Shown here in pieces: positions 1 through 64,000 of a stretch of 64,000 nucleotides of DNA. The notes under the pieces are model-generated. The model saw nothing but the letters and a program-made list of their open reading frames with translations. It did no database searches and was not told the origin of the DNA. Positions within the stretch are counted from its first letter, which is position 1. The number at the start of each line of letters is the position of its first letter. The stretch is from Nocardia tengchongensis (GTDB lineage Bacteria > Actinomycetota > Actinomycetes > Mycobacteriales > Mycobacteriaceae), in contig NZ_CP074371.1 in assembly GCF_018362975.1 (NCBI RefSeq), forward strand, positions 7,316,001 through 7,380,000. The letters are read 5' to 3'. The translations under genes were made by a program, and so were the position numbers.

Positions 1-351
1 CGGCGTATCCGGCAGTGCCGCATGGCATCCGGCGATGATGCGTTCCAGATCGCGGCGCATGAGCGGCTCGCCGCCGGTGAAACGCACCTCGTGCACGCCG
101 AGTTCGCGCACCGCCAGCGTCACCAGCCGCACGATCTCCTCGGGGGCGAGCAGTTCGTCGGCGGGGATCGCGGGCAGGCCCTCCTCGGGCATGCAGTAGG
201 TGCAGCGCAGCGAGCACTTCTCGGTGATGGACACCCGCAGATCCCGCGCCACCCGGCCGAAGCGGTCAAGCAGGACGGGGGTGTCCGGGCGGCCGTCGGT
301 ATCGGGTCGCCCCGTTCGCACAGCGGGCATACCCATCGCGACCACGGTCAT
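1..351 (-). CDS. moaA: GTP 3',8-cyclase MoaA, N-terminal 117 residues (runs off the left edge)
   Basis: MoaA is a radical SAM enzyme that carries out the first step of molybdenum cofactor synthesis, converting GTP to 3',8-cyclo-7,8-dihydro-GTP in the cytoplasm. The visible part reads in frame from an ATG at 351 to base 1. It carries the CxxxCxxC iron-sulfur motif (Cys46, Cys50, Cys53, with CTYCMPEEG) and the GGEP SAM-binding motif near residue 97. The C-terminal half, including the second iron-sulfur cluster, lies outside the window. It is divergent from moeA, 107 bases away, which fits a Moco locus. The family call is firm; the exact start is less so, because another in-frame ATG lies five codons downstream. 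Confidence 0.93.
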
Positions 352-443
352 TGGACCATTATTGCCTGGTCCGCAAGTCTTCGTAGATTCCTACGAGCGG
401 GACCCCGTGATCAGCCGGTCACGGCCTGGAGGATCCACCCGCG

Positions 444-449
444 TATAGG
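444..449 (+). promoter_or_regulatory. -10 element for moeA, near-leaderless
   Basis: TATAGG ends nine bases before the moeA ATG at 459. No Shine-Dalgarno sequence fits between them, so the transcript probably starts at or just before the start codon. This is inference from spacing only. Confidence 0.45.
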
Positions 450-458
450 CTCACGACT

Positions 459-1664
459 ATGAGTTCCCGGCACGCGACCGCCCCGGCCCGACCCGTCGAC
501 GACCATCGCCGGCGCATCGAGGACGCGCTGCGCCCGCTGGCCGGTCGGGTCGCCGAGACCGTCCCGATCGCCGCCGCGCTGGGCCGTCGGCTCGCGGTCG
601 ACGTGTCCGCGCCCCTGGATCTGCCGGTGTTCCGGAACTCGGCGATGGACGGCTACGCGGTGGCGGCGGAATCGGTGGCGATCGTGCCCGCGACCCTGCC
701 GCTGGCCGGCGTGGTCGCGGCCGGGAACACCGAGGGGCTGGTCCTGCCCCCGGGCGCCGCCGTGAAGGTGATGACCGGCGCGCCCGTGCCGCCCGGCGCG
801 GACTGCGTGGTGCCGGTCGAGCACACCGAATCCGATGGCGTCACCGTGACGATCCGAACCAGCCGTGCCACCGGCGATTTCGTGCGCGAGCCCGGCACCG
901 ACGTGCGTGCCGGACAGTTGCTGGCCGCCGCGGGCACCCTGCTGCGGCCCCGGCACATCGCGGCGCTGGCCGCGGTCGGGCTGGGCGAGCTGTCGGTGAC
1001 GCGGCGGGTGCGGGCCGCGGTCCTCACCACCGGCGACGAACTGCGCCCCGCGGGCGCGGTGCTGCTGCCGGGACAGATCTTCAACTCCAATGGCATCGCG
1101 CTGGCCGCGGCCCTGTCCGACAACGGCGTCGAGGTGGTGTCGGTGGCGCATTCCACCGACGAGCACGCCGAGTTCCGGCTGCGGCTGGCCGAGGCGGTGG
1201 CCCAGGCCGATGTGGTGTTCACTTCCGGCGGCGTCTCCATGGGCGACTTCGAGGTGGTGAAGGAGGTGCTGGCGGCCCAGGGCGGCGAATTCGGTTCGGT
1301 CGCACTGCAACCCGGCGGCCCGCAGGGCCTGAGCACGGTCGACGGCGTGCCGGTGCTGAGCTTCCCGGGGAATCCGGTGAGCACCATGGTGTCGTTCGAG
1401 GTGTTCGCCCGCCCGATCCTGCGCGAGCTGGCGGGCCTGCCCGCGCTGCCGATCACCGAACTGCCGCTGCTGCAGGCGGTCCGCTCCCCCGCCGGGAAGC
1501 GGCAGTTCCTGCGCGGCAAGCTGACCGAGGGCGGGGTGGCGCTGGTGTCGGGTCAGGGCTCGCATCTGATCGCGGCCATGGCCCACGCCGATGTGCTGAT
1601 CGACATTCCGGCCGCCGTCACCGAGGTGCCCGCGGGCACGATCGTCGAGGTCCGGCCGCTGTGA
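459..1664 (+). CDS. moeA: Molybdopterin molybdenumtransferase MoeA
   Basis: MoeA inserts molybdate into adenylated molybdopterin, the last step of Moco synthesis. The 401-residue length is normal for the family. Recognisable segments are the N-terminal NSAMDGYAV motif, the MTGAPVPPGAD segment near residue 110, the MPT-binding-domain motif TSGGVSMGDFE near residue 260, and LSFPGNPVST near residue 305. The C-terminal beta-barrel domain is complete. The ATG at 459 follows a -10-like box closely, so the mRNA may be leaderless. It starts a rightward Moco gene group with moaC-mogA and moaE, 33 bases ahead of the next start. Confidence 0.95.
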   Translation: MSSRHATAPARPVDDHRRRIEDALRPLAGRVAETVPIAAALGRRLAVDVSAPLDLPVFRNSAMDGYAVAAESVAIVPATLPLAGVVAAGNTEGLVLPPGAAVKVMTGAPVPPGADCVVPVEHTESDGVTVTIRTSRATGDFVREPGTDVRAGQLLAAAGTLLRPRHIAALAAVGLGELSVTRRVRAAVLTTGDELRPAGAVLLPGQIFNSNGIALAAALSDNGVEVVSVAHSTDEHAEFRLRLAEAVAQADVVFTSGGVSMGDFEVVKEVLAAQGGEFGSVALQPGGPQGLSTVDGVPVLSFPGNPVSTMVSFEVFARPILRELAGLPALPITELPLLQAVRSPAGKRQFLRGKLTEGGVALVSGQGSHLIAAMAHADVLIDIPAAVTEVPAGTIVEVRPL

Positions 1665-1697
1665 ACACCCGCGATCCGCTGTGCCAAGGTGATGGAC

Positions 1698-2725
1698 ATG
1701 AGTGAGTTGTCGCATGTCGACCGTGAGGGTCGCGCCCGCATGGTCGACGTGAGCGCGAAGGCCGACACCGCCCGCATCGCGGTCGCGGCGGGCGAATTGC
1801 AAACCACCGCCGACGTCATCCGCCTGGTCCGGGCCGACGACATGCCCAAGGCCGACGTGCTCAGCACCGCCCGCATCGCCGGCATCAACGGAGCCAAGAA
1901 GACCTCCGAACTGATCCCGCTGTGCCATCAGCTGGCGCTGTCGTCGGTGAACGTGAGCTTCGGCTTCACCGACACCACCATCACCATCGAGGCCACCGCG
2001 AAGACCAAGGGGCCCACCGGGGTCGAGATGGAGGCGCTGACCGCGGTGGCGGTCGCGGGACTCACGCTGCACGACATGGTGAAGGCGGTGGATCCGGCGG
2101 CCACGCTGAACGGGGTCCGGCTGGTCACCAAAGAAGGTGGCAAGCACGGACATTGGGTGCGCCCCGAAGCCGAACAGCACGCCGGACACCATCACGAGAA
2201 GCACGCGGCGCGCGAGAAGACCACTGTCGCAAAGGCTCCGCTTGTGGGCGAGGGCCGCACGGCCGCCGTCGTGGTCGCCTCGACCGGCGTCGCCGCCGGC
2301 ACCCGCACCGACACCACCGGCCCCGCACTCGCGGAATGGCTTGCCGCGCAGGGTTTCTCGGTGCGCGGACCATTGGTCTTCGCGGACTCCGACATCACCT
2401 ACGGCCTCGAGGACGCCCTGTCCCGGGAGCCGGACCTGATCGTCACGACCGGCGGCACGGGGGCTTCCCCCACCGATGCCACCCCGGAAGCCACACTCGC
2501 CCTGCTGGATCGGGAACTGCCGGGGTCGCCGACGCCATCCGCCAGGCCGGGACCGCGAAATTCCCGCTCGCGGCGCTGAGCCGGGGCGTGGCCGGACTGG
2601 CCGGGCGCACCGTGATCGTCAATCTGCCCGGTTCGCCGGGCGGGGTGAAGGACGGCATCGCCGTCCTGACACCGCTGCTCGAACATCTGCTGGCCCAGGT
2701 GGCCGGAGGAGGCAACCATGAGTGA
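1698..2725 (+). pseudogene. moaCB: MoaC-MogA/MoaB fusion broken by a one-base frameshift
   Basis: The first ~160 codons are MoaC (cyclic pyranopterin monophosphate synthase), with LCHQLALS, MEALTAVAVAGLTLHDMVKA and GGKHGHW, and are intact. A His-rich linker leads into a MogA/MoaB-type molybdopterin adenylyltransferase domain with TTGGTGASPTD. In that frame the protein ends early at 2579. The expected continuation (GVADAIRQAGTAKFPLAALS, then NLPGSPGGVKD) lies in another frame and stops at 2725. Adding one G to the run at 2522-2525 restores the full fusion. Its end would then overlap moaE by 8 bases, as expected for coupled genes. Start: ATG 1698 has AAGG 8 bases upstream; ATG 1692 is possible. 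MoaC-MoaB fusions are known in actinobacteria. Sequencing error is the likeliest cause of the break. Confidence 0.85.
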
Positions 2726-3137
2726 GCTGCTGGCCCGGATCAGCGATCAACCGCTGAATCCGGCCGAGGTCGAGCGGGCCGTGGACGGTCCGCACCACGG
2801 GGCGGTCGTCGTGTTCACCGGCAAGGTGCGCGATCACGATGGCGGGCAATCGGTTTCGGCGCTGGAGTACTCCGCCCACCCGCAGGCCGAACAGTTCCTG
2901 CGCAAGGTGTGCGAGGAGGTGGCCCAGACCTCCGGGCTGCCGGTCGCCGCGGTGCACCGCGTCGGCGATCTGACGATCGGCGACCTCGCGATCGCCGTGG
3001 CCGTGGCCGCCCCGCACCGCGCGGAGGCGTTCACCACCTGCGCCGAACTCGTGGACCGCATCAAGCACGAGGTCCCCATCTGGAAGCGTCAGATGTTCGC
3101 CGACGGCCTCTCCGAATGGGTCAACGCCTGCGGCTGA
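2718..3137 (+). CDS. moaE: Molybdopterin synthase catalytic subunit MoaE
   Basis: MoaE is the large subunit of molybdopterin synthase. With thiocarboxylated MoaD it adds the dithiolene sulfurs to cyclic pyranopterin monophosphate. The 139-residue protein has the typical GAVVVFTGKVRDH segment near residue 28 and the active-site lysines in IKHEVPIWKR (Lys116, Lys123). Its ATG lies inside the end of the moaC-mogA reading frame (8-base overlap), pointing to translational coupling. No moaD is visible in the window. Its 3' end overlaps the 3' end of the opposing permease remnant by 49 bases. Confidence 0.94.
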   Translation: MSELLARISDQPLNPAEVERAVDGPHHGAVVVFTGKVRDHDGGQSVSALEYSAHPQAEQFLRKVCEEVAQTSGLPVAAVHRVGDLTIGDLAIAVAVAAPHRAEAFTTCAELVDRIKHEVPIWKRQMFADGLSEWVNACG

Positions 3138-3849
3138 ACGCCTTTCACGGCACGGGCGATCTCCCCCAGCCTGGTGTGGTTGAAGAGCAGGTTCAGCGTG
3201 AAGGCGGTGGCGGCGGCGAGGCTGATGCCGCTGTTCAGCAGGATCTGCGCCGATGACGGGAACTTGTCGAACATGCCCTTGGTCAGTACCGGCACCAGGC
3301 CCACACCGATCGAGACGGCGATGATGGTCAGGTTCACGCGGTCGGTGAGGTCGGCCTTGCGCAGGGTGTCCACGCCGATCACCGCGATGGTCGCGAACAG
3401 GACCAGGCCGACGCCGCCCACGACCGGCTGCGGGACCGCGGCGACCAGTGCGCCGAAGCGCGGCGCCAGGCCGAGGATCACCAGGATCGCGCCGCTCACC
3501 GCCGTCACGTAGCGGCTGTGCACGCGGGTGGTGGCGACCGCACCGACATTCTGGTTGAAGACGGTGTCCGCGAAGGAATTCAGCACGCCGGCCAGCACCG
3601 CGGACAGGCCGTCGCCGACCAGGCCGCGCGCCACATCGGCTCGGGTCAGGGACTTTCCGGTGATCTCGCCCAGGGCGAGCATGCTGGCGGTGGACTCGGC
3701 GAACACCACCGCCATCACGATGGTCATGGCCACCACGGCGGTGACCGGGAACTGCGGGGCGCCGAAATGGAACGGGTGCGGCGCGCCAGGCCGAACACGA
3801 GCAGGCGATGCCAGGGCAGCCGCGTGTCTACGGGATGTGGCGATGTCAT
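3089..3849 (-). pseudogene. NCS2 xanthine/uracil-type permease with its middle deleted
   Basis: The nucleobase:cation symporter-2 family imports xanthine, urate or uracil. Reading leftward from ATG 3849, the first 22 codons look like a normal family N-terminus (HPVDTRLPWHRLLVFGLA). They then run, out of frame, straight into HPFHFGAPQFP at 3778, which normally sits more than 200 residues into the protein. From there the C-terminal half is intact, including AESTASMLALGEITG, FADTVFNQNVG and several membrane segments, up to the stop at 3089. The junction lies between about 3778 and 3786. This is an internal deletion of roughly 600 bases plus a frame change, so it is not a simple one-base error. 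It sits divergent from urate oxidase and was probably the purine importer of the locus. Confidence 0.85.
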
Positions 3850-3885
3850 GGTTCGTCACGCTAGGTAGTTCCCCGTGCCGGGGCC

Positions 3886-3935
3886 TTTGTCCGTTCGGCC
3901 AAACGTCGCGGTCCCGGCGTCCGGTGTTTTGTCCG
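3886..3935. repeat. Direct repeat TTTGTCCG x2 upstream of urate oxidase
   Basis: TTTGTCCG occurs at 3886-3893 and again at 3928-3935, 42 bases apart (about four helical turns), in the gap between the permease start and the urate oxidase start. It is a candidate site for the PucR regulator encoded just downstream. The role is inferred from position only. Confidence 0.35.
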
Positions 3936-4007
3936 CCGAACCAGCGTGTGCGGCGGTCCCGGTGGGTCATGGTGAGGCACAGTGATCAGCGACCACGGGA
4001 GGCGTCC

Positions 4008-4928
4008 ATGACCGAAACCGGCGGCCGGATCGTGCTCGGCCCGCATCAGTACGGGAAGGCCGAGAACCGGGTGGTGCGGATCTACCGCGACACCGCCCGG
4101 CACGAGATCCGGGACCTGAACGTGTCCTCGTGCCTGCGTGGCGCCTTCGACGACGCGCACACGCTCGGCGATCAGGGCTCGGTGCTGCCGACGGATTCGC
4201 AGAAGCAGACCATCTACACCTACGCCAAGAGTCACGGCGACGGCAGCATCGAGGACTACGGGCTGGCGTTGGCCCGGCATTTCGCCGACGAGTTCGAGCC
4301 GGTGGAATCGGCGCGCATCGAGATCGAAGAGTATGCGTGGCAGCGGGTTCCGGTCGGCGGCAGCGGCCACGACCACACCTGGACGCGGGTCGGGCCGGAA
4401 GTGCGGACCGCGGCCGTCACCGTCGGCGGGAGCGGCGCGGACCGCCGCGAATGGGTGATCGGCGGCGTCAAGGATCTGGTGATCCTCAAGTCCACGGGCT
4501 CGGAGTTCGCGGGCTTCCTGACCGATCCGTTCACCGTGCTGGAACCCGCCTACGACCGGATCCTGGCCACCAGCCTCGACGCCCGCTGGCGCTTCGCCAC
4601 CGCGCCCGGCGACTGGGACGCCGCCTACCACGGGATTCGCGCGGCACTGGTGGAGACGTTCGCGATGCTGCACTCGAAAGCCTTGCAGCAGACGCTGTTC
4701 GAGATGGGCAAGGCCGCGCTGGAGGCGTATCCGGGCCTGGCGGAGATCCGGTTCTCGGCCCCCAACAAGCATCACTTCGCGTACGACACCGGGCGTTTCG
4801 GCGTTCCGAACAACGGCGAAGTGTTCCACGCCGACGACCGCCCCTACGGCCTGATCCAGGCCAGTGTCCTGCGCGAGGGCGCACCCGACGCCGGGATCGC
4901 CTGGGACGCCTACACCGGCGCGGTCTGA
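4008..4928 (+). CDS. pucL: Urate oxidase (factor-independent urate hydroxylase)
   Basis: This cofactor-free enzyme oxidises urate to 5-hydroxyisourate with O2, releasing H2O2, at the start of the ureide branch of purine breakdown. The 306-residue length is usual for bacterial uricases. The catalytic pair is visible as Lys17 (QYGKAENRV) and Thr62 (PTDSQKQT), and the C-terminal FSAPNKHHFAYD segment is present. The ATG at 4008 has a GGGAGG ribosome-binding site 6 bases upstream. It faces the pucR-type regulator gene tail to tail with a 19-base overlap, and sits beside a broken purine permease. No allantoinase or HIU hydrolase gene is in the window. Confidence 0.95.
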   Translation: MTETGGRIVLGPHQYGKAENRVVRIYRDTARHEIRDLNVSSCLRGAFDDAHTLGDQGSVLPTDSQKQTIYTYAKSHGDGSIEDYGLALARHFADEFEPVESARIEIEEYAWQRVPVGGSGHDHTWTRVGPEVRTAAVTVGGSGADRREWVIGGVKDLVILKSTGSEFAGFLTDPFTVLEPAYDRILATSLDARWRFATAPGDWDAAYHGIRAALVETFAMLHSKALQQTLFEMGKAALEAYPGLAEIRFSAPNKHHFAYDTGRFGVPNNGEVFHADDRPYGLIQASVLREGAPDAGIAWDAYTGAV

Positions 4929-6574
4929 CCCGACAGCGTCCGCACCGCCAGGTACAGGTCCAGCCGATCGTCCATGCGCCCGAGATCGCGCCCGGTCAGC
5001 TCCTCGATCCGGCCGATCCGGTAGCGAACGGTATTGAGGTGCACATGCATTCGGTCCGCCGCCTGCCGCCAGGATCCCTCGCTGCCGAGGAACGTCTCCA
5101 GCGTCTCCAGCAGTCCGGCCCCGTGCAGCCGGTCGTATTCCAGCACCGGACCCAGCACCCGTTCCGCGAACCGCCGCTGCAGCCCGCCCGGGACCGCGGT
5201 GAGCAGGCCCACCGCCGAATCGATGTCGGCGACCCGCACCGCGACCGGGCCGCTGTCGTCGCGGGCCGCGGTGGACGCTGCCGCCGCCGCGCCGATCGCA
5301 CTCGCCAGGCTCTCCTCCGGCTGCCGCGCACTCACTCCGATGGCCAGTCGAATACCGCTGAGCGCCGGGGCGATTCGACCGACCCGCCGACGCACCGCCT
5401 CCGCCACCCCGGCTTGCGGGGCGGCCGTCACACCGACCAGCCTGCCTTCGCGGTCGAGCGCGGTGACGAGGTCCGGCAGCGCATCGTGCAGTGCCGTGCG
5501 CACCGCCATCGATCCGGCTGCTGTGTCGGTCGCATCCCATAAACGATGTGGGGCAGTGGAACTCGAGTCGTTTGCAAAGCCGGCCGCGAATCCCGAATCC
5601 CGGCCATCCGTCGTGGTGCCGGTCCCGGCAACCGGTGCACCCGCCCGGTCGATGGCGCCCGCGACACCACCCGGGAGCACTCGGCGCTGCGGCGCCACGG
5701 GTTTCGGCTCGGCCTCGGCGACGTGGATCTCGCACACGATGGCCGACTCGGTGCGGCCGGGCTGCTCGGTGAACGGCATCGGGAAGCGGTCGGCCAGTTC
5801 CCAATCCAGGTGCTGCCGGTCGGCGCGGCGCTGGCGGTAGAGCTCGGCTACGGCGGCCAGGTCGGCGCCGTAGGGGTCGAGTTCGGGGGCCGAGGGGCGG
5901 ATCACCAGGTACCAGGCGGTGATTCGATCGCCCGCGCCCACCTGGTGGACCCGCAGGGCTCCGGCGGTGACGGCGGGCAGGCGGGGTGCGGTGAGGGCGG
6001 TGGCGAGGATGCGGACGATCTCGGTCTCGGCGAGTTCGCCGGTGCCCGCGAGCACGGTGCCGGTCGCGGTCAGCAGCCAGGCCGAGACCTGTTGTTCGGT
6101 GGCGAAATCCGCGACCAGGGTCTCGATCGCGGCTCCGGCGGCGACCGCGGAGAGCAGCTTGCGCTGGCGGTCGGCCCGCGATTGCACGCGCCGCCAGCGC
6201 ACTTCGGCCGCCTGCTCGGCCAGGTATTCGATGATCCGGCTGAACGGCACGCTCTGCGGCGCGGACAGCAGCGGCAGGCCGTGGCGGCGGCAGGCCTCGA
6301 CCACGTCCGGCGGCACCAGGCCGTGCAGCGCCTGCCCGGCCACCACGCCGGCGACCCCCGCCCCGGCCAGCAGACCCACGTAGCGGTCCGAGTCGGTGGC
6401 CGCCTGCCGCCACACCAGGCCGGTGCAGACCAGCGCGCCGGGCGTCACGAACGGCCGGGGATCGGGCATATCCGTCGCGCAGACTCGCGCGACCGGCCGA
6501 TCCAGCTCCCCCGCGTCCCCGTGCAGCAACCGCATGCGCAGTTGCGGCGCATCGAGAATGTCGCGCACCCGCAC
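4910..6574 (-). CDS. PucR family transcriptional regulator
   Basis: PucR-type regulators control purine catabolism genes in several Gram-positive bacteria. The 554-residue protein starts VRVRDILDAPQL, the typical opening of the N-terminal PucR domain (about residues 1-120). It ends with the PucR C-terminal helix-turn-helix (LETFLGSEGSWRQAADRMHVHLNTVRYRIGRI spans about the last 70 residues; key part HLNTVRYRI). Start: GTG 6574 is preceded by GGGAGG; a longer frame upstream has no family similarity. The position beside urate oxidase suggests it senses a purine or ureide and controls that gene. The middle region (about residues 290-370) is low complexity and probably a linker. Confidence 0.9.
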   Translation of the reverse strand: MRVRDILDAPQLRMRLLHGDAGELDRPVARVCATDMPDPRPFVTPGALVCTGLVWRQAATDSDRYVGLLAGAGVAGVVAGQALHGLVPPDVVEACRRHGLPLLSAPQSVPFSRIIEYLAEQAAEVRWRRVQSRADRQRKLLSAVAAGAAIETLVADFATEQQVSAWLLTATGTVLAGTGELAETEIVRILATALTAPRLPAVTAGALRVHQVGAGDRITAWYLVIRPSAPELDPYGADLAAVAELYRQRRADRQHLDWELADRFPMPFTEQPGRTESAIVCEIHVAEAEPKPVAPQRRVLPGGVAGAIDRAGAPVAGTGTTTDGRDSGFAAGFANDSSSTAPHRLWDATDTAAGSMAVRTALHDALPDLVTALDREGRLVGVTAAPQAGVAEAVRRRVGRIAPALSGIRLAIGVSARQPEESLASAIGAAAAASTAARDDSGPVAVRVADIDSAVGLLTAVPGGLQRRFAERVLGPVLEYDRLHGAGLLETLETFLGSEGSWRQAADRMHVHLNTVRYRIGRIEELTGRDLGRMDDRLDLYLAVRTLSGQTAPV

Positions 6575-6658
6575 GGCGCACCTCCCGTGATCGGTCCGAA
6601 TGTCCGCCACGGTAGAAGCCGGTTGTTGCCACCCCGTTTCCGCTGAATCACACATCGG

Positions 6659-6664
6659 TAGGGT
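6659..6664 (+). promoter_or_regulatory. -10 element, leaderless start for the COG0523 gene
   Basis: TAGGGT followed by 7 bases and then the GTG at 6672. There is no ribosome-binding site in the gap, so the mRNA probably begins at the start codon. The box supports GTG 6672 over the longer frame that extends upstream. Confidence 0.5.
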
Positions 6665-6671
6665 GGTCGCC

Positions 6672-7754
6672 GTGAGTCGGCGCATTCCAGTACTGATCGT
6701 GGCCGGGTTCCTCGGCGCCGGGAAGACGACGCTGCTCAACCGGCTGTTGCGCACCCGCAACGCGCGGATCGGGGTGGTGGTCAACGACTTCGGCGCGGTG
6801 AACATCGACGCCATGCTGGTGGCCGGGCAGGTCGACGCCATGGTGTCGCTGGGCAACGGGTGCGTGTGCTGTGCCGTCGACGTAAGCGAACTGGACGGAC
6901 TGTTCGATCGGCTCGCGCATCCCAAGCAGAAGATCGACGTCATCGTGGTGGAGGCCAGCGGGCTGGCCGAACCGCGGAATCTGATTCGCATGGTGGTGAA
7001 CAGCGACAACCCGCGGATCCGCTACGGCGGACTGGTCGAGGTGGTCGACGCCGAGCACTTCCCGCAGACCCGGGAACTGCATCCGGAACTGACCACGCAC
7101 CTGCGCATGGCGGATCTGGTGGTGCTGAACAAGTCCGACCGGGTCGAAGCCGACGCGCTGGAACGACTCCGGTCCGAGATCGCCGAGCTGGTCGGACCGG
7201 TGCCGGTGTACCCGACCAGCCGCGGGCGCATCGACCCCGGCCTGCTGTTCGACCTGCCGAACCGGCCGGCGGGCGCCCCGCGCGTCGGCGAACAACTCAG
7301 CTTCGACGAACTCCTGCTCGACGAGACCGCGCCCGACCACGGCGACCACTGCCACGACGGCTGCTCACACGACCATCGGCACCTGCACGACGACTACGAC
7401 AGCGTGTCCTTCACCTCCGACACCGACCTCAACCCGCGCGAACTCGTCGCGCTGCTGGAGAGTCCGCCGTCAGGACTGTTCCGCGCCAAGGGCGTGCTGG
7501 CCTTCGCGGTCCCCGAGGACCCGCGAAAGTTCGTGCTGCACATGGTCGGCCGCCACATCACCCTCGAGCCCACCGGCTGGGCCCGCCACGAGCCCCGGGT
7601 CAGCAACCTGGTCCTGATCGGCTCCGGCCTCGACGGCGACGACGTCACCGCCCGGCTGCGCGCCACCGTCCACGCCGCCGCCGACCCCCTCGACGATCAC
7701 GCTCTCCTCCCCGTCTGGCGCTACGTCGACCAGGCGCTTGTCGGCGAGAGCTGA
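6672..7754 (+). CDS. COG0523 (CobW-type) metal-chaperone GTPase
   Basis: Members of this G3E GTPase family deliver zinc, cobalt or iron to client enzymes or help cells under zinc shortage. The 360-residue protein has the P-loop GFLGAGKTT (residues 12-20), the metal-binding CxCC motif (CVCC, residues 64-67), the VVLNKSDR guanine-specificity motif, a His-rich stretch near residues 221-238 (DHGDHCHDGCSHDHRH), and a C-terminal CobW domain. Start GTG 6672 is favoured by a -10 box 7 bases before it. The true client is unknown, and no Zur-regulated or cobalamin gene lies next to it. The last 285 bases overlap the reverse-strand frame of the next gene. Confidence 0.9.
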   Translation: MSRRIPVLIVAGFLGAGKTTLLNRLLRTRNARIGVVVNDFGAVNIDAMLVAGQVDAMVSLGNGCVCCAVDVSELDGLFDRLAHPKQKIDVIVVEASGLAEPRNLIRMVVNSDNPRIRYGGLVEVVDAEHFPQTRELHPELTTHLRMADLVVLNKSDRVEADALERLRSEIAELVGPVPVYPTSRGRIDPGLLFDLPNRPAGAPRVGEQLSFDELLLDETAPDHGDHCHDGCSHDHRHLHDDYDSVSFTSDTDLNPRELVALLESPPSGLFRAKGVLAFAVPEDPRKFVLHMVGRHITLEPTGWARHEPRVSNLVLIGSGLDGDDVTARLRATVHAAADPLDDHALLPVWRYVDQALVGES

Positions 7755-8309
7755 TTCGGCTTCCAGTTCGGCCCGCAGCTCGGCCACCTCGGCGGCCAGC
7801 TCGTCGCGCATCACCTCGCGCTCGGCCAGCGCCGCCCGCATGGTCTCGACACTGTCGTTCATGGCCGCCAGCCGCTGATCGGCGCCCTTCAGCAGCCACT
7901 CCACCACGTCCCGGCGGCCGACCGCGGCGCTCGCGGCGCGCACCCAGTCGACCGCGAACTCCACCCACTCCTGCGGCTTGGGCACGTCCTTGGGTTCGTC
8001 CCACCCCTTGCGCTGGGCCGCCTTGGTGGACAGCACCAGCTGCGCCTTCTTGCCCCGGCCCGGCGAGTTCATCTCCGCCATGGACATCTTGCCCGCGCTG
8101 GTCACCACGGCGGTGAACCGGTACTTGCCCGCGAGGTGCATGCGCAGTTCGGCGGTGCCGCGGCCGTCGGAGTCCATGGCCCCCAGCCACGGCCCGTCCG
8201 CCGCCTCGATGATGGCCGCCAGAATCTCCAACTGCCCGACACCGCGGCGCAACCGCGCCGCGGCGGTCCGCAACGCGCCCGGCGTGGCCGTCATCTGATC
8301 CCAATGCAT
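7470..8309 (-). CDS. Hypothetical protein with a C-terminal coiled coil
   Basis: I do not recognise a named family. The frame runs from ATG 8309 and gives 279 residues. The first ~200 residues look like real protein: a mixed alpha/beta region with the segments KYRFTAVVTSAG and KAQLVLSTKAAQRKGWDEP, then a Glu/Ala/Leu-rich coiled coil (EREVMRDELAAEVAELRAEL). The last ~95 codons are antisense to the end of the COG0523 gene and are Gly/Val/Asp-rich low complexity. The natural stop may therefore have been nearer 7750 and lost. The product call is open; the N-terminal two thirds is well supported as coding. Confidence 0.6.
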   Translation of the reverse strand: MHWDQMTATPGALRTAAARLRRGVGQLEILAAIIEAADGPWLGAMDSDGRGTAELRMHLAGKYRFTAVVTSAGKMSMAEMNSPGRGKKAQLVLSTKAAQRKGWDEPKDVPKPQEWVEFAVDWVRAASAAVGRRDVVEWLLKGADQRLAAMNDSVETMRAALAEREVMRDELAAEVAELRAELEAESALADKRLVDVAPDGEESVIVEGVGGGVDGGAQPGGDVVAVEAGADQDQVADPGLVAGPAGGLEGDVAADHVQHELSRVLGDREGQHALGAEQS

Positions 8310-8358
8310 GCCCCGAACATATCCCCACCGCGGGACGCCGCCGTGATTGACTGGCCGA

Positions 8359-8922
8359 GTGAACGAGTTCCCGGCAGTGGCCTCGTGGCGGCATCGCGGC
8401 GCCCGGACCGGATTCGAGGTCGCGTTCTTCGGTGAGGACGAACGCGGGCTGCTGGCCCGCGGCACCACCACCGCCACCGAGAACGGCGAGTCCTGGATCG
8501 TCGATTACGTTGTGCTGCTGGACGCCTCGTGGACCACCCGATCGGCCCGCATCACCGGGCGCGGCGCGCACGGCGTCCGCGTCGTGGAACTCGAGGCCGA
8601 CGGGCGCGGACGGTGGACCGTCGACGGCACGCCCGCACCGCACCTGAACGGATGCCTGGACCTGGACCTCGAATCCTCGGCCATGACCAATACCTTTCCG
8701 GTGCACCGGCTGCGGCCCCTCGGCGACAGTCCGGTGGCCGCGCCCGCGGCCTACGTCCGGGCCGCGGATCTGACCGTGACGCGACTCGAGCAGACCTACT
8801 GCCGGATCGGGGCGCGCCATATCACCTACACCGCGCCCGATCTGGACTTCGCCTGCCGACTGACCTACGACGCGGACGGGCTGATCTCGGACTATCCGGG
8901 TATCGCGGCCCGGGTCCAGTAA
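8359..8922 (+). CDS. Putative glycolipid-binding domain protein (DUF1089 type)
   Basis: The 187-residue product matches the putative glycolipid-binding family by its overall pattern: an early G-x-L-A-R-G-T strand, a DYVVLLDASWTTR segment, DGRGRWTVDG, a DLDLESSAMTNTFPVHRL motif near residue 105, and a final DADGLISDYPGIA. It has no signal peptide or membrane segment. The true ligand is not established for the family. Start: GTG 8359 is preferred, with TTG 8347 as alternative; no clear ribosome-binding site precedes either. It is divergent from the preceding hypothetical gene by 49 bases. Confidence 0.75.
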   Translation: MNEFPAVASWRHRGARTGFEVAFFGEDERGLLARGTTTATENGESWIVDYVVLLDASWTTRSARITGRGAHGVRVVELEADGRGRWTVDGTPAPHLNGCLDLDLESSAMTNTFPVHRLRPLGDSPVAAPAAYVRAADLTVTRLEQTYCRIGARHITYTAPDLDFACRLTYDADGLISDYPGIAARVQ

Positions 8923-8993
8923 CCGGGCACGGTAACCGAACTCAGGAAACAAGCGAGACGGCTCGTTTTCGCCTCGGGCGGGCGACCGTGCCC

Positions 8994-8999
8994 TAGCCT
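8994..8999 (+). promoter_or_regulatory. -10 element, leaderless start for the acyl-CoA carboxylase
   Basis: TAGCCT, then 6 bases, then GTG 9006. No Shine-Dalgarno sequence is present. This is the usual spacing for actinobacterial leaderless mRNAs. Confidence 0.5.
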
Positions 9000-9005
9000 G
9001 TCGGC

Positions 9006-12000
9006 GTGCGAGTTGTGGTGGCGAATCGTGGCGAGGTCGCGGTCCGGGTGGTGCGGACGGCGCGGGAACTCGGATACCCGACGGAGGTGCTGCACACCGC
9101 CGAGGACACCGCGACCCTGGCGGTGCGGCTCGCCGACCGGGCGCTGGTGCTGCCCGGCAGCGGGGCCGCGGGATACCTGGACATCGATTCGGTGGTGCGG
9201 GCCGCGGCCGCGTGCGGGCCCGACGCGCTGGTGCATCCCGGCTACGGGTTCCTCAGCGAGAGCGCCGATTTCGCGGCCGCCTGCGCGGCGGCCGGACTCA
9301 CCTTCGTCGGGCCATCGCCGGAGGTGCTGCGGATCTTCGGCGACAAGGTCGCCGCCCGCGCGGCCGCCGAACGCGCCGGCGCGACCGTCCTGCCCGCGAC
9401 GCGAGCGGGCGCCGCAGCCGACGAGATCGCCGCCCTGCTGGCCGGCCACCCCGACGGCGTCATGGTGAAGGCCGCGGCGGGCGGCGGCGGACGCGGCATG
9501 CGACCGGTGACCGACCCGGCCCGGTTGACCGAGACCATCGAACGCTGCCGCGCCGAGGCGCTCGCCGGATTCGGCGACGACCGCGTCTACGCGGAGGCGC
9601 TGGTGACCCGGGCCCGCCACATCGAGGTACAGGTGGTGGCGGACGGGCTCACCGCCGTCGCGCTGGGCGACCGCGATTGCAGCGTGCAGCGGCGGCGGCA
9701 GAAGCTCATCGAGATCGCGCCCGCCCCGGATCTGCCCGCGGCGGTCCGGGACCGGGTGCAGCGTGACGCGGTGCGCATCGCCGAGACCGTGGGCTGCCGC
9801 GGCGTCATCACCGTGGAGTTCCTGGTCGAGGGCACGAATGTGTGGTTCCTGGAGGTGAATCCGCGACTCCAGGTCGAGCACACCGTCACCGAGGCGGTCA
9901 CCGGAGTGGATCTGGTCGCGCTGCAACTGGAGCTGGCGCGGGGCCGGGCCCTGGCCGAACTCGACCTGCCCAAGAGCGAGCCGCGCGGCTACGCGGTCCA
10001 GGCCCGAGTCAACGCCGAACTGCTCGGCGCCGACGGCGCGGTGTGGCCCAGCACCGGCGTCATCAACCGTTTCGACGCCCCGACCGGCTCCGGCGTACGC
10101 GTCGACACCGCCGCCCAGGTGGGAATGCGCCAAGGCGTGCAATTCGATTCACTGCTCGCGAAGATCATCGCGCACGCCCCGACCCACGACGCCGCGCTGC
10201 GCCGCTGCTCGGACGCACTCGCGGAAACGGTGATCGGCGGTGTCGACACCAACCTGCACCTGCTGCGCGCAGTCCTGGCCGAACTGCGCGAACTCGGCGC
10301 ACCGGGTGCCGCGAGCGGTACCGTGACCACGGCGTGGTTCGAGTCGCGGCTCGGCGATTTGCGCTCGCGCGCCGAGACTTTCGAGGACCCGACCGCACCC
10401 GGATCGGTGGATGCCACACCCGGTGCGGAGCCCGCCACATCGCACGGCTCCGCCGGTATCGCCGCCGCGGCCGGATTCGAACTCGCCGACGAAGAGCAGG
10501 CCTTGCGGTCGCCGATGGGCGCGACCGTGGTGTCACTGGCGGAACCGGGGACCATCGTGTCCGCCGGAGCCGAGGTCGCGGTGCTGGAAGCCATGAAAAT
10601 GCAGCACGTGCTGCGCGCGACCGAATCGCTGCGGGTGCTGCGGCACGCCGTCGCGCCCGGCGAGGTCGTGGACCCGCACACCGTGCTGCTCACCTGGGTG
10701 GCGGCCGATCACGACGGCTCGGCCGTGGAATCGACCGTGGTGGACCTGGATTCGATCCGGGCCGACCTGGCCGAGGTCCTGCACCGCCAGGAGACCACCC
10801 TGGATGCCCGGCGGGAGACCGCCGTCGCGAAGCGGCATCGGCTGGGGCGGCGGACAGCGCGGGAGAACATCGCGGATCTGGTCGACGCGGACAGCTTCGT
10901 CGAGTACGGGGCGCTGGCGGTCGCCGCTCAGCGCAGCCGGCGCGGGCTCGACGATCTGATCGCCAACACCCCCGCCGACGGATTGATCGCGGGGGTCGCC
11001 ACGATCAATGCCGATCGATTCGGCCACGATCGCGCCCGCGCGCTGGTCATGTCCTACGACTACACCGTGCTCGCGGGCACCCAGGGCATGCGCAATCACG
11101 CGAAGACCGACCGCATGCTGGAACTGGCTCGGGAGCAGCGGCTTCCGGTGGTGTTCTTCACCGAGGGCGGGGGCGGGCGGCCCGGCGACACCGACCACGG
11201 CGGCATCTCGGGGCTGGACGTCACCACCTTCCGGGCCATGGGCGCGTTGTCGGGGCAAGTGCCGCTGATCGGCATCGTGTCGGGGCGCTGCTTCGCGGGC
11301 AATGCGGCACTGCTGGGCATGTGCGATGTCGTGATCGCCACCCCCGACGCGAATATCGGCATGGGCGGTCCGGCGATGATCGAGGGTGGCGGGCTCGGGG
11401 TGTACGCGCCCGAGGACGTCGGGCCGATCGAGGTGCAGCGACGCAATGGCGTGGTGCACGTCGTGGCCGCCGACGAGGCCGAGGCGGTGGATATCGCCCG
11501 CCGCTACCTGTCGTATTTCCAAGGGGCCGCGGCGGAGTGGGAGGCCCCGGACCCGCGGCTGGCCCGGCACGTGGTGCCGGAGAACCGGCTGCGCGCCTTC
11601 GATATTCGCGCCGCCATCGCCTCGGTGGTGGACGTCGGCTCGGTGCTGGAACTGCGCCGGGGCTGGGGCGTGGGCATCGTGACCGCGCTGGTGCGGGTGG
11701 AGGGCCGCCCGTTCGGGCTGATCGCCAACGACTGCCACCACCTGGGCGGGGCCATCGACGCACCGGCCGCGGACAAGCTCTCGGCCTTCCTCCAACTGTG
11801 CGGCGCACACGACCTGCCCATTGTCTCGCTGTGCGACACACCGGGTTTCATGGTCGGCCCCGAGGCGGAGGAGCACGCCACCGTCACCAAGTTCAGCCGC
11901 CTGTTCATCGATGCCGCCGCCCTGGACGTCCCGTTCGGGACCGTGATCCTGCGCAAGGGGTATGGACTGGGCGCGCAGGCCATGGCGGCGGGCTCGTTCC

Positions 12001-12251
12001 GCGCTCCGCGGTTCGTGATCGCCTGGCCCACCGGCGAGATCGGCGGCATGGGTTTGGAGGGCGCGGTCCGGCTGGGCTTCGCCAAGGAGCTGGCCGCCAT
12101 CGAGGACCCGAATCAGCGGCAGGCGGCGTTCGAGGCGCTGGTCCAGGCCGCCTACGACGCGGGTAAGGCCCTCACCGCCGCAACGGTTCTCGAACTCGAC
12201 GATGTCATCGACCCCGCCGACACCCGGCGGTGGTTGCGGACGCTGCGCTGA
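9006..12251 (+). CDS. Single-chain acyl-CoA carboxylase (biotin carboxylase - BCCP - carboxyltransferase)
   Basis: One 1,081-residue chain holds all activities needed to carboxylate an acyl-CoA. The N-terminal biotin carboxylase (about 1-450) starts RVVVANRGEVAVRV and carries HPGYGFLSE, an ATP-grasp AAAGGGGRGMR loop, and EVNPRLQVEH. A biotinyl domain follows, with LEAMKMQHV (biotinyl Lys531). The carboxyltransferase (about 600-1081) has FFTEGGGGRPGD and a LCDTPGFMVGPEAE segment. Most actinobacterial carboxylases split these over two or three subunits. The arrangement resembles the long-chain acyl-CoA carboxylase characterised from Mycobacterium avium paratuberculosis, so long acyl substrates are plausible but not shown. 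GTG 9006 is supported by a leaderless -10 box. Confidence 0.88.
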   Translation: MRVVVANRGEVAVRVVRTARELGYPTEVLHTAEDTATLAVRLADRALVLPGSGAAGYLDIDSVVRAAAACGPDALVHPGYGFLSESADFAAACAAAGLTFVGPSPEVLRIFGDKVAARAAAERAGATVLPATRAGAAADEIAALLAGHPDGVMVKAAAGGGGRGMRPVTDPARLTETIERCRAEALAGFGDDRVYAEALVTRARHIEVQVVADGLTAVALGDRDCSVQRRRQKLIEIAPAPDLPAAVRDRVQRDAVRIAETVGCRGVITVEFLVEGTNVWFLEVNPRLQVEHTVTEAVTGVDLVALQLELARGRALAELDLPKSEPRGYAVQARVNAELLGADGAVWPSTGVINRFDAPTGSGVRVDTAAQVGMRQGVQFDSLLAKIIAHAPTHDAALRRCSDALAETVIGGVDTNLHLLRAVLAELRELGAPGAASGTVTTAWFESRLGDLRSRAETFEDPTAPGSVDATPGAEPATSHGSAGIAAAAGFELADEEQALRSPMGATVVSLAEPGTIVSAGAEVAVLEAMKMQHVLRATESLRVLRHAVAPGEVVDPHTVLLTWVAADHDGSAVESTVVDLDSIRADLAEVLHRQETTLDARRETAVAKRHRLGRRTARENIADLVDADSFVEYGALAVAAQRSRRGLDDLIANTPADGLIAGVATINADRFGHDRARALVMSYDYTVLAGTQGMRNHAKTDRMLELAREQRLPVVFFTEGGGGRPGDTDHGGISGLDVTTFRAMGALSGQVPLIGIVSGRCFAGNAALLGMCDVVIATPDANIGMGGPAMIEGGGLGVYAPEDVGPIEVQRRNGVVHVVAADEAEAVDIARRYLSYFQGAAAEWEAPDPRLARHVVPENRLRAFDIRAAIASVVDVGSVLELRRGWGVGIVTALVRVEGRPFGLIANDCHHLGGAIDAPAADKLSAFLQLCGAHDLPIVSLCDTPGFMVGPEAEEHATVTKFSRLFIDAAALDVPFGTVILRKGYGLGAQAMAAGSFRAPRFVIAWPTGEIGGMGLEGAVRLGFAKELAAIEDPNQRQAAFEALVQAAYDAGKALTAATVLELDDVIDPADTRRWLRTLR

Positions 12252-12273
12252 TCATCCGCGCTGTGCCCGACGC

Positions 12274-13848
12274 TCACGCGGATCCCCCGCGTAGACGCCG
12301 CAGGCCGGCGTAGACGACCGTGAGCGCGGCGACTCCACCGAGCGAATGGCCCGCGCTCACATAGCGCGGGCGGCGCAGGCGGAGCTTCCCGCGGCGGGCC
12401 TCGCGCGCCCGCAGGCGTTCCTCGGTGAGGTCGGCGTAGCGGCCCGGCAGGAAGGTGTCGAAGTATTCGGACACGAAATTGTCGGTGCGCCGCACCGGCA
12501 ATCGCATATCGCCCATCAGGTCGTCGATGTGGTGGGAGACGTAGGGCCCGACGTAATAACCTTCCGGCCGCGCCGGCATGACCTCGGCCAGCCAGGCGGC
12601 GACCCGGTCGATCTCGCGGTGCATCTCGGCGGCGGGCGGCAGCTCCAGCTCGCCGAGGAAGTGCTGGGACAGCCAGTGCGCGGAGACCTCCGCGGAGAGC
12701 TGGCAGGCGGTGGAGGCCCCGTATCCGATGAATCCGAGGCGCGGATGCTCCGGCGGCAGGATGTGCCGGTACAGCAGGAATCGACTGTCGGCGACGACGT
12801 CGGTGCGTAGCTCGCGGTCCAGGAACGGCAGCGACTGCCGCCAGCCGGTGGCGAACACCACCAGGTCCGCGGCCAGTCGCTCACCGCTGTCGAGGGTGAG
12901 CTCGGCGGCACCGGTGCAGCGCGCGATGTGGCCGCGCCGCAATCGGATCCGGCCCCGTCCGGCCTCCCGGTAGAACTCCTCGCACACGCCGGAGTTCTCG
13001 ATACCGCCGGGCAGCGGCGGCTCGGGCACCATGATCCGGGGCATCCGCAGCGACAGCCGCATCAGCAGTTTCAGGTACCACCAGTACAGCTCGGTCAGCC
13101 GTCTGCCCGGGCCGTGCAGCAGCCGCTCCACCCGGTTGAGCCGGTGGTAGCGGAAGAACGCCTCGGAGAACCGATTGAGGTACAGCTGATCCGAGGGCTG
13201 CCCGCCGACGAACCGCGGCAGCATCGGATAGGGCTTGCGGAACACCAGGGTGCAGTCGCGGGCCTGCCCGGCGGCCCAGGTGGCGCAGTCCAGCGCGGAT
13301 TTTCCCGCGCCCACGACCACCACGCGGCGGCCTGCGAAGGCGGCGGGCTTCAGGGCCTGACTGGAGTGGGCGATCACGCCGCGAAAGAGGTTGCCGTCCC
13401 GAATATCTGGAATGTTCGGTTCGGAGAAGGTGCCGGCGCACACCACCACGAAATCGAACGGCAGCATCTCGACCCCGTCGGGCCCGACCACCTCGACCTC
13501 GAACCCCTTACGCGCCTCGGACACCCGGATCACTTCGGTGCCCAGGCGTAGGTACCGGTTCAGTCCGAAGCGGTCCACATACGAGGCCAGATACGCGCGC
13601 ACCTGCCCGGCGGTGGGGAAGACATCGGCCGATTCGGGGTACGGGTGATCGGAGTAAGCGTAGGTGGCCCGGGAGTTGTTGGTGCGCAGGCCCGGATAGG
13701 TGCGCGACTCGATCCAGACACCGCCCGCGGCGGTCTCCTTGTCGAAGACGACGACGTCGAATCCGTCGTCCCGCAGCACCTTCGCCGTCACCAAGCCGGC
13801 GATACCGGCCCCGATGATTCCGACCCGTCCGCCACCCGCACTCGTCAC
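12274..13848 (-). CDS. Flavin-containing monooxygenase-type FAD/NADPH enzyme
   Basis: The 524-residue protein has an N-terminal FAD-binding Rossmann motif (GIIGAGIAGL), a FxGxxxH motif (FRGVIAHSS) like flavin-containing and Baeyer-Villiger monooxygenases, and a second nucleotide-binding motif (VVVGAGKSALD). ATGW (FATGWRQSLPF) closes the FAD domain. The missing Trp-Pro after FxGxxxH argues for an FMO-like enzyme over a classical Baeyer-Villiger enzyme. The extreme C-terminus has a weak hydrophobic helix (VAALTVVYAGL), so membrane contact is possible. Start GTG 13848 has GAGGGG 12 bases upstream. Substrate unknown. It ends 22 bases past the end of the carboxylase gene, on the other strand. Confidence 0.82.
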   Translation of the reverse strand: MTSAGGGRVGIIGAGIAGLVTAKVLRDDGFDVVVFDKETAAGGVWIESRTYPGLRTNNSRATYAYSDHPYPESADVFPTAGQVRAYLASYVDRFGLNRYLRLGTEVIRVSEARKGFEVEVVGPDGVEMLPFDFVVVCAGTFSEPNIPDIRDGNLFRGVIAHSSQALKPAAFAGRRVVVVGAGKSALDCATWAAGQARDCTLVFRKPYPMLPRFVGGQPSDQLYLNRFSEAFFRYHRLNRVERLLHGPGRRLTELYWWYLKLLMRLSLRMPRIMVPEPPLPGGIENSGVCEEFYREAGRGRIRLRRGHIARCTGAAELTLDSGERLAADLVVFATGWRQSLPFLDRELRTDVVADSRFLLYRHILPPEHPRLGFIGYGASTACQLSAEVSAHWLSQHFLGELELPPAAEMHREIDRVAAWLAEVMPARPEGYYVGPYVSHHIDDLMGDMRLPVRRTDNFVSEYFDTFLPGRYADLTEERLRAREARRGKLRLRRPRYVSAGHSLGGVAALTVVYAGLRRLRGGSA

Positions 13849-14002
13849 GTCCGCTTTATCCCCTCTGGAACGAACAGGCACAGCCGGGCCACACGCTACG
13901 GCAGCGGGTGACCCGGCGCGCCTTCGCCAGAGCGACTCGCCTGGTTTGCGACGAGTTGGGCGTGTCGAGACTTCTGACCGAAATCGCTTATACGGGACGC
14001 AC

Positions 14003-14998
14003 TTACGAGACCGGGAGCTCCGGGATCCGGGTGGCCCGGGCGTACACCGTCTCGCCCTCGGCCAGGTGCAGCGCCTCCGCGTCACCACGGGTGACCTGCG
14101 CGGTGAACAGATCACCGGTGGCCGCGTTGCGCAGCTCCACGCGCACCTCGAAGCCCAGCCGCACCACGCGCTCGACCGTGGCGCGGGTGACGCCCGCGGA
14201 ATCCGCGGTGCCCTCGTGCGCGGCCAGCGCCATGCTCGGATCCCGGCCGACGCGAATATCGTGCGGCCGCACCAGATGACCGTTCAGCTTGGCCACCGCG
14301 CCCAGGAACGACATCACGAATTCATTGGAGGGCCGGTCGTACACGTCCTCGGGGCTGCCGACCTGCTCGATGCGGCCCTTGTTCATGACCGCGATCCGGT
14401 CGGCCACGTCGAGGGCCTCCTCCTGGTCGTGGGTGACCAGCAGCGTGGTGACGTGCACCTCGTCGTGCAGCCGACGCAGCCAGGTCCGCAGGTCCGCACG
14501 GACTTTCGCGTCCAGCGCACCGAACGGCTCGTCGAGCAGCAGCACCTGCGGGTCGACCGCCAGCGCGCGGGCCAGCGCCATGCGCTGCCGCTGACCACCC
14601 GACAGCTGCGCCGGATACCGGTGCTGGAAGCCGTCCAGGCCGACGATCTCGAGCAGGTCGTCGACCTTCTTCTTGATCTCGCCCTTGGGCCGCTTGCGGA
14701 TCTTGAGGCCGAAGGCCACATTGTCGCGCACCGTCATGTGCTTGAACGCCGCGTAATGCTGGAAGACGAAACCGATATCGCGCTTCTGCGGCGACACATT
14801 GGTGACGTCGCGGCCCGCGATGGTGACAAGGCCGCCGTCGAGCGTCTCCAGCCCCGCGATCGAGCGCAGCAGCGTCGACTTACCCGAACCCGACGGGCCC
14901 AGCAGCGCGGTCAGCTCACCCGGGCGGATGTCGATGCTGACATCGTCGAGCGCGGCGAAAGTGCCGTACCGCTTGTTCGCATTGGTCACGGTGATCAT
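14003..14998 (-). CDS. cysA: Sulfate/thiosulfate ABC transporter ATPase CysA
   Basis: CysA powers sulfate import with CysT, CysW and the binding lipoprotein. The 331-residue protein has Walker [10 protein letters not shown], the Q-loop [11 protein letters not shown], the signature LSGGQRQR, Walker [12 protein letters not shown] and the H-loop VTHD. A TOBE-like C-terminal regulatory domain follows. ATG 14998 overlaps the cysW stop (ATGA), so translation is coupled. Order and neighbours match the Mtb locus Rv2397c-Rv2400c as I recall it. The specificity call rests on the operon more than on the ATPase itself. Confidence 0.94.
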
Positions 14999-15804
14999 TT
15001 GGCAGTGCCCCGCTTGCGTTCGAGGAGGGTCATGAGCAGAAGGACAACGAGGGCGATGCCCATGAGCAGAGTCGCCGCGCAGTACGCGCCGAAAGTGTTG
15101 TGATCGTTCACATAGCGCCCGTTCACCAGCAGGGTGAGGGTCTGTGACTTTCCGGGCAGACCGGTGGACACCATGATCACCGCGCCGAACTCGCCGAGCG
15201 CACGCGCCACGGTGAGCACGATGCCGTAGGTCAGGCCCCAGCGGATGGCCGGCAACGTGATGCGCCAGAACGTCTGCCAGCCCGACGCGCCCAGGGTGGC
15301 CGCGGCCTGCTCCTGATCGTCGCCGATCTCGTGCAGCACCGGCTCCACCTCGCGCACCACGAACGGCAGCGTCACGAAGATGGTGGCGATCACCATGCCC
15401 GGCAGATTGAAGATGATCTTCAGGCCGTGGCTGTCCAGCCCGCCGAACCAGCCGTGGGCGCCCCACAGCAGGATCAGCGAAACACCCACCACCACCGGCG
15501 AAGTCGCCATGGGCAGATCGACCACGCCCTGCAGCAGATTGCGGCCCGGGAACCGGCCGCGCACCAGGGCCAGCGCCACGATCACACCGAAGATCACATT
15601 CACCGGCACCGTGATCGCCACGATCTGCATGGTGAGGTTGAACGCCGAGATGGCCGCGGGCGTGGAGATCGAATCGAAGAACGCGCCGATGCCGTGCTCG
15701 AAGGTGCGCATCAGGATGATGCCCAGCGGCACCACCAGCAGCACGAAGATGTAGGCCAGCGCCACCGTGCGCAGCGAGATCCGGGTCCAGAAACCGAGTT
15801 TCAT
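14995..15804 (-). CDS. cysW: Sulfate ABC transporter permease CysW
   Basis: This 269-residue inner-membrane protein has six predicted membrane segments and the EAA-loop-type motif ([21 protein letters not shown] region, key AATLGAS, near residue 175) that docks the ATPase. It pairs with CysT to form the sulfate channel. ATG 15804 directly follows the cysT stop with no gap, and its own stop overlaps the cysA start. The family member CysW is told from CysT by order and by the opening [10 protein letters not shown]. Confidence 0.93.
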
Positions 15805-16704
15805 CTACGACTCCCGATCCCGGCGCGCGAGCCGTTCGGAGGTGACCCGCAGGACGAACAGCGTCGCCAGCGAGATCGCCAGCAGCACCACCGACACCGC
15901 CGCCGCGTTCACCGGACGATCCACCTCGATCTGCTGCTGGATGTACTGCGAAGCCATCTGCGTCTTCTTCGGAATGCCGCCGCCGATCAGCACCACCGAG
16001 CCGTACTCGCCGATCGCGCGCGCGAAGGCCAGGCCCGAACCGCTCACGATCGCCGGCGCCAGCGTCGGCAGGATGATGGTGCGGAAGGTGGTCCAGTTGT
16101 CCGCGCCCAGCGACGCGGCCGCCTGCTCCACATCCTTGTCCGCCTCGATCAGCACCGGCTGCACCGCGCGCACCACGAACGGCAGCGTCACGAAGGCCAG
16201 CGCCACCACCAGACCCGGCTGGGTGGCATTGAGGTGAATGTCGAACGGCGACTGCGGACCGTAGAGGGCCAGCAGCACGATGCTGGCCACGATGGTGGGC
16301 AACGCGAACGGCAGGTCGATGAGCGCGTTCACCACACCCTTGCCCGGGAACTCGTCGCGCACCAGCACCCAGGCGATCAGGGTGCCCATCACCACGTTGA
16401 TCAACGTGACGACGATGGACACCAGGACCGTCACCTTCAGCGCGTCCAGGGCCGCGGGCGCGGTCACCGCGTCCCAGAAACCGGACCAGCCGTTCTCCAG
16501 GGACTTGGCGGTCAGCGCCGCCAGCGGCAGCAGCACGATGATGCTGAGCCACAGCACCGAGGTGCCGATGCCGAGCGGACCCACCGACCCGGTCACCCGG
16601 AACCAGGACCGAATCCGGCCCCTACCCGCCGTCGGGCGGGGTTTGTCGTCTACCGAAACGCCGGGACCGCCCTCGGTCCCGGCGTTCGAGCTGCTGTCAC
16701 TCAC
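15805..16704 (-). CDS. cysT: Sulfate ABC transporter permease CysT
   Basis: CysT is the partner permease to CysW. The 299-residue chain has a ~40-residue hydrophilic N-terminal arm, then six membrane segments with the typical [25 protein letters not shown] region (key LPFALPT) and the EAA loop ([15 protein letters not shown]). GTG 16704 starts the frame; the next gene upstream, the binding protein, ends 35 bases away. Same operon as subI, cysW and cysA. Confidence 0.93.
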
Positions 16705-16739
16705 AGTGTCGAGTATCGCTTGTGTCGCAGGTCACCCGG

Positions 16740-17777
16740 CTACTTGGTGGCCTTGTCGTAGATCTGCGCCACCGAACCGGTGTTCGGCGTGAACAGCTCC
16801 TTGTCCACGGTCTTCCAGCCGCCGAGGTCGTCGATGGTGTACAGCTTCTGCGGGGTCGGGAAGCTCTTGGCGTTGTCGGCGCGCACCTGCGGGTCGACCG
16901 GACGGAAACCGGCCTCGGCGAACGCCTTCTGGGCGTCCTTGGTGTAGAGGAAGTCGCGGAAGGCGATGGCGTTCTTCAGGTTCTTGGCGTTCTTGAGCAC
17001 CGCGACCGGGTTGTCGATGCGGAAGGTGGTGTCGGGCACCACGTGCTCGATCGGGTCGCCCTTGGTCTCGGAGAAGATGGCCTCGTTCTCGTAGCTGAGC
17101 AGCACGTCGCCGGTGCCCTGCAGGAAGGTGTCGGTGGCCTCACGACCCGACTTGGGCTGCACGTGCACGTGGCCCAGCAGCTGGGTCAGGTAGTCCAGAC
17201 CGGCCTGCGCGTTCTTGCCGCCCTCGCTCTTGGCGGCGTAGGGGGCCAGCAGGTTCCACTTGGCCGCACCCGAGCTGAACGGGTTGGGGGTGACCACCTC
17301 GATGCCCGGCTTGAGCAGATCGTCCCAGTTCTTGATGCCCTTCGGGTTGCCCTTGCGGACCGCGATGACGACCACCGAGCCGAACGGGACGCCCTTGTTG
17401 GCGTCGGCGTTCCAGCCGGCGTCCACCTGACCGGAATCCACCAGGCGGGTGATGTCGGGCTCGACCGAGAAGCTCACCACATCGGCCTCGGCCCCGTCCT
17501 TCACCTTGCGGGACTGATCGCCCGAGGGACCGTAGGAAGCCTGGAACTGGGTGCCCTTGCCGGCGTCGGTCTTGTTGTAGACCGGAATCACCTTGTCGTA
17601 AGCAGCCTTCGCGACCGAGTACGCGAACAGGTTGATGTTGCCGCCGCCACCGGCCGCCGCACCCTCGTCCTTGGTGTCGGACGCGCCGCCGCTGCACGCG
17701 GTGAGCACGGTGGCCGCGACCGCGGTGAGAGCGACGGCGAAAGTAGATCGGCGAGACAGACGAATATTGCGGGACAT
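16740..17777 (-). CDS. subI: Sulfate-binding lipoprotein (SubI/CysP type)
   Basis: The extracytoplasmic binding protein of the sulfate importer, 345 residues. The N-terminus is a lipoprotein signal (SRRSTFAVALTAVAATVLTACSGG) with lipobox LTAC, so the mature protein starts at a lipid-modified Cys near residue 28. The sulfate-binding fold is marked by NLFAYSVAKAAYD, ASYGPSGDQSRKV and TPNPFSSGAAKWNLL. First gene of the leftward sulfate operon. A 5' leader of about 145 bases with a strong hairpin precedes it, suggesting control by sulfur supply. Confidence 0.93.
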   Translation of the reverse strand: MSRNIRLSRRSTFAVALTAVAATVLTACSGGASDTKDEGAAAGGGGNINLFAYSVAKAAYDKVIPVYNKTDAGKGTQFQASYGPSGDQSRKVKDGAEADVVSFSVEPDITRLVDSGQVDAGWNADANKGVPFGSVVVIAVRKGNPKGIKNWDDLLKPGIEVVTPNPFSSGAAKWNLLAPYAAKSEGGKNAQAGLDYLTQLLGHVHVQPKSGREATDTFLQGTGDVLLSYENEAIFSETKGDPIEHVVPDTTFRIDNPVAVLKNAKNLKNAIAFRDFLYTKDAQKAFAEAGFRPVDPQVRADNAKSFPTPQKLYTIDDLGGWKTVDKELFTPNTGSVAQIYDKATK

Positions 17778-17931
17778 CGGCGTGGACCTTTCGGGCTACC
17801 CGCCGGTGGGACCTCGACCGGCGGGAATGAACGTTGCCGTAGACCCGTCGCGGAGGGATTCCAGGACGGTGGCGCTCCGGCCCTGAGGCCGCCGGGGGGA
17901 CGAACACGAACTGCGAAAATGCGCGCGCCAA
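17778..17931 (-). promoter_or_regulatory. Structured leader of the sulfate operon
   Basis: Read leftward, a -10-like TAGACT lies at 17936-17931, so the mRNA would carry about 145 untranslated bases before subI. Near its end is a perfect 9-bp stem (CCCGCCGGT with ACCGGCGGG, 17799-17825, 9-base loop) that stops about 20 bases before the ATG, next to the AAAGG ribosome-binding site. One forward frame through the leader closes with TAG immediately after the hairpin, so a leader peptide is possible. It does not match the SAM or cobalamin riboswitch patterns I know. Function is inferred. Confidence 0.5.
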
Positions 17932-18183
17932 GTCTACTCAGACGTGCAGCAGTGCCCGATCGGCGATCAGCGACAGTGAATGTCCGCGACCGCGAGGCAG
18001 CCCACAGCGATCAACGCCAATTCATGGCGGATCTGGGGAACAACGCTCGACAGCACTCCGCGACTTTAACAGAGCAGCACGTCAGGCCGCTAATCTCCGG
18101 CGGTTTGAAATCGTCTCGAGCGCAACCCTGGTCGCACACGGCAGACTGTATCGAGTCGACTACCGAATCCGACGGGGGAATTC
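17932..18183. other. Intergenic region between subI and the M48 protease gene
   Basis: Together with the leader this gives 406 bases without a gene. It holds the divergent promoters. The rightward gene start at 18184 is preceded by GGGGGAA. I see no ORF, repeat or RNA gene that I can support here. Confidence 0.5.
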
Positions 18184-19230
18184 ATGACCGCGCCCGCCCG
18201 CATCCGCCGGGAGTTTCCCGGCATCTCCACTCGCGCCTGGGAGCACCCGGCCGACCGCACCGCACTGGTCGGTCTACGGCAGCTCAGTGGCTTCGACACG
18301 CTGCTGCGCACGCTGTCCGGCCTGCTGCAGGAACGCCAGCACCGGCTCATGTACCTGGCCACCGCGGTGCGGGTGGACGAACGGCAGTTCAAGAACATCC
18401 ACCAGCTGCGCGCGGACGCGGTGAAGATCCTCGACGCGCAACGCACGCCGGAGATGTACGTGCTGCAGGAGCCGACGGCCAACTCCTTCACCATCGGCAT
18501 GGACCGGCCCTTCATCGTGCTCACCACCGGCCTGCTGGACCTGCTCGACCCCGAGGAGCTGCGTTTCGTGGTCGGCCACGAGCTCGGGCACGCGCTGTCC
18601 GGGCACGCGGTCTACCGGACCATGCTCATGCACCTCATGCGGATCGCCGACGGCATCGGCTGGATGCCGGTGGGCGGCTGGGCGGTTCGCGCGATCGTGG
18701 CGGCGTTGATGGAGTGGAGCCGCAAGTCCGAACTGTCCGGGGACCGGGCGGGGCTCCTGGTCGGGCAGGACGTGGAGGCGTCGGTGCGGGTGCACATGAA
18801 GCTCGCCGGCGGCTCCCGGGTGGACGAGATGAGCCACGCCGCGTTCCTGGCCCAGGCCGACGACTATGACCGCGCGGGCGACCTGCGCGACGGCGTGCTG
18901 AAGCTGCTGAATCTGGAGCTGGCCAGCCACCCGTTCTCGGTGCTGCGGGCCGCCGAACTGCGGCGCTGGATCGCCGGCGGCGAATACAACCGGGTCCTCG
19001 ACGGCCAGTACCCGCGCCGCGAGCAGGACAAGGACGCCCGCATCAGCGAGGAGATCAAGCACGCGGCCCGGTCGTACAAGGAGAGCTTCGACCAGTCCGA
19101 GGACCCCCTGATCCGCACCGTGCGCAACCTCAGCCGCGATGTCGGGGCCACGGTCGGCACCGTGGGTCAGGAAGTCGGAGAGACACTCTCGAAGATCGGG
19201 AAACGGATCCGCGGCGAGGCATCCGAATGA
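18184..19230 (+). CDS. M48-family zinc metalloprotease
   Basis: The 348-residue protein has the zinc-protease motif HELGH at residues 132-136 and the downstream third-ligand region SELSGDRAG near residue 180, typical of peptidase family M48. A short hydrophobic stretch (IGWMPVGGWAVRAIVAALM) lies between them; there is no signal peptide. The C-terminal third is charged, ending in a helix with VGATVGTVGQEVGETL repeats. Substrate unknown. ATG 18184 has GGGGGAA just upstream. It is divergent from the sulfate operon and ends at twin hairpins. Confidence 0.85.
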   Translation: MTAPARIRREFPGISTRAWEHPADRTALVGLRQLSGFDTLLRTLSGLLQERQHRLMYLATAVRVDERQFKNIHQLRADAVKILDAQRTPEMYVLQEPTANSFTIGMDRPFIVLTTGLLDLLDPEELRFVVGHELGHALSGHAVYRTMLMHLMRIADGIGWMPVGGWAVRAIVAALMEWSRKSELSGDRAGLLVGQDVEASVRVHMKLAGGSRVDEMSHAAFLAQADDYDRAGDLRDGVLKLLNLELASHPFSVLRAAELRRWIAGGEYNRVLDGQYPRREQDKDARISEEIKHAARSYKESFDQSEDPLIRTVRNLSRDVGATVGTVGQEVGETLSKIGKRIRGEASE

Positions 19231-19234
19231 GATC

Positions 19235-19262
19235 GGGGTCCGGGGGCAAGCCCCCGGACCCC
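19235..19262. terminator. Perfect 13-bp hairpin after the M48 gene
   Basis: GGGGTCCGGGGGC - AA - GCCCCCGGACCCC, starting 5 bases after the stop. Very stable, symmetric, and placed between two convergent genes, so it may stop transcription from both sides. Confidence 0.75.
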
Positions 19263-19269
19263 TGCGGGT

Positions 19270-19285
19270 GCAGCCCGTGGGCTGC
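19270..19285. terminator. Second hairpin, 7-bp stem
   Basis: GCAGCCC - GT - GGGCTGC, directly next to the stop of the leftward 83-residue gene. It forms a pair with the larger hairpin just before it. Confidence 0.55.
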
Positions 19286-19537
19286 TTACTCGTCGCCCTC
19301 GACGACGGGCGGGGTCTCGAGCAGATCGAGGATCCATTCCTCGGTCGCGCTCTCGGCGTCGTCCTCGTCGGGGCGGATGCGGTTGCTGAGGCGGACGCCC
19401 AGGCCCAGCGCCTGGGCGGCCTTGACCATCTCGAGGGCCTCTTCAGGACCGCAGTAGTGGGTGGCGATCAAACGGGGCTCGTCCTCGAATTCCTCTTCGG
19501 ACAGCACCAGTTCCAGGCCTTCATCGGTTGTCGACAT
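19286..19537 (-). CDS. Small acidic conserved-type protein, 83 residues
   Basis: No family that I can name. The sequence is very acidic at both ends (SEEEFEDEP, RPDEDDAESATEE) with a central segment, LIATHYCGPEEALEMVKAAQALGLGVRL, that looks like a compact alpha/beta fold with one Cys. A cytoplasmic role is likely, as no signal or membrane segment is present. It is read leftward from ATG 19537 and is followed by hairpins, which fits a real single-gene unit. Confidence 0.6.
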   Translation of the reverse strand: MSTTDEGLELVLSEEEFEDEPRLIATHYCGPEEALEMVKAAQALGLGVRLSNRIRPDEDDAESATEEWILDLLETPPVVEGDE

Positions 19538-19586
19538 GGGTCAGCACAGTACGCCCAGAGTTCGCCGACGCGGTACCGAAACTCGC

Positions 19587-19664
19587 TCAGCGAGTGAACA
19601 ACCAGGCGACGAGTACGAGAACAAGCAGTGCAATCAGGGCGAGCTGGACACGTGAACGCGGCAT
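19587..19664 (-). CDS. 25-residue single-membrane-segment peptide
   Basis: The frame encodes MPRSRVQLALIALLVLVLVA followed by WLFTR: a short basic head, one hydrophobic helix and a basic tail. Its ATG lies 1 base after the stop of the 78-residue membrane protein gene, so it would be translated by reinitiation. The composition is that of a membrane microprotein. Coding status is inferred from tandem placement and the clean helix. Confidence 0.45.
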   Translation of the reverse strand: MPRSRVQLALIALLVLVLVAWLFTR

Positions 19665-19665
19665 A

Positions 19666-19902
19666 TCAGGCGGCTTCCTTCCGGATGCGGCGCGGCTGCG
19701 CGGCGGGGACCGTGGCCTCACGGGCGGCGATCCGGTCGCGGCCGAGCACCCGCAGCACCAGCCGCAGCGTCCGGTCGAGCAGATAGGCGATGGCCAGGCA
19801 GACCGGCACCATGGCGGCCAGCACCACCGCGAACTGGGGAACGAAGGGCAGCCCGGCCACCCACAGTTCCACGCCGTCCCACCATCCTGCGATCGCATGC
19901 AC
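19666..19902 (-). CDS. Small membrane protein, 78 residues
   Basis: A Trp-rich amphipathic N-terminus (HAIAGWWDGVELWVAGLPFV) is followed by one strong membrane segment (VVLAAMVPVCLAIAYLL) and a basic C-terminal tail ending RRIRKEAA. I cannot assign a family or function. It starts at ATG 19902 and its stop is one base from the start of a 25-residue membrane peptide. It is divergent from the GH15 gene. Confidence 0.55.
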   Translation of the reverse strand: MHAIAGWWDGVELWVAGLPFVPQFAVVLAAMVPVCLAIAYLLDRTLRLVLRVLGRDRIAAREATVPAAQPRRIRKEAA

Positions 19903-19968
19903 GACCCCAGCCTAGGCCGAGAACATCATGGTGGACGATTCGGGCTGTTCGGAACGATCATTGATGCT

Positions 19969-21972
19969 ATGGAGTCGTACGACGAACCCGAGTCGATCGA
20001 AGCCCCGCGGGACCCGCTGTCCACGACGGACCCATCTCCGTCCGACGCCTTCCTGCCTTCCGCGGTGGGCGGCATGCATCATTCCGTGTACCCGCCCATC
20101 GACGACTACGCCTTCCTGTCCGACTGCGAGACCAACTGCCTCATCGCCCGCAACGGCGCGGTGGAGTGGATGTGCGTGCCGCGCCCGGACTCCCCCAGCA
20201 TCTTCGGGGCCATGCTGGACCGCAGCGCCGGGCATTTCCGGATCGGCCCCTACGGCCGCAATGTGCCCGCCGCGCGCCGCTATCTGCCCGGCGGGCTGAT
20301 CGTCGAAACCACCTGGCAGACCGAGACCGGCTGGCTCATCGTGCGCGACGCGCTCGTCCTGGGCCCGTGGCACAACAATCGCTCACGCAGCCGCAGCCAC
20401 AAGCGCACGCCCATGGACTGGGATGCCGAGCACATGCTGCTGCGCACCGTGAAATGCGTCAACGGTGTCGTCGAACTCGAGATGAGCTGCGAACCCGCAT
20501 TCGACTATCACAACGGCCCGGCCCTCTGGGAGTACAGCGGCAACGTCTACGAACAAGCAACTGCCAGTAGCAATATCGAGGGCTGCCCGACACTGACGAT
20601 CACCACCGATCTGCGACTGGGCCTGGAAGGCCGGGAGGCGCGCGCCCGGACCCGGATGAAGGAGGGCGACGAGGTCTTCGTCGCGCTGTCCTGGTCGGAT
20701 CTGGAACCGCCGCACACCTTCGCCGAAGCGGCGGACAAGATGTGGCAGACCACCGAATGCTGGCGTCAGTGGATCACGCTGGGGCGCTTCCCCGATCATC
20801 CGTGGCGCGGGTACCTGCAGCGCAGCGCGCTGACGCTGAAAGGCCTCACCTACGCGCCGACCGGGGCGCTGCTCGCCGCCGCCACCACCTCGCTCCCGGA
20901 AACACCAGGCGGCGAACGGAATTGGGATTACCGCTACACCTGGGTGCGCGACTCGTCGTTCGCCCTGTGGGGCCTGTACACCCTCGGCCTGGATCGCGAG
21001 GCCGACGACTTCTTCGCCTTCCTGCACGACGTCACCACCGACGACGAGGGCAAACCCACACCGCTGCAGGTGCTCTACGGCATCGGCGGGGAACGCGAGA
21101 TCACCGAATCCGAACTCCCCCACCTGTTCGGCTACGACGGCGCGCGGCCGGTGCGCATCGGCAACGGCGCCTACAACCAGGAACAGCACGACATCTGGGG
21201 CACCATCCTGGATTCGGTGTACCTGCACGTGAAATCGCGTCAGCAGGTGCCGGAAACCCTGTGGCCCATGCTCGAACGACAGGTGCACGCCGCGATCGAG
21301 AACTGGCGCAACCCCGATCGCGGGATCTGGGAGGTGCGCGGCGAGCCGCAGCACTTCACCTCTTCCAAGGTCATGTGCTGGGTGGCCCTGGACCGCGGCG
21401 CGAAACTGGCCGAGCTGCACGGGGAAATGGACTACGCCAAGAAGTGGCACGACATCGCCGACGAGATCCGCGCCGACATCCTCGACAACGGCGTCAACGC
21501 CGAGGGCGTGTTCACCCAGAGCTACGGCAGCGACACCCTCGACGCCTCCCTGCTGCTGGTGGTGCTGACCCGCTTCCTGCCGCCGACCGACCACCGGGTG
21601 CGGGCCACCGTGCTCGCCATCGCCGACCGCCTCACCGAGAACGGCCTGGTGCTGCGCTACCGCACCGAGACCACCGACGACGGGCTGTCCGGCGAGGAGG
21701 GCTCGTTCACCATCTGCTCGTTCTGGCTGGTGTCGGCGCTGGTGGAAATCGGTGAGCTGCAACGGGCCCGGCAGCTGTGCGAGCGGCTGCTCGGCTACGC
21801 CAGCCCGCTCAAGCTCTACGCCGAGGAGATCGACTCGCGCACCGGACGGCACCTGGGCAACTTCCCGCAGGCGTTCACCCACCTGGCGTTGATCAATGCC
21901 GTCATGCACGTGATCAGGGCCGAGGAGTCCCGGCACACCGGACAGTTCCATCCGGCGCACCCGGGACGCTGA
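19969..21972 (+). CDS. GH15 family glycoside hydrolase, likely trehalase
   Basis: The 667-residue protein belongs to the GH15 glucoamylase/trehalase group. It has an N-terminal beta-sandwich (about 35-280; YAFLSDCETNCLIARNGAVEW) and an alpha/alpha barrel with GGERNWDYRYTWVRDSSF near residue 310 and the EEGSFTICSFW region near residue 575 that carries a catalytic Glu. Mycobacterial members at the same syntenic place (Rv2402) act as trehalases, so trehalose is the best guess. Start ATG 19969 is the first in frame near the family N-terminus. A perfect 15-bp terminator follows. Confidence 0.88.
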   Translation: MESYDEPESIEAPRDPLSTTDPSPSDAFLPSAVGGMHHSVYPPIDDYAFLSDCETNCLIARNGAVEWMCVPRPDSPSIFGAMLDRSAGHFRIGPYGRNVPAARRYLPGGLIVETTWQTETGWLIVRDALVLGPWHNNRSRSRSHKRTPMDWDAEHMLLRTVKCVNGVVELEMSCEPAFDYHNGPALWEYSGNVYEQATASSNIEGCPTLTITTDLRLGLEGREARARTRMKEGDEVFVALSWSDLEPPHTFAEAADKMWQTTECWRQWITLGRFPDHPWRGYLQRSALTLKGLTYAPTGALLAAATTSLPETPGGERNWDYRYTWVRDSSFALWGLYTLGLDREADDFFAFLHDVTTDDEGKPTPLQVLYGIGGEREITESELPHLFGYDGARPVRIGNGAYNQEQHDIWGTILDSVYLHVKSRQQVPETLWPMLERQVHAAIENWRNPDRGIWEVRGEPQHFTSSKVMCWVALDRGAKLAELHGEMDYAKKWHDIADEIRADILDNGVNAEGVFTQSYGSDTLDASLLLVVLTRFLPPTDHRVRATVLAIADRLTENGLVLRYRTETTDDGLSGEEGSFTICSFWLVSALVEIGELQRARQLCERLLGYASPLKLYAEEIDSRTGRHLGNFPQAFTHLALINAVMHVIRAEESRHTGQFHPAHPGR

Positions 21973-21987
21973 ACCACACGGCAGGAC

Positions 21988-22021
21988 AAGGGAATCGGCC
22001 GCACCCGCGGCCGATTCCCTT
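21988..22021. terminator. Perfect 15-bp bidirectional terminator hairpin
   Basis: AAGGGAATCGGCCGC - ACCC - GCGGCCGATTCCCTT between the convergent GH15 and iniA genes. The A/T ends give a short U run in both directions. Confidence 0.85.
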
Positions 22022-22030
22022 CTTGCCGAG

Positions 22031-23846
22031 TCAGTACGCGCGATGCTCGCCGATGGCGTCGGCGTGCTCGCGGATGTCGCGCAACCGGACCAGCGCGCGG
22101 TCGATCTCGGTGAGCCGCGCCTCGCGGCCCGCACCGGAACCCACCGTGGCCGCCTCCTCGGCGGCGCGCAGCGAGGCGTCCACCGAACGCAGGGTGGCCG
22201 TGGCGATCTCGGTGAAGTGATCGCGCAGGCTGCGCTGCACCGCACGCAGCCGGTAGCGGGATTCCTTGCTCACCTGGAAGATCACGTCGTCCATCAGCCG
22301 GGCCACCGCCACTTTGGCCTCGGATTGGCGGCGCTGGCGGCGGGCCTTGCGGTCGTCCCACAATGCGTTGAGGCCCAGCAGGATCGCCGCGCCGCCGGAG
22401 TACCAGTTCACCAGCGACATGTGCAGCAGGCTGGTGATCAGGCCGACCATGAGCAAGCCGCCGTAGGAGCCGCGCAGCGCGGTCAGCACCTGACCGGTGA
22501 TGCCGCGTTTGGCGCTGTCCAGCTTGTCCAGCGCGGCCACCGGTTCCAGCACCGCGCCGACGTCGCCGGGATTGTCCAGCTTGAGATCCGGTGTCGGGAT
22601 GCCGCTCTCGGGGAACTTGGCGGCCACCTGCTCGGCCAGCTCCACCGACCGGTAGTGGGCGATGACGAAGTTCTCCTCCACCGCCTCACAGATCTTGGCG
22701 TCCAGATCGGCGCCGAAGTCGTTCCAGCCCTTGGACGGATCGCCCCTCATGATGTCGGCGTCGGCGTCGCGGATCAGGCTGCGCAGCCGGTGCCGCAGAT
22801 CGTGTTCGGTGTCGGCCATCAGCTCGCCCGCACCGTCGGCGAGGGTGACCTGCCAGTTGGCGGTGCGCTGCCGCAGCTGCTCGGCCTCCTCGCGGGTGCG
22901 GCGCAACTGCTCGGTGACAACGGTCAGCCGGCGCGGATCCCGCAGCGTCTCGGCCTCGCTGCGCAACGCCAGCGACAGGTGGTCGGTGATGAGCCCGATA
23001 TCGCGCACCGCGGCCTGCACCGCGACCGCGTCGGCGCGGCCCAGCACATGCGAGCGCAGATGGTCGAGCAGTTGCGGCACACCGGATTCCAGATCCAGCT
23101 GCCCGTCGCCGGTCGCGACGGCGTGCGCGTGCACCCGCGCCGAGGCCGGGGCGACCGCGAAGGCCAGCGCGGCATCGTCGAGCAACTGCCGGTCGTGCTG
23201 CTGCACCTGTGGCCACTGGGGATACTGGTCGATCTTGTTGAGCACGCAGACGACCGTCGGGCACACCTGCTCGATCCGCTGCAGCTGCTCGATCTGCGCG
23301 GGCGTGAACGGGGCACGCGCGTCGGCCACGTACAACACCGCGTCCCGCGGCCGCGATCAGCGACCAGGTGGCCGGGGAATCCCCGGGCGAGCCCGGCGCG
23401 TCCAACACCACGAAGCCCTCGGCCAGCAGCGGACTCGGCTGCGTGAACTCGGCCCGGATGACCTCACCGGAGGCCAATTCCGCCAGCGCCGCATGCGGAT
23501 CCACCGCGGTGCGCTGCGCGGTACCGCCCGCACCGGCCCGCACCAGGGTGGCGGCGGGCTGCGGACCGTACTCGGCGATCACCGGAACGCTGGCCTGGCC
23601 CTCGGTGGCGCTCACCGCGGCCCCGACCAGGCTGTTCACCAGCGTGCTCATCCCGGACTTGGATTCGCCCACCACGACCAGCCGCACCCGCGGATCGGCC
23701 AGGCGCCCCCGGGCGATGCCCAGCCGCCCCGACAGATCGAGGCGACCGGACGCGTGGGTCAGTTCCAGCAGCCGGTCGAGCAACTCGACCAGCGGACCCA
23801 GCGCATCGGTATTCTTCACCGCTACCTGATGACTCGCCGCGCTCAC
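22031..23846 (-). pseudogene. iniA: IniA-family dynamin-like GTPase, one-base frameshift and altered P-loop
   Basis: IniA proteins are bacterial dynamin-like membrane GTPases; in mycobacteria they are induced by cell-wall drugs. The first ~167 codons read from ATG 23846 and include the G domain. The rest, from about 23340 leftward, lies in another frame (LYVADARAPFTPAQ, LNKIDQYP as G4, then LRGSYGGLLMVGLITSLL membrane paddle and the SRYRLRAVQRSLRDHF tail). Removing one C from the CCC at 23344-23346 joins them into a ~604-residue protein, the usual IniA length. Oddly, the P-loop reads GESKSGMST, with Met where the family has the essential Lys. Its start overlaps the stop of the iniB-like gene (ATGA). 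Confidence 0.85.
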
Positions 23847-26080
23847 AGCAGCAGCATGTGATCGCCCGGACCGTGCGCCGGGACACCGGCATCGGCGTAA
23901 CCGGCGTCCACGCCGAGACCGGAGAACAGACCGGCGGCATGCAGGCCTCCGTCGTGCACGGTCAGCAGCGAATCATGCACCGCGAGCGGCGCATCCTGCA
24001 CCGGCAGCACCGAATCGTGCACCGGGACGAAGGCGGAGATCGGCTGCGCGTGCAGACCGGAGTCGGTCCGGTCCGCCATCGGCTTCACCTGCGCGGGCGG
24101 ATCGATGTGCGGCGGGGTGGTGATCGGCGACGGCACGTTCGGAGCCGGAGCCACCGTCGGCGCGGGCGCGACCGAAACAGTGGGCTGCCCACCGTGATCC
24201 GGCACGCTCGGCACGGCCGGCGCCACCGTCGGGACGGTCGGGCGCGGCGCGACGGTCACCGTCGGCTGATGTGAGCCGGGATCGTCACCGGGCACGGTGA
24301 CCGGCGGCACGGTGGGACGGGTCCCGGTGTCGTCGATCGGGGTGTGCGGCTTGGGGGTGATGTCGGTGTCGCCGGTGTTCACCGGCGGGGTCACGGGCGC
24401 GATGGTCGACGGCGAGCCCAGGCCCTTGGTCAGATCGTCCAGACCCGGGATCTTGGTCGGGATCGCGGGCACGGTCAGCGCCGGGCCGGGATCCGCCTTG
24501 ACCGGCGTGGGGGCGTGCGGCGCGGCGGTGACCGGGGTGGGCGCGGGGACCGGCTTGTTCGCCAATGTCGTCGGATGCTGACCCGGGGTGGCGGGGTCAC
24601 CGGCGGCGAGCACCGGCGCACGGCCGTGGTCGAACAGCGCGGGGGCCACCGACGCGGGCGCGGTCAGCGGCGACGGACCACCGTGCGACAGCAGATTCGC
24701 GATCGGCTGGTTGGCGGCGTCGGGCTGAATGGTGGTCTGCAACGGCGTCACCGCGACCGGCTGGGCCACCGTCACCGGCGCGACCGGGACCGCGGCGGCG
24801 GGCGGCGCCGACACCGGCGGCACCGCGGCGGGCACCGACGGCACCGGCTGCGGGGCCGGTGCGGGCGCGATCGTGGTGAGCGCGATCGGATTCGACGGCG
24901 CGGGCGCGACCGGCGCCGCGGCCGGCAACCCGGACGCGGGCGACGACGCCACCGGAGCGGTCGAGGACGCCAGCGGCGTACCCGACGGCGCGACCGGCGA
25001 ACCCGTGCCCGGCGCACCGGAACCGGGCGCGACACCCGACGGCGTATCGGAAGACCCGTGTGCCGGAACAGCATTCACCGCGGCGGGCGTGGCGGCGCCG
25101 GACTTGTCGGCGGGCTGACCGGACTGCGCCGCGGGCGTACCCGGCACGGCGGACGAACCGCCGCCGTTGGGCAGGGTGGTGTTCTCGGGAATGTGCGAAA
25201 TCCCCTGTCCCAGTTGCTGGTTGTAGGAGTCGAGCTGATGCCCGACCGCTCCGACACCCAGGTCGGCCTTCAGATTGGAGTGGAACCACACGCCGTCCAG
25301 GCCGATGTGCGCGTCGAAAGCCCAATCGGTGCCGAGGAACACGCCGGTGCCCTGCCCGGCCGTCGCGCCGACGCCGTCGAACGCGCCGGAGTGATCGGGC
25401 AGCGCGGTCTGGTGATCGGGCACCAGACCCGTCGCGCCCATCCCGGGCAGGTGCATGGCGTCGGAGCCGGGCAGTGCGAAACCGGGCAGGCCCTGACCGA
25501 ACCCGGGCAAGCCGAATCCGGGCTGCTGCGGCTGCTCCAGCGACGGCAGTTCCGGACGATCCTGGGCCGGTTCGACTTCGGCGGCCGGGTCGCTGTCCAT
25601 CGGCAGCCCCCAGCCGGGGCGCGGGCCGTAGGTCGGGAACGCGGACAGGCTGCTGTCGGCATCGGGCAGGCCGATGCCGTGGAACCCGCCGCCCGCCGGC
25701 GTGCCGCCCGGGATCGCGTCGAAGGACAGACCGGCGTCGGTGCCGTGGTATTCGCCGAGCGGGCCGAAGACGCCATTCACCGGCGCGACCACGGGACCGT
25801 GGTGCTGGGGCAGGGAATCCACGGTCAGGTCCGGGAAGGTGACGGTCGGGCTGGGCACGTTCGGCTGCGGGTCCTCGGCCTGCGACCAGCCCACGTTCTT
25901 GCTGTCGTGATCGATGGCCGGAGTTCCGCCGCGACTGCCGCCGGCCGCGATGAGCGCGCCGCCCGTGACGTACGCGCCACCCCGAGCCACGCGCGCGACA
26001 CCGTTGGCAATGCGATAGGCGGCGTCCCCATCGTTGTCATCGGCACCGGAAGCATCGTCGAAGGGCAGATCACGTGTCAT
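23843..26080 (-). CDS. Large Pro/Ala-rich IniB-like protein
   Basis: A 745-residue protein of biased composition, first in a two-gene unit with iniA, the place held by iniB in the mycobacterial iniBAC operon. Residues 25-48 contain a mildly hydrophobic Gly/Ala segment (VARGGAYVTGGALIAAGG). A Gly/Pro/Leu stretch follows (FGLPGFGQGLPGF near 195). About 330-690 is a long Pro/Ala/Val-rich domain. The C-terminus has four VHDS/VQDA-type repeats (VHDSVLPVQDAPLAVHDSLL) and ends LFSGLGVD...HMLLL. It lacks the N-terminal motif I know from IniB, so the name rests on context. Start ATG 26080; a good promoter lies about 65 bases upstream. Confidence 0.7.
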   Translation of the reverse strand: MTRDLPFDDASGADDNDGDAAYRIANGVARVARGGAYVTGGALIAAGGSRGGTPAIDHDSKNVGWSQAEDPQPNVPSPTVTFPDLTVDSLPQHHGPVVAPVNGVFGPLGEYHGTDAGLSFDAIPGGTPAGGGFHGIGLPDADSSLSAFPTYGPRPGWGLPMDSDPAAEVEPAQDRPELPSLEQPQQPGFGLPGFGQGLPGFALPGSDAMHLPGMGATGLVPDHQTALPDHSGAFDGVGATAGQGTGVFLGTDWAFDAHIGLDGVWFHSNLKADLGVGAVGHQLDSYNQQLGQGISHIPENTTLPNGGGSSAVPGTPAAQSGQPADKSGAATPAAVNAVPAHGSSDTPSGVAPGSGAPGTGSPVAPSGTPLASSTAPVASSPASGLPAAAPVAPAPSNPIALTTIAPAPAPQPVPSVPAAVPPVSAPPAAAVPVAPVTVAQPVAVTPLQTTIQPDAANQPIANLLSHGGPSPLTAPASVAPALFDHGRAPVLAAGDPATPGQHPTTLANKPVPAPTPVTAAPHAPTPVKADPGPALTVPAIPTKIPGLDDLTKGLGSPSTIAPVTPPVNTGDTDITPKPHTPIDDTGTRPTVPPVTVPGDDPGSHQPTVTVAPRPTVPTVAPAVPSVPDHGGQPTVSVAPAPTVAPAPNVPSPITTPPHIDPPAQVKPMADRTDSGLHAQPISAFVPVHDSVLPVQDAPLAVHDSLLTVHDGGLHAAGLFSGLGVDAGYADAGVPAHGPGDHMLLL

Positions 26081-26144
26081 GCTGGCTCCGCTCTCAGGGC
26101 TCCGGCGGCACCGCACGCGGGCCACCGAACCAAACTCGTTTCAC

Positions 26145-26173
26145 ACCCTATTTCCGGATAACCGGTCTGTCAC
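26145..26173 (-). promoter_or_regulatory. Promoter of the iniB-like/iniA unit
   Basis: Leftward -35 GTGACA (26173-26168), a 17-base spacer, and -10 TAGGGT (26150-26145). It predicts a 5' UTR of about 58 bases. The GGTGTGC repeats lie upstream and could be regulator sites. Confidence 0.55.
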
Positions 26174-26354
26174 ATCCACCAGGTAGGCGATGGTGTGCAC
26201 AACGGTGTGCCACACAGCTTGTCATCCGGCATATCTGTACGGAAGCCCCATTTTCGGTGTGCATACCGAACCTTGCATCTGACCGGCCGCCCCCGACTTC
26301 CAACACCCTAAACCCGACCCGCCCCCAACGACACCAACTCGCCCCTAGAACTGT

Positions 26355-26380
26355 GCCCCGCTCCCGAGAGGGAGCGGGGC
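26355..26380 (-). terminator. Terminator after lepA
   Basis: Perfect 11-bp stem GCCCCGCTCCC - GAGA - GGGAGCGGGGC, 28 bases past the lepA stop. No long U run, as is common in high-GC actinobacteria. Confidence 0.75.
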
Positions 26381-26408
26381 ACGGGAGCCCGGAGAGTCGG
26401 GGCTACTA

Positions 26409-28259
<1,851 letters not shown>

Positions 28260-28402
28260 TCCTCGGCATGGCGAAACAGCGGCATGTCAACCAGCAAGTC
28301 TACGGTGCTGGACCGGATGTCCTCGCCCCGGTGTTCCCGGCACGCGAACGACGCGTCCCTGCAGGCGAATCCGGTGCGGATGAGAATCCGCTGCCGCGCC
28401 GT

Positions 28403-28408
28403 TAGGCT
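28403..28408 (+). promoter_or_regulatory. -10 element, leaderless start of the PemK/MazF-like gene
   Basis: TAGGCT, 8 bases before ATG 28417, with no ribosome-binding site between. Confidence 0.45.
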
Positions 28409-28416
28409 GCGGGACT

Positions 28417-28998
28417 ATGGCCGGCAGGTGGAACGCTCTGGGGAAGCAGTTGGGGATCGTGGCTAAGGAGCAGGGGGCTCAGCTCGTCACGCAGCAGGCG
28501 CCGAGGCTGATCGGGCGGGTGCGGCAGTCGACGATGTGGGGGCGTGCGCTGGACGCGGTGGGGGCGCCGCGCAAGGGGCCGGGGGTGAACGTCCGGCCGA
28601 CGTCGTCGGCGGGGGTGCCGTCGACCGAACGCGCCCGCATGATCGTGTACAGCCCGCAGTTGGACGGGCGGGCCGACCCGGGCGAGATCGTGTGGACCTG
28701 GGTGCCCTACGAGGAGGACCCGGACAACGGCAAGGACCGACCGGTGCTGGTGGTCGGCCGCGAGGGCGGCACGCTGCTCGGGCTGATGCTGTCCTCGAAT
28801 TCCGATCACGCGCATCACGGCAACTGGGTGGGTATCGGCAGCGGCGCGTGGGACCACGACGGACGCGACAGCTGGGTGCGGCTGGATCGGGTGCTCGACG
28901 TCCCCGAGATGGGCATCCGCCGCGAGGGCGCGATCCTGCCCCGCAAGACCTTCGACACCGTGGCGCACCGGTTGTGCGCCGAATACCACTGGCACTAG
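28417..28998 (+). CDS. PemK/MazF-like fold protein, no antitoxin gene beside it
   Basis: A 193-residue protein found next to lepA in related genomes (Rv2405 position). The N-terminal ~70 residues are basic and probably flexible. From about residue 75 the segment ADPGEIVWTWVPYEED...KDRPVLVVGREGGTLLGLMLSS resembles the PemK/MazF beta-barrel, whose toxin members cut RNA. A conserved HHGNWVGIGSGAWD and LDRVLDVPE follow. There is no antitoxin-sized gene on either side, so a housekeeping or regulatory role is as likely as toxicity. The ATG at 28417 follows a leaderless-type -10 box. Confidence 0.7.
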   Translation: MAGRWNALGKQLGIVAKEQGAQLVTQQAPRLIGRVRQSTMWGRALDAVGAPRKGPGVNVRPTSSAGVPSTERARMIVYSPQLDGRADPGEIVWTWVPYEEDPDNGKDRPVLVVGREGGTLLGLMLSSNSDHAHHGNWVGIGSGAWDHDGRDSWVRLDRVLDVPEMGIRREGAILPRKTFDTVAHRLCAEYHWH

Positions 28999-29020
28999 CG
29001 CTTTCCCGGGAAACGCAGCG

Positions 29021-29047
29021 GCCCCCGCTCCGGAACGGAACGGGGGC
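29021..29047. terminator. Bidirectional terminator hairpin, 12-bp stem with one mismatch
   Basis: GCCCCCGCTCCG - GAA - CGGAACGGGGGC between the convergent PemK-like and aquaporin genes. Confidence 0.75.
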
Positions 29048-29063
29048 AGGGAACGGTCCGGGC

Positions 29064-29843
29064 TCAGCTGATCATGTTGCGGGAGCGGCCGAACATCAGG
29101 CTGTAGACCAAGGCGCCGAGCGCACCGCCGATCAGCGGGAACGCGATGAACGCCCACAGCTGCGCGGGCGCGCCGTCCTGGTAGAAGGCCACCGCGATGC
29201 TGCGCGCCGGGTTCACCGAGGTGTTGTCCACCGGGATCGAGATCAGGTGGATCACGGCCAGGGTCAGGCCGATCGACAGACCCGCCAGCGGCACATCCGA
29301 CAGCTGATCGGTCGAGGCCAGCACCACGAACACCAGCAGCGCGGTCAGGATCACCTCGACGGTGATCGCCGCCGCCAGGCCGTAGCCGTTGATGGTGATC
29401 TCACCGAGCGTCAGCTTGGACGGGCTGTGCGCACCCCAGCCGTTCGCGCCCAGGCCGTCCTTGGCGCGGTCGTAGGAGGGCAGGTTCTTGGCGACGGCGT
29501 AGATGACCGCGCCGCCGATCAGGCCGCCGATGATCTGCGCGACCCAGTAGGCCGCCGCGACCACGATCGTCACCCGCCCCAGCAGCAGCTGACCGACGGT
29601 GACCGCCGGGTTCACGTGGCAACCCGAGATCGGTCCGATCGAATACACCAGGAACAGCAGCGTCAAGCCGAAGGCCAGCGCCACACCGAGCGCACCGACC
29701 CGGCTCCCGGCCAGCACCGCGGTGCCGACGCCACCCAGGACCAGCACGAAGGTGCCGAGCGCCTCGGCGAACACCTTGCGTCCCAGGGTGGGTGGTTGTA
29801 GATCGGTTAGGTCCTCGGCTACTTCCTGAGCTGTGGGAGACAT
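29064..29843 (-). CDS. Aquaporin (MIP family)
   Basis: A 259-residue six-helix channel with both half-helix motifs, HVNPAVT (near residue 82) and SVNPARS (near residue 205). The small residues around the second NPA box point to a water-selective, AqpZ-like pore rather than a glycerol facilitator; that is inference. Start ATG 29843 with AAGG 7 bases upstream. The longer N-terminal loop between helices (NLPSYDRAKDGLGANGWGAHS) is a feature of actinobacterial members. Confidence 0.9.
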   Translation of the reverse strand: MSPTAQEVAEDLTDLQPPTLGRKVFAEALGTFVLVLGGVGTAVLAGSRVGALGVALAFGLTLLFLVYSIGPISGCHVNPAVTVGQLLLGRVTIVVAAAYWVAQIIGGLIGGAVIYAVAKNLPSYDRAKDGLGANGWGAHSPSKLTLGEITINGYGLAAAITVEVILTALLVFVVLASTDQLSDVPLAGLSIGLTLAVIHLISIPVDNTSVNPARSIAVAFYQDGAPAQLWAFIAFPLIGGALGALVYSLMFGRSRNMIS

Positions 29844-29908
29844 CGGATACCTTCCGCTTGCATGGACAACGCACCGACAAACAGACAAGCGGCGCGCGCC
29901 GGAAACCC

Positions 29909-30751
29909 TCAGGCCAGGCGGGTTATTTCCACCACCACTTCGAGATCCGTCGAGCCGCTTCCGCTGAAGATACCTTTCAAAGGGGGCACATCCGCGTAAT
30001 CACGACCGACACCAACTGACACGTGTTGCTCCGTGACGGCGATGTTGTTGGTCGGGTCGTAGCCCCACCACTGCCCGGTCCAGGCCTCCACCCAGGCGTG
30101 CATCTGACCCGCCACGGTGTGCCCGACCTCGGCCGCCGGATCGGGATGCAGATAGCCCGAGACGTACCGGCTGGGAATCCCCATGCCGCGCAACAGCAGC
30201 AGCGTGAGGTGCGCGTAATCCTGGCACACGCCTTGCCGTTCGGCGAAGGCCTGCACCGCGGACGTGTGCACCGAGGTGGTCCCGGCCAGGTAGTTCATCT
30301 CCCGGTGCACCCACTCCGCCGCCCGGACAACCGCTTTGGCCGGCGGCACGCCGCGGGCCAGCTGCTTCGACACCGTTGCCAGCCGGCGATTGCGGGGCAC
30401 GAACTCGGTCGGGTTCAGCAGTTCGTCGAAGCGGTCGCCGATGCCGTCGTCGCGCAGTTCCTCCCAGGACAGCTCCTCGGGCGGGCCCGCGAACGGTTCG
30501 GTCTCGACCACGGACGCGCTGGTCACCTCCAGCTCGGTGTGCGGGGCGTGCAGGTCGAAGGCGGTCACCGCGGTCCCCCAGTAGTCGATGTACCGGTAGG
30601 ACCGGGTCGAGGGCACGGTGTCGACGCGATTGAGGATCACGTTCTGCCTGCTGTCGGCGCGCGGCGTGAGCCGGGCCTCGTTGAACGACCGGGTGACCGG
30701 CGCGTCGTACACGTATCCGGTGGTGTGCACCACCCGCATGCGCCAGCTCAT
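29909..30751 (-). CDS. Transglutaminase-like cysteine peptidase
   Basis: A 280-residue protein with an N-terminal transglutaminase-associated beta domain (RVVHTTGYVYDAPV) and a C-terminal papain-like core. The catalytic triad is visible as Cys in RQGVCQDYAH, His in QMHAWVEAW and Asp in WGYDPTNN. It is the last of a three-gene set (ATP-grasp, alpha-E, transglutaminase) found together in many bacteria and at Rv2409c-Rv2411c. The set has been proposed to make or trim a peptide tag, though the substrate is unknown. ATG 30751 overlaps the alpha-E stop. Confidence 0.9.
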   Translation of the reverse strand: MSWRMRVVHTTGYVYDAPVTRSFNEARLTPRADSRQNVILNRVDTVPSTRSYRYIDYWGTAVTAFDLHAPHTELEVTSASVVETEPFAGPPEELSWEELRDDGIGDRFDELLNPTEFVPRNRRLATVSKQLARGVPPAKAVVRAAEWVHREMNYLAGTTSVHTSAVQAFAERQGVCQDYAHLTLLLLRGMGIPSRYVSGYLHPDPAAEVGHTVAGQMHAWVEAWTGQWWGYDPTNNIAVTEQHVSVGVGRDYADVPPLKGIFSGSGSTDLEVVVEITRLA

Positions 30752-31719
30752 GCCGGTTCCTCCATCCGCTCGGAGTTGCGGCCGTGCAACCCTGTCCACG
30801 CCACCCACGATTCGGCGTGGAAGTACTGCAGCGCCACGGCTTCCCCCACCTCGCGGCAGGTCTGTTGCAGCCACAGCAGCCGGCTGGGCAGGTCCTCCAA
30901 CAGCACCGACGAGGGCAGGAACTCCAGTTCGCTGCGTGCCCGGCCGAGCAGGCGATGCGCCTCGTGGCGGGCCGCGAACCGGCTGTTGGGGCGCTGATCC
31001 AATTCCTGCAGGCAGGCCTCGGCCACCCGCAGCGAATGGAACACCGACCGCGGGAACAGGCGATCCAGCAGAATGAAGTCGGCGATCTGATTGGCGTCCA
31101 GCACGCCGCGGTGGGTGCGCAGGTAGGGGTCGTGCGCGCCGGCCGAACGCAGCACCGTCACCCAGGCCGGGGACGAGGTGCGGTCGCCGGCGCGCGAATG
31201 CAGCAGGCGCACGGTCATGTCCACGCGTTCGATGGACCGGCCCAGCAGCAGGAACCGGTACCCATCGTCGCGGCTCAGGGTGGAATCGGAGAGTCCGACG
31301 AACATGGCGGCCCGGTCGGTGATGTAGTGGCAGAACTGGTGCGGCCCCAGCGCCCGCGCCGCCCGCTCGGCCGCGGCCAGGCCGTTGAAGGTGGTGTTGA
31401 GGCACTCCCACATCTCGGTGGAGGTGACTTCCCGTGCGCCCCGTGCGTTCTCGCGGGCCCGGCCGATGGAATCGACGATCGAGCCGCCATCGCGGCCGAA
31501 GGCGACCAGCTCGGTCACCGACCACACATCCAATTCCTGCTCGACCTCGGGCGGCTCGATGCCCAGGACCCGCAACAGAACTCGCGAGGTCCGGTCCGGA
31601 TCGACGGTCGCGTCCTCCAGCAGTTGATGCACCGCGACGTCCAGAATGCGCGCCGTGTATTCGGCACGCTCGACATATCGCCCGATCCAGAACAAGGATT
31701 CGGCATTGCGCGCCAACAT
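30748..31719 (-). CDS. Alpha-E domain-containing protein
   Basis: A 323-residue, almost all-helical protein opening MLARNAESLFWIGRYVERAE, the signature start of the alpha-E family, with the second conserved block RFLLLGRSIERVDMT near residue 165. It always travels with the circularly permuted ATP-grasp and the transglutaminase and is thought to support their reaction. Start ATG 31719 matches the family; the frame's extension upstream is low-complexity. Its stop overlaps the transglutaminase start (ATGA). Confidence 0.9.
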   Translation of the reverse strand: MLARNAESLFWIGRYVERAEYTARILDVAVHQLLEDATVDPDRTSRVLLRVLGIEPPEVEQELDVWSVTELVAFGRDGGSIVDSIGRARENARGAREVTSTEMWECLNTTFNGLAAAERAARALGPHQFCHYITDRAAMFVGLSDSTLSRDDGYRFLLLGRSIERVDMTVRLLHSRAGDRTSSPAWVTVLRSAGAHDPYLRTHRGVLDANQIADFILLDRLFPRSVFHSLRVAEACLQELDQRPNSRFAARHEAHRLLGRARSELEFLPSSVLLEDLPSRLLWLQQTCREVGEAVALQYFHAESWVAWTGLHGRNSERMEEPA

Positions 31720-31755
31720 GATTCTCTGCCTATCTGCCTCCGCTTCGCTCCGGCG

Positions 31756-31850
31756 GGTTCGCGGCCCTGGAGGTCTCGTTCTTCCCTCCCTCCGCTCCTC
31801 CGCTTCGCTCCCCCGCTCCACTCAGTCCAGAACGAGACGGGCCGCGAACC
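31756..31850. repeat. Long imperfect inverted repeat between the ATP-grasp and alpha-E genes
   Basis: The left arm (31756-31782) holds GGTTCGCGGCCC then, after 5 bases, GTCTCGTTCT. The right arm (31829-31850) is AGAACGAGAC followed directly by GGGCCGCGAACC. This gives 22 paired bases with a 5-base bulge and a 46-base pyrimidine-rich loop. A 15-base direct repeat (CCTCCGCTTCGCTCC) occurs at 31737-31751 and 31797-31811. Confidence 0.7.
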
Positions 31851-31882
31851 ATGAGCTCAGCCTTGGCGAATTCTGTTGTTGT

Positions 31883-33502
31883 TCACTGCTGTTGTTGCTT
31901 TGCCCGCATCACCGAGGGCTCTCTGGACTGGTCTCTTTCCGGGGCCAGATGCAATTCGCCGACGAGCTCCGAGCCCGCCAATTCCCGTTGCGCCACCGAG
32001 GTTCTCGGGGCCAGCACCCAGGTGTCCTTGCTACCGCCCCCTTGACTGGAATTCACGACCAGAGAGTTCGCGGGCAGCGCCACCCGGGTCAGGCCGCCGG
32101 GCAGCACCCAGATGTCGTCGCCGTCGTTGACCGCGAACGGGCGCAGATCCACGTGCCGGGGCGCGAGGCGGCCGTCGATCTTGCTGGGCACCGTGGACAG
32201 CTGCACCACCGGCTGCGCGATCCAGCCGCGCGGATCGGCGCGCACCTTGCGCCGAGTCGCCTCGAGTTCCCGGGTGCTCGCCGCCGGGCCGATCACGATG
32301 CCGTACCCGCCGGAGCCCTCCACCGGTTTGATCACCAGTTCGGCCACCCGGTCGAGCACCTCGTCGCGTTCGGCCGGTTCCCAGCAGCGGTAGGAGTCCA
32401 CGTTGGGCAGGATCGGCTTCTCGCCCAGGTAGTACTCGATGAAGGCGGGCACGTAGGTGTAGACCAGCTTGTCGTCGCCGACCCCGTTGCCGACCGCGTT
32501 GGCCAGCACCACCGTGCCCGCGCGGGCCGCGTTCAGGATCCCGGCCACCCCCAGCATCGAATCCGGCCGGAACTGCATGGGATCGAGGAAGGTGTCGTCG
32601 ATGCGGCGGTAGATGACGTCGACCTGCCGCTCCCCCGCGGTGGTGCGCATGTACACGACGTTGTCGCGGCAGAACAGGTCGCGGCCCTCGACCAGTTCCA
32701 CGCCCATCTGCCGGGCCAGCAGCGAATGCTCGAAGTAGGCGGAGTTGTGGACGCCCGGCGTCAGCACCACCACGGTCGGGTCGGCCTCGTTGGGGGCGGC
32801 CGCGGCGCGCAGGGCCCGCAGCAGGTGGGCCGGGTAGTCGCCGACCGCGCGCACCCGGTGCGAGGCGAACAGGTCCGGGAACACGCGCGCCATGGTGCGG
32901 CGGTTCTCCATCACGTAGGAGACGCCCGACGGCGAGCGCAAATTGTCTTCCAGCACACGGAAATCCCCGTGCTCGTCGCGCACCAGGTCGATGCCGGCCA
33001 CGTAAATGCGGACCCCGTTGGGCGGCACCAGTCCCGCGGCCTCGCGGTGGAAGTGCGCGCAGGAGGTGACCAGGCGCTTGGGGATCACGCCGTCGCGCAG
33101 GATGGTCTGCTCGCCGTAGATGTCGGCGAGGAAGGCTTCGAGGGCGCGCACCCGCTGTTTGATGCCGCGCTCGAGTTTGGACCATTCGGTGGCGGCGATC
33201 ACCCGCGGCACCAGGTCGAGCGGGAAGGGGCGTTCCTGCCCGGACAGCGAGAAGGTGATGCCCTGATCGACGAAGGCGCGGTCGAGCGCCTCGGCGCGGG
33301 CGGCCAGATCCTCGGCGTCGATGGTGGCCAGCGCATTGAATATGCCCCGGTAGGGCGCGCGCGGGCGGCCCGCGGAATCGAACATCTCGTCGTAGGCGCG
33401 GTGATAGCGGCCCGGCTGATAGCCGGCGAATACGCCAGACTTATCCGATTTCTCGCGCTCGAGCCCGGTGGGAGCAACTGTGGCGGGAGTGCGCGCGGCC
33501 AT
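31883..33502 (-). CDS. Circularly permuted ATP-grasp protein
   Basis: A 539-residue protein of the permuted ATP-grasp type 2 family (Rv2411c position). Conserved blocks are ITFSLSGQERPFPLDLVPRV near residue 60, VLEDNLRSPSGVSYV near 170, VVVLTPGVHNSAYFEH near 240, DVIYRRIDDTFLDP near 305, and VIKPVEGSGGYG near 405, the nucleotide-binding loop. Such enzymes form amide bonds using ATP. Gene order with alpha-E and transglutaminase is conserved, but here a 163-base gap with a large inverted repeat separates it from them. Start ATG 33502 is preferred; ATG 33517 is possible. Expression may be independent of the next two genes. Confidence 0.88.
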   Translation of the reverse strand: MAARTPATVAPTGLEREKSDKSGVFAGYQPGRYHRAYDEMFDSAGRPRAPYRGIFNALATIDAEDLAARAEALDRAFVDQGITFSLSGQERPFPLDLVPRVIAATEWSKLERGIKQRVRALEAFLADIYGEQTILRDGVIPKRLVTSCAHFHREAAGLVPPNGVRIYVAGIDLVRDEHGDFRVLEDNLRSPSGVSYVMENRRTMARVFPDLFASHRVRAVGDYPAHLLRALRAAAAPNEADPTVVVLTPGVHNSAYFEHSLLARQMGVELVEGRDLFCRDNVVYMRTTAGERQVDVIYRRIDDTFLDPMQFRPDSMLGVAGILNAARAGTVVLANAVGNGVGDDKLVYTYVPAFIEYYLGEKPILPNVDSYRCWEPAERDEVLDRVAELVIKPVEGSGGYGIVIGPAASTRELEATRRKVRADPRGWIAQPVVQLSTVPSKIDGRLAPRHVDLRPFAVNDGDDIWVLPGGLTRVALPANSLVVNSSQGGGSKDTWVLAPRTSVAQRELAGSELVGELHLAPERDQSREPSVMRAKQQQQ

Positions 33503-33710
33503 GCAAAAATGGTCCATCACGCAGGGGCAACGCGCAGTTGGACGGCGATAAATTTCTGGTTTCGGCCATGTGGCGGACCGGGCCGATTTCATACCTCGAC
33601 CCGTAGCCTGGTAACCTCGACGGTCGGTGCTGCAACTGCCGATCTCGTAGTGCGCACGAAGACTTTGCATCCCGCATACACACCAAACGAAGGAACACGA
33701 GGAAACAGGC

Positions 33711-33974
33711 GTGGCCAACATCAAGTCCCAGATGAAGCGGATCCGTACCAACGAGCTTGCGCGCCAGCGCAACCAGTCGGTCAAGTCCGCGCTGCGCACC
33801 TCGATCCGCAAGTTCCGCGAGGCCGCGGCTGCGGGCGAGAAGGACAAGGCGCTCGGCCTGATGCAGTCGGCGAGCAAGAGCCTGGACAAGGCCGCCTCGA
33901 AGGGCGTCATCCACGCCAACCAGGCCGCCAACAAGAAGTCGGCGCTGTCGCTGGCCTTCAACAAGCTCGGCTGA
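33711..33974 (+). CDS. rpsT: 30S ribosomal protein S20
   Basis: An 87-residue basic helical protein that binds 16S rRNA early in 30S assembly. It opens [14 protein letters not shown] and closes with [20 protein letters not shown], as the family does. The start is GTG 33711 with GAGGAAA upstream. Single-gene unit followed by a classic terminator. Confidence 0.97.
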
Positions 33975-33980
33975 CCTGCT

Positions 33981-33996
33981 CCGGTAGCACTACCGG
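33981..33996. repeat. Small perfect inverted repeat after rpsT
   Basis: CCGGTAG - CA - CTACCGG, starting 6 bases past the rpsT stop and upstream of the main terminator. Confidence 0.5.
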
Positions 33997-34015
33997 ACAT
34001 CATGCTTTCGAATAG

Positions 34016-34047
34016 CCGCCGTGGCCACGATGACCACGGCGGTTTTT
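34016..34047 (+). terminator. Intrinsic terminator of rpsT
   Basis: CCGCCGTGG - 9-base loop - CCACGGCGG followed by TTTTT. The clearest Rho-independent terminator in the window. Confidence 0.9.
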
Positions 34048-34224
34048 GTCGTACCGCCTCTCCGTGACTTCAGCGCACGGCTTGGGTGAAATCGGTTGTG
34101 ACTCCTGTAACGAGACAGGGCCTCATGTCGACTCTGACGGAGAGACTTGCTCACTCCGGCGGCACACAGCAGGATGGCTGCGACACCGTCGGGGTGAAAT
34201 CGAAACCTGCACTGGAGAGTTCTC

Positions 34225-34974
34225 TTGGCATCGCTGCGTGACAACCGTTCCTACTGGACCCGCGGCACCCTGGCCGCCAGCGTGGCCGCGGTCGCGCTGA
34301 CCACCGGAATGGGTGTCGCGACCGCGCGACCCATCGGGCCGTTCGAGGTCGGCGGGGCCATCGAGGCCGAATACGACCGTGCGGGCGGGCCGGACGCCTT
34401 CGGCGACCCGACCACCCCCGAGACCGATGCGGCAGGCGGCGGCAAGAAGCAGGACTTCGTCAACAACGCCTCCATCTACTGGACCCCCGCCACCGACGCA
34501 CACGCCATCGGCGGCGCCATCCGCGACAAGTGGCGCGGCACCGGCTCGGAGTCCGGCTCGATGAAGTACCCGGTGACCGACGAGGGGCAGACCGGCAAGC
34601 CCGGTCGCTTCCAGCACTTCCAGGGCGGCTCGATCTACTGGTCGATCGGTTCGGGCACCCACGTGCTCAGCGGCGTGATCCGCGACAAGTTCGCCTCCGT
34701 CGGCTGGGAGAACAGCCCGCTGGGCTTCCCCATCGCGGACGAGAACAAGACCAACAGCTCCACCACCCACATTCAGCTGTTCGAGGGCGGGGCCATCTAC
34801 TCCACCGCCAAGACCGGCACCCACATCGTGTGGGGCGCGATCCGCGACACCTGGGTGCGCAACGGCGCCGAGAACGGCCGCTACGGCTTCCCGACCGGTG
34901 ACGAGTACGACTACGAGGGCGGCAAGGCCCAGGACTTCTCCGGCGGCAAGATCGTCTGGAAGCCGGAGAGCTAG
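34225..34974 (+). CDS. Secreted LGFP-repeat protein
   Basis: LGFP repeats occur in cell-envelope proteins of mycolic-acid bacteria and are thought to bind the wall. The 249-residue protein has a signal peptide (WTRGTLAASVAAVALTTGMG, cut near ATA-RP) and four repeats of about 50 residues, each with an AFGDP, MKYPVTDE, LGFPIADE or YGFPTGDE core and a GGxIYW strand. The start is TTG 34225 with GGAGAG 6 bases upstream. This gene is absent from the matching place in M. tuberculosis as I recall it. Confidence 0.88.
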   Translation: MASLRDNRSYWTRGTLAASVAAVALTTGMGVATARPIGPFEVGGAIEAEYDRAGGPDAFGDPTTPETDAAGGGKKQDFVNNASIYWTPATDAHAIGGAIRDKWRGTGSESGSMKYPVTDEGQTGKPGRFQHFQGGSIYWSIGSGTHVLSGVIRDKFASVGWENSPLGFPIADENKTNSSTTHIQLFEGGAIYSTAKTGTHIVWGAIRDTWVRNGAENGRYGFPTGDEYDYEGGKAQDFSGGKIVWKPES

Positions 34975-34992
34975 CTCTACGGGAGTGAGCTC

Positions 34993-35967
34993 CTAGGTGG
35001 CACTCTCGCGCAGCTCCAGAATGCGCGAGAGGGCATGCTCCAGCGCGTAATTCGCGTCGGCCGCCTGACCCTTCACCTCGCCGTTGAGGGCGGCCACCAC
35101 CTGCAGCGCAGCCCCGATGGTGGCCCCGGTCCAGCCGCGGGCCTGGCCCTGGGCCTTCTTCACCTTCCACGGCGGCATGCCCAGATCGCCGGCCATCTTG
35201 AACGGGTCACCGCGCCCGGCCGAGCCCACCCGGGCGATGGTGTGCACCGAATCCGCGAGGGCGTCGGCGAGCAGCACCGCCGGGACACCGCGGTCGATGG
35301 CCCAGCGCAGCGCTTCCATGGCCGCGGGCCGATCCCCGGACACGGCCAGATCCGCGACCTCGAACCCGGTCACCTCCGCCTTGCCCGAGTAGTACTGGCG
35401 GACCGCCGCGATATCCACCTTGCCGCCGGTGTCGGCCGCCAACTGTGAACTGGCGGCGGCCAGTTCGCGCAGGTCCGAGCCGACCGCCTCCAGCAGTGCC
35501 TGCACCACGTCGGCGGACACCTTCACATTCGCGGCCCGGAACTCGTTGCGCACGAACTCGATCCGCTCGCCCGCCTTGGTCAGCTTCGCGCAGTTGTGCA
35601 CCACCGCGCCCAGCTTCTGCAAGGCCGGCGCCAGCGCCTTGGCCCGGCCGCCGCCGCTGTGCAGGACCACCAGTATCGCGCCCTCCGGGGGCGAGGACGC
35701 CGCGTCCTGAATCACCGCGACCGCGTCCTTGCCCGCCTCGGCCGCCGACTCCAGCACGATCAACCGGTCCTCCGCGAACAGCGAGGGACTCAACAACTCC
35801 GCCAGCTCCGGGGTGCTCGCGTCCCCGGCCCGCCGCCGATCCACCGGCAACGAACCCGGATCCGCGGAGGCCGCGCGGGCCTGCGCGGTAATCCCCGCCA
35901 CCGCCCGTTCGATCAGCAATTCCTCTTCACCGAGCACGAGATGCAGGGGCGCGGGTCGCTGGTTCAC
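34993..35967 (-). CDS. holA: DNA polymerase III subunit delta
   Basis: HolA is the clamp-loader subunit that opens the sliding clamp. The 324-residue length and layout are usual for actinobacteria: an N-terminal AAA-like domain opening [27 protein letters not shown] strands, and a C-terminal helical collar with [16 protein letters not shown]. Start GTG 35967. It is the last of the comEC/comEA group in gene order, 49 bases after the comEC stop, on the same strand. Confidence 0.94.
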
Positions 35968-36016
35968 GCCCCGATCCTACGAGTCCGCCCCGACACCCCT
36001 CGCATCCCGCACCCGG

Positions 36017-37573
36017 TCAGCCGGAGCCCGAGCCCTCCGGGTCCGCGCGACCACGCGGCCGCAGACCCGCGATCACCAGGGCGCACACCACCGCGGCGAC
36101 CAGACCCGACCGCAACCCGGTGGGCAGCGCGACCGACGCGCCGAGCGCGGCCGCCCGGTCGGCGACGGTCAGCAGCCACCACAGCGGCGGGGCGGTGCAG
36201 TGCAGGACCACGGCGGCGGGCAGCCACCACACGACGGCCAGCGCAGCGCCCAGCGCGCCCAGAATCGTGATGGGCGCGATCACCGGCTCCACCAGCATGT
36301 TCACCACGATCGCGACCAGACTCAGATGTCCGGTCAGGGCGACGACGAGCGGGGTGGTGACCACGAAGGCCGCCGCCGCCACCGCGAAGGAGTCGGCCGG
36401 AATCCGCCACCAGCCGTGCGCGCGAAGCCATTCCGACCATCCCGGCGCGATCACGATCAGCCCCGCCGTGGCCAGTACCGACAGCGCGAACCCGGCATCC
36501 ACCGCCAGCCCGGGCGACCAGGCCAGCAGCCCGATCACCGCGGCGCACAGCGCGGGTAGCGCCTGCTTCCGGCGCCCGGTGCACAGTGCGAGCAGCGCAA
36601 TGGCTCCCATCACCGCCGCCCGCAGCACGCTCGGCGACGGCCGAGCCAGGATCACGAACATGACCAGCGCCGCCCCGCCGCGATCGCCCCGATACGCGGA
36701 TCCACGGTGAGCGCGCGCATCGAAACCAGTACCGCACCCAGCAGGATGGTGATGTTCGCGCCGCTGACGGCGGTCAAATGGGCGAGATCAGTTTCTCGGA
36801 AGTTCTCCTGAACGTGCTCGGTCAGCCCGAGGTATCGCCGATCACCAGCCCCGGCAACAGGCCCGCCGCATCCTCCGACAGCGCCCGCTGGGCCGAGCTC
36901 CCGAAGGCGCTGCGCACCAGCCCGGCGGCGCGCTGCCACCAGGGTGGCGCACTCGCCGAGACCGGTGCCACGTCGGCCCGCAGTACGGCCACCGTCAGGT
37001 CGGATCGCCACGAACGCGATACGCGCGCACCGAATTCCACCCGCTGCCCGGGCAGCAACCCCCGCCACCCGGCCGCCGGCGCCACCACCGTCACCGCCCC
37101 GCCGGCCCGCACCACGCGGCCACCCAGCCGGTATTCCACCAACCCGGCACGCACCATGACCTTCGGACCCCCGAACGACTTGGCCGACACCCGCTTCGGG
37201 TCATCCCCCACCTCCACCACCGCCACCACCCGCTGCCCGGCCCGCACCGCCCCCAACGGATGCGCCTGCACCCGATGCGCATGCCACGCCCCGCCAACCC
37301 GAACCCCGCCCCGATCAACAAGGCCCCCAACACAACCCACGCCATCCCGCTGACGTGTCCCGCCCGCGCCCGCCGCAGGGCCAACGCCAATACCCCCGCC
37401 CCTGCCGCGGCACACCCGGCGGCCACACCGACGCCCGCCTGCCACCCCGCCACCAGCGCGACAACGGTTGCGCTCCAGCCACACACAGCCGCCGGCACCA
37501 GCCGGGCGTCCAACACCTCGGATGCCTCGATCGACCCACGCTCGCCGGCCGCGGCGCGTTCGGTGGCGGTCAT
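36017..37573 (-). pseudogene. comEC: ComEC/Rec2-type membrane protein with three one-base frameshifts
   Basis: ComEC forms the channel for DNA uptake in competent bacteria. The N-terminus reads from ATG 37573 (membrane segments, then LLIGAGFGLAG). It shifts frame at the C run 37289-37292 (WHAHRVQAHPLG, LLPGLVIGDTS), again at 36826-36828 (LTEHVQENFRETDLAHLTAVSGANI), and again at 36673-36676 (MFVILARPSPSVLRAAVMG to the end). Adding one base at each run gives a continuous ~520-residue protein with about ten membrane segments. Like its Mtb relative, it lacks the C-terminal beta-lactamase-like domain. All three sites have one G too few on the coding strand, which points to sequencing error. The start overlaps the comEA stop (ATGA). 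Confidence 0.85.
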
Positions 37574-38751
37574 ACCGTCACCCGGTCGCGGAGGCGGGTG
37601 AGGCGGGAATGGCCGATGCCGTCGATTTCGGAGAGTTGGTCGACGGAAGTGAAGCGGCCGTGGCGGGCTCGCCAGGTGAGGATGGCTTTGGCGGTGACGG
37701 GGCCGACGCCGGGGAGCGTGTCGAGTTCGGTTTCGGTGGCGGTGTTGAGGTTGACCTTCGCGGCCGGGGCGGTGGGGCGGGGTGGGCCTGGCGAGGAAGG
37801 TGAAACCGCAACGGGGTGAGCGGAATTCACTATGGTGCTGCCCGCCTGCTGGGGCGTGGGGCGAGCGGCGGTGCGGGCGATGACGATCTGGTCGCCGTCG
37901 GTGAGGGGCTGGGCGAGGTTGAGGGTGGACAGGTCGGCTTCGGGACGGGGAGCCGCTGCTCGCAGGGCGTCGGCTACCCGAGCCCCGGAGGGGAAGCGGC
38001 GCAGCCCGCCGTGCTCGACCAGGCCCACCACACTGACGACCAGCTCGGCGGATACGGCGGTGCCGGCCGGTACGGCGGTTGCGGTGGGACCGGCCGGGTT
38101 TCGCCCCGGCTGAGGCGCGTCAGCCCGGCCCGGCACTCGCAGCGCGCTAGGCGAGGACGCGGCGGCACCGGGCACCACGGTCACGGGCGAACCACCCAAC
38201 GGCACGGCGGCCCCGGGCGCAACCGGTCCGGGGCCGGCCGCGTCGGGTGCGGCGGGGTCCGCCCCCGGGGCGGCAGCCGCTCCCGCCGGAGGCGAGCCCT
38301 GGTCGGCGGGGAGCGGTTCGGTGAGGGCGGCAATGGGCGGAACCGGTTGGGACACAGGCGTTTCACGGAGCGAAACGTAGCCCGCGATCAGGATGGCGAG
38401 GAGGCCGAGCGCGGCGATGACGAGGACACCGCGGGGACCGGGATCCCAGCGGGTACCACGGAAGCGTTCGGGGACGAGGCGTTCGTGCCAGAGGGAGACC
38501 GGGCCGCACGGCTCGGACAGCCAGACGGGCGGTGCGGGTTCGGAATGCTCGCGGACGGGGTCGGAGTGGTTCGGCTCGAGCAGATGGTCGAGGGACTCTT
38601 CGTCCCAGCGCGCGGCGTGCGGCGGCCCCGCCGACGCGAATGGTGCTGGGCCGGAGCCGGTTTCGGCTTCCAGGCGGCGGGGTTCGGTTCCGGCGCGGGA
38701 GCTGAGGCGCTGGAGTGGGGTGCGTTCGTCGAGTTGCGGCATGTGGCTCAC
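37570..38751 (-). CDS. comEA: ComEA-type helix-hairpin-helix DNA-binding protein
   Basis: The 393-residue protein has a ~105-residue cytoplasmic N-terminus, one membrane helix (GVLVIAALGLLAILIAGYVSL), a long Pro/Ala-rich linker, an SLBB domain (about 235-295; VEHGGLRRFPSGARVADAL), and a C-terminal double helix-hairpin-helix (KVNLNTATETELDTLPGVG...IDGIGHSRLTRLRD). This is the standard DNA receptor layout. The linker is longer than in Firmicutes. Start GTG 38751 or ATG 38742; neither has a strong ribosome-binding site. Stop overlaps the comEC start. Confidence 0.88.
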   Translation of the reverse strand: MSHMPQLDERTPLQRLSSRAGTEPRRLEAETGSGPAPFASAGPPHAARWDEESLDHLLEPNHSDPVREHSEPAPPVWLSEPCGPVSLWHERLVPERFRGTRWDPGPRGVLVIAALGLLAILIAGYVSLRETPVSQPVPPIAALTEPLPADQGSPPAGAAAAPGADPAAPDAAGPGPVAPGAAVPLGGSPVTVVPGAAASSPSALRVPGRADAPQPGRNPAGPTATAVPAGTAVSAELVVSVVGLVEHGGLRRFPSGARVADALRAAAPRPEADLSTLNLAQPLTDGDQIVIARTAARPTPQQAGSTIVNSAHPVAVSPSSPGPPRPTAPAAKVNLNTATETELDTLPGVGPVTAKAILTWRARHGRFTSVDQLSEIDGIGHSRLTRLRDRVTV

Positions 38752-38856
38752 GGTAGGAGCCGCTGCGGTCGGGCCGGTTTGCGCGAGCTGGGATTTCGTT
38801 CGGCCTGTGGATAGCGGATTGCCTTGTGGACAACCGCGTTTCCGCTGGCTGCCGGG

Positions 38857-39699
38857 CTAGCCGCAGCCGCCCGGGACCACCAGGGCGCCGACGGCTCCCA
38901 CGCCCAGGTGTACCCCGAGGGTCGGGCCGAATTCACTGATGATGACCTCGCGGATGCCGGGGATCAGGTCCCGGAGCTGACCCGCGATGGTGTTGGCGGC
39001 GTCGGCGGCGCCCCGATGCTGGACGGCGACGGCCGCGCCGTCCTCACCGGCCGCGTCCACGGCGGCGGCGATGAGTTTGGTGAAGGCCTTGGATCTGGTG
39101 CGGGCCTTCTCGCGTAGTTCCAGGCGGCCGTCGACGATCTGCAGGATCGGTTTGGTGACCAGTTCGGAGCCGAAGAAGGCTGCGGCGGAGGTCAATCGGC
39201 CGCCGCGGCGGAGCTGCTCGGTGCGGTTGACGACGATGAAGGCGCGGCCGCGGCTGGCCGCGGCGACGGCGGAGTCGTAGACGACGTCGAGGGGCTCCCC
39301 GGAGCGGGCGCGGCGGGCGGCGGCCAGGACCGGCAGCCCGGTGCCGAGTCCGGCGCTCAGCGAGTCGACCAGGCGGATGCGGTGGGCGGCGTCCATGTCG
39401 CGCACGGCCTGCCGTCCGGCCTCCCAGGTGCCCGACAGCTGCCGCGAGATGTGCACGGCCACCACGCCGTCGCCGTCGCTGAGCTCGAGCGCGCGCTCGT
39501 AGACCGCGCGCAGGTCGCCCGGCGAGGCGGCGGAGGTGGTGACCTGCGAGGACCCGTAGTCGATATCGCAGTCGTCGATGCCCTCGCGGATCTCACGGTC
39601 GTCGACCAGCACGTGCAGCGGTACCGCCAGCACACCCAGGTCGGCGATGAGGTCGGCCGGAAGACTGGCCGACGAATCGGTCACCACCACCACGGTCAT
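38857..39699 (-). CDS. DegV family fatty-acid-binding protein
   Basis: DegV proteins (FakB type) hold a fatty acid for a kinase partner. The 280-residue protein opens [15 protein letters not shown], has TSAASPGDL (the Thr-Ser lid motif) near residue 55, [13 protein letters not shown], and ends with a [14 protein letters not shown] segment, which contacts the lipid head. No FakA kinase gene is nearby. ATG 39699 overlaps the octT stop by four bases. Same placement as Rv2417c. Confidence 0.9.
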
Positions 39700-40499
39700 G
39701 CAGTGTGAACCTCGTCGGCGGTCACCTCGGTCAGCACCTTCACCATGGCCCGGGCGACCGCGGTGTGCCCTTCCCAGCCCCAGTGGATGCCGTCGGGGTT
39801 GGCGGGGCCGTTGAACACGTTGTCGCGCACGGCTTCCCCGAGATCGACCAGCGGCACGTCGTGCTCGGCGGCCCAGGCCGACACGGCCCGCACCATGGGT
39901 TCGCGCCCGGTGTGCACCTCGGCGTAGGCCTCGCACTTGTGCACCGACGGCAGCACCGCCACGAACGGCAGTTCGGGCCGCAACTGCTCCAGCGAGTTCC
40001 GCGACTGCTCCAGGTAGTCGACGCTCACCGCGGGCGGCAGCGCCACCGGCCACCCCAGCGGGGACAGGCGCGGCTGCAGCCAGTTGTAGGCCTCGCGCAC
40101 CCGGCGGCGCAGCCCGGCCGGACGCGTGTAGCGGATCAGTTCGCGCAGCGCGGTGGGCAGCGGCGAGGGCAGCGAGTCCATGCCCGCGGTGGCGAACACG
40201 ACCGCGCCGGCGTTCGGTACGGCGGCCCAGATGCGCGGGTCGCCGATCAGCGCCCAGTAGGCGTCGCGGCAGGTCCAGCCGATCCGCGCCACCAGTTCGA
40301 CATCCCAGTCGAGTTCGGCGGCAACGAGATTGGGCCAGATGCGGGGATGGTTCGCGGGCAGTCCGCCCTTGGGTCCGAAGTAGGACAGCGAGTCCGCGAC
40401 CACGACCAGCACCTTGCGCTGCGGTGCGGCCTCGATCACCGAATCATTCTGCGCCGCTTCGGTCTTCGGCTCGGCGACGCCATCGATGTCAGAGGGCAT
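39696..40499 (-). CDS. octT: Diglucosylglycerate octanoyltransferase (SGNH family)
   Basis: OctT adds octanoate to diglucosylglycerate, an early step in methylglucose lipopolysaccharide synthesis in mycobacteria (Rv2418c). The 267-residue protein has the SGNH-hydrolase nucleophile block [12 protein letters not shown] (Ser37) and the C-terminal Asp/His block [12 protein letters not shown]. It overlaps both neighbours: its ATG lies inside gpgP's end (11 bases) and its stop inside the degV start. That gpgP makes the glucosylglycerate precursor supports the call. Confidence 0.87.
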
Positions 40500-41148
40500 C
40501 GGGAGCCGCCTTCGCGACCGCGTTCCAGACGTCCAGGCGCCAGCCGGGCTTCTCGATGCCGGGGCCGTGGCTGGTCAGCTGCACCCAGCTGGTGTTGGCC
40601 AGGCCGCCCAGGGCGGGCCAGCTCGCCTCGGGCAGGTCGAGCAGGGCCGCGGTGAGCGCGGCGATGAGCCCGCCGTGCGCGACCAGCATGACGCTGCGGC
40701 CGGGCCAGTCCTCGCGGGTGGCGAAGATTTCTTGCACCACGGGCAGCGCTCGCGCGCCGACCTCGAGCTTGGATTCGCCGCCGGGCGGGGTGAATCGGGC
40801 GTCGAGCCGCCACGCCTTGCGGGCGCCGGGGAACTCGGCGTCGACCTGGCGGTGGTCCATGCCCTCCCAGTCGCCGAGGTTGGTCTCGCGCAGACGGGTG
40901 TCGGTGACGACCGGCATGGCGGCGCATTCGGCGACGGCGAGCGCGGTGTCGTGGGCACGCTTGAGATCGGAGGAGACGATGGCGATCAGATCACTGGTCG
41001 CCATGTCGGGCGCACAGTCCTTGGCCTGGCGTCTGCCGATGTCACTGAGTTCGGTGTCGGTCTGGCCCTGCATACGGTCGGTGGCATTCCATTCGGTCTG
41101 CCCGTGCCGCAACAGAATCAACCGGCGGACGCCGGCCATCTTGCTCAC
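40489..41148 (-). CDS. gpgP: Glucosyl-3-phosphoglycerate phosphatase
   Basis: A histidine phosphatase that removes phosphate from glucosyl-3-phosphoglycerate to give glucosylglycerate, feeding methylglucose lipopolysaccharide synthesis. The 219-residue protein has the RHG catalytic motif ([10 protein letters not shown], His15 region) and the second His in [11 protein letters not shown] near residue 158. Start GTG 41148 overlaps the rsfS stop. By sequence alone it could be a general phosphoglycerate-mutase-like phosphatase; the octT neighbour and synteny with Rv2419c decide the name. Confidence 0.87.
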
Positions 41149-41567
41149 TCGTCGTCCCCGGCCTTGTCTTCTACTGTCGTGGCGTCCGCAGCCGCAGTGC
41201 GCGGGTCGCCGATCCCCTCGACCGCCACCTGCGGGCAGTCCTTCCAGAGCCGCTCGAGGCCGTAGAAATCGCGCTCGTCCTCGTGCTGGACGTGGATCAC
41301 GATCTCCACGTAGTCGAGCAGCGCCCAGCGGCCCTCACGGGTGCCTTCGCGGCGCACCGGCTTGTATCCGGCATCGCGGAGCTTGTCCTCGATGTTGTCG
41401 ACAATCGCGTTGACCTGGCGCTCGTTGGGCGCGGACGCGATCACGAAGCAGTCGGTGATGACCAGCTGCTCGGAGACATCCAGCACGACCACGTCGACGG
41501 CCAGCTTCTCGTCGGCGGCCAGTGCGGCCACCGTCGCCATCTTGACCGCTTCGACCGATGCTGTCAC
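41145..41567 (-). CDS. rsfS: Ribosome silencing factor RsfS
   Basis: RsfS binds ribosomal protein L14 and blocks subunit joining when nutrients are short. The 140-residue protein has the family core VVVLDVSEQLVITDCFVIASAPNERQV and GRWALLDYVEIVIHVQHEDERDFYGLERLW. Start GTG 41567 follows GAGG at suitable spacing; a longer frame upstream lacks family similarity. It sits between nadD and gpgP, as in mycobacteria. Confidence 0.94.
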   Translation of the reverse strand: MTASVEAVKMATVAALAADEKLAVDVVVLDVSEQLVITDCFVIASAPNERQVNAIVDNIEDKLRDAGYKPVRREGTREGRWALLDYVEIVIHVQHEDERDFYGLERLWKDCPQVAVEGIGDPRTAAADATTVEDKAGDDE

Positions 41568-41616
41568 CCTGCTACCTCTTCCCTGCGTACTTTCACATTG
41601 CACGCTCCTTGCACCT

Positions 41617-42249
41617 TCACGATGCGCTGTCTTGCGGCACGTAGAGGTGCCGTTTCGATATGTATTGGACGACCCCGTCCGGGACGAGGTACCACACCGG
41701 GCGGCCCTCCCCCGCCCGTCGCCGGCATTCGCTCGACGAGATGGCCAGGGCCGGGATCTCGACCCTCGTGACCGTGCCCTCGGGGTAGTCCCGAAGGAAG
41801 TCGGCGAGATGGTCGATATTCAATTCGTACCCCGGACGGGTCACGCCGACGAATTTCGCCAGCTCGAACAGTTCGGACCAATCCTGCCATGTGAGGATGC
41901 TGGCCAGCGCGTCCGCTCCGGTGATGAAGTACAGATCCGCGTCGGGATGCAGTTCGGCCAGGTCGCGCAGGGTGTCGACGGTGTAGGTCTCCTTGCCCCG
42001 GTCCACGTCGACGCGGCTGACCGAGAACCGCGGGTTGGAGGCGGTGGCGATGACCGTCATGAGGTAGCGGTCCTCGGCGGCGCTGACCGGCCGGTCGCCT
42101 TTCTGCCAGGGCTGACCGGTGGGGACGAAGATCACTTCGTCCAGGTCGAACCGGTTGGCGACCTCACTGGCCGCGACCAGGTGCCCGTGGTGGATGGGGT
42201 CGAAGGTGCCGCCCATCACGCCCAGCTTGCGGCGGCCGTTCGTATGCAC
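41617..42249 (-). CDS. nadD: Nicotinate-nucleotide adenylyltransferase
   Basis: NadD makes nicotinate adenine dinucleotide from NaMN and ATP in NAD synthesis. The 210-residue protein has the nucleotidyl-transferase motif [12 protein letters not shown] (residues 13-24) and the ISSSECRRR motif near residue 172, as well as [10 protein letters not shown]. First of the nadD-rsfS-gpgP-octT-degV unit; ATG 42249. Confidence 0.96.
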
Positions 42250-42344
42250 GAAAAGCGAGCTTACCGGGGGCTATGCGGGTGCTCGCGCACCGGCGGGGCC
42301 GGAACGGACCGGCCGCCCGGAATCCTGGAGGCCACCGGCCCGCG

Positions 42345-43841
42345 TCACACCGGCAGCAGGCGGCCGACCAGCGCCGTCAGCTGCCGGGCGGACCGGCATT
42401 CGTGCATGTCGATGATGTCGGCGTAGCGGTTGGCGGCGGAATCGCCGGTGCCCCACATCTTCTCGGCTTCCGGGTTGAGCCAGTGCGCGTGCTTGGCGGT
42501 CTCGACCAGCTGCCGCAGCGTGTCCAGGGCCGGGTCGCGGTAGTTGGTGCGGGCGTCGCCGAGGATCAGCAGCGAGGTGCGGCTGGTGACGGCGTCGGAG
42601 AACCGTTCGGCGAAACCCTCCAGGGCCGAGCCGTAGTCGGAGTGGCCCTCGATGCCGACGACCTCGGCCTCGGTGAAGATGCGCCGGGTCAGCTGGTCCA
42701 GCGGGGTGGCCGCGTCGAACAGCCCGGTGACCTCGTCCACCCGGTCCACGAACGCGAAGATGCGGACCCGGGAGAACTGCTCGCGCAGGGCGTTCACCAG
42801 CAGCATCGTGAAGCTGGAGAAGCCGGCCACCGAACCCGAGATGTCGCACAGCAGGACCAGATCCGGGCGGCCGGGCCGCGGCTTGCGGGTGACCAGGTTG
42901 ACCGGAACGCCGCCGGTGGACATGGATTTGCGCATGGTCTTGCGCAGGTCGATCTCACCGCGGCGGGAGCGCCGGCGGCGCGCGGCCAGCCGGGAGGCCA
43001 GCACCCGGGCCAGCCGCTGGCTGCCGCGGCGCAATTCGTCGAGTTCGGTCTGCGAGATGCGCAGGAAGTCGGCGTCCTCGGCCTGGCGGGCGACGCCGTA
43101 GGTGGCGACGCGTTCGCGGCCGATGCGTTCGGCGACCGGCGGCGGGGTCTCGGCCTCGACGGTGCCGCGAAAGTTCTTGATGCGCTGGCGCGCCGCGCGC
43201 CGGGCGACCTCGGTGTCGAAGTCGGAGTTGTCCATGCCCTGCGCGAGCCCGGCGAGGATCTTGCTCACCAGCAGTTCGGGCTGGAGGTCCTTGAGCGTCT
43301 GGTAGGCGGAGAAGGAGGGCCCGCCCGCGGCCCGGTACTGGCCCATCTGGTCGACCATCTGCGCGGCCAGCGCCTGCAACTGCTGCGCCTGTTCGCCGGA
43401 GGGGTCCTGAACCAGCAACTCGGCCAGCATCTTCCGCAGTTCGAGGATGTCGATATTGCCGTCCGGTTTGACCGGCAGCTCGACCTCCTCGGCGCCGATC
43501 CGTTCACCGAGCGCGGCCGGGAACCACAGGTCGAACATGCCGTCGAAGGTGGCGCGCTGGGTGGTGCGGCGCAGCAGCGCGCACGCCAAACCTTCCCGCA
43601 GGGCTTCCCGGTCCATCAGGTCCAGGACGGTGAGAACCTGTCCGGCGTCCACGGTTTCGGACGGCCCGACCGGAATTCCCCGGCGGCGCAGCGCTTCCAC
43701 GAAGCCGACCAGGTGGCCTGGCAGCCCGTGCTCGGCCGTCGGTCCCGGCACGGTCACCGGCTTGGCCGGGGTACCACTGCTGGTGAAGGCCCGCATGGCG
43801 GCCGAAACCAGTCCGCGCGGCGCGTTCTCGCGGCCCGACAT
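42345..43841 (-). CDS. VWA domain protein, CoxE-like partner of MoxR
   Basis: A 498-residue protein with a C-terminal von Willebrand factor A domain. The metal-ion site is visible as CDISGSVAGFS near residue 328. The N-terminal part is helical and charged (ARRRRSRRGEIDLRKTMRKS just before the VWA domain). Such proteins work with MoxR-type AAA ATPases as chaperones that insert metal or fold enzyme complexes. The moxR gene lies 4 bases upstream on the same strand, and the pair matches Rv2425c/Rv2426c. Client unknown. Confidence 0.87.
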   Translation of the reverse strand: MSGRENAPRGLVSAAMRAFTSSGTPAKPVTVPGPTAEHGLPGHLVGFVEALRRRGIPVGPSETVDAGQVLTVLDLMDREALREGLACALLRRTTQRATFDGMFDLWFPAALGERIGAEEVELPVKPDGNIDILELRKMLAELLVQDPSGEQAQQLQALAAQMVDQMGQYRAAGGPSFSAYQTLKDLQPELLVSKILAGLAQGMDNSDFDTEVARRAARQRIKNFRGTVEAETPPPVAERIGRERVATYGVARQAEDADFLRISQTELDELRRGSQRLARVLASRLAARRRRSRRGEIDLRKTMRKSMSTGGVPVNLVTRKPRPGRPDLVLLCDISGSVAGFSSFTMLLVNALREQFSRVRIFAFVDRVDEVTGLFDAATPLDQLTRRIFTEAEVVGIEGHSDYGSALEGFAERFSDAVTSRTSLLILGDARTNYRDPALDTLRQLVETAKHAHWLNPEAEKMWGTGDSAANRYADIIDMHECRSARQLTALVGRLLPV

Positions 43842-43845
43842 GGCC

Positions 43846-44730
43846 TCAGGCCAGCTTCAGCTCGGCCTGCGCGCGCACGTGGTCGGCCTGGTGCTTGAGC
43901 ACCACTCCGAGCGTGGCCCGCACGGTCTTGTCGTCGAGGTCCTTCGCGCCCAGCGCGAGCAGGGTGCGCGCCCAGTCGATGGATTCCGCGACCGAGGGCA
44001 GCTTCTTGAGCTGCATGCCGCGCAGCACGTGCACGATCCGCACCAGCTGCGCCGCCACCGCGGGCTTGAGCTCCGGGACCCGGCTGGCCAGGATGCGGCG
44101 CTCGAGCTCTTCGTCGGGGAAGTCGATGTGCAGGTAGAGGCAGCGGCGCTTGAGCGCCTCGGACAGCTCGCGGGTGGCGTTGGAGGTGAGCACCACGAAC
44201 GGCTTGCGGGTGGCGCTGATGGTCCCCAATTCCGGCACGGTGACCGAGAAGTCGCTGAGCACCTCGAGCAGCAGGCCCTCGATCTCGACGTCGGCCTTGT
44301 CGGTCTCGTCGATGAGCAGCACGGTCGGCTCGTCCCGCCGGATGGCGGTCAGCAGCGGGCGTTCCAGCAGGAATTCCTCGGTGAAGACGTCGGCCTTGGT
44401 TTCGGCCCAGTCGTTCTCCGAGGAGGCCTGGATGCGCAGGATCTGCTTGGCGTGGTTCCACTCGTAGAGCGCCCGCGCCTCGTCCACGCCCTCGTAGCAC
44501 TGCAGGCGCACCAGTTCCGCGCCCGCGACCTGGGCGACGGCCTTGGACAGCTCGGTCTTGCCGACACCGGCGGGACCCTCGATGAGCAGCGGCTTGCCGA
44601 GCCGGTCGGCGAGGAACACCGAGGTGGCGGTGGCCTTGTCGGCCAGGTAGCCGGTGTTGGCCAGCCGCTCGATCACGTCGTCGACCGACGTGAAGATCGG
44701 CTCCTGGATGGGCGCGGTGGTCGGAGCCAC
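43846..44730 (-). CDS. MoxR-family AAA ATPase
   Basis: A 294-residue AAA+ ATPase with Walker A GPAGVGKTEL (near residue 50), Walker B LLIDETDKAD, sensor 1 VLTSNATRELSEALKRRC and a C-terminal lid. The start is GTG 44730, backed by AGGAGG 8 bases upstream. It forms a unit with the VWA gene that follows. Partner chaperone system; the client is not in sight. Confidence 0.9.
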   Translation of the reverse strand: MAPTTAPIQEPIFTSVDDVIERLANTGYLADKATATSVFLADRLGKPLLIEGPAGVGKTELSKAVAQVAGAELVRLQCYEGVDEARALYEWNHAKQILRIQASSENDWAETKADVFTEEFLLERPLLTAIRRDEPTVLLIDETDKADVEIEGLLLEVLSDFSVTVPELGTISATRKPFVVLTSNATRELSEALKRRCLYLHIDFPDEELERRILASRVPELKPAVAAQLVRIVHVLRGMQLKKLPSVAESIDWARTLLALGAKDLDDKTVRATLGVVLKHQADHVRAQAELKLA

Positions 44731-44782
44731 GGGCGGTCCTCCTGATTCGGGGGTCCGGGGAAAGCCCCGAGACGCCAATTCC

Positions 44783-44800
44783 AACCGGCGAAGCCGGGTT
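44783..44800 (-). terminator. Weak hairpin after proA
   Basis: AACCGGC - GAA - GCCGGGTT with one bulged base, next to the proA stop. Placement suits a terminator; the stem is short. Confidence 0.4.
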
Positions 44801-44801
44801 A

Positions 44802-46070
44802 CTACACGGGGCGAATCTGCCCGTCGCCCCAGACGATCCATTTGGTGGAGGTCAGTTCGGGCAGGCCCATCGGTCCGCGGGCGTGCAGCTTCTGGGTCGA
44901 GATGCCGATCTCGGCACCGAAGCCGAACTGCTCACCGTCGGTGAACGCGGTCGAGGCGTTGACCATGACGGCGGCGGCGTCCACGCGGGCGCTGAACTCG
45001 CGGGCGACTTTCAGGTCGGCGGTCACGATGGCCTCGGTGTGGCCGGTGCCCCATTCGTTGATGTGCTCGACGGCGGCGTCGAGATCGTCGACGACCTTCA
45101 GCGCGATGTCGAGGGACAGGTATTCGTCGGCCCAGTCGGTGTCGGTGGCGGGCACCAGACCCGGCAGGTCGCCGTGGATGGTGACGCCCTTGTCCTCGAG
45201 GGCCTTGATCATGCGCGGCACCGCCACCTCGGCGATGGCGCGGTCGATCAGGACGGTCTCGGCGGTGTTGCACACCGAGGGCCGCCGGGTCTTGGCATTG
45301 ATCAGGATGGATTCGGCCATATCCAGATCGGCGTCCTTGTGCACGAACACGTGGCAGTTGCCGGTGCCGGTCTCGATGGTCGGCACCAGGGCGTCACGCA
45401 CCACCGCGTTGATCAGGCCGGCGCCGCCGCGCGGAATGACCACGTCGACCAGGCCGCGGGCCTGGATCAGGTGGGTCACGCTGGAACGGTCCTCCGAGGG
45501 CAGCAGCTGCACGGCGTCGGCCGGAAGCCCCTGCGCCGCAAGGGCTTCGCGCAGCACCAGGACCAGCGCCGCGTTCGAGTGCGCCGCCGAGGACGATCCG
45601 CGCAGCAGCGCGGCGTTGCCCGACTTGAGCGCCAGCCCGAAGGCGTCGACGGTGACATTGGGGCGCGCCTCGTACACCATGCCCACCACGCCGAGCGGCA
45701 CCCGCACCTGGCGGATCTCGAGGCCGTTGGGCAGCGTCTTGCCGCGCACCACGTCGCCGATCGGGTCCGGCAGCGCGGCGACCTGGCGCAGTCCGGCCGC
45801 GATCCCGTCGATCCGGGCCTCGGTCAGCCGCAGCCGGTCCAGCTGGGATTCGGCGGTGCCGGCGGCCTTGGCGACCTCGATGTCCTCGGCGTTGGCGGCG
45901 AGGACGGCGTTCTTGGCGGCGAGCAGCGCGTCGGCCGCAGCGTGCAGCGCGGCGTCCTTCTGCGCGGTGGTGAGCTGAGCGAGCGTCCGCGACGCCACCC
46001 GAGCCCGGCGCGCCGCGTCGTGCACCGCCTCGCGGACGGCGTCCCGGTCGGTGGTCGTGGCAGCAGTCAT
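44802..46070 (-). CDS. proA: Glutamate-5-semialdehyde dehydrogenase
   Basis: ProA reduces gamma-glutamyl phosphate to glutamate semialdehyde in proline synthesis. The 422-residue length is standard. The catalytic Cys is in [12 protein letters not shown] near residue 265, and the NADP-binding part has [25 protein letters not shown]. No proB lies beside it in the window. ATG 46070; the gene is divergent from the MFS transporter by 60 bases. Confidence 0.96.
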
Positions 46071-46130
46071 ACCGACAGATTACTGACCGCGTTCCGCCGC
46101 CGGTCACGGGCAGGTTGTTACCTTGGACGC

Positions 46131-47648
46131 ATGACCGCGAGCATCCGGTTGTCTTCGGGCACCGGTCGATGGGTTCTACTCGCCACCGTCCTCGGCTCGG
46201 GGATGGCCATGCTGGACGCCACCGTCGTGAATGTGGCGCTGCCACGGATCGGCGATGAGTTCGGCGCCTCCATGGCCGGCCTGCAATGGACCGTGAACGC
46301 CTACACGCTCACTTTGGCCGGGCTGATCCTGCTCGGCGGGTCGCTGGGCGACCGGTACGGGCGGCGGCGGGTGTTCCTGATCGGGGTGGTGTGGTTCGCC
46401 ATCGCCTCGGCCTTGTGCGGTGCGGCGCAGGATATTTCGATGCTCATCGCGGCGCGTGCCCTGCAGGGTGCGGGCGGCGCGCTGCTGACGCCCGGGTCGC
46501 TGGCCATCATCCAAGCCTCGTTCCGGCCCGAGGAGCGGTCGCGCGCGGTCGGGGCCTGGTCCGGGCTCGGTGGCGTGGCCGGCGCGATCGGGCCGTTCCT
46601 GGGCGGCTGGCTGGTCGAGGCCGCGGGCTGGCGCTGGGTGTTCCTGCTCAATATCCCGTTGGCCGCCTTGGTGATCGCGGTGACCGTCAAGCATGTGCCC
46701 GAGACCCGGGACGCGACCGCGCACGGACGCTTCGACGTGCTGGGTGCGGTGCTGGCGGCGCTGTGCCTGGCCGGACTCACCTACGCGCTGACCATGGCCC
46801 CCGAACACGATACGAATCGAATGCTGGTGTGGGGCAGCGCGATCGCGGGCGTCGGCCGCGGGGGTGGCATTCGTGGTGATCGAGCGGCGGCGCTCGCACT
46901 CGGACGCGGACCCCGCGGCCATGCTGCCGGTGGATGTCTTCTCCTCCAAGCAGTTCACCGCCATCAACGTGGTCACCTTCGTCATGTACGGGGCGATGAG
47001 CGTGGTGTTCTTCCTGCTGGTGCTGACCTTGCAGGTGGTGGCCGGGTTCAACCCGATCGCCGCGGGCACCGCCATGCTCCCGGTGACCGTGCTCATGCTG
47101 CTGTTCTCGGCCCGCTCGGGCGCGCTGGCCCAGCGCATCGGCCCGCGCCTGCCGATCACGATCGGCGTGCTACTCGCCGCGGCGGGCATGCTGCTGATGA
47201 CCCGCGTCGGCGTGCACACCTCTTACCTGCGCGATGTGCTGCCCGCCGCAATGGTTTTCGGTCTCGGCCTGACCCTGGCCGTGGCGCCCCTGACCGCGAC
47301 CGTGCTGGCCACGGCCGACGAACGGCACGCGGGCGTGGCCAGCGGCGTCAACAATGCGGTCGCCCGCGCGGCGGGCCTGCTCGGCGTCGCGGCCATCCCG
47401 CCGCTGGCGGGCCTCACCGGCGCGGCCTACACCAACCCGCCCGACTTCGCGCACGGCTTCCATCTGGCCATCGTCACCTGCGCCGTCCTCATGGTTGCGG
47501 CCGCCGCGCTGGCCTTCTTCACCGTCCGCGACGACGCCCTGCGCACCGCCCCGGCCTCCTGTGAACCGGAGTGCCGCACCTTCTCCGCCGTCGCCAGCCC
47601 CCGCTGGAACCCGACCATCACACCCCGACCGAAAGCGAGCCCGCATGA
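46131..47648 (+). pseudogene. MFS drug transporter (DHA2/EmrB-QacA type), frameshifted
   Basis: A multidrug exporter of the 14-helix type. From ATG 46131 the frame gives LDATVVNVALP (motif C-type start), LLGGSLGDRYGRRRVF (motif A) and five or six more helices. It then leaves frame at about 46854, after AIAGV. The rest (AFVVIERRRSHSD, FFLLVLTLQVVAGFNP, GLLGVAAIPPLAGL) continues in another frame. Removing one G at 46854-46855 joins them. That second frame runs open to 47790, deep into the next gene. A second slip near 47610 would instead end the protein at 47648, overlapping the next ATG. Either two sequencing errors or a decayed gene. Confidence 0.8.
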
Positions 47649-47992
47649 CCGCGCCCGAACCGACCGTCACCCAGGTCACCGACGCCGTCCCCCAGCATTT
47701 CGCGATCAACCTCGGCGATACCCGCGCCGGCCTCACCGCCTACGTGGACCACGGCGGCCAGCGCATCTTCTTCCACACCGAGATCGGTGACGCCTACGCC
47801 GGTCAGGGCCTCGCCTCGAAGCTCATCGGCGCCGCCCTCACCGCCACCCGGACAGCGGGAAAACGCATCGTCCCCATCTGTCCTTTCGTGAAGGCGTATG
47901 TGGAGAAGCATCACGACTTCGACGACATCCTCGACCCCGTCACCCCTGAGGCCGACGCCGCCGTCGAATCCGCCCTGGGCCGACCGCGCTGA
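47645..47992 (+). CDS. Small GNAT-type N-acetyltransferase
   Basis: The 115-residue protein matches the short GNAT group of the COG2388 type. It has INLGDTRAGLTAYVDHGGQRIFFHTEI, then GDAYAGQGLASKLIGAAL (acetyl-CoA loop) and IVPICPFVKAYVEKHHDF at the end. Substrate unknown. ATG 47645 would overlap the transporter stop if the transporter frame is corrected, suggesting they were one unit. Confidence 0.82.
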   Translation: MTAPEPTVTQVTDAVPQHFAINLGDTRAGLTAYVDHGGQRIFFHTEIGDAYAGQGLASKLIGAALTATRTAGKRIVPICPFVKAYVEKHHDFDDILDPVTPEADAAVESALGRPR

Positions 47993-47994
47993 AC

Positions 47995-48000
47995 TAGGGT
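47995..48000 (+). promoter_or_regulatory. -10 element, leaderless start of ribokinase
   Basis: TAGGGT, then 7 bases, then ATG 48008. No ribosome-binding site in between. Confidence 0.5.
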
Positions 48001-48007
48001 CGCGGCC

Positions 48008-48877
48008 ATGGCGCGAATCGCGGTGGTGGGCAGCATCAATATGGATCTGGTGACGACCGTGGGGCGGCGGCCGGACGCCGGGGAGACGGTGTCCGGGGAC
48101 GGGTTCGCGCTGGTGCCGGGCGGGAAGGGCTCCAATCAGGCGATCGCGGCGCGGCGGGCGGGCGCGGAGGTCGAGTTCGTCGGGGCGGTCGGGGCGGATG
48201 TGTTCGCCGACGCGCTGCGGAAGGTGTTGCGGCAGGACGGGGTCGGGGTCGACCGGCTGCGGGAGGTCGACGGGCCGTGTGGGATCGCGACGATCGTGGT
48301 GGACGGGGGTGGGGAGAACACGATCATCGTGGTGGCGGGGGCCAACGGGCGGATGACGGAATTGACGGCGGCGGATCTGGATACGGTGGCGGGGGCGGAT
48401 GTGCTGTTGTGCCAGTTGGAGATTCCGGTCGCGACGGTGTTCGCGGCGGCCCGGCACGCGCGGGCGCACGGGACGGTGGTGCTGCTGAATCCCTCTCCGG
48501 TGCGGGACCTTCCGGACGAGGTGTGGGTCGAGGTCGACATCGCGGTGGTCAACGAGGGTGAGGCGGCCCGGCTGGAGTCCGCGTTGGCGGTGGTGCCGCA
48601 CGTGGTCACCACGCTGGGCGCGGCGGGCGCGACCTATCGGGGTCCCGGCGGGCTCGCGTTCACGCATCCGGGTTTTCCGGTGCGTGTGGTGGACACCACC
48701 GGCGCGGGCGACGCCTTCACCGGCGCGCTCGCCGCGCACTGGCACGAGGGTCCGGAGGCCGCGCTCGCCTGGGCCTGCGCGGCGGGGGCGCTGGCGACCA
48801 CGACTTTGGGCGCGAGTGCGTCGATTCCGGAGGCGGCGCGGATCGAGCGGATGCTCGCGACGGCCGGGGCGCGATAG
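48008..48877 (+). CDS. rbsK: Ribokinase (PfkB family)
   Basis: Phosphorylates ribose or a related sugar with ATP. The 289-residue protein has both PfkB signatures: GGKGSNQAIAARRAG (about 38-52) and DTTGAGDAFTGAL near residue 225 with the catalytic Asp. GSINMDLV opens the chain. No ribose transporter is nearby, so the exact sugar is open; it could be another nucleoside-derived sugar. Leaderless-type start at ATG 48008. Confidence 0.88.
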   Translation: MARIAVVGSINMDLVTTVGRRPDAGETVSGDGFALVPGGKGSNQAIAARRAGAEVEFVGAVGADVFADALRKVLRQDGVGVDRLREVDGPCGIATIVVDGGGENTIIVVAGANGRMTELTAADLDTVAGADVLLCQLEIPVATVFAAARHARAHGTVVLLNPSPVRDLPDEVWVEVDIAVVNEGEAARLESALAVVPHVVTTLGAAGATYRGPGGLAFTHPGFPVRVVDTTGAGDAFTGALAAHWHEGPEAALAWACAAGALATTTLGASASIPEAARIERMLATAGAR

Positions 48878-48920
48878 CCGAATGTGATGATTGGGTGAGG
48901 CTTCGACGAAAGGGTGTGGC

Positions 48921-49451
48921 ATGTCGCTGCGGCACGGGTTGCTGGGATTGCTGGCGGAGGGGCCGGCCAGCGGGTATGACCTGGCGCAGCGGTTCCAGGA
49001 GGCGCTGGGGCCGGTGTGGCCCGCGCGGCATCCGAAGATCTACGCCGAACTCGGACGACTGTCCGAAGCCGGGATGATCGAGATCGACAGCGAGGGCGCG
49101 CGGGGGCGCAAGGCGTATCGGATCACCGAGTCGGGGCTGACCGAGGTGCGGCGGTGGCTGGTCGAGGAGGAGGTCGATCACACGTTGCGAGTGGAGCCGC
49201 TGCTGCGGTCGTTCTTCTCGTGGCTGATGGATCCGGCGGATCTGGACGAGCATCTCGAGCGGGAGGCCAAGTTCTTCGGCGACACCGCGGCCATGTACCG
49301 GGAGCTGGCGCTGGCCAAGGATCGCGGCGAACTGGGCGACGACCCGCACGCCAAGTCCAAGCGGATCACCGTCGAGGCGGGCATCCGGCTCTACGAGGCG
49401 CTGGCCGAGTGGGCGGAGTGGGCGCGCGACGAGATCGGCGAGGATCGGTAA
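48921..49451 (+). CDS. PadR family transcriptional regulator
   Basis: A 176-residue protein with an N-terminal winged helix (SLRHGLLGLLAEGPASGYDLAQRF, then IYAELGRLSEAGMIE) and a C-terminal Vir-like helical dimerisation arm. PadR repressors bind ATGT-N8-ACAT palindromes; exactly such a site sits 55 bases after this gene, in front of the first SDR gene. ATG 48921 has AAAGGG upstream. The likely job is repression of the downstream SDR pair. Confidence 0.9.
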   Translation: MSLRHGLLGLLAEGPASGYDLAQRFQEALGPVWPARHPKIYAELGRLSEAGMIEIDSEGARGRKAYRITESGLTEVRRWLVEEEVDHTLRVEPLLRSFFSWLMDPADLDEHLEREAKFFGDTAAMYRELALAKDRGELGDDPHAKSKRITVEAGIRLYEALAEWAEWARDEIGEDR

Positions 49452-49500
49452 AACACCGGCACCGCATCGGAATTGGAATCGACAGGGGTACTCGCATCCG

Positions 49501-49528
49501 TTGACATGTCCCTTGGGACATGTACTCT
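49501..49528 (+). promoter_or_regulatory. Promoter of the SDR pair
   Basis: Consensus -35 TTGACA (49501-49506), a 16-base spacer, and -10 TACTCT (49523-49528). The spacer is filled by the PadR-type palindrome. One of the best -35 boxes in the window. Confidence 0.7.
49504..49523. promoter_or_regulatory. PadR operator 1
   Basis: Perfect palindrome ACATGTCCC - TT - GGGACATGT containing ATGT-N8-ACAT (49506-49521), the consensus PadR site, lying between the -35 and -10 boxes. Binding would block RNA polymerase. Confidence 0.75.
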
Positions 49529-49532
49529 TGTT

Positions 49533-49550
49533 CATGTACCCGGGTATATG
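49533..49550. promoter_or_regulatory. PadR operator 2, one mismatch
   Basis: CATGTACCC directly followed by GGGTATATG; the arms differ at one base. Contains ATGT-N8-ATAT and lies just downstream of the promoter, so two dimers could bind together. Confidence 0.6.
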
Positions 49551-49582
49551 CGAATCAACCGCGACTCGATCCGAGGCTTCCC

Positions 49583-50446
49583 ATGACAGCACCCACCAAC
49601 GGGCGCGCCATCCTGCTGACCGGCGCGAACGGCGGCATCGGCCGCGCCTGCGCACAGGCCCTGGCCGCCAAGGGATTTCACGTCTACGCCGGTGTCCGCA
49701 CACCGGCGCCCGAGCTCGATGCCACCGGCATCACCCAGATCGTCCTCGATGTCACCGACTCCGGCAGCGTCGCCGCGGCCGCCGACCAGGTGGCGAAACA
49801 CCGCGACGGCCAGGGCCTGCACGCCGTGATCAACAATGCGGGCGTCCTCGTGCAGGGCCCCACCGAACTGGTGCCGATCGACGAATGGCACCGCCAATTC
49901 GAGGTCAATGTGCACGGACCGGTCCGGGTCATCCAGGCGTTCCTGCCGCTGCTGCGCGCCGGCGGCGGCCGGATCGTGAACGTCAGCGCGGGCAGCGCGC
50001 GGGTCGCGTTCCCGTTCCTGGGCCCGATCGGCGCGAGCAAGTCCGCACTGGAGTCGTATTCGGAATCGCTGCGGGTCGAACTGGCCCCGTGGCGCATCCC
50101 GGTGTCGATCGTGCAGCCCGGGGCCATGCGCACCGAGATCTTCGCCAAGTCCACCGCGTCCGCCGAAGCCGCACTGGCGGAGGCGGATCCGCGCACCGTC
50201 GCGCTCTACGAACGCCAGCTCGTCGCCTTCGACACCGCCGCCGCCGGGCAGCGGTACGCCCCGCCCGAGGTGGCGGCGGCAGCCATCGTCCGCGCCGTCG
50301 GGGCGCGCCGGCCGAAGGCGTTCTACACGGCCGGATCCGATGCGCGACTGGCGATCTGGCTCGCACGTATCCCGGCCCGGCTGCGGGACCGCGTCTTCCA
50401 GCGCGCCCTCGGCCTGTCCGGCATCGAACCCGCTCTCGCCCACTGA
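49583..50446 (+). CDS. SDR family NAD(P)-dependent oxidoreductase
   Basis: A classical short-chain dehydrogenase of 287 residues. The cofactor motif is LTGANGGIGRACAQAL (TGxxxGxG, near residue 12), NNAG occurs near residue 88, and the active site has Ser in VSAGSARVAFP. The position that is usually Tyr reads GPIGASKSALES, where Gly-Pro-Ile-Gly replaces the usual Pro-x-x-Tyr; the active-site Lys (ASKSAL) is kept. A loss of the catalytic Tyr would be unusual and needs alignment. Start ATG 49583 with GAGG upstream. First gene of the PadR-controlled unit. Confidence 0.85.
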   Translation: MTAPTNGRAILLTGANGGIGRACAQALAAKGFHVYAGVRTPAPELDATGITQIVLDVTDSGSVAAAADQVAKHRDGQGLHAVINNAGVLVQGPTELVPIDEWHRQFEVNVHGPVRVIQAFLPLLRAGGGRIVNVSAGSARVAFPFLGPIGASKSALESYSESLRVELAPWRIPVSIVQPGAMRTEIFAKSTASAEAALAEADPRTVALYERQLVAFDTAAAGQRYAPPEVAAAAIVRAVGARRPKAFYTAGSDARLAIWLARIPARLRDRVFQRALGLSGIEPALAH

Positions 50447-50462
50447 ATCAGGAAATGAGCAC

Positions 50463-51209
50463 ATGGAACTGGCACTCACCGGGCGGACCGCCCTCATCAC
50501 CGGCGCCTCCGCGGGCATCGGCGCGGAGATCGCGCGGGTACTGGCCGCCGAGGGCTGCCGACTACATCTGGCCGCCCGCGGCAAGGAACGACTCGAGGAA
50601 CTCGCCGAGCGGCTGCGCGCCGTGCACGACGTGGAGGTGCACACCCATCCGGCCGACCTGCGCGTAGCCGCCGATATCGAACGGCTCGCGAATATCGATG
50701 GCCCGCTGGACATTCTGGTCAACAATGCCGGAGACGTGCCCGGCGGTTCGCTCACCGCCGTCGACGAACAGGCGTGGCGGCAGGGCTGGGAACTGAAGGT
50801 GTTCGGCTACATCAACCTGAGCCGCCTCGTCTACGCCCGCATGAAAGACCAGGGCAAGGGCGTGGTGGTGAACGTGATCGGCGCGGCCGGTGAACGACCC
50901 GACGCCGAGTACATCGCGGGCAGTACCGCCAATGCCGCACTGATGGCCTTCACCCGCGCCCTGGGCAGCCGTAGCTGGCGCGACGGGCTGCGCGTGGTCG
51001 GCATCAATCCGGGTCCGGTGGCCACCGCGCGCATCACCGAACTCATCGAGAAGAATGCCCGCTTCGCCGAGATCGCAGCGGACTTCCCCTTCGGCCGTCC
51101 GGCCCATCCACGGGAAATCGCAGATATGGCAGCGTTTCTCGCGTCGGACCGGTCGGGTTACACCACCGGGACCGTCGTCACCATCGACGGCGGTCTCAGC
51201 TTGATCTGA
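50463..51209 (+). CDS. SDR family oxidoreductase with altered YxxxK motif
   Basis: A 248-residue SDR with cofactor motif ITGASAGIGAEIARVL and NNAGDVPGG. The active-site region reads AEYIAGSTANAAL, where the usual YxxxK has Ser in place of Lys. I have seen this variant in other actinobacterial SDRs, so it may define a subgroup. Its catalytic chemistry is uncertain. It follows the first SDR gene by 16 bases and shares its promoter. Ends with VVTIDGGLSLI, typical of the FabG-like group. Confidence 0.85.
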   Translation: MELALTGRTALITGASAGIGAEIARVLAAEGCRLHLAARGKERLEELAERLRAVHDVEVHTHPADLRVAADIERLANIDGPLDILVNNAGDVPGGSLTAVDEQAWRQGWELKVFGYINLSRLVYARMKDQGKGVVVNVIGAAGERPDAEYIAGSTANAALMAFTRALGSRSWRDGLRVVGINPGPVATARITELIEKNARFAEIAADFPFGRPAHPREIADMAAFLASDRSGYTTGTVVTIDGGLSLI

Positions 51210-51212
51210 GGC

Positions 51213-51788
51213 TCAGACGGCCGGCGTCGTCGCCGTGTGCAGGGCGACGAGGTCGGCCATCTGCCGGCCTGCGCGTTCCAGGGGTGCGGTCGACCGGGTG
51301 GCCAGCGACATCACCACCGCGCCCTCGACCGCGGCGATGATGGTGGTCGCCAGCGAGCGGGCAGTCTCGGGATCCACGTGTTCGGCCTCGAGGCGGGTGG
51401 CGAGAATGGTCTCCCATTCCTCGAAGGTCTCCCCCGCCACGTCGGCGGCCTCCGGCGATTCGGCGCGGCCGAGGGCGGCGGCCGTGATCGGGCAACCCGC
51501 GGCGAAATCGCTGGAGACCAGGACTTCGCGCCACAGCGCCGGGAAGGCCGCGATGGCGCTGGCGAGGTCGGTGCCGGAGGTGACGGTGCGCATGAGGGCG
51601 CTGGTGGCCGAGCCGGCGGTGCGGGTGGCCTCGGCGATCAGTTCGGACTTGCCGCCGGGGAAGTTGAGATAGATGGACCGCCGGGAGATGCCGCTGTGCT
51701 CGAGCAGTTGGGCGATGCCGGTTCCGGCGATGCCGTTGCAGCGCATCAGGGCGATGGCGCTGTCGATGAGGCGGTCGCGCGCACCCAT
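51213..51788 (-). CDS. TetR family transcriptional regulator
   Basis: A 191-residue regulator with an N-terminal helix-turn-helix (RDRLIDSAIALMRCNGIAGTGIAQLLEHSGISRRSIYLNFPGGK region; key ISRRSIYLNFPGGK) and a LmrA/YxaF-type C-terminal ligand domain (CPITAAALG). ATG 51788 has AAGGAGG upstream. Divergent from the OYE-F420 fusion gene with two palindromic sites in between, so it most likely represses that gene and itself. Confidence 0.92.
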   Translation of the reverse strand: MGARDRLIDSAIALMRCNGIAGTGIAQLLEHSGISRRSIYLNFPGGKSELIAEATRTAGSATSALMRTVTSGTDLASAIAAFPALWREVLVSSDFAAGCPITAAALGRAESPEAADVAGETFEEWETILATRLEAEHVDPETARSLATTIIAAVEGAVVMSLATRSTAPLERAGRQMADLVALHTATTPAV

Positions 51789-51808
51789 GGACGGTTCCTC
51801 CTTGCTCG

Positions 51809-51824
51809 TATACCGATCGGTGTA
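51809..51824. promoter_or_regulatory. TetR operator copy 1
   Basis: TATACCGATCGGTGTA, a near-perfect palindrome around ACCGATCGGT, 21 bases from the tetR start. Confidence 0.7.
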
Positions 51825-51837
51825 CTACCGTGACGGA

Positions 51838-51853
51838 TATACCGATTGGTCTA
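51838..51853. promoter_or_regulatory. TetR operator copy 2
   Basis: TATACCGATTGGTCTA, same half-sites as copy 1, start to start 29 bases away. Together they span the divergent promoter region. Confidence 0.7.
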
Positions 51854-51900
51854 CCAAGTGTAGTCCGCCGTGCACAACTTCGACGAGGAATCGGGGCCCC

Positions 51901-53619
51901 ATGCCGACGGCAGCCGCTCAGCCCACCCTGCACGATCCCCTGCCGCTGGCCAGCGGACAGGTTCTCCCCAATCGCATTATGAAGTCGGCCCTGAGCGAGG
52001 GTCTGGCGAATGGCGACAATGCCCCCGACGCGCGGCTGGAACGGCTCTACGCACGCTGGAGCCGCGGCGGCTACGGCCTCATCGTCACCGGCAATGTCAT
52101 GGTCGACCGCCGCCACTGCGGCGAACCCGGCAATGTGGCCATGGAGGACGAACGACACCTCCCGGCCCTCACCCGCTGGGCCAAGATCGCCAAGGACGGC
52201 GGCGCGAAGGTCTGGGTGCAGGTGAATCATCCCGGACGGCAAGCCAATCCGATCGTCACCCGCACCCGCGCGGTCGCGCCGTCGGCCATCGCCGTGGGCA
52301 TTCCCGGCATCCCCGCCCCGCGCGCGCTGACCGAGGACGAGATCATCGACATCATCGCCCGCTTCGGCAACGCCGCCCGGGTCGCCGAAGCCGCCGGATT
52401 CGACGGCGTCCAGATCCACGGCGCGCACGGCTATCTGGTGTCGCAGTTCCTGTCCCCGCTGTCCAACCAGCGCACCGACGCCTGGGGCGGCGACGCCGAG
52501 CGCCGCCGGCGCTTCGTGCTCGAGGTGGTCCGCAGCATCCGGGCGGCGGTGCGCCCCGGGTTCGGGGTGGGCATCAAGCTGAACTCCGCCGACTTCCAGC
52601 GCGGCGGTTTCTCCGAGAACGAATCGCGCGCGGTCATCGAACAACTGTCCGCCGAACAGGTGGACCTCATCGAGATCAGCGGCGGCAGTTACGAATCCCC
52701 CGCCATGCTGGACCGACCGCGCACCGTGTCGACCAGCACGCGTGCTCGCGAGGCCTACTTCCTCGACTACGCCGAGACCGCCCGCCAAGCCGCGGGCGCG
52801 ATCCCGATCGCGGTCACCGGCGGGTTCCGCTCCCACTCGGCCATGTCCGCGGCGCTCGCGGACGGCACCTGCGACCTGATCGGCCTGGGCCGGCCGACCG
52901 CCGTGATCCCCAGTGCCGCGGCCAATCTGCTCGGCGAGCGCACCGCCACCCTGCCGACCCCGCACATCACCCTCGGACTGCCGCCGCGCCTGGCCGCCAA
53001 CGGCGGGCTCAAAACCGCCGACGGCGCGCTCGACCTGCAATGGCACACCGACCAGCTGCACCTGCTGGGCGCGGGCAACGACCCCGACCCCGACCGCTCG
53101 CCGTGGCGCACCGCGGTGACCATGCTGCGCCGCAACGGTTTCGACGCCTTCCGCAGCAAGCGCTCCGCCGCGCCCCGCAGTGCCGCCGACCGGGCCGCCC
53201 GCAAGTTCCGCACCGAGCGGGCCGTGGGCCGCTACGTCATGAACCCGACCGTGCGGGCCCTGGGCAAGGTCGGCATCCGCACCGCCTTCGCGAGCGAGAT
53301 CGAGACCGTCGGCCGCAAGTCCGGCGAGCCGCGCCGGGTGCCGGTATCGCTGCTCTTCGACGACCAGGGCGCCTGGGCGATCTGCCAGCACGGCCTGCGC
53401 TCGGGCTGGGGTCTCAACATCTCGGCGAACCCGAATGTCCGTGTCCGCCAGGGTGATCGCTGGCGTACCGGCACCGCGGCCCTGCTCCCGGACGACGATG
53501 TGGTGGCCCGCACCCGCAGCTTCGCCCCGCATCCGGCCCTGGCCCCGTTCGCGCGCGGCGTGTTCGTGGCGCTGGAGAGCGATCCGGTGACGGTGCGGAT
53601 CACGTTCACCGACAACTGA
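51901..53619 (+). CDS. Fusion of an Old Yellow Enzyme domain and an F420-dependent nitroreductase-type domain
   Basis: The 572-residue chain has two parts. Residues about 1-375 are an FMN-binding NADH:flavin oxidoreductase of the Old Yellow Enzyme family, with WVQVNHPGRQAN, IHGAHGYLVSQFLSP, QRTDAWGGDAERRRRF and LIGLGRPTA. After a ~65-residue linker, residues about 445-572 match the deazaflavin (F420)-dependent nitroreductase group to which mycobacterial Ddn belongs: ETVGRKSGEPRRVPVSLLF and LNISANPNVRVR. One chain could thus use both FMN and F420H2 for ene or nitro reduction; this is inference. First in-frame Met is ATG 51901. Probably repressed by the divergent TetR. Confidence 0.85.
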   Translation: MPTAAAQPTLHDPLPLASGQVLPNRIMKSALSEGLANGDNAPDARLERLYARWSRGGYGLIVTGNVMVDRRHCGEPGNVAMEDERHLPALTRWAKIAKDGGAKVWVQVNHPGRQANPIVTRTRAVAPSAIAVGIPGIPAPRALTEDEIIDIIARFGNAARVAEAAGFDGVQIHGAHGYLVSQFLSPLSNQRTDAWGGDAERRRRFVLEVVRSIRAAVRPGFGVGIKLNSADFQRGGFSENESRAVIEQLSAEQVDLIEISGGSYESPAMLDRPRTVSTSTRAREAYFLDYAETARQAAGAIPIAVTGGFRSHSAMSAALADGTCDLIGLGRPTAVIPSAAANLLGERTATLPTPHITLGLPPRLAANGGLKTADGALDLQWHTDQLHLLGAGNDPDPDRSPWRTAVTMLRRNGFDAFRSKRSAAPRSAADRAARKFRTERAVGRYVMNPTVRALGKVGIRTAFASEIETVGRKSGEPRRVPVSLLFDDQGAWAICQHGLRSGWGLNISANPNVRVRQGDRWRTGTAALLPDDDVVARTRSFAPHPALAPFARGVFVALESDPVTVRITFTDN

Positions 53620-53671
53620 TTCCGGCGAGCGACCGGGCGGCCGCACCGAGCCGCCCGGCCACTCGGGCTGG

Positions 53672-54041
53672 TCACTCGTCCCATACCTGGACGCCGACCT
53701 CACGGACGATGTATCCGCCGTCGACGTGCAGGGTGGCGAGGCACAGCACGCGGCTGCCGCCGGGGTATTCGCAGTTCTCGGTGAAGGCGATCCGGTCGCC
53801 TTCGGTGGTCAGGCGCTCGACCCGATGGGTCATGTCGCGAGCGCAGACGTCGTCGAGGTACTCGCCGATCTGTTCCCGCCCGCGCAGGATCTTCGGGTTG
53901 CTGGGTGGATGCAGGAGATCGACCAACCGTAGTTCGGCGTCCTCGGCATACAGCTCGACGAGCCGCGCGGCGTCGCGCTCCTCGATGCCGCGCCGCAGCG
54001 CCTCGAGGTCGAAGTGGGGTGGGGGCTTGCATGGTGCTCAT
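53672..54041 (-). pseudogene. SnoaL/NTF2-like small protein with a frameshift near its start
   Basis: The main frame gives FDLEALRRGIEERDAARLVELYAEDAEL, then PKILRGREQIGEYLDDV and TENCEYPGGSRVLCLATL, a typical SnoaL-like fold of about 115 residues. This frame has no start codon. ATG 54041, with GGAGAAG in front, opens MSTMQAPT in another frame and would join if one G were removed from the G runs at 54016-54025. A TTG at 53926 could start a shortened form. Possible small ligand-binding or cyclase-like protein; function unknown. Confidence 0.65.
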
Positions 54042-54152
54042 GACGCTTCTCCGGATCGGGGCCGCGGCTCGCGGCCACTGACCCGAGCATTGACCGGGTC
54101 CGTCATTTGATCGTCAACGCCGAGACAGACGGGGTGCGCGGCTACTACCGTC

Positions 54153-54158
54153 TAGTCC
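54153..54158 (+). promoter_or_regulatory. -10 element, leaderless start of the SARP-type regulator
   Basis: TAGTCC, six bases before ATG 54165. It favours this ATG over GTG 54162 and ATG 54174. Confidence 0.4.
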
Positions 54159-54164
54159 TAGGTG

Positions 54165-57100
54165 ATGTTGCTCATGCTGCGGATTCACGCGTTCGGTGAG
54201 CTCGAGGTCGACCTGGACAGCGATCCCGTGGCGCTGCCGCGCGGCCATCTGGTCCGGTCCCTGCTGGTGTGGCTGGCCCTGCACCCCGGCCCGCATCCAC
54301 GCGCCCGCCTGTGCGGCCTGTTCTGGCCCGACGCGCCCGACGGCAAGGCCCGCGCCAGCCTGCGCAGCGCGGTGTGGGCCCTGCGGATCGCACTAGGGTC
54401 TGCTGCAGAGTTGCTGTACACCGATCGCGACGTCATCGAACTGCGTCGCGACGAGGTCTGGGTGGACGCCCTCGAATTCGACCGGCTGCGCGCGGCGGGC
54501 CGGCTCGAGCAGGCGGTGACCATCTGCCGGGGCGAGTTGCTCGCCGCCCACGACGAGGACTGGGTGCGGCGTTCCCGCGACGAATACGGCCGGCGGCTGG
54601 GCGTGGCGCTGGCCGGACTGGCCGCGGCGGCCGAATCCGGCGGCGAACTCGCCCCCGCCCTGGACTGGGCGCGCCGGCGGGTCACCGTACGGCCGCTGGA
54701 CGAGGAGGCCGGACGCGAACTGATCCGGCTCTCGGCCGCGGCCGGCGACCGGGCCGCGGCGCTGGCGAGCTTCGACCGCCTGCGCGACACCCTGCGCGCC
54801 GAGCTGGGCATCGATCCGTCCCCATCCACCCTCGCATTGGCGGACAAGCTCTGCCCGCGAACCGACGACGCCCCAACAGCGCCGAGCTCCGGGACACCGG
54901 CATCGGCGGCAGCACCGTCGACCGCGCCTTCGGCGTTGGCGTCGCCCTGGGCCGCGAGACCGCTGTTCGGCCGCAGCGACGAATTGCATCGCCTCCTGGA
55001 CTGCTGGCATCAGGTGCGCGCGGGCACGGGCATGGTGGTGGAGGTGACGGCGGAGGGCGGTCTCGGCAAGACCCAGCTCGTGGAGGAGGTCGTCGACATC
55101 GCGGGCCGGGACGGTGCCCGCACCGCGATCGGCGCGCCGGGCGCGCTCGGCGGCGCACCCTACGAACTGTGGTCCGAACTGCTGGCCGAGGCGCTCGAAC
55201 CGGGAGAGCGGCTGCCGGGCGACACGCTGTGGGCGGACGATCTCGCACGGCTACTGCCCGGTGTCGCAGCTCATTGGGCGGCCTCGTCACCGGTGGCAGC
55301 GACCCCGCAGCACGATCAGATCCGGCTGTTCGAGGCCGTGGTCGAGTTCCTCGGTTTCCTGGCCGCGCGCCGGCCCCTGGTCGTCGTGCTCGAGGATCTG
55401 CACAACGCCGACCCCTCGAGCCTCGAACTGCTGCGTTACGCGGGGCGGCGGCTGTGCCGGATCCCGGTGCTGATCATCCTGACTCGCCGCCCCCTGCCGC
55501 CGCGACCGTCGGTCGACGGCACGCTCGCCGCACTGCGCGCGAGAGGCTCACTGCGCCTGGAACTCTCGTTGCAGCCGTTGTCCCCCACCGCGATTCGGCA
55601 CATCGTCCGGCAGCAGGCGCGGCTGCCGAAATCCGTGGAGGCCCGGATCGTCGCGGCGGTCGACGGCAATCCGCTGCTCGCCACCGAGACCGCGCGGCAC
55701 GTCGCGCACGGGGCGGGCGACCCGGCCGACGGACTGCGCATCGCGACCGGTTCGGCGCTGGCGCGGCTCAGCGGGGCGGGCCGGTTGTTCCTCGAGCTGA
55801 TGGCCGCGGCGGGCCGCGATCTGAGCCGGGCCGAGATCGCCGGGCTGCCGCTGCTGGCCGACCCGGCCGCGGCGGCCACCGAAGCCCTCGGCGGCGGTCT
55901 GCTCCGCGTCCGTGACACCGCCGTCGGCTATCGCCACGAATCGCTGAGACAGGCCGTCTACGACGACATTCCGCCGTTGTCGCGGGCGCGCCTGCACGAT
56001 GCGCTGGCCGCGAACCTGGCCGCGCGGGACACCTCCGGCCGGCGCCGCGCCGCCGAACTGGCCTGGCATCTGCGGCTGGCCGGGCATCACCACCGCGCGG
56101 CCGTCGAATTGCGGCATGCCGCCGCGGCGGCCCGGGAGGTCGCGGCCATGGCCGAGGCCGCCGAATACCTGGGGCAGGCCGTCGAATTGGATCCCGACCC
56201 GGCCGGTCCGCTGCTCGAGCTCGCCGAGGTCGAGGCGTGGCGAGGTCTGCTGGCGGAATCCGATGCCGCGTTCGAGCGGGCCCTGACGCTGATCCCGGCG
56301 GCCGACGCCGACGCACTGCTGGACGCCTGGCTGCGCCGCGGGCGCTGGCTGCGCGGGGGCATCTGCCATCCGCGCGAGGCGCGGCGTTCCTATCAGGCCG
56401 CACTCGATGTCCTGGACCGGGTGCCCGGCGCGGACCCGTGGATCCGGGTCGAGGCCCTGGCCGGCATGGCCTGGGCCGAAGCCGTGGCCGGTGATCCGGA
56501 GCAGGCGGCGGCGCTGCTGCGCGAGGTGGATCCGTTCACCCGCGGCCGCACCCCGCCGGATCTGATCGCCCACGACATCGGTGTGGCGCGCGGCCACGCG
56601 CTGTTGCGCAGTGGGGAATTCGCGTCCGGTTACGGCCCGTTGATCGCGGCGGCCTCGGCGGCCCGGCGGGCGGGGCGCCCGGACATGGCGTATTCGGCGC
56701 TGGCCAGTGCCGCCGGGGCCGCCGCCTGCGCCGGTGACTTCGCGCGGGCCCTGGATTTCGTGGAACGGTGCCTGCCGCTGGTCGCGCCCACCGGCCTGAC
56801 CCGCCTGGCCGTCTACGCCTACACGGGTCAGGCCGCCGTGCTGCGCCGCCTGGGCCGGACCGGCGAGGCCGCCGACGCGCTGCGCCTGGCCGCCGACGCC
56901 GCGAATCGACTCGGGATCACCGCCTTCGAGGGCCTGGTGCACGCCGAAGCGGGGCAGCTCGCCCTGGCGGGCGGCGAGTTCGACACGGCCGCAGCTGAAT
57001 TCCGCGCGGCCCTGGCCGCGGAGGCGCCGATCAGCAGGCCGTTGACCCGGCTGCGGCTGGCCGAGGCCCTGGCCCGCGGCGGGCACGGGGCCGAGGCCGA

Positions 57101-57431
57101 ATCCGAGATCGAGGCGGTCGCGCTGGAACCGGTGTCGGACAGCGATTTCCCCGACACCCTGGTGGCCCGGATGAACCGCGTCCAGGGCCTGCTGGCGGCC
57201 GCCACCGGCGATCATGCCCGCGCGGTCGCCCGGCTGCGGGCCGCGGCCGCGGGCTGGCAACGCCGCACCTCCGCCGCCACGATCGGCCGCCGCTACGCCG
57301 CCAACATCATCGACCTGGGCCGCCCGCCGCTGTCCGGACTGGTCGAGCCCGAGCGCGAATATCAGCTCGTGACAGCCGAATTGGCTGCCCTCACCCACCC
57401 CGCGGGGAGTCCCCATGCCCACCTTCGATGA
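54165..57431 (+). CDS. Large SARP/AfsR-type regulator with ATPase and TPR region
   Basis: A ~1,088-residue protein. The N-terminal ~240 residues are a winged-helix DNA-binding plus bacterial transcriptional activation (BTAD) domain (IHAFGELEVDL, GLFWPDAPDGKARASLRSAVWALR, LDEEAGRELIRL). Residues about 265-560 form an AAA/STAND ATPase with P-loop AEGGLGKTQ (Lys302) and VVVLEDLHNADPSS. The rest is helical repeats of TPR type. Such proteins activate secondary-metabolism or catabolic genes on sensing a ligand. No biosynthetic cluster is beside it; the SRPBCC gene that overlaps its end by 17 bases is the closest candidate target. Confidence 0.87.
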   Translation: MLLMLRIHAFGELEVDLDSDPVALPRGHLVRSLLVWLALHPGPHPRARLCGLFWPDAPDGKARASLRSAVWALRIALGSAAELLYTDRDVIELRRDEVWVDALEFDRLRAAGRLEQAVTICRGELLAAHDEDWVRRSRDEYGRRLGVALAGLAAAAESGGELAPALDWARRRVTVRPLDEEAGRELIRLSAAAGDRAAALASFDRLRDTLRAELGIDPSPSTLALADKLCPRTDDAPTAPSSGTPASAAAPSTAPSALASPWAARPLFGRSDELHRLLDCWHQVRAGTGMVVEVTAEGGLGKTQLVEEVVDIAGRDGARTAIGAPGALGGAPYELWSELLAEALEPGERLPGDTLWADDLARLLPGVAAHWAASSPVAATPQHDQIRLFEAVVEFLGFLAARRPLVVVLEDLHNADPSSLELLRYAGRRLCRIPVLIILTRRPLPPRPSVDGTLAALRARGSLRLELSLQPLSPTAIRHIVRQQARLPKSVEARIVAAVDGNPLLATETARHVAHGAGDPADGLRIATGSALARLSGAGRLFLELMAAAGRDLSRAEIAGLPLLADPAAAATEALGGGLLRVRDTAVGYRHESLRQAVYDDIPPLSRARLHDALAANLAARDTSGRRRAAELAWHLRLAGHHHRAAVELRHAAAAAREVAAMAEAAEYLGQAVELDPDPAGPLLELAEVEAWRGLLAESDAAFERALTLIPAADADALLDAWLRRGRWLRGGICHPREARRSYQAALDVLDRVPGADPWIRVEALAGMAWAEAVAGDPEQAAALLREVDPFTRGRTPPDLIAHDIGVARGHALLRSGEFASGYGPLIAAASAARRAGRPDMAYSALASAAGAAACAGDFARALDFVERCLPLVAPTGLTRLAVYAYTGQAAVLRRLGRTGEAADALRLAADAANRLGITAFEGLVHAEAGQLALAGGEFDTAAAEFRAALAAEAPISRPLTRLRLAEALARGGHGAEAESEIEAVALEPVSDSDFPDTLVARMNRVQGLLAAATGDHARAVARLRAAAAGWQRRTSAATIGRRYAANIIDLGRPPLSGLVEPEREYQLVTAELAALTHPAGSPHAHLR

Positions 57432-57816
57432 CCATGCCCACACCACCGCGTCACCGGCGGCGGTCTGGAAGCTGCTCTACGACCCGACCCGCTTCACCGA
57501 ATGGTGGATCGGCGTCGGCAGTGTCGACGCGAACGCCGACGGCTCGGACTACACCATGTACCCGGACGGCTACCCGGACTTCCCGATGCCGCAGACCCTG
57601 CGCGCAGACGGCAGGCAGGCTCAGGTGACCATTTCCTGCCTGGTATCCGACCTCCGATTCGTCTGGCAACTCATGCTCGGGGAAGACGGGCAGTCCACCG
57701 ATATCCATGTGCACGTGGATATTCCGGAGGCCGAGGCGGCGCGGCTCGACACACAGCGGGAAGTCATTCACCGATCGCTCACCCGGCTGGCCGCGCTCGC
57801 CCGAGTTTCGTTATAG
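57415..57816 (+). CDS. SRPBCC family protein
   Basis: A 133-residue protein of the START/SRPBCC ligand-binding fold (DDHAHTTASPAAVWKLLYDPTRFTEWW), with the usual long C-terminal helix (QREVIHRSLTRLAALARVSL). Ligand unknown. Its ATG lies 17 bases inside the end of the SARP regulator gene, so the two are translationally coupled and probably act together. Confidence 0.85.
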   Translation: MPTFDDHAHTTASPAAVWKLLYDPTRFTEWWIGVGSVDANADGSDYTMYPDGYPDFPMPQTLRADGRQAQVTISCLVSDLRFVWQLMLGEDGQSTDIHVHVDIPEAEAARLDTQREVIHRSLTRLAALARVSL

Positions 57817-57880
57817 GCGTGTTATTTGCATGTGATATGGTTGAAGCGAATTCGAATTTCTTTGTCTACCATCGTGTCTC

Positions 57881-58720
57881 ATGAACGACACCGGCCCGAG
57901 TAGAACCGCGATGATGGCCGCGGCCGCTCGCGCGGCCCATTTGATCGTGGACGACGCACCCCATCTCTTCCACGACACCGTGGCCGAAACCCTGCTGGGT
58001 GAGCGCGCGGCGGAACTCCTGTCCTACCACCGCGATTCCGGCGATCACCCGGTGCTCAGCGGCACCCGATCACAGGTGAGCGTCCGCAGCCACTACACCG
58101 AGGACCGGCTGGCGGCCGGTGATTTCGAGCAGTACGTGATCCTGGGCGCGGGCCTGGACACCTTCGCCTACCGTTCGCCGCTGGCCGAGCGGGTCGCCGT
58201 CTACGAGGTGGACCATCCGGCCACCCAGGACTGGAAGCGGGAGCTGCTGGCGGCGGCCGGATTGGGCACGGCCACCGTCGCGTTCGCCGGCGTCGATTTC
58301 GAAAGCGACGACCTGGTCGCGGCACTGACCGCGCACGGCTTCGACCTGACCCGCCCGGCCCTGGTGAGCTGGCTGGGCGTCACGATGTACCTCACCGAAC
58401 CCGCGATCGCGGCCACCCTGGACACGCTGTCGCGGCTCGCGCCCGGCAGCGAGCTGGTCATGGAATACGCGTTGCTGCCCGAGCTGTACGACGAACCCGG
58501 CCGGGTCTTCGCCCAATTCGCTCGCCTGGCCACCGCCCAGCAGGGCGAGCCGATGCGCAGCTTCTTCTCCCCCGATTCGGTGACGGCGCTGTTGCATCGG
58601 CACGGATTCACCGCGGCCGAGCACATTTCGCAGCGCGAGGCGGTCGACGCCGTCCTCTGGCAGCGCACCGACGGCCTACAGCCGGTCGACTTCTGCCGGA
58701 TGGTGCGGGCTCACAACTGA
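57881..58720 (+). CDS. Class I SAM-dependent methyltransferase (PPM1/LCMT-like group)
   Basis: A 279-residue enzyme of the methyltransferase group common in mycobacteria and nocardiae. Key segments are GTRSQVSVRSHYTED, VILGAGLDTFAYR (SAM-binding motif I, near residue 85), YEVDHPATQDWKR and WLGVTMYLTEPAI. The product class is often unknown; related enzymes methylate polyketides or small acids. ATG 57881 lies in an unusually AT-rich stretch (57817-57880), which probably holds its promoter. The last 10 bases overlap the opposing dehydrogenase gene. Confidence 0.88.
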   Translation: MNDTGPSRTAMMAAAARAAHLIVDDAPHLFHDTVAETLLGERAAELLSYHRDSGDHPVLSGTRSQVSVRSHYTEDRLAAGDFEQYVILGAGLDTFAYRSPLAERVAVYEVDHPATQDWKRELLAAAGLGTATVAFAGVDFESDDLVAALTAHGFDLTRPALVSWLGVTMYLTEPAIAATLDTLSRLAPGSELVMEYALLPELYDEPGRVFAQFARLATAQQGEPMRSFFSPDSVTALLHRHGFTAAEHISQREAVDAVLWQRTDGLQPVDFCRMVRAHN

Positions 58721-59742
58721 GGGCGCACCAGAATCTGGATGTGATCCTCGGGATTGCGCAGTGATTCGATCGCGCCCGCGACACCGTCCAGACCCACCTG
58801 ATCGGTGATGAGGGACGCGGCGTCGACGGTGCCGTCGGCGATGCGGCCCAAGGTCTTCGCGTATTCCTCCTGCGGATAGACCATGCACATCTGCAAGGAG
58901 ATGTCCTTGTAAATGCCGACGACGGGGCGGATCACGTCGTCGGTCATGACCGCGCCGATCTGCAGGATGGCCGTCTCGCGCGGAACCTTGTACATGAGGT
59001 CGTTGAGCAGGCCGGGCACCGAGGCGCAGACCCACACGTGCAGTTTCTGGCCGGGCGCGGCCAGTTCCTGCCAGACCTCGACCGGGTCCTCGGCGGCCGG
59101 GTCGACCACGCGGTGCGCGCCCAGGCGCAGCGCGGCCTCGCGGCGCAGCTTCGACGGGTCGGAGGCCACGATGGGCGCGACTCCGCGCTCGGCCAGCGCC
59201 GCCACCGCGCCCAGACCGACGGGGCCGCAACCGATCACGATGCCGGTGCCGTCGGGCCCGATGCCGGTGCGGGCCACATTGCCGAAGCCGACGGCCAGCG
59301 GCTCGGTCAGGGCGGCGACGTGCGGCGGCACATGCTCGGGGATGGGTTCGAGGGCCATGGCCTGCAACACCATGCGCTCGCCGAACCCGCCGGGGAACTG
59401 ATTGGAGTACCCGATGCCGTGGATGCCGCCGGCGGTGTCCAGCGCCCAGGGCAACGCGACCACGTGCTGCCCTGCCACGTACGGCGTGTCCGGTCCCGCG
59501 CCGATGACCCGGGCGGCCAGCTCGTGGCCCAGCACCAGGTCCCGGCACGGGTCGAACAGGAAGGTCGGCACGCCGCTGTCGCGCGAGGCCTGCAGGAACT
59601 CGTCGGTGTGGTCGAGCGCCTGCTTGTCGGAGCCGCAGATGCCGCAGGCGATGGTCTCCACCAGCACCTGCCCGGGTCCGGGCACCGGTTCCGGAATCTC
59701 GTCCACGACGAGCTTCCGGTTCCGCATCACAACGGCGCGCAT
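58711..59742 (-). CDS. Zinc-type (MDR) alcohol dehydrogenase
   Basis: A 343-residue medium-chain dehydrogenase. Catalytic zinc ligands are in ACGICGSDKQA (Cys near 36) and GHELAARV, and the NAD(P) motif is VIGCGPVGLGAVAAL near residue 167. The four-Cys structural-zinc loop is not visible, so only one zinc is expected. It is the last gene of the leftward catabolic cluster, 44 bases after the dioxygenase stop. Probably oxidises an alcohol intermediate of the pathway; which one is unknown. Confidence 0.85.
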   Translation of the reverse strand: MRAVVMRNRKLVVDEIPEPVPGPGQVLVETIACGICGSDKQALDHTDEFLQASRDSGVPTFLFDPCRDLVLGHELAARVIGAGPDTPYVAGQHVVALPWALDTAGGIHGIGYSNQFPGGFGERMVLQAMALEPIPEHVPPHVAALTEPLAVGFGNVARTGIGPDGTGIVIGCGPVGLGAVAALAERGVAPIVASDPSKLRREAALRLGAHRVVDPAAEDPVEVWQELAAPGQKLHVWVCASVPGLLNDLMYKVPRETAILQIGAVMTDDVIRPVVGIYKDISLQMCMVYPQEEYAKTLGRIADGTVDAASLITDQVGLDGVAGAIESLRNPEDHIQILVRPQL

Positions 59743-59786
59743 GTCGATCCCCTAGCCTCGGGTCACTGTCCTGACCGCGAACTGTC

Positions 59787-60665
59787 CTAGCCGCGGGCCC
59801 ATTCGTGGCCCCAGTAGCTGTCGGCGGTCATCTCCTCGGCGACGTAGTCCTCGCCGACCAGCATTCCCTCGCAACCGAATTCGAGATCCCAGTTGCCGGG
59901 GGTGCGGACGTAGAAGGAGATCATCTTGTCGTTGGTGTGGCGGCCCAGCGTGGAGGACAGGTGGTAGCCGGCCTTGTTGACGCGGTCCAGGGCGCGGCCC
60001 ACGTCGTCGAGCGAGTCGACCTCGACCATGACGTGCACGATGCCGGGGCCGTCCGGCCGCGAGCCGGGGATCAGCGCCAGGCTGTGGTGGCGCGGGTTGA
60101 CGCCCATGAAGCGGATCCAGATCGGGTGCTCGGGCGGGCCCACCCGGAACGAGCCGCGCGAGGCGAATCCCAGCACCTCGGTGTAGAACTGGCGGGCTTC
60201 CTCGATGTCGCGCACCGGCAGCACCACGTGGCCCAGGCCCAGGTCGCCGGTGACGAAGCGGTTGCCGAACTTGCCGACCACGGGGCTGTGGTCCAGCAAC
60301 GGGCCGTGGAAGACCTCGATGGTGAAGCCGGACGGGTCGACGAAGGAGATGGCCTCCTCGACGTGCCGGTTCACGGCCTCGGCGACCGTGAGCTCGGTGA
60401 CCTCGATCTTGGCCTGCTCCAGGATCTCCCGGACCAGGTTCAGCGAGCGCCGGTCGGCGACCTGCCAGCCGACGGCGATGACCGCGTCGCGGTCGCCGGG
60501 CACCAGTTCCAGGCGGTAGGTGTGCTCGTCGACGCGCAGGTAGATGGAGTCCGGGTTGGGGCCGGTGCCCTCGGCGAAACCGATGGTGTCGAAGGCGAAC
60601 GCGCGCCAGGCGTCCACATCGGCGATGTGGGCACGCACGTAACCGAGCGAGGCGAAGGCAGCCAT
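59787..60665 (-). CDS. Extradiol dioxygenase of the HsaC/BphC type
   Basis: A 292-residue two-domain vicinal-oxygen-chelate protein that would cut a catechol ring next to its hydroxyls. The iron ligands of the family are kept: His in LGLGHVVLPV, His in GIVHVMVEV and Glu in WDLEFGCEG. NPRHHSLALIPG is also typical. It is close in layout to HsaC, which opens the A ring in cholesterol breakdown, but several residues shorter and clearly divergent, so a different catechol is likely. ATG 60665 has CAGGAG upstream. It lies between the KshB-like gene and the dehydrogenase. Confidence 0.87.
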   Translation of the reverse strand: MAAFASLGYVRAHIADVDAWRAFAFDTIGFAEGTGPNPDSIYLRVDEHTYRLELVPGDRDAVIAVGWQVADRRSLNLVREILEQAKIEVTELTVAEAVNRHVEEAISFVDPSGFTIEVFHGPLLDHSPVVGKFGNRFVTGDLGLGHVVLPVRDIEEARQFYTEVLGFASRGSFRVGPPEHPIWIRFMGVNPRHHSLALIPGSRPDGPGIVHVMVEVDSLDDVGRALDRVNKAGYHLSSTLGRHTNDKMISFYVRTPGNWDLEFGCEGMLVGEDYVAEEMTADSYWGHEWARG

Positions 60666-60703
60666 GGTGATACTCCTGGGGGAGATTCGGGATTATCGGG
60701 ATG

Positions 60704-61804
60704 TCAGGAATAGGTGACGGTGACGTCGTCGGTGACCGGAACGGCCTGGCAGGCGAGCACATAGCCGTCGGCGATGTCCTCCTCCTCCAGGATCTCGTTG
60801 CGGCGCATGCTCACCTCGCCGGAGACGACCCGGCACACGCAGGCGCTGCACGCGCCTTCCTTGCACGAGTAGGGGGCCTCGAGGCCCTTGGCGAGCATGG
60901 TGTCGAGCAGGGTCTGCTGCCGCGGCCAGGTCAGTTCGTGGTTCTCGCCGTCGAGTTCGACGCGCGCGACGGCGGCGTCACCGTCGTCGATCACGACCTC
61001 GGCGGCGGCCGGGTCGATCTCGAACGGGTTGCCCGACAGGGACACGAACTTCTCGGCGTGCACGCGCTTGCGGTCCGCGCCGAGCTCGGCCATCGCGGCC
61101 GCGACCGCGTCCATGAACGGGCCGGGACCACAGACGAAGACCTCCCGGCCCGCCCACGGCCGGGCCAGCGCGGCCAGAGTGGCCACACTCGGCAGGCCCT
61201 GCACGGACTGCAGCCAGTGCAGCACCAGCAGCCGATCCGGGTGCGCGGCAGCCAGTTCCGCGAGTTCCTCGGCGAAGATGACCGAGTTCTCGTGCTGGTT
61301 GGCGTAGATCAGCGTGCAGTGGCCGCTGCCCTGCGCGAGCACGGATTTCAGGATGGACAGCACCGGGGTGATGCCGCTGCCGCCCGCGAACAGCAGCAGG
61401 TCGGTGTCGAGTGTGTCCGGGGTGAAGATGCCGGCGGGCGGCAGCACGTCCAGGGCCAGGCCCTCGGCGGCGTTGTCGCACAGCCAGTTCGAGCCGTAGC
61501 CCTCGACGGTCCGCTTGACGGTGACCTTGAGCGGGCCGCCCTCGTGCGGGGCGCTGGACAGCGAGTAGCAGCGGCTCACCGAGCCGGTCAGGTCGCTGGG
61601 GATGCGCAGGGTCAGGAACTGGCCCGGACGGTAGGAGAACCGTTCGGCGTGCGCGGCGTCCGGGACGAGCTCGAGCGACACCGCGTCGGCGGTCTCGCGC
61701 ACCACGCGCACGATCGTCGCCGATGTGATCCCGCTCACCTGAGCGGTTGCCACGGCCTCGTCTACCTCGAAGTCTGTGACGGTCATCCGTTCCACCAGTT
61801 CCAT
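60704..61804 (-). CDS. kshB: KshB-type ferredoxin reductase of a Rieske oxygenase
   Basis: A 366-residue electron-transfer protein with an FAD-binding RPGQFLTLRIP...RCYSLSSAP region (near residues 60-90), a NAD-binding FAGGSGITPV and VFVCGPGPFMDA, and a C-terminal plant-type 2Fe-2S ferredoxin domain (CKEGACSACVCR plus a later Cys). This matches KshB, which feeds electrons to 3-ketosteroid 9-alpha-hydroxylase KshA. Start ATG 61804 or ATG 61786. The KshA-like gene lies upstream in the same direction, separated by a small Cys-rich gene and a gap with two GC palindromes. Confidence 0.85.
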   Translation of the reverse strand: MELVERMTVTDFEVDEAVATAQVSGITSATIVRVVRETADAVSLELVPDAAHAERFSYRPGQFLTLRIPSDLTGSVSRCYSLSSAPHEGGPLKVTVKRTVEGYGSNWLCDNAAEGLALDVLPPAGIFTPDTLDTDLLLFAGGSGITPVLSILKSVLAQGSGHCTLIYANQHENSVIFAEELAELAAAHPDRLLVLHWLQSVQGLPSVATLAALARPWAGREVFVCGPGPFMDAVAAAMAELGADRKRVHAEKFVSLSGNPFEIDPAAAEVVIDDGDAAVARVELDGENHELTWPRQQTLLDTMLAKGLEAPYSCKEGACSACVCRVVSGEVSMRRNEILEEEDIADGYVLACQAVPVTDDVTVTYS

Positions 61805-61825
61805 TCCTGTGCTATCCGTTTCGAG

Positions 61826-61839
61826 CCCGCCCGGGCGGG
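61826..61839. repeat. GC palindrome upstream of kshB
   Basis: CCCGCCCGGGCGGG, a perfect 14-base palindrome 21 bases from the kshB start. Could slow ribosomes or RNA polymerase. Confidence 0.45.
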
Positions 61840-61893
61840 TATCCAGTAACCGGGGCCGACCGCCGACGACGTCGGAAGGCCCACCCGGCGGAT

Positions 61894-61911
61894 GCCGGCC
61901 CGCGGGCCGGC
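61894..61911 (-). terminator. GC palindrome after the small Cys-protein gene
   Basis: GCCGGCCCGCGGGCCGGC, a perfect 18-base palindrome 8 bases past the stop of the small gene. It may be a partial terminator or RNA end that separates kshA expression from kshB. Confidence 0.45.
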
Positions 61912-61919
61912 AACCCCTC

Positions 61920-62165
61920 TCAGTCCACGGTCCGCCCGCGAGTGCGCACGTCCACGTCCCGCGTGCTGACGGTCAGCGCACCCGAGGCGACGGCCTCGTC
62001 GATGCTGGCCCGCAACTCACGGCAGGTGTGCGAGCGCAGCCCGGTGGTCTCGAGTTCCGTGCAGGCGGTCTGCGCGTCCTTGTTCCATTGCACGCTGGTG
62101 TGCTGGTCGCTGAACTTCTCCACCAGCACGCAGGTCCCGCAGGACCGGCACGAAACCTTGTCCAT
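61920..62165 (-). CDS. Small Cys-rich protein between kshA and kshB
   Basis: An 81-residue protein with CRSCGTCVLVEKF at the N-terminus, then two more Cys (QTACTELE and SHTCREL), suggesting a zinc or iron-sulfur site. I know no name for it. ATG 62165 has GAGAGG upstream and lies 11 bases after the kshA stop, so it is co-transcribed with the oxygenase. The ligand set CxxCxxC plus CxELE...C would suit a ferredoxin-like or metal-binding partner of the oxygenase, but that is inference. Confidence 0.7.
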   Translation of the reverse strand: MDKVSCRSCGTCVLVEKFSDQHTSVQWNKDAQTACTELETTGLRSHTCRELRASIDEAVASGALTVSTRDVDVRTRGRTVD

Positions 62166-62176
62166 GGCAATGCCTC

Positions 62177-63322
62177 TCAGGCGTTCGCGGCGGCGTCGCG
62201 CTTGGCCAGGTTGTCGGCGACCTCGGCCTCCCAGGCGGTGACCGCGCGGGTGGTGTCCACCTCGAACTCGAAGCGGTCGGTCATCTCGTCCGCGACCTCG
62301 GCGGCATCCACGTAGAACTGCTCGTACCAGCGACGCAGCTGGTAGACCGGCCCGTCCTCCTCGCACAGCAGCGGGTTGTTGATGCGCGACTTGCGCTTCC
62401 AGATGGCCGCGTCCTGCTCGAAGCCCTTGCCCAGGCCGCCGACGAACTTGGCGGCGATCTCCGCGGCCTGCTCGGCCGGGACGCCGTCGGGCTTGCGGGC
62501 GATGGCGCCGTACATGAGCACGAACTGGTTCTCGTTGATCGGGTAGTGGCAGTTGATCAGGTAGCCCTCGACCACGAGACCGTTGGGGCTCTCGCTCTTG
62601 AGGTAGTCGATCATGTAGGACGGCCCGTAGTAGGAGGCCTCCGACTGCAGCACGTTCTTGCCGCCCAGCGCCTTGGCGGTCTCGCCCATCATGTCCTCGC
62701 GCGAGACGGAGGTCATGTACTGGCTGGCGGTGTGGCCCTCGAAGACGTTCTTGAAGAAGGTCGGGAAGCCGTAGTGCACGTAGAAGAAGTGCGCCATGTC
62801 GACCACGTTGTCCACCACCTCGCGGCAGTTGGCGTCGACGATCATGGAGTTCCAGGTCCAGTCGGTCCACTGGTCGTCGAAGGCGGCATCGATGCGCGGG
62901 ATGGCCAGCTCGGCGGGCGGCTGCTTGTTCTCCGGGTCGTGCCAGACGAACAGCTGCTTGTTCTCGACCATGGTCGGCCACGCCTTGGTGCGGGCCAGTG
63001 GGGGCACGCGGCGCGCGTAGGGGATGCCGGTGCACTTGCCCTTGCCGTTCCAGCGCCAGTCGTGGAACGGGCAGGCGATGGAGTCGCCCTTGACGGTGCC
63101 GTCGGCCAGATTGCCGCCCATGTGGGGGCAGTAGGCGTTGAGCACGTTCAGGTCGCCGTTCTCGGTCGCGAACACCACGATCTCGGTGCCGAAAGCCTTG
63201 ACGGTGTGCGGCTTTCCGTCGCGGAAGGAGTCGGCCAGGCCCAGGCAGTGCCAGCCGCGCGCGAATCGAGTCGGGGGCTTCCCGGCATCGATGACTCGCA
63301 CCTCACTGTCCGTGGTGGTCAT
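62177..63322 (-). CDS. kshA: KshA-type Rieske oxygenase
   Basis: A 381-residue oxygenase component. The Rieske cluster ligands are in YCPHMGG (CxH) and CPFHDW (CxxH), residues about 65-90. The mononuclear iron site is DNVVDMAHFFYVHYG, with Asp and two His. The sequence follows M. tuberculosis KshA, as I recall it, over the full length (EIDAG..PTRFARGWHCLG, SYYGPSYMI, LLxEEDGxVYQLRRWYEQFYVD). KshA hydroxylates C9 of 3-ketosteroids, leading to ring B opening. Whether this copy acts on a steroid is inference. ATG 63322 has GGGAGAGG upstream. Confidence 0.87.
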   Translation of the reverse strand: MTTTDSEVRVIDAGKPPTRFARGWHCLGLADSFRDGKPHTVKAFGTEIVVFATENGDLNVLNAYCPHMGGNLADGTVKGDSIACPFHDWRWNGKGKCTGIPYARRVPPLARTKAWPTMVENKQLFVWHDPENKQPPAELAIPRIDAAFDDQWTDWTWNSMIVDANCREVVDNVVDMAHFFYVHYGFPTFFKNVFEGHTASQYMTSVSREDMMGETAKALGGKNVLQSEASYYGPSYMIDYLKSESPNGLVVEGYLINCHYPINENQFVLMYGAIARKPDGVPAEQAAEIAAKFVGGLGKGFEQDAAIWKRKSRINNPLLCEEDGPVYQLRRWYEQFYVDAAEVADEMTDRFEFEVDTTRAVTAWEAEVADNLAKRDAAANA

Positions 63323-63404
63323 GTGAATTCCTCTCCCTTGCCTTGCTTCGATGGTTGCGGCCGGTGTGACGGCGACGACAGCGCAGTCTCACTGGCCGGG
63401 CGGT

Positions 63405-63418
63405 GACTACTGATAGTC
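63405..63418. promoter_or_regulatory. Inverted repeat in the kshA upstream gap
   Basis: GACTA - CTGA - TAGTC within the 109 bases between the flavin reductase stop and the kshA start. Candidate operator or part of a second promoter. Confidence 0.4.
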
Positions 63419-63431
63419 GAGACGGCTCCGT

Positions 63432-63926
63432 TTACGGATGCTCGAGACGACCGAACGCGGCGCGGTAGAACAGCAGCGGCTTGGCTTCGGAATGTTCATT
63501 CAAGCAGGTCACACGTCCGATGACGATGGTGTGGTCGCCGCCGTCGGCCTCGTCGTAGAGCTCGCAGTCGATCGAGGCCATGGCCCCGGCCAGCAGCGGC
63601 GAACCGTTGCCCGAGGGGGCCCACTCCACGCCGGCGAACTTGTCCGGGCCGGGGCGGCCCAGCTGCCGGCACACCTCGGCCTGGTCGTCGGCCAGAATGT
63701 TGACACAGAACTTCCCGATTTCGCGGATGCGCGGCCAGGTGCTCGAGCTGCGCGCCGGGAAGAAGCTCACCAGCGGCGGGTCGATGGACAGCGATGCGAA
63801 CGACTGGCAGGCGAAGCCGAGCGGCTCGTCCTCGTCGAGGGCGGTGATCACGGTGACCCCCGAGCAGAAGCGCCCGAGGACGGTCTTGAAGGCCGTCGCG
63901 TCGATGGCCGGGGACTGATCGAGCAC
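63432..63926 (-). CDS. HsaB-like flavin reductase
   Basis: A 164-residue flavin reductase of the FMN-binding split-barrel type (FKTVLGRFCSGVTVITA, GFACQSFASLSIDPPLVSFFPA, KFCVNILADDQ). HsaB supplies reduced flavin to the HsaA monooxygenase in cholesterol breakdown. No HsaA-like oxygenase is in the window, so its partner is elsewhere or the flavin goes to another enzyme. Start GTG 63926 is fixed by AAGGAGG 5 bases upstream; the longer frame beginning near 63968 would read through the promoter. First gene of the leftward cluster. Confidence 0.87.
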   Translation of the reverse strand: MLDQSPAIDATAFKTVLGRFCSGVTVITALDEDEPLGFACQSFASLSIDPPLVSFFPARSSSTWPRIREIGKFCVNILADDQAEVCRQLGRPGPDKFAGVEWAPSGNGSPLLAGAMASIDCELYDEADGGDHTIVIGRVTCLNEHSEAKPLLFYRAAFGRLEHP

Positions 63927-63937
63927 CGGCTCCTCCT

Positions 63938-63954
63938 TATTTCGATCCGAAATA
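63938..63954. promoter_or_regulatory. Operator-like palindrome over the flavin reductase promoter
   Basis: TATTTCG - ATC - CGAAATA, perfect 7-base arms. It touches the ribosome-binding site and a TATATT-type -10 region, between two divergent genes. The sequence differs from the KstR and KstR2 sites I know, so another regulator is expected. Confidence 0.6.
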
Positions 63955-63966
63955 TAGCTAGCAGTC

Positions 63967-64000
63967 ATGACAGCAGGTCGTGCGCAGGAGGCGTCAACAC
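63967..64000 (+). CDS. Possible start of a divergent gene, cut by the right edge
   Basis: ATG 63967 opens MTAGRAQEAST and runs off the window after 11 codons. A TATAGC box ends 8 bases before the ATG, so a leaderless start is possible. Its place opposite the flavin reductase, across a palindrome, would suit the cluster's regulator. Far too short to identify. Confidence 0.35.
   Translation, partial: MTAGRAQEAST

Follow-up and report, generated by a model that had tools for sequence, protein, structure and literature searches.

The window, a stretch of 64,000 nucleotides from the soil bacterium Nocardia tengchongensis (NZ_CP074371.1, positions 7,316,001 to 7,380,000), carries on its forward strand a single uninterrupted frame of 572 amino acids (51901..53619, stop codon included) in which an Old Yellow Enzyme (OYE) is joined to an F420H2-dependent reductase (FDOR) domain. 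In Pfam searches, the first half matches PF00724 (Oxidored_FMN) at residues 11-333 (E 7.2e-50, 170.6 bits against a cut-off of 27) and the second PF04075 (F420H2_quin_red) at residues 467-533 (E 3e-13, 50.5 bits against 22), the latter also matching TIGR00026, ‘nitroreductase family deazaflavin-dependent oxidoreductase’, in NCBIfam (58.9 bits against 46.35). A first-pass annotation had read the frame as an OYE followed by an FDOR-A/Ddn-like domain, and the domain search of the full protein bears this out: both parts score above the family cut-offs, the C-terminal part matches the deazaflavin family and the motifs that were quoted are present. The fusion is thus confirmed.

That annotation placed the OYE at residues 1-375 and the second domain in the last 125 or so. 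The two-part layout stands, and the exact limits are revised to an OYE unit of residues 1-422 (51901..53166, + strand), whose end at about residue 422 was set from where stand-alone relatives stop, and an FDOR-A-like split-barrel domain of residues 435-572 (53203..53616, + strand). Between them lies a linker of residues 423-434 (53167..53202, + strand), variable in length and sequence and modelled with a pLDDT below 50 at residues 419-425. Structure comparison matched both halves to known folds and, together with alignments, found a TIM barrel with the catalytic His/His/Tyr and the FMN Gln in the OYE half, and a split barrel with the GRKSGxxR F420 motif in the C-terminal half, where the model adds a long N-terminal helix (residues 428-456).

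Divergent from the fusion runs a TetR-family regulator with an LmrA/YxaF-type C-terminal domain (51213..51788, − strand; PF21993, 99.6 bits against a cut-off of 27; PF00440, TetR_N, 32.3 against 24). Between the two genes are two operator-like dyads of the type TATACCGATCGGTATA, namely TATACCGATCGGTGTA at 51809..51824 and TATACCGATTGGTCTA at 51838..51853. A scan for sigma-70 promoters and T-tailed terminators found nothing; a perfect 9-bp G+C-rich inverted repeat between the convergent genes (53633..53658, seen by eye and lacking a T run), unflagged by that scan, is a possible transcription end.

By Pfam, the neighbours are two short-chain dehydrogenases and PadR, TetR, SnoaL-like and BTAD/AAA regulator proteins, among which no pathway cluster was recognised, and the fusion gene has no adjacent same-strand partner. 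Upstream, positions 48924-51209 hold the PadR regulator and the two short-chain dehydrogenases, the second of which ends 3 bases from the convergent TetR gene. Downstream, positions 54162-58720 hold the BTAD/AAA transcriptional regulator and a leucine-carboxyl-methyltransferase-family protein, with a weak polyketide-cyclase-like match below its cut-off.

Identity of the C-terminal domain

The genome has 24 matches to F420H2_quin_red, and the fusion is the only match found in it to its own FDOR subgroup (9 of 36 first-look candidates scored). When compared with seven canonical F420H2_quin_red proteins from its own genome, the FDOR domain aligned over no more than 70 columns (probability 97.5, E 5.1e-12). 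Those canonical members carry a C-terminal tyrosine segment, YxxYQxxTxRxIPV (alignment A3), which is missing from the subgroup of the fusion (alignment A2, 32 rows comprising the window’s FDOR domain and its stand-alone relatives); the profile alignment stops before the segment, and the only tyrosine in residues 435-572 is Y445. A role of the C-terminal tyrosines in Ddn-type enzymes is described in PMC5449967. Because of the short aligned core and the missing segment, the domain is, as judged by sequence, a member of an FDOR-A-like family but of a separate subgroup, not Ddn. The earlier label ‘F420-dependent nitroreductase-type’ therefore holds for the deazaflavin family and fails for the Ddn type, and ‘nitroreductase’ activity is not to be assumed for a subgroup without the tyrosine-bearing segment of canonical FDOR-A proteins.

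The same observations raise the question of whether the domain is catalytic at all. An F420-independent binding module, or one for dimerisation or membrane association, would fit the long N-terminal helix, the restriction of the canonical match to a 70-column core and the absent tyrosines, but not the conservation of the domain. The motif G471-R-K-S-G475-x-x-R478-x-x-P481 (53311..53343, + strand; alignments), which we take to bind the F420 tail or phosphate, lies among residues that are invariant in all 32 fused sequences (G471, R472, G475, R478, P481, W492, H497, G498, W503 and N506), and G471, G475, R478, P481, W503 and N506, though not R472, are also invariant across the 32 rows of A2. We consider a non-catalytic domain improbable, with the supply of F420 bearing on it from both sides.

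F420 supply in the host

The genome has two above-cut-off matches to the F420-G6P dehydrogenase family and an above-cut-off match to cofE. Its fbiC (G000:C1:2637746-2639146; L194:1247-2647) retains an intact CofG half (480.6 bits) in a frame of 476 amino acids, compared with 867-1035 in 7 other genomes tested; the CofH half is missing and a ferredoxin gene follows directly. Searches with a CofH half found it, 89-100% identical, within a long FbiC-like frame in 8 of the 9 genomes searched (the query’s own among them), which speaks against a non-catalytic FDOR domain in the group at large. In N. tengchongensis itself the search found only a CofH paralogue, 46% identical and without the radical-SAM cysteine motif, 2 Mb away from fbiC (559058-560245; L166:2559-3746), and this makes F420 supply in the strain doubtful, as a non-catalytic domain would allow. 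G001 and G420, too, have a motif-less paralogue of this kind, a conserved CofH relative that lacks the catalytic cluster.

An assembly slip alone probably does not account for the missing CofH half, since ten CofG-only proteins of 445-459 amino acids from other sources top the listed matches, one of them 98% identical; some of these may be fragments. With fbiC lacking its CofH half, the F420 supply of this strain appears uncertain from its gene content.

Conservation and selection in the two halves

Both halves are under purifying selection. Across 15 pairs of fused genes, dN/dS ranges from 0.06 to 0.21 in the OYE part and from 0.05 to 0.36 in the FDOR part. The linker, with 9-12 codons too short for a firm value, gives 0.06 to 1.9 with two pairs lacking a usable value, and its identity in the same pairs ranges from 27 to 100%. 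In the OYE half, Q107 and, within the catalytic motif H173-G-A-H176-G-Y178 (52417..52434, + strand; alignment), H173, H176 and Y178 show no variation across the 63 rows; we assume for H173, H176, Y178 and Q107 the roles that they have in class III OYEs such as YqjM.

Columns specific to the fused state (at least 90% in fused and at most 30% in unfused sequences, thresholds set for this analysis) are nearly absent, with none in the OYE and one, P545, in the FDOR domain. The OYE count is weakened in that 3 of its 10 unfused rows sit within the fused group on the tree, and the FDOR comparison left out P0123-P0125, P0127 and P0130, as some short ‘stand-alone’ Nocardia FDORs (for example, P0125, P0127 and P0130) may be truncated calls of fused frames. 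Each half is also found alone in relatives. Of 20 FDOR-only genomes searched outside the genus Nocardia, 6 have an OYE of 45-55% identity elsewhere in the genome, and a match at E ≤ 1e-45 is absent from the other 14.

These results bear on whether the two centres exchange electrons. The first-pass annotation had suggested that one chain could pass or share hydride between two flavin systems. In such a scheme, F420H2 in the FDOR domain would reduce the FMN of the OYE, or the reverse. The potentials of F420 (about −340 mV) and FMN (about −230 mV) stand in an order that would let F420H2 reduce FMN, and such a transfer is compatible with the structure model, since a pTM of 0.73 does not fix how the two domains are arranged. 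Against it stand the occurrence of both halves alone, the near absence of fusion-specific residues and a variable linker of low model confidence, as does the habit of FDORs, described in parts of PMC5449967, of taking F420 from solution and handing hydride directly to the substrate. We therefore disfavour the idea and regard an F420H2-powered OYE, in which the split barrel would pass hydride to the FMN and so join deazaflavin and flavin ene-reductase systems in one chain, as very unlikely.

Spread and history of the fusion

Among the 120 best homologues listed (8000 candidates scored), 119 carry both Pfam domains; the sole exception, P0034, is marked as partial in its source record. Named carriers of the fusion in this set include Nocardia, Rhodococcus, Rhodococcoides, Gordonia, Williamsia, Tsukamurella, Hoyosella, Antrihabitans, Smaragdicoccus and Sciscionella, so the architecture is not peculiar to this genome. 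Many of the homologues are named in NCBI for their C-terminal domain, which makes the architecture visible in databases. Related genomes could also have held two genes where this one had lost a stop; the nearest of the listed relatives carry a single fused gene, and a missed stop or assembly fusion is ruled out by the 119 fused homologues and by the purifying selection seen to either side of the junction.

Within the order, a close FDOR-domain match (E ≤ 1e-20) was found in 31 of 397 genomes, and the gene surroundings at 19 of these 31 comprise 6 fused loci (the window’s own genome, G000, with G018, G235, G338, G366 and G326) and 13 FDOR-only loci. In an OYE tree of 63 rows (42 fused, 21 unfused), the fused state changes four times, with three changes forced by well-supported branches. 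Two unfused groups, an N. brasiliensis-type clade and the Nocardioidaceae together with G006, fall outside the fused group with a branch support of 90/92, and the unfused rows L047, L051 and L049 fall within it, the placement of L049 not being settled. This history reads best as one fusion followed by about three losses. The tree rules out a recent or strain-specific fusion; the OYE–FDOR architecture is, on this phylogeny, old and widespread in Nocardia, Rhodococcus, Gordonia, Williamsia and their allies. The FDOR tree (139 columns, nine label changes) is too poorly resolved to date the fusion from the FDOR side.

Traces of loss are visible at single loci. L051 has a short stub that, judged by eye, resembles the start of the FDOR domain and then stops. 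In G001 (L165, G001:C36), an in-frame deletion has removed the OYE barrel (residues about 29-390) and kept the start codon, the promoter dyads and the FDOR domain; the product is the 211-amino-acid protein P0123, listed for N. aurantiaca. The sequence following 25 OYE-only genes (up to 1.5 kb; about 0.5 kb at L044, where the contig ends) was searched by tblastn with seven FDOR queries, and no split FDOR gene was found (best E 0.059), nor was one found downstream of L054 (best E 0.13).

The divergent regulator and its dyads

Of 37 fused loci inspected, a set in which at least three genes are represented twice, 34 have a homologous divergent TetR next to them. So do 7 of the 13 FDOR-only loci of the order survey, where 2 more have a TetR tail to tail, and 6 of 25 OYE-only loci. 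In the TetR tree, which has several long branches, fused and FDOR-only loci are interleaved. A dyad match of at least 12 of 16 positions occurs at 29 of the 34 fused loci with the TetR and at all 10 FDOR-only loci scored, and at none of 6 OYE-only loci and none of 5 fused loci in Rhodococcus, where the TetR is a more distant one. L151 lies outside these counts; a dyad was found in its genome (G208). Four Rhodococcus loci, fused and OYE-only (L038, L040, L047 and L057), have a more distant divergent TetR and, by eye, TATG..CATA-like dyads instead, such as TATGTAATCCAGCATA.

The exact pattern TANACCGATNGGTNTA occurs one to five times per genome in 11 genomes, with both strands summed and palindromes counted twice, and its backwards control in none of them. 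The sole further site of this type in the N. tengchongensis genome is the perfect dyad TAAACCGATCGGTTTA (G000:C1:681240-681255; L216), 9 bp from the start of a Major Facilitator Superfamily (MFS) frame (Pfam, 171.7 bits). Like dyads adjoin MFS frames in G001 and G011 (Pfam) and a similar-looking frame, judged by eye, in G019. Another TetR may own these sites, since none was found within the short flanking stretches examined, except in G322.

LmrA/YxaF-type TetRs in Bacillus respond to flavonoids such as quercetin and, by analogy with them, an aromatic or quinone-like inducer is plausible for the TetR of the fusion.

A candidate reductase with two cofactors

According to parts of PMC5449967 and PMC8498797, FDORs pass hydride directly from F420H2, drawn from the free pool, to quinones, coumarins and enones, whereas OYEs hold FMN that is first reduced by NAD(P)H, and the stereochemistry of the two can be partly opposite. 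On these properties, the two halves of the fusion would carry out similar chemistry with different reductants.

We propose that the fusion is an inducible bifunctional reductase of electrophilic alkenes and quinones. The OYE domain would bind FMN, have it reduced by NAD(P)H and reduce activated C=C or related bonds, and the FDOR-A-like domain would bind F420H2 from the cell pool and deliver hydride straight to a quinone- or enone-type substrate. Working independently on a flexible tether, the two centres would let the cell draw on both NAD(P)H and F420H2 as reductants. Against one and the same class of toxic compounds, they would probably differ in substrate range or act with opposite facial selectivity. 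The divergent TetR would hold expression off at the two dyads in the promoter region until an aromatic or quinone-like compound binds it and releases expression.

This reading rests on the fusion itself, the fold matches, the intact motifs, purifying selection, the conserved TetR and dyads, and the modular gain and loss of the halves. Independent sites are favoured since each half persists alone, almost no columns are fusion-specific and the tether varies. We hold with moderate confidence that two independent active sites on one tether are co-expressed under one inducible promoter and regulator, and a switchable clean-up enzyme of this kind is the most likely function.

The overlap in substrate classes with differing stereochemistry, as given in passages of PMC8498797 and PMC5449967, would also suit a sequential double reductase, in line with the suggestion of the first-pass annotation that two bonds of one substrate could be reduced. 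In such an enzyme, a single natural substrate (perhaps a dienone, a quinone or an unsaturated ring lactone) would be reduced at one bond by each centre in succession, and the tether would keep the intermediate at a higher local concentration. The covalent linkage kept across genera argues for such a sequence; the persistence of each half alone, the scarcity of fusion-specific conserved residues and the lack of both a same-strand partner and a recognisable pathway cluster argue against it, and we judge it to be a distinctly less probable, if reasonable, alternative.

Among the important tools with which bacteria reduce activated double bonds are OYEs and F420H2-dependent reductases, the former relying on the common vitamin-B2 cofactor and the latter on the rare cofactor F420. 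That the two have been joined in a stable natural fusion, accompanied by a regulator gene and operator-like dyads of its own, suggests that cells use both as one unit; such a protein would offer a ready-made two-cofactor biocatalyst. Parts of PMC8498797 list the natural substrates of many FDOR groups as unknown, and the TetR of the fusion offers a direct route to the class of natural substrates. Even with independent sites, lineages that have naturally lost one half or the other provide a clean system for comparison.

Relation to known systems

We found no description of an OYE–FDOR fusion in the open-access literature searched, in line with the first-pass annotation, which knew of none. The window thus seems to hold two known families in a combination that is apparently undescribed. 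The nearest architectures are those of 2,4-dienoyl-CoA reductase, 2-naphthoyl-CoA reductase, BaiCD and the mycofactocin OYEs, in which, as in the fusion, an OYE barrel is followed by a second redox domain. In those multidomain OYEs, electrons enter through the second part, an Fe-S/FAD/NAD(P)H module, where the fusion has an F420 split barrel. Where an NCBIfam model of such proteins matched, the fusion scored far under its cut-off, reaching 179.2 bits for Mycofactocin OYE 2 (TIGR03997) against an equivalog cut-off of 793.15.

Taken by halves, the OYE part resembles OYE6 (PDB 7fev), which we presume to be of class III, and other class III-type OYEs, all of which lack an FDOR domain. The C-terminal part is about 22% identical or less to Ddn and other FDOR-A reductases (3r5r; MSMEG_2850, 8d4w; MSMEG_2027, 4y9i), from which it differs in lacking the C-terminal tyrosines, in sitting behind an OYE and, as in the rest of its subgroup, in having QHGxRSGW where those enzymes have an S-x-GG segment. 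Its closest counterparts are the stand-alone FDOR relatives of alignment A2 (132-165 amino acids), with named sources that include Mycobacterium, Mycobacteroides, Mycolicibacterium and Nocardia: they are 52-69% identical to the domain and share its motifs without an OYE, and several are accompanied by a divergent TetR and a dyad like those of the fusion.
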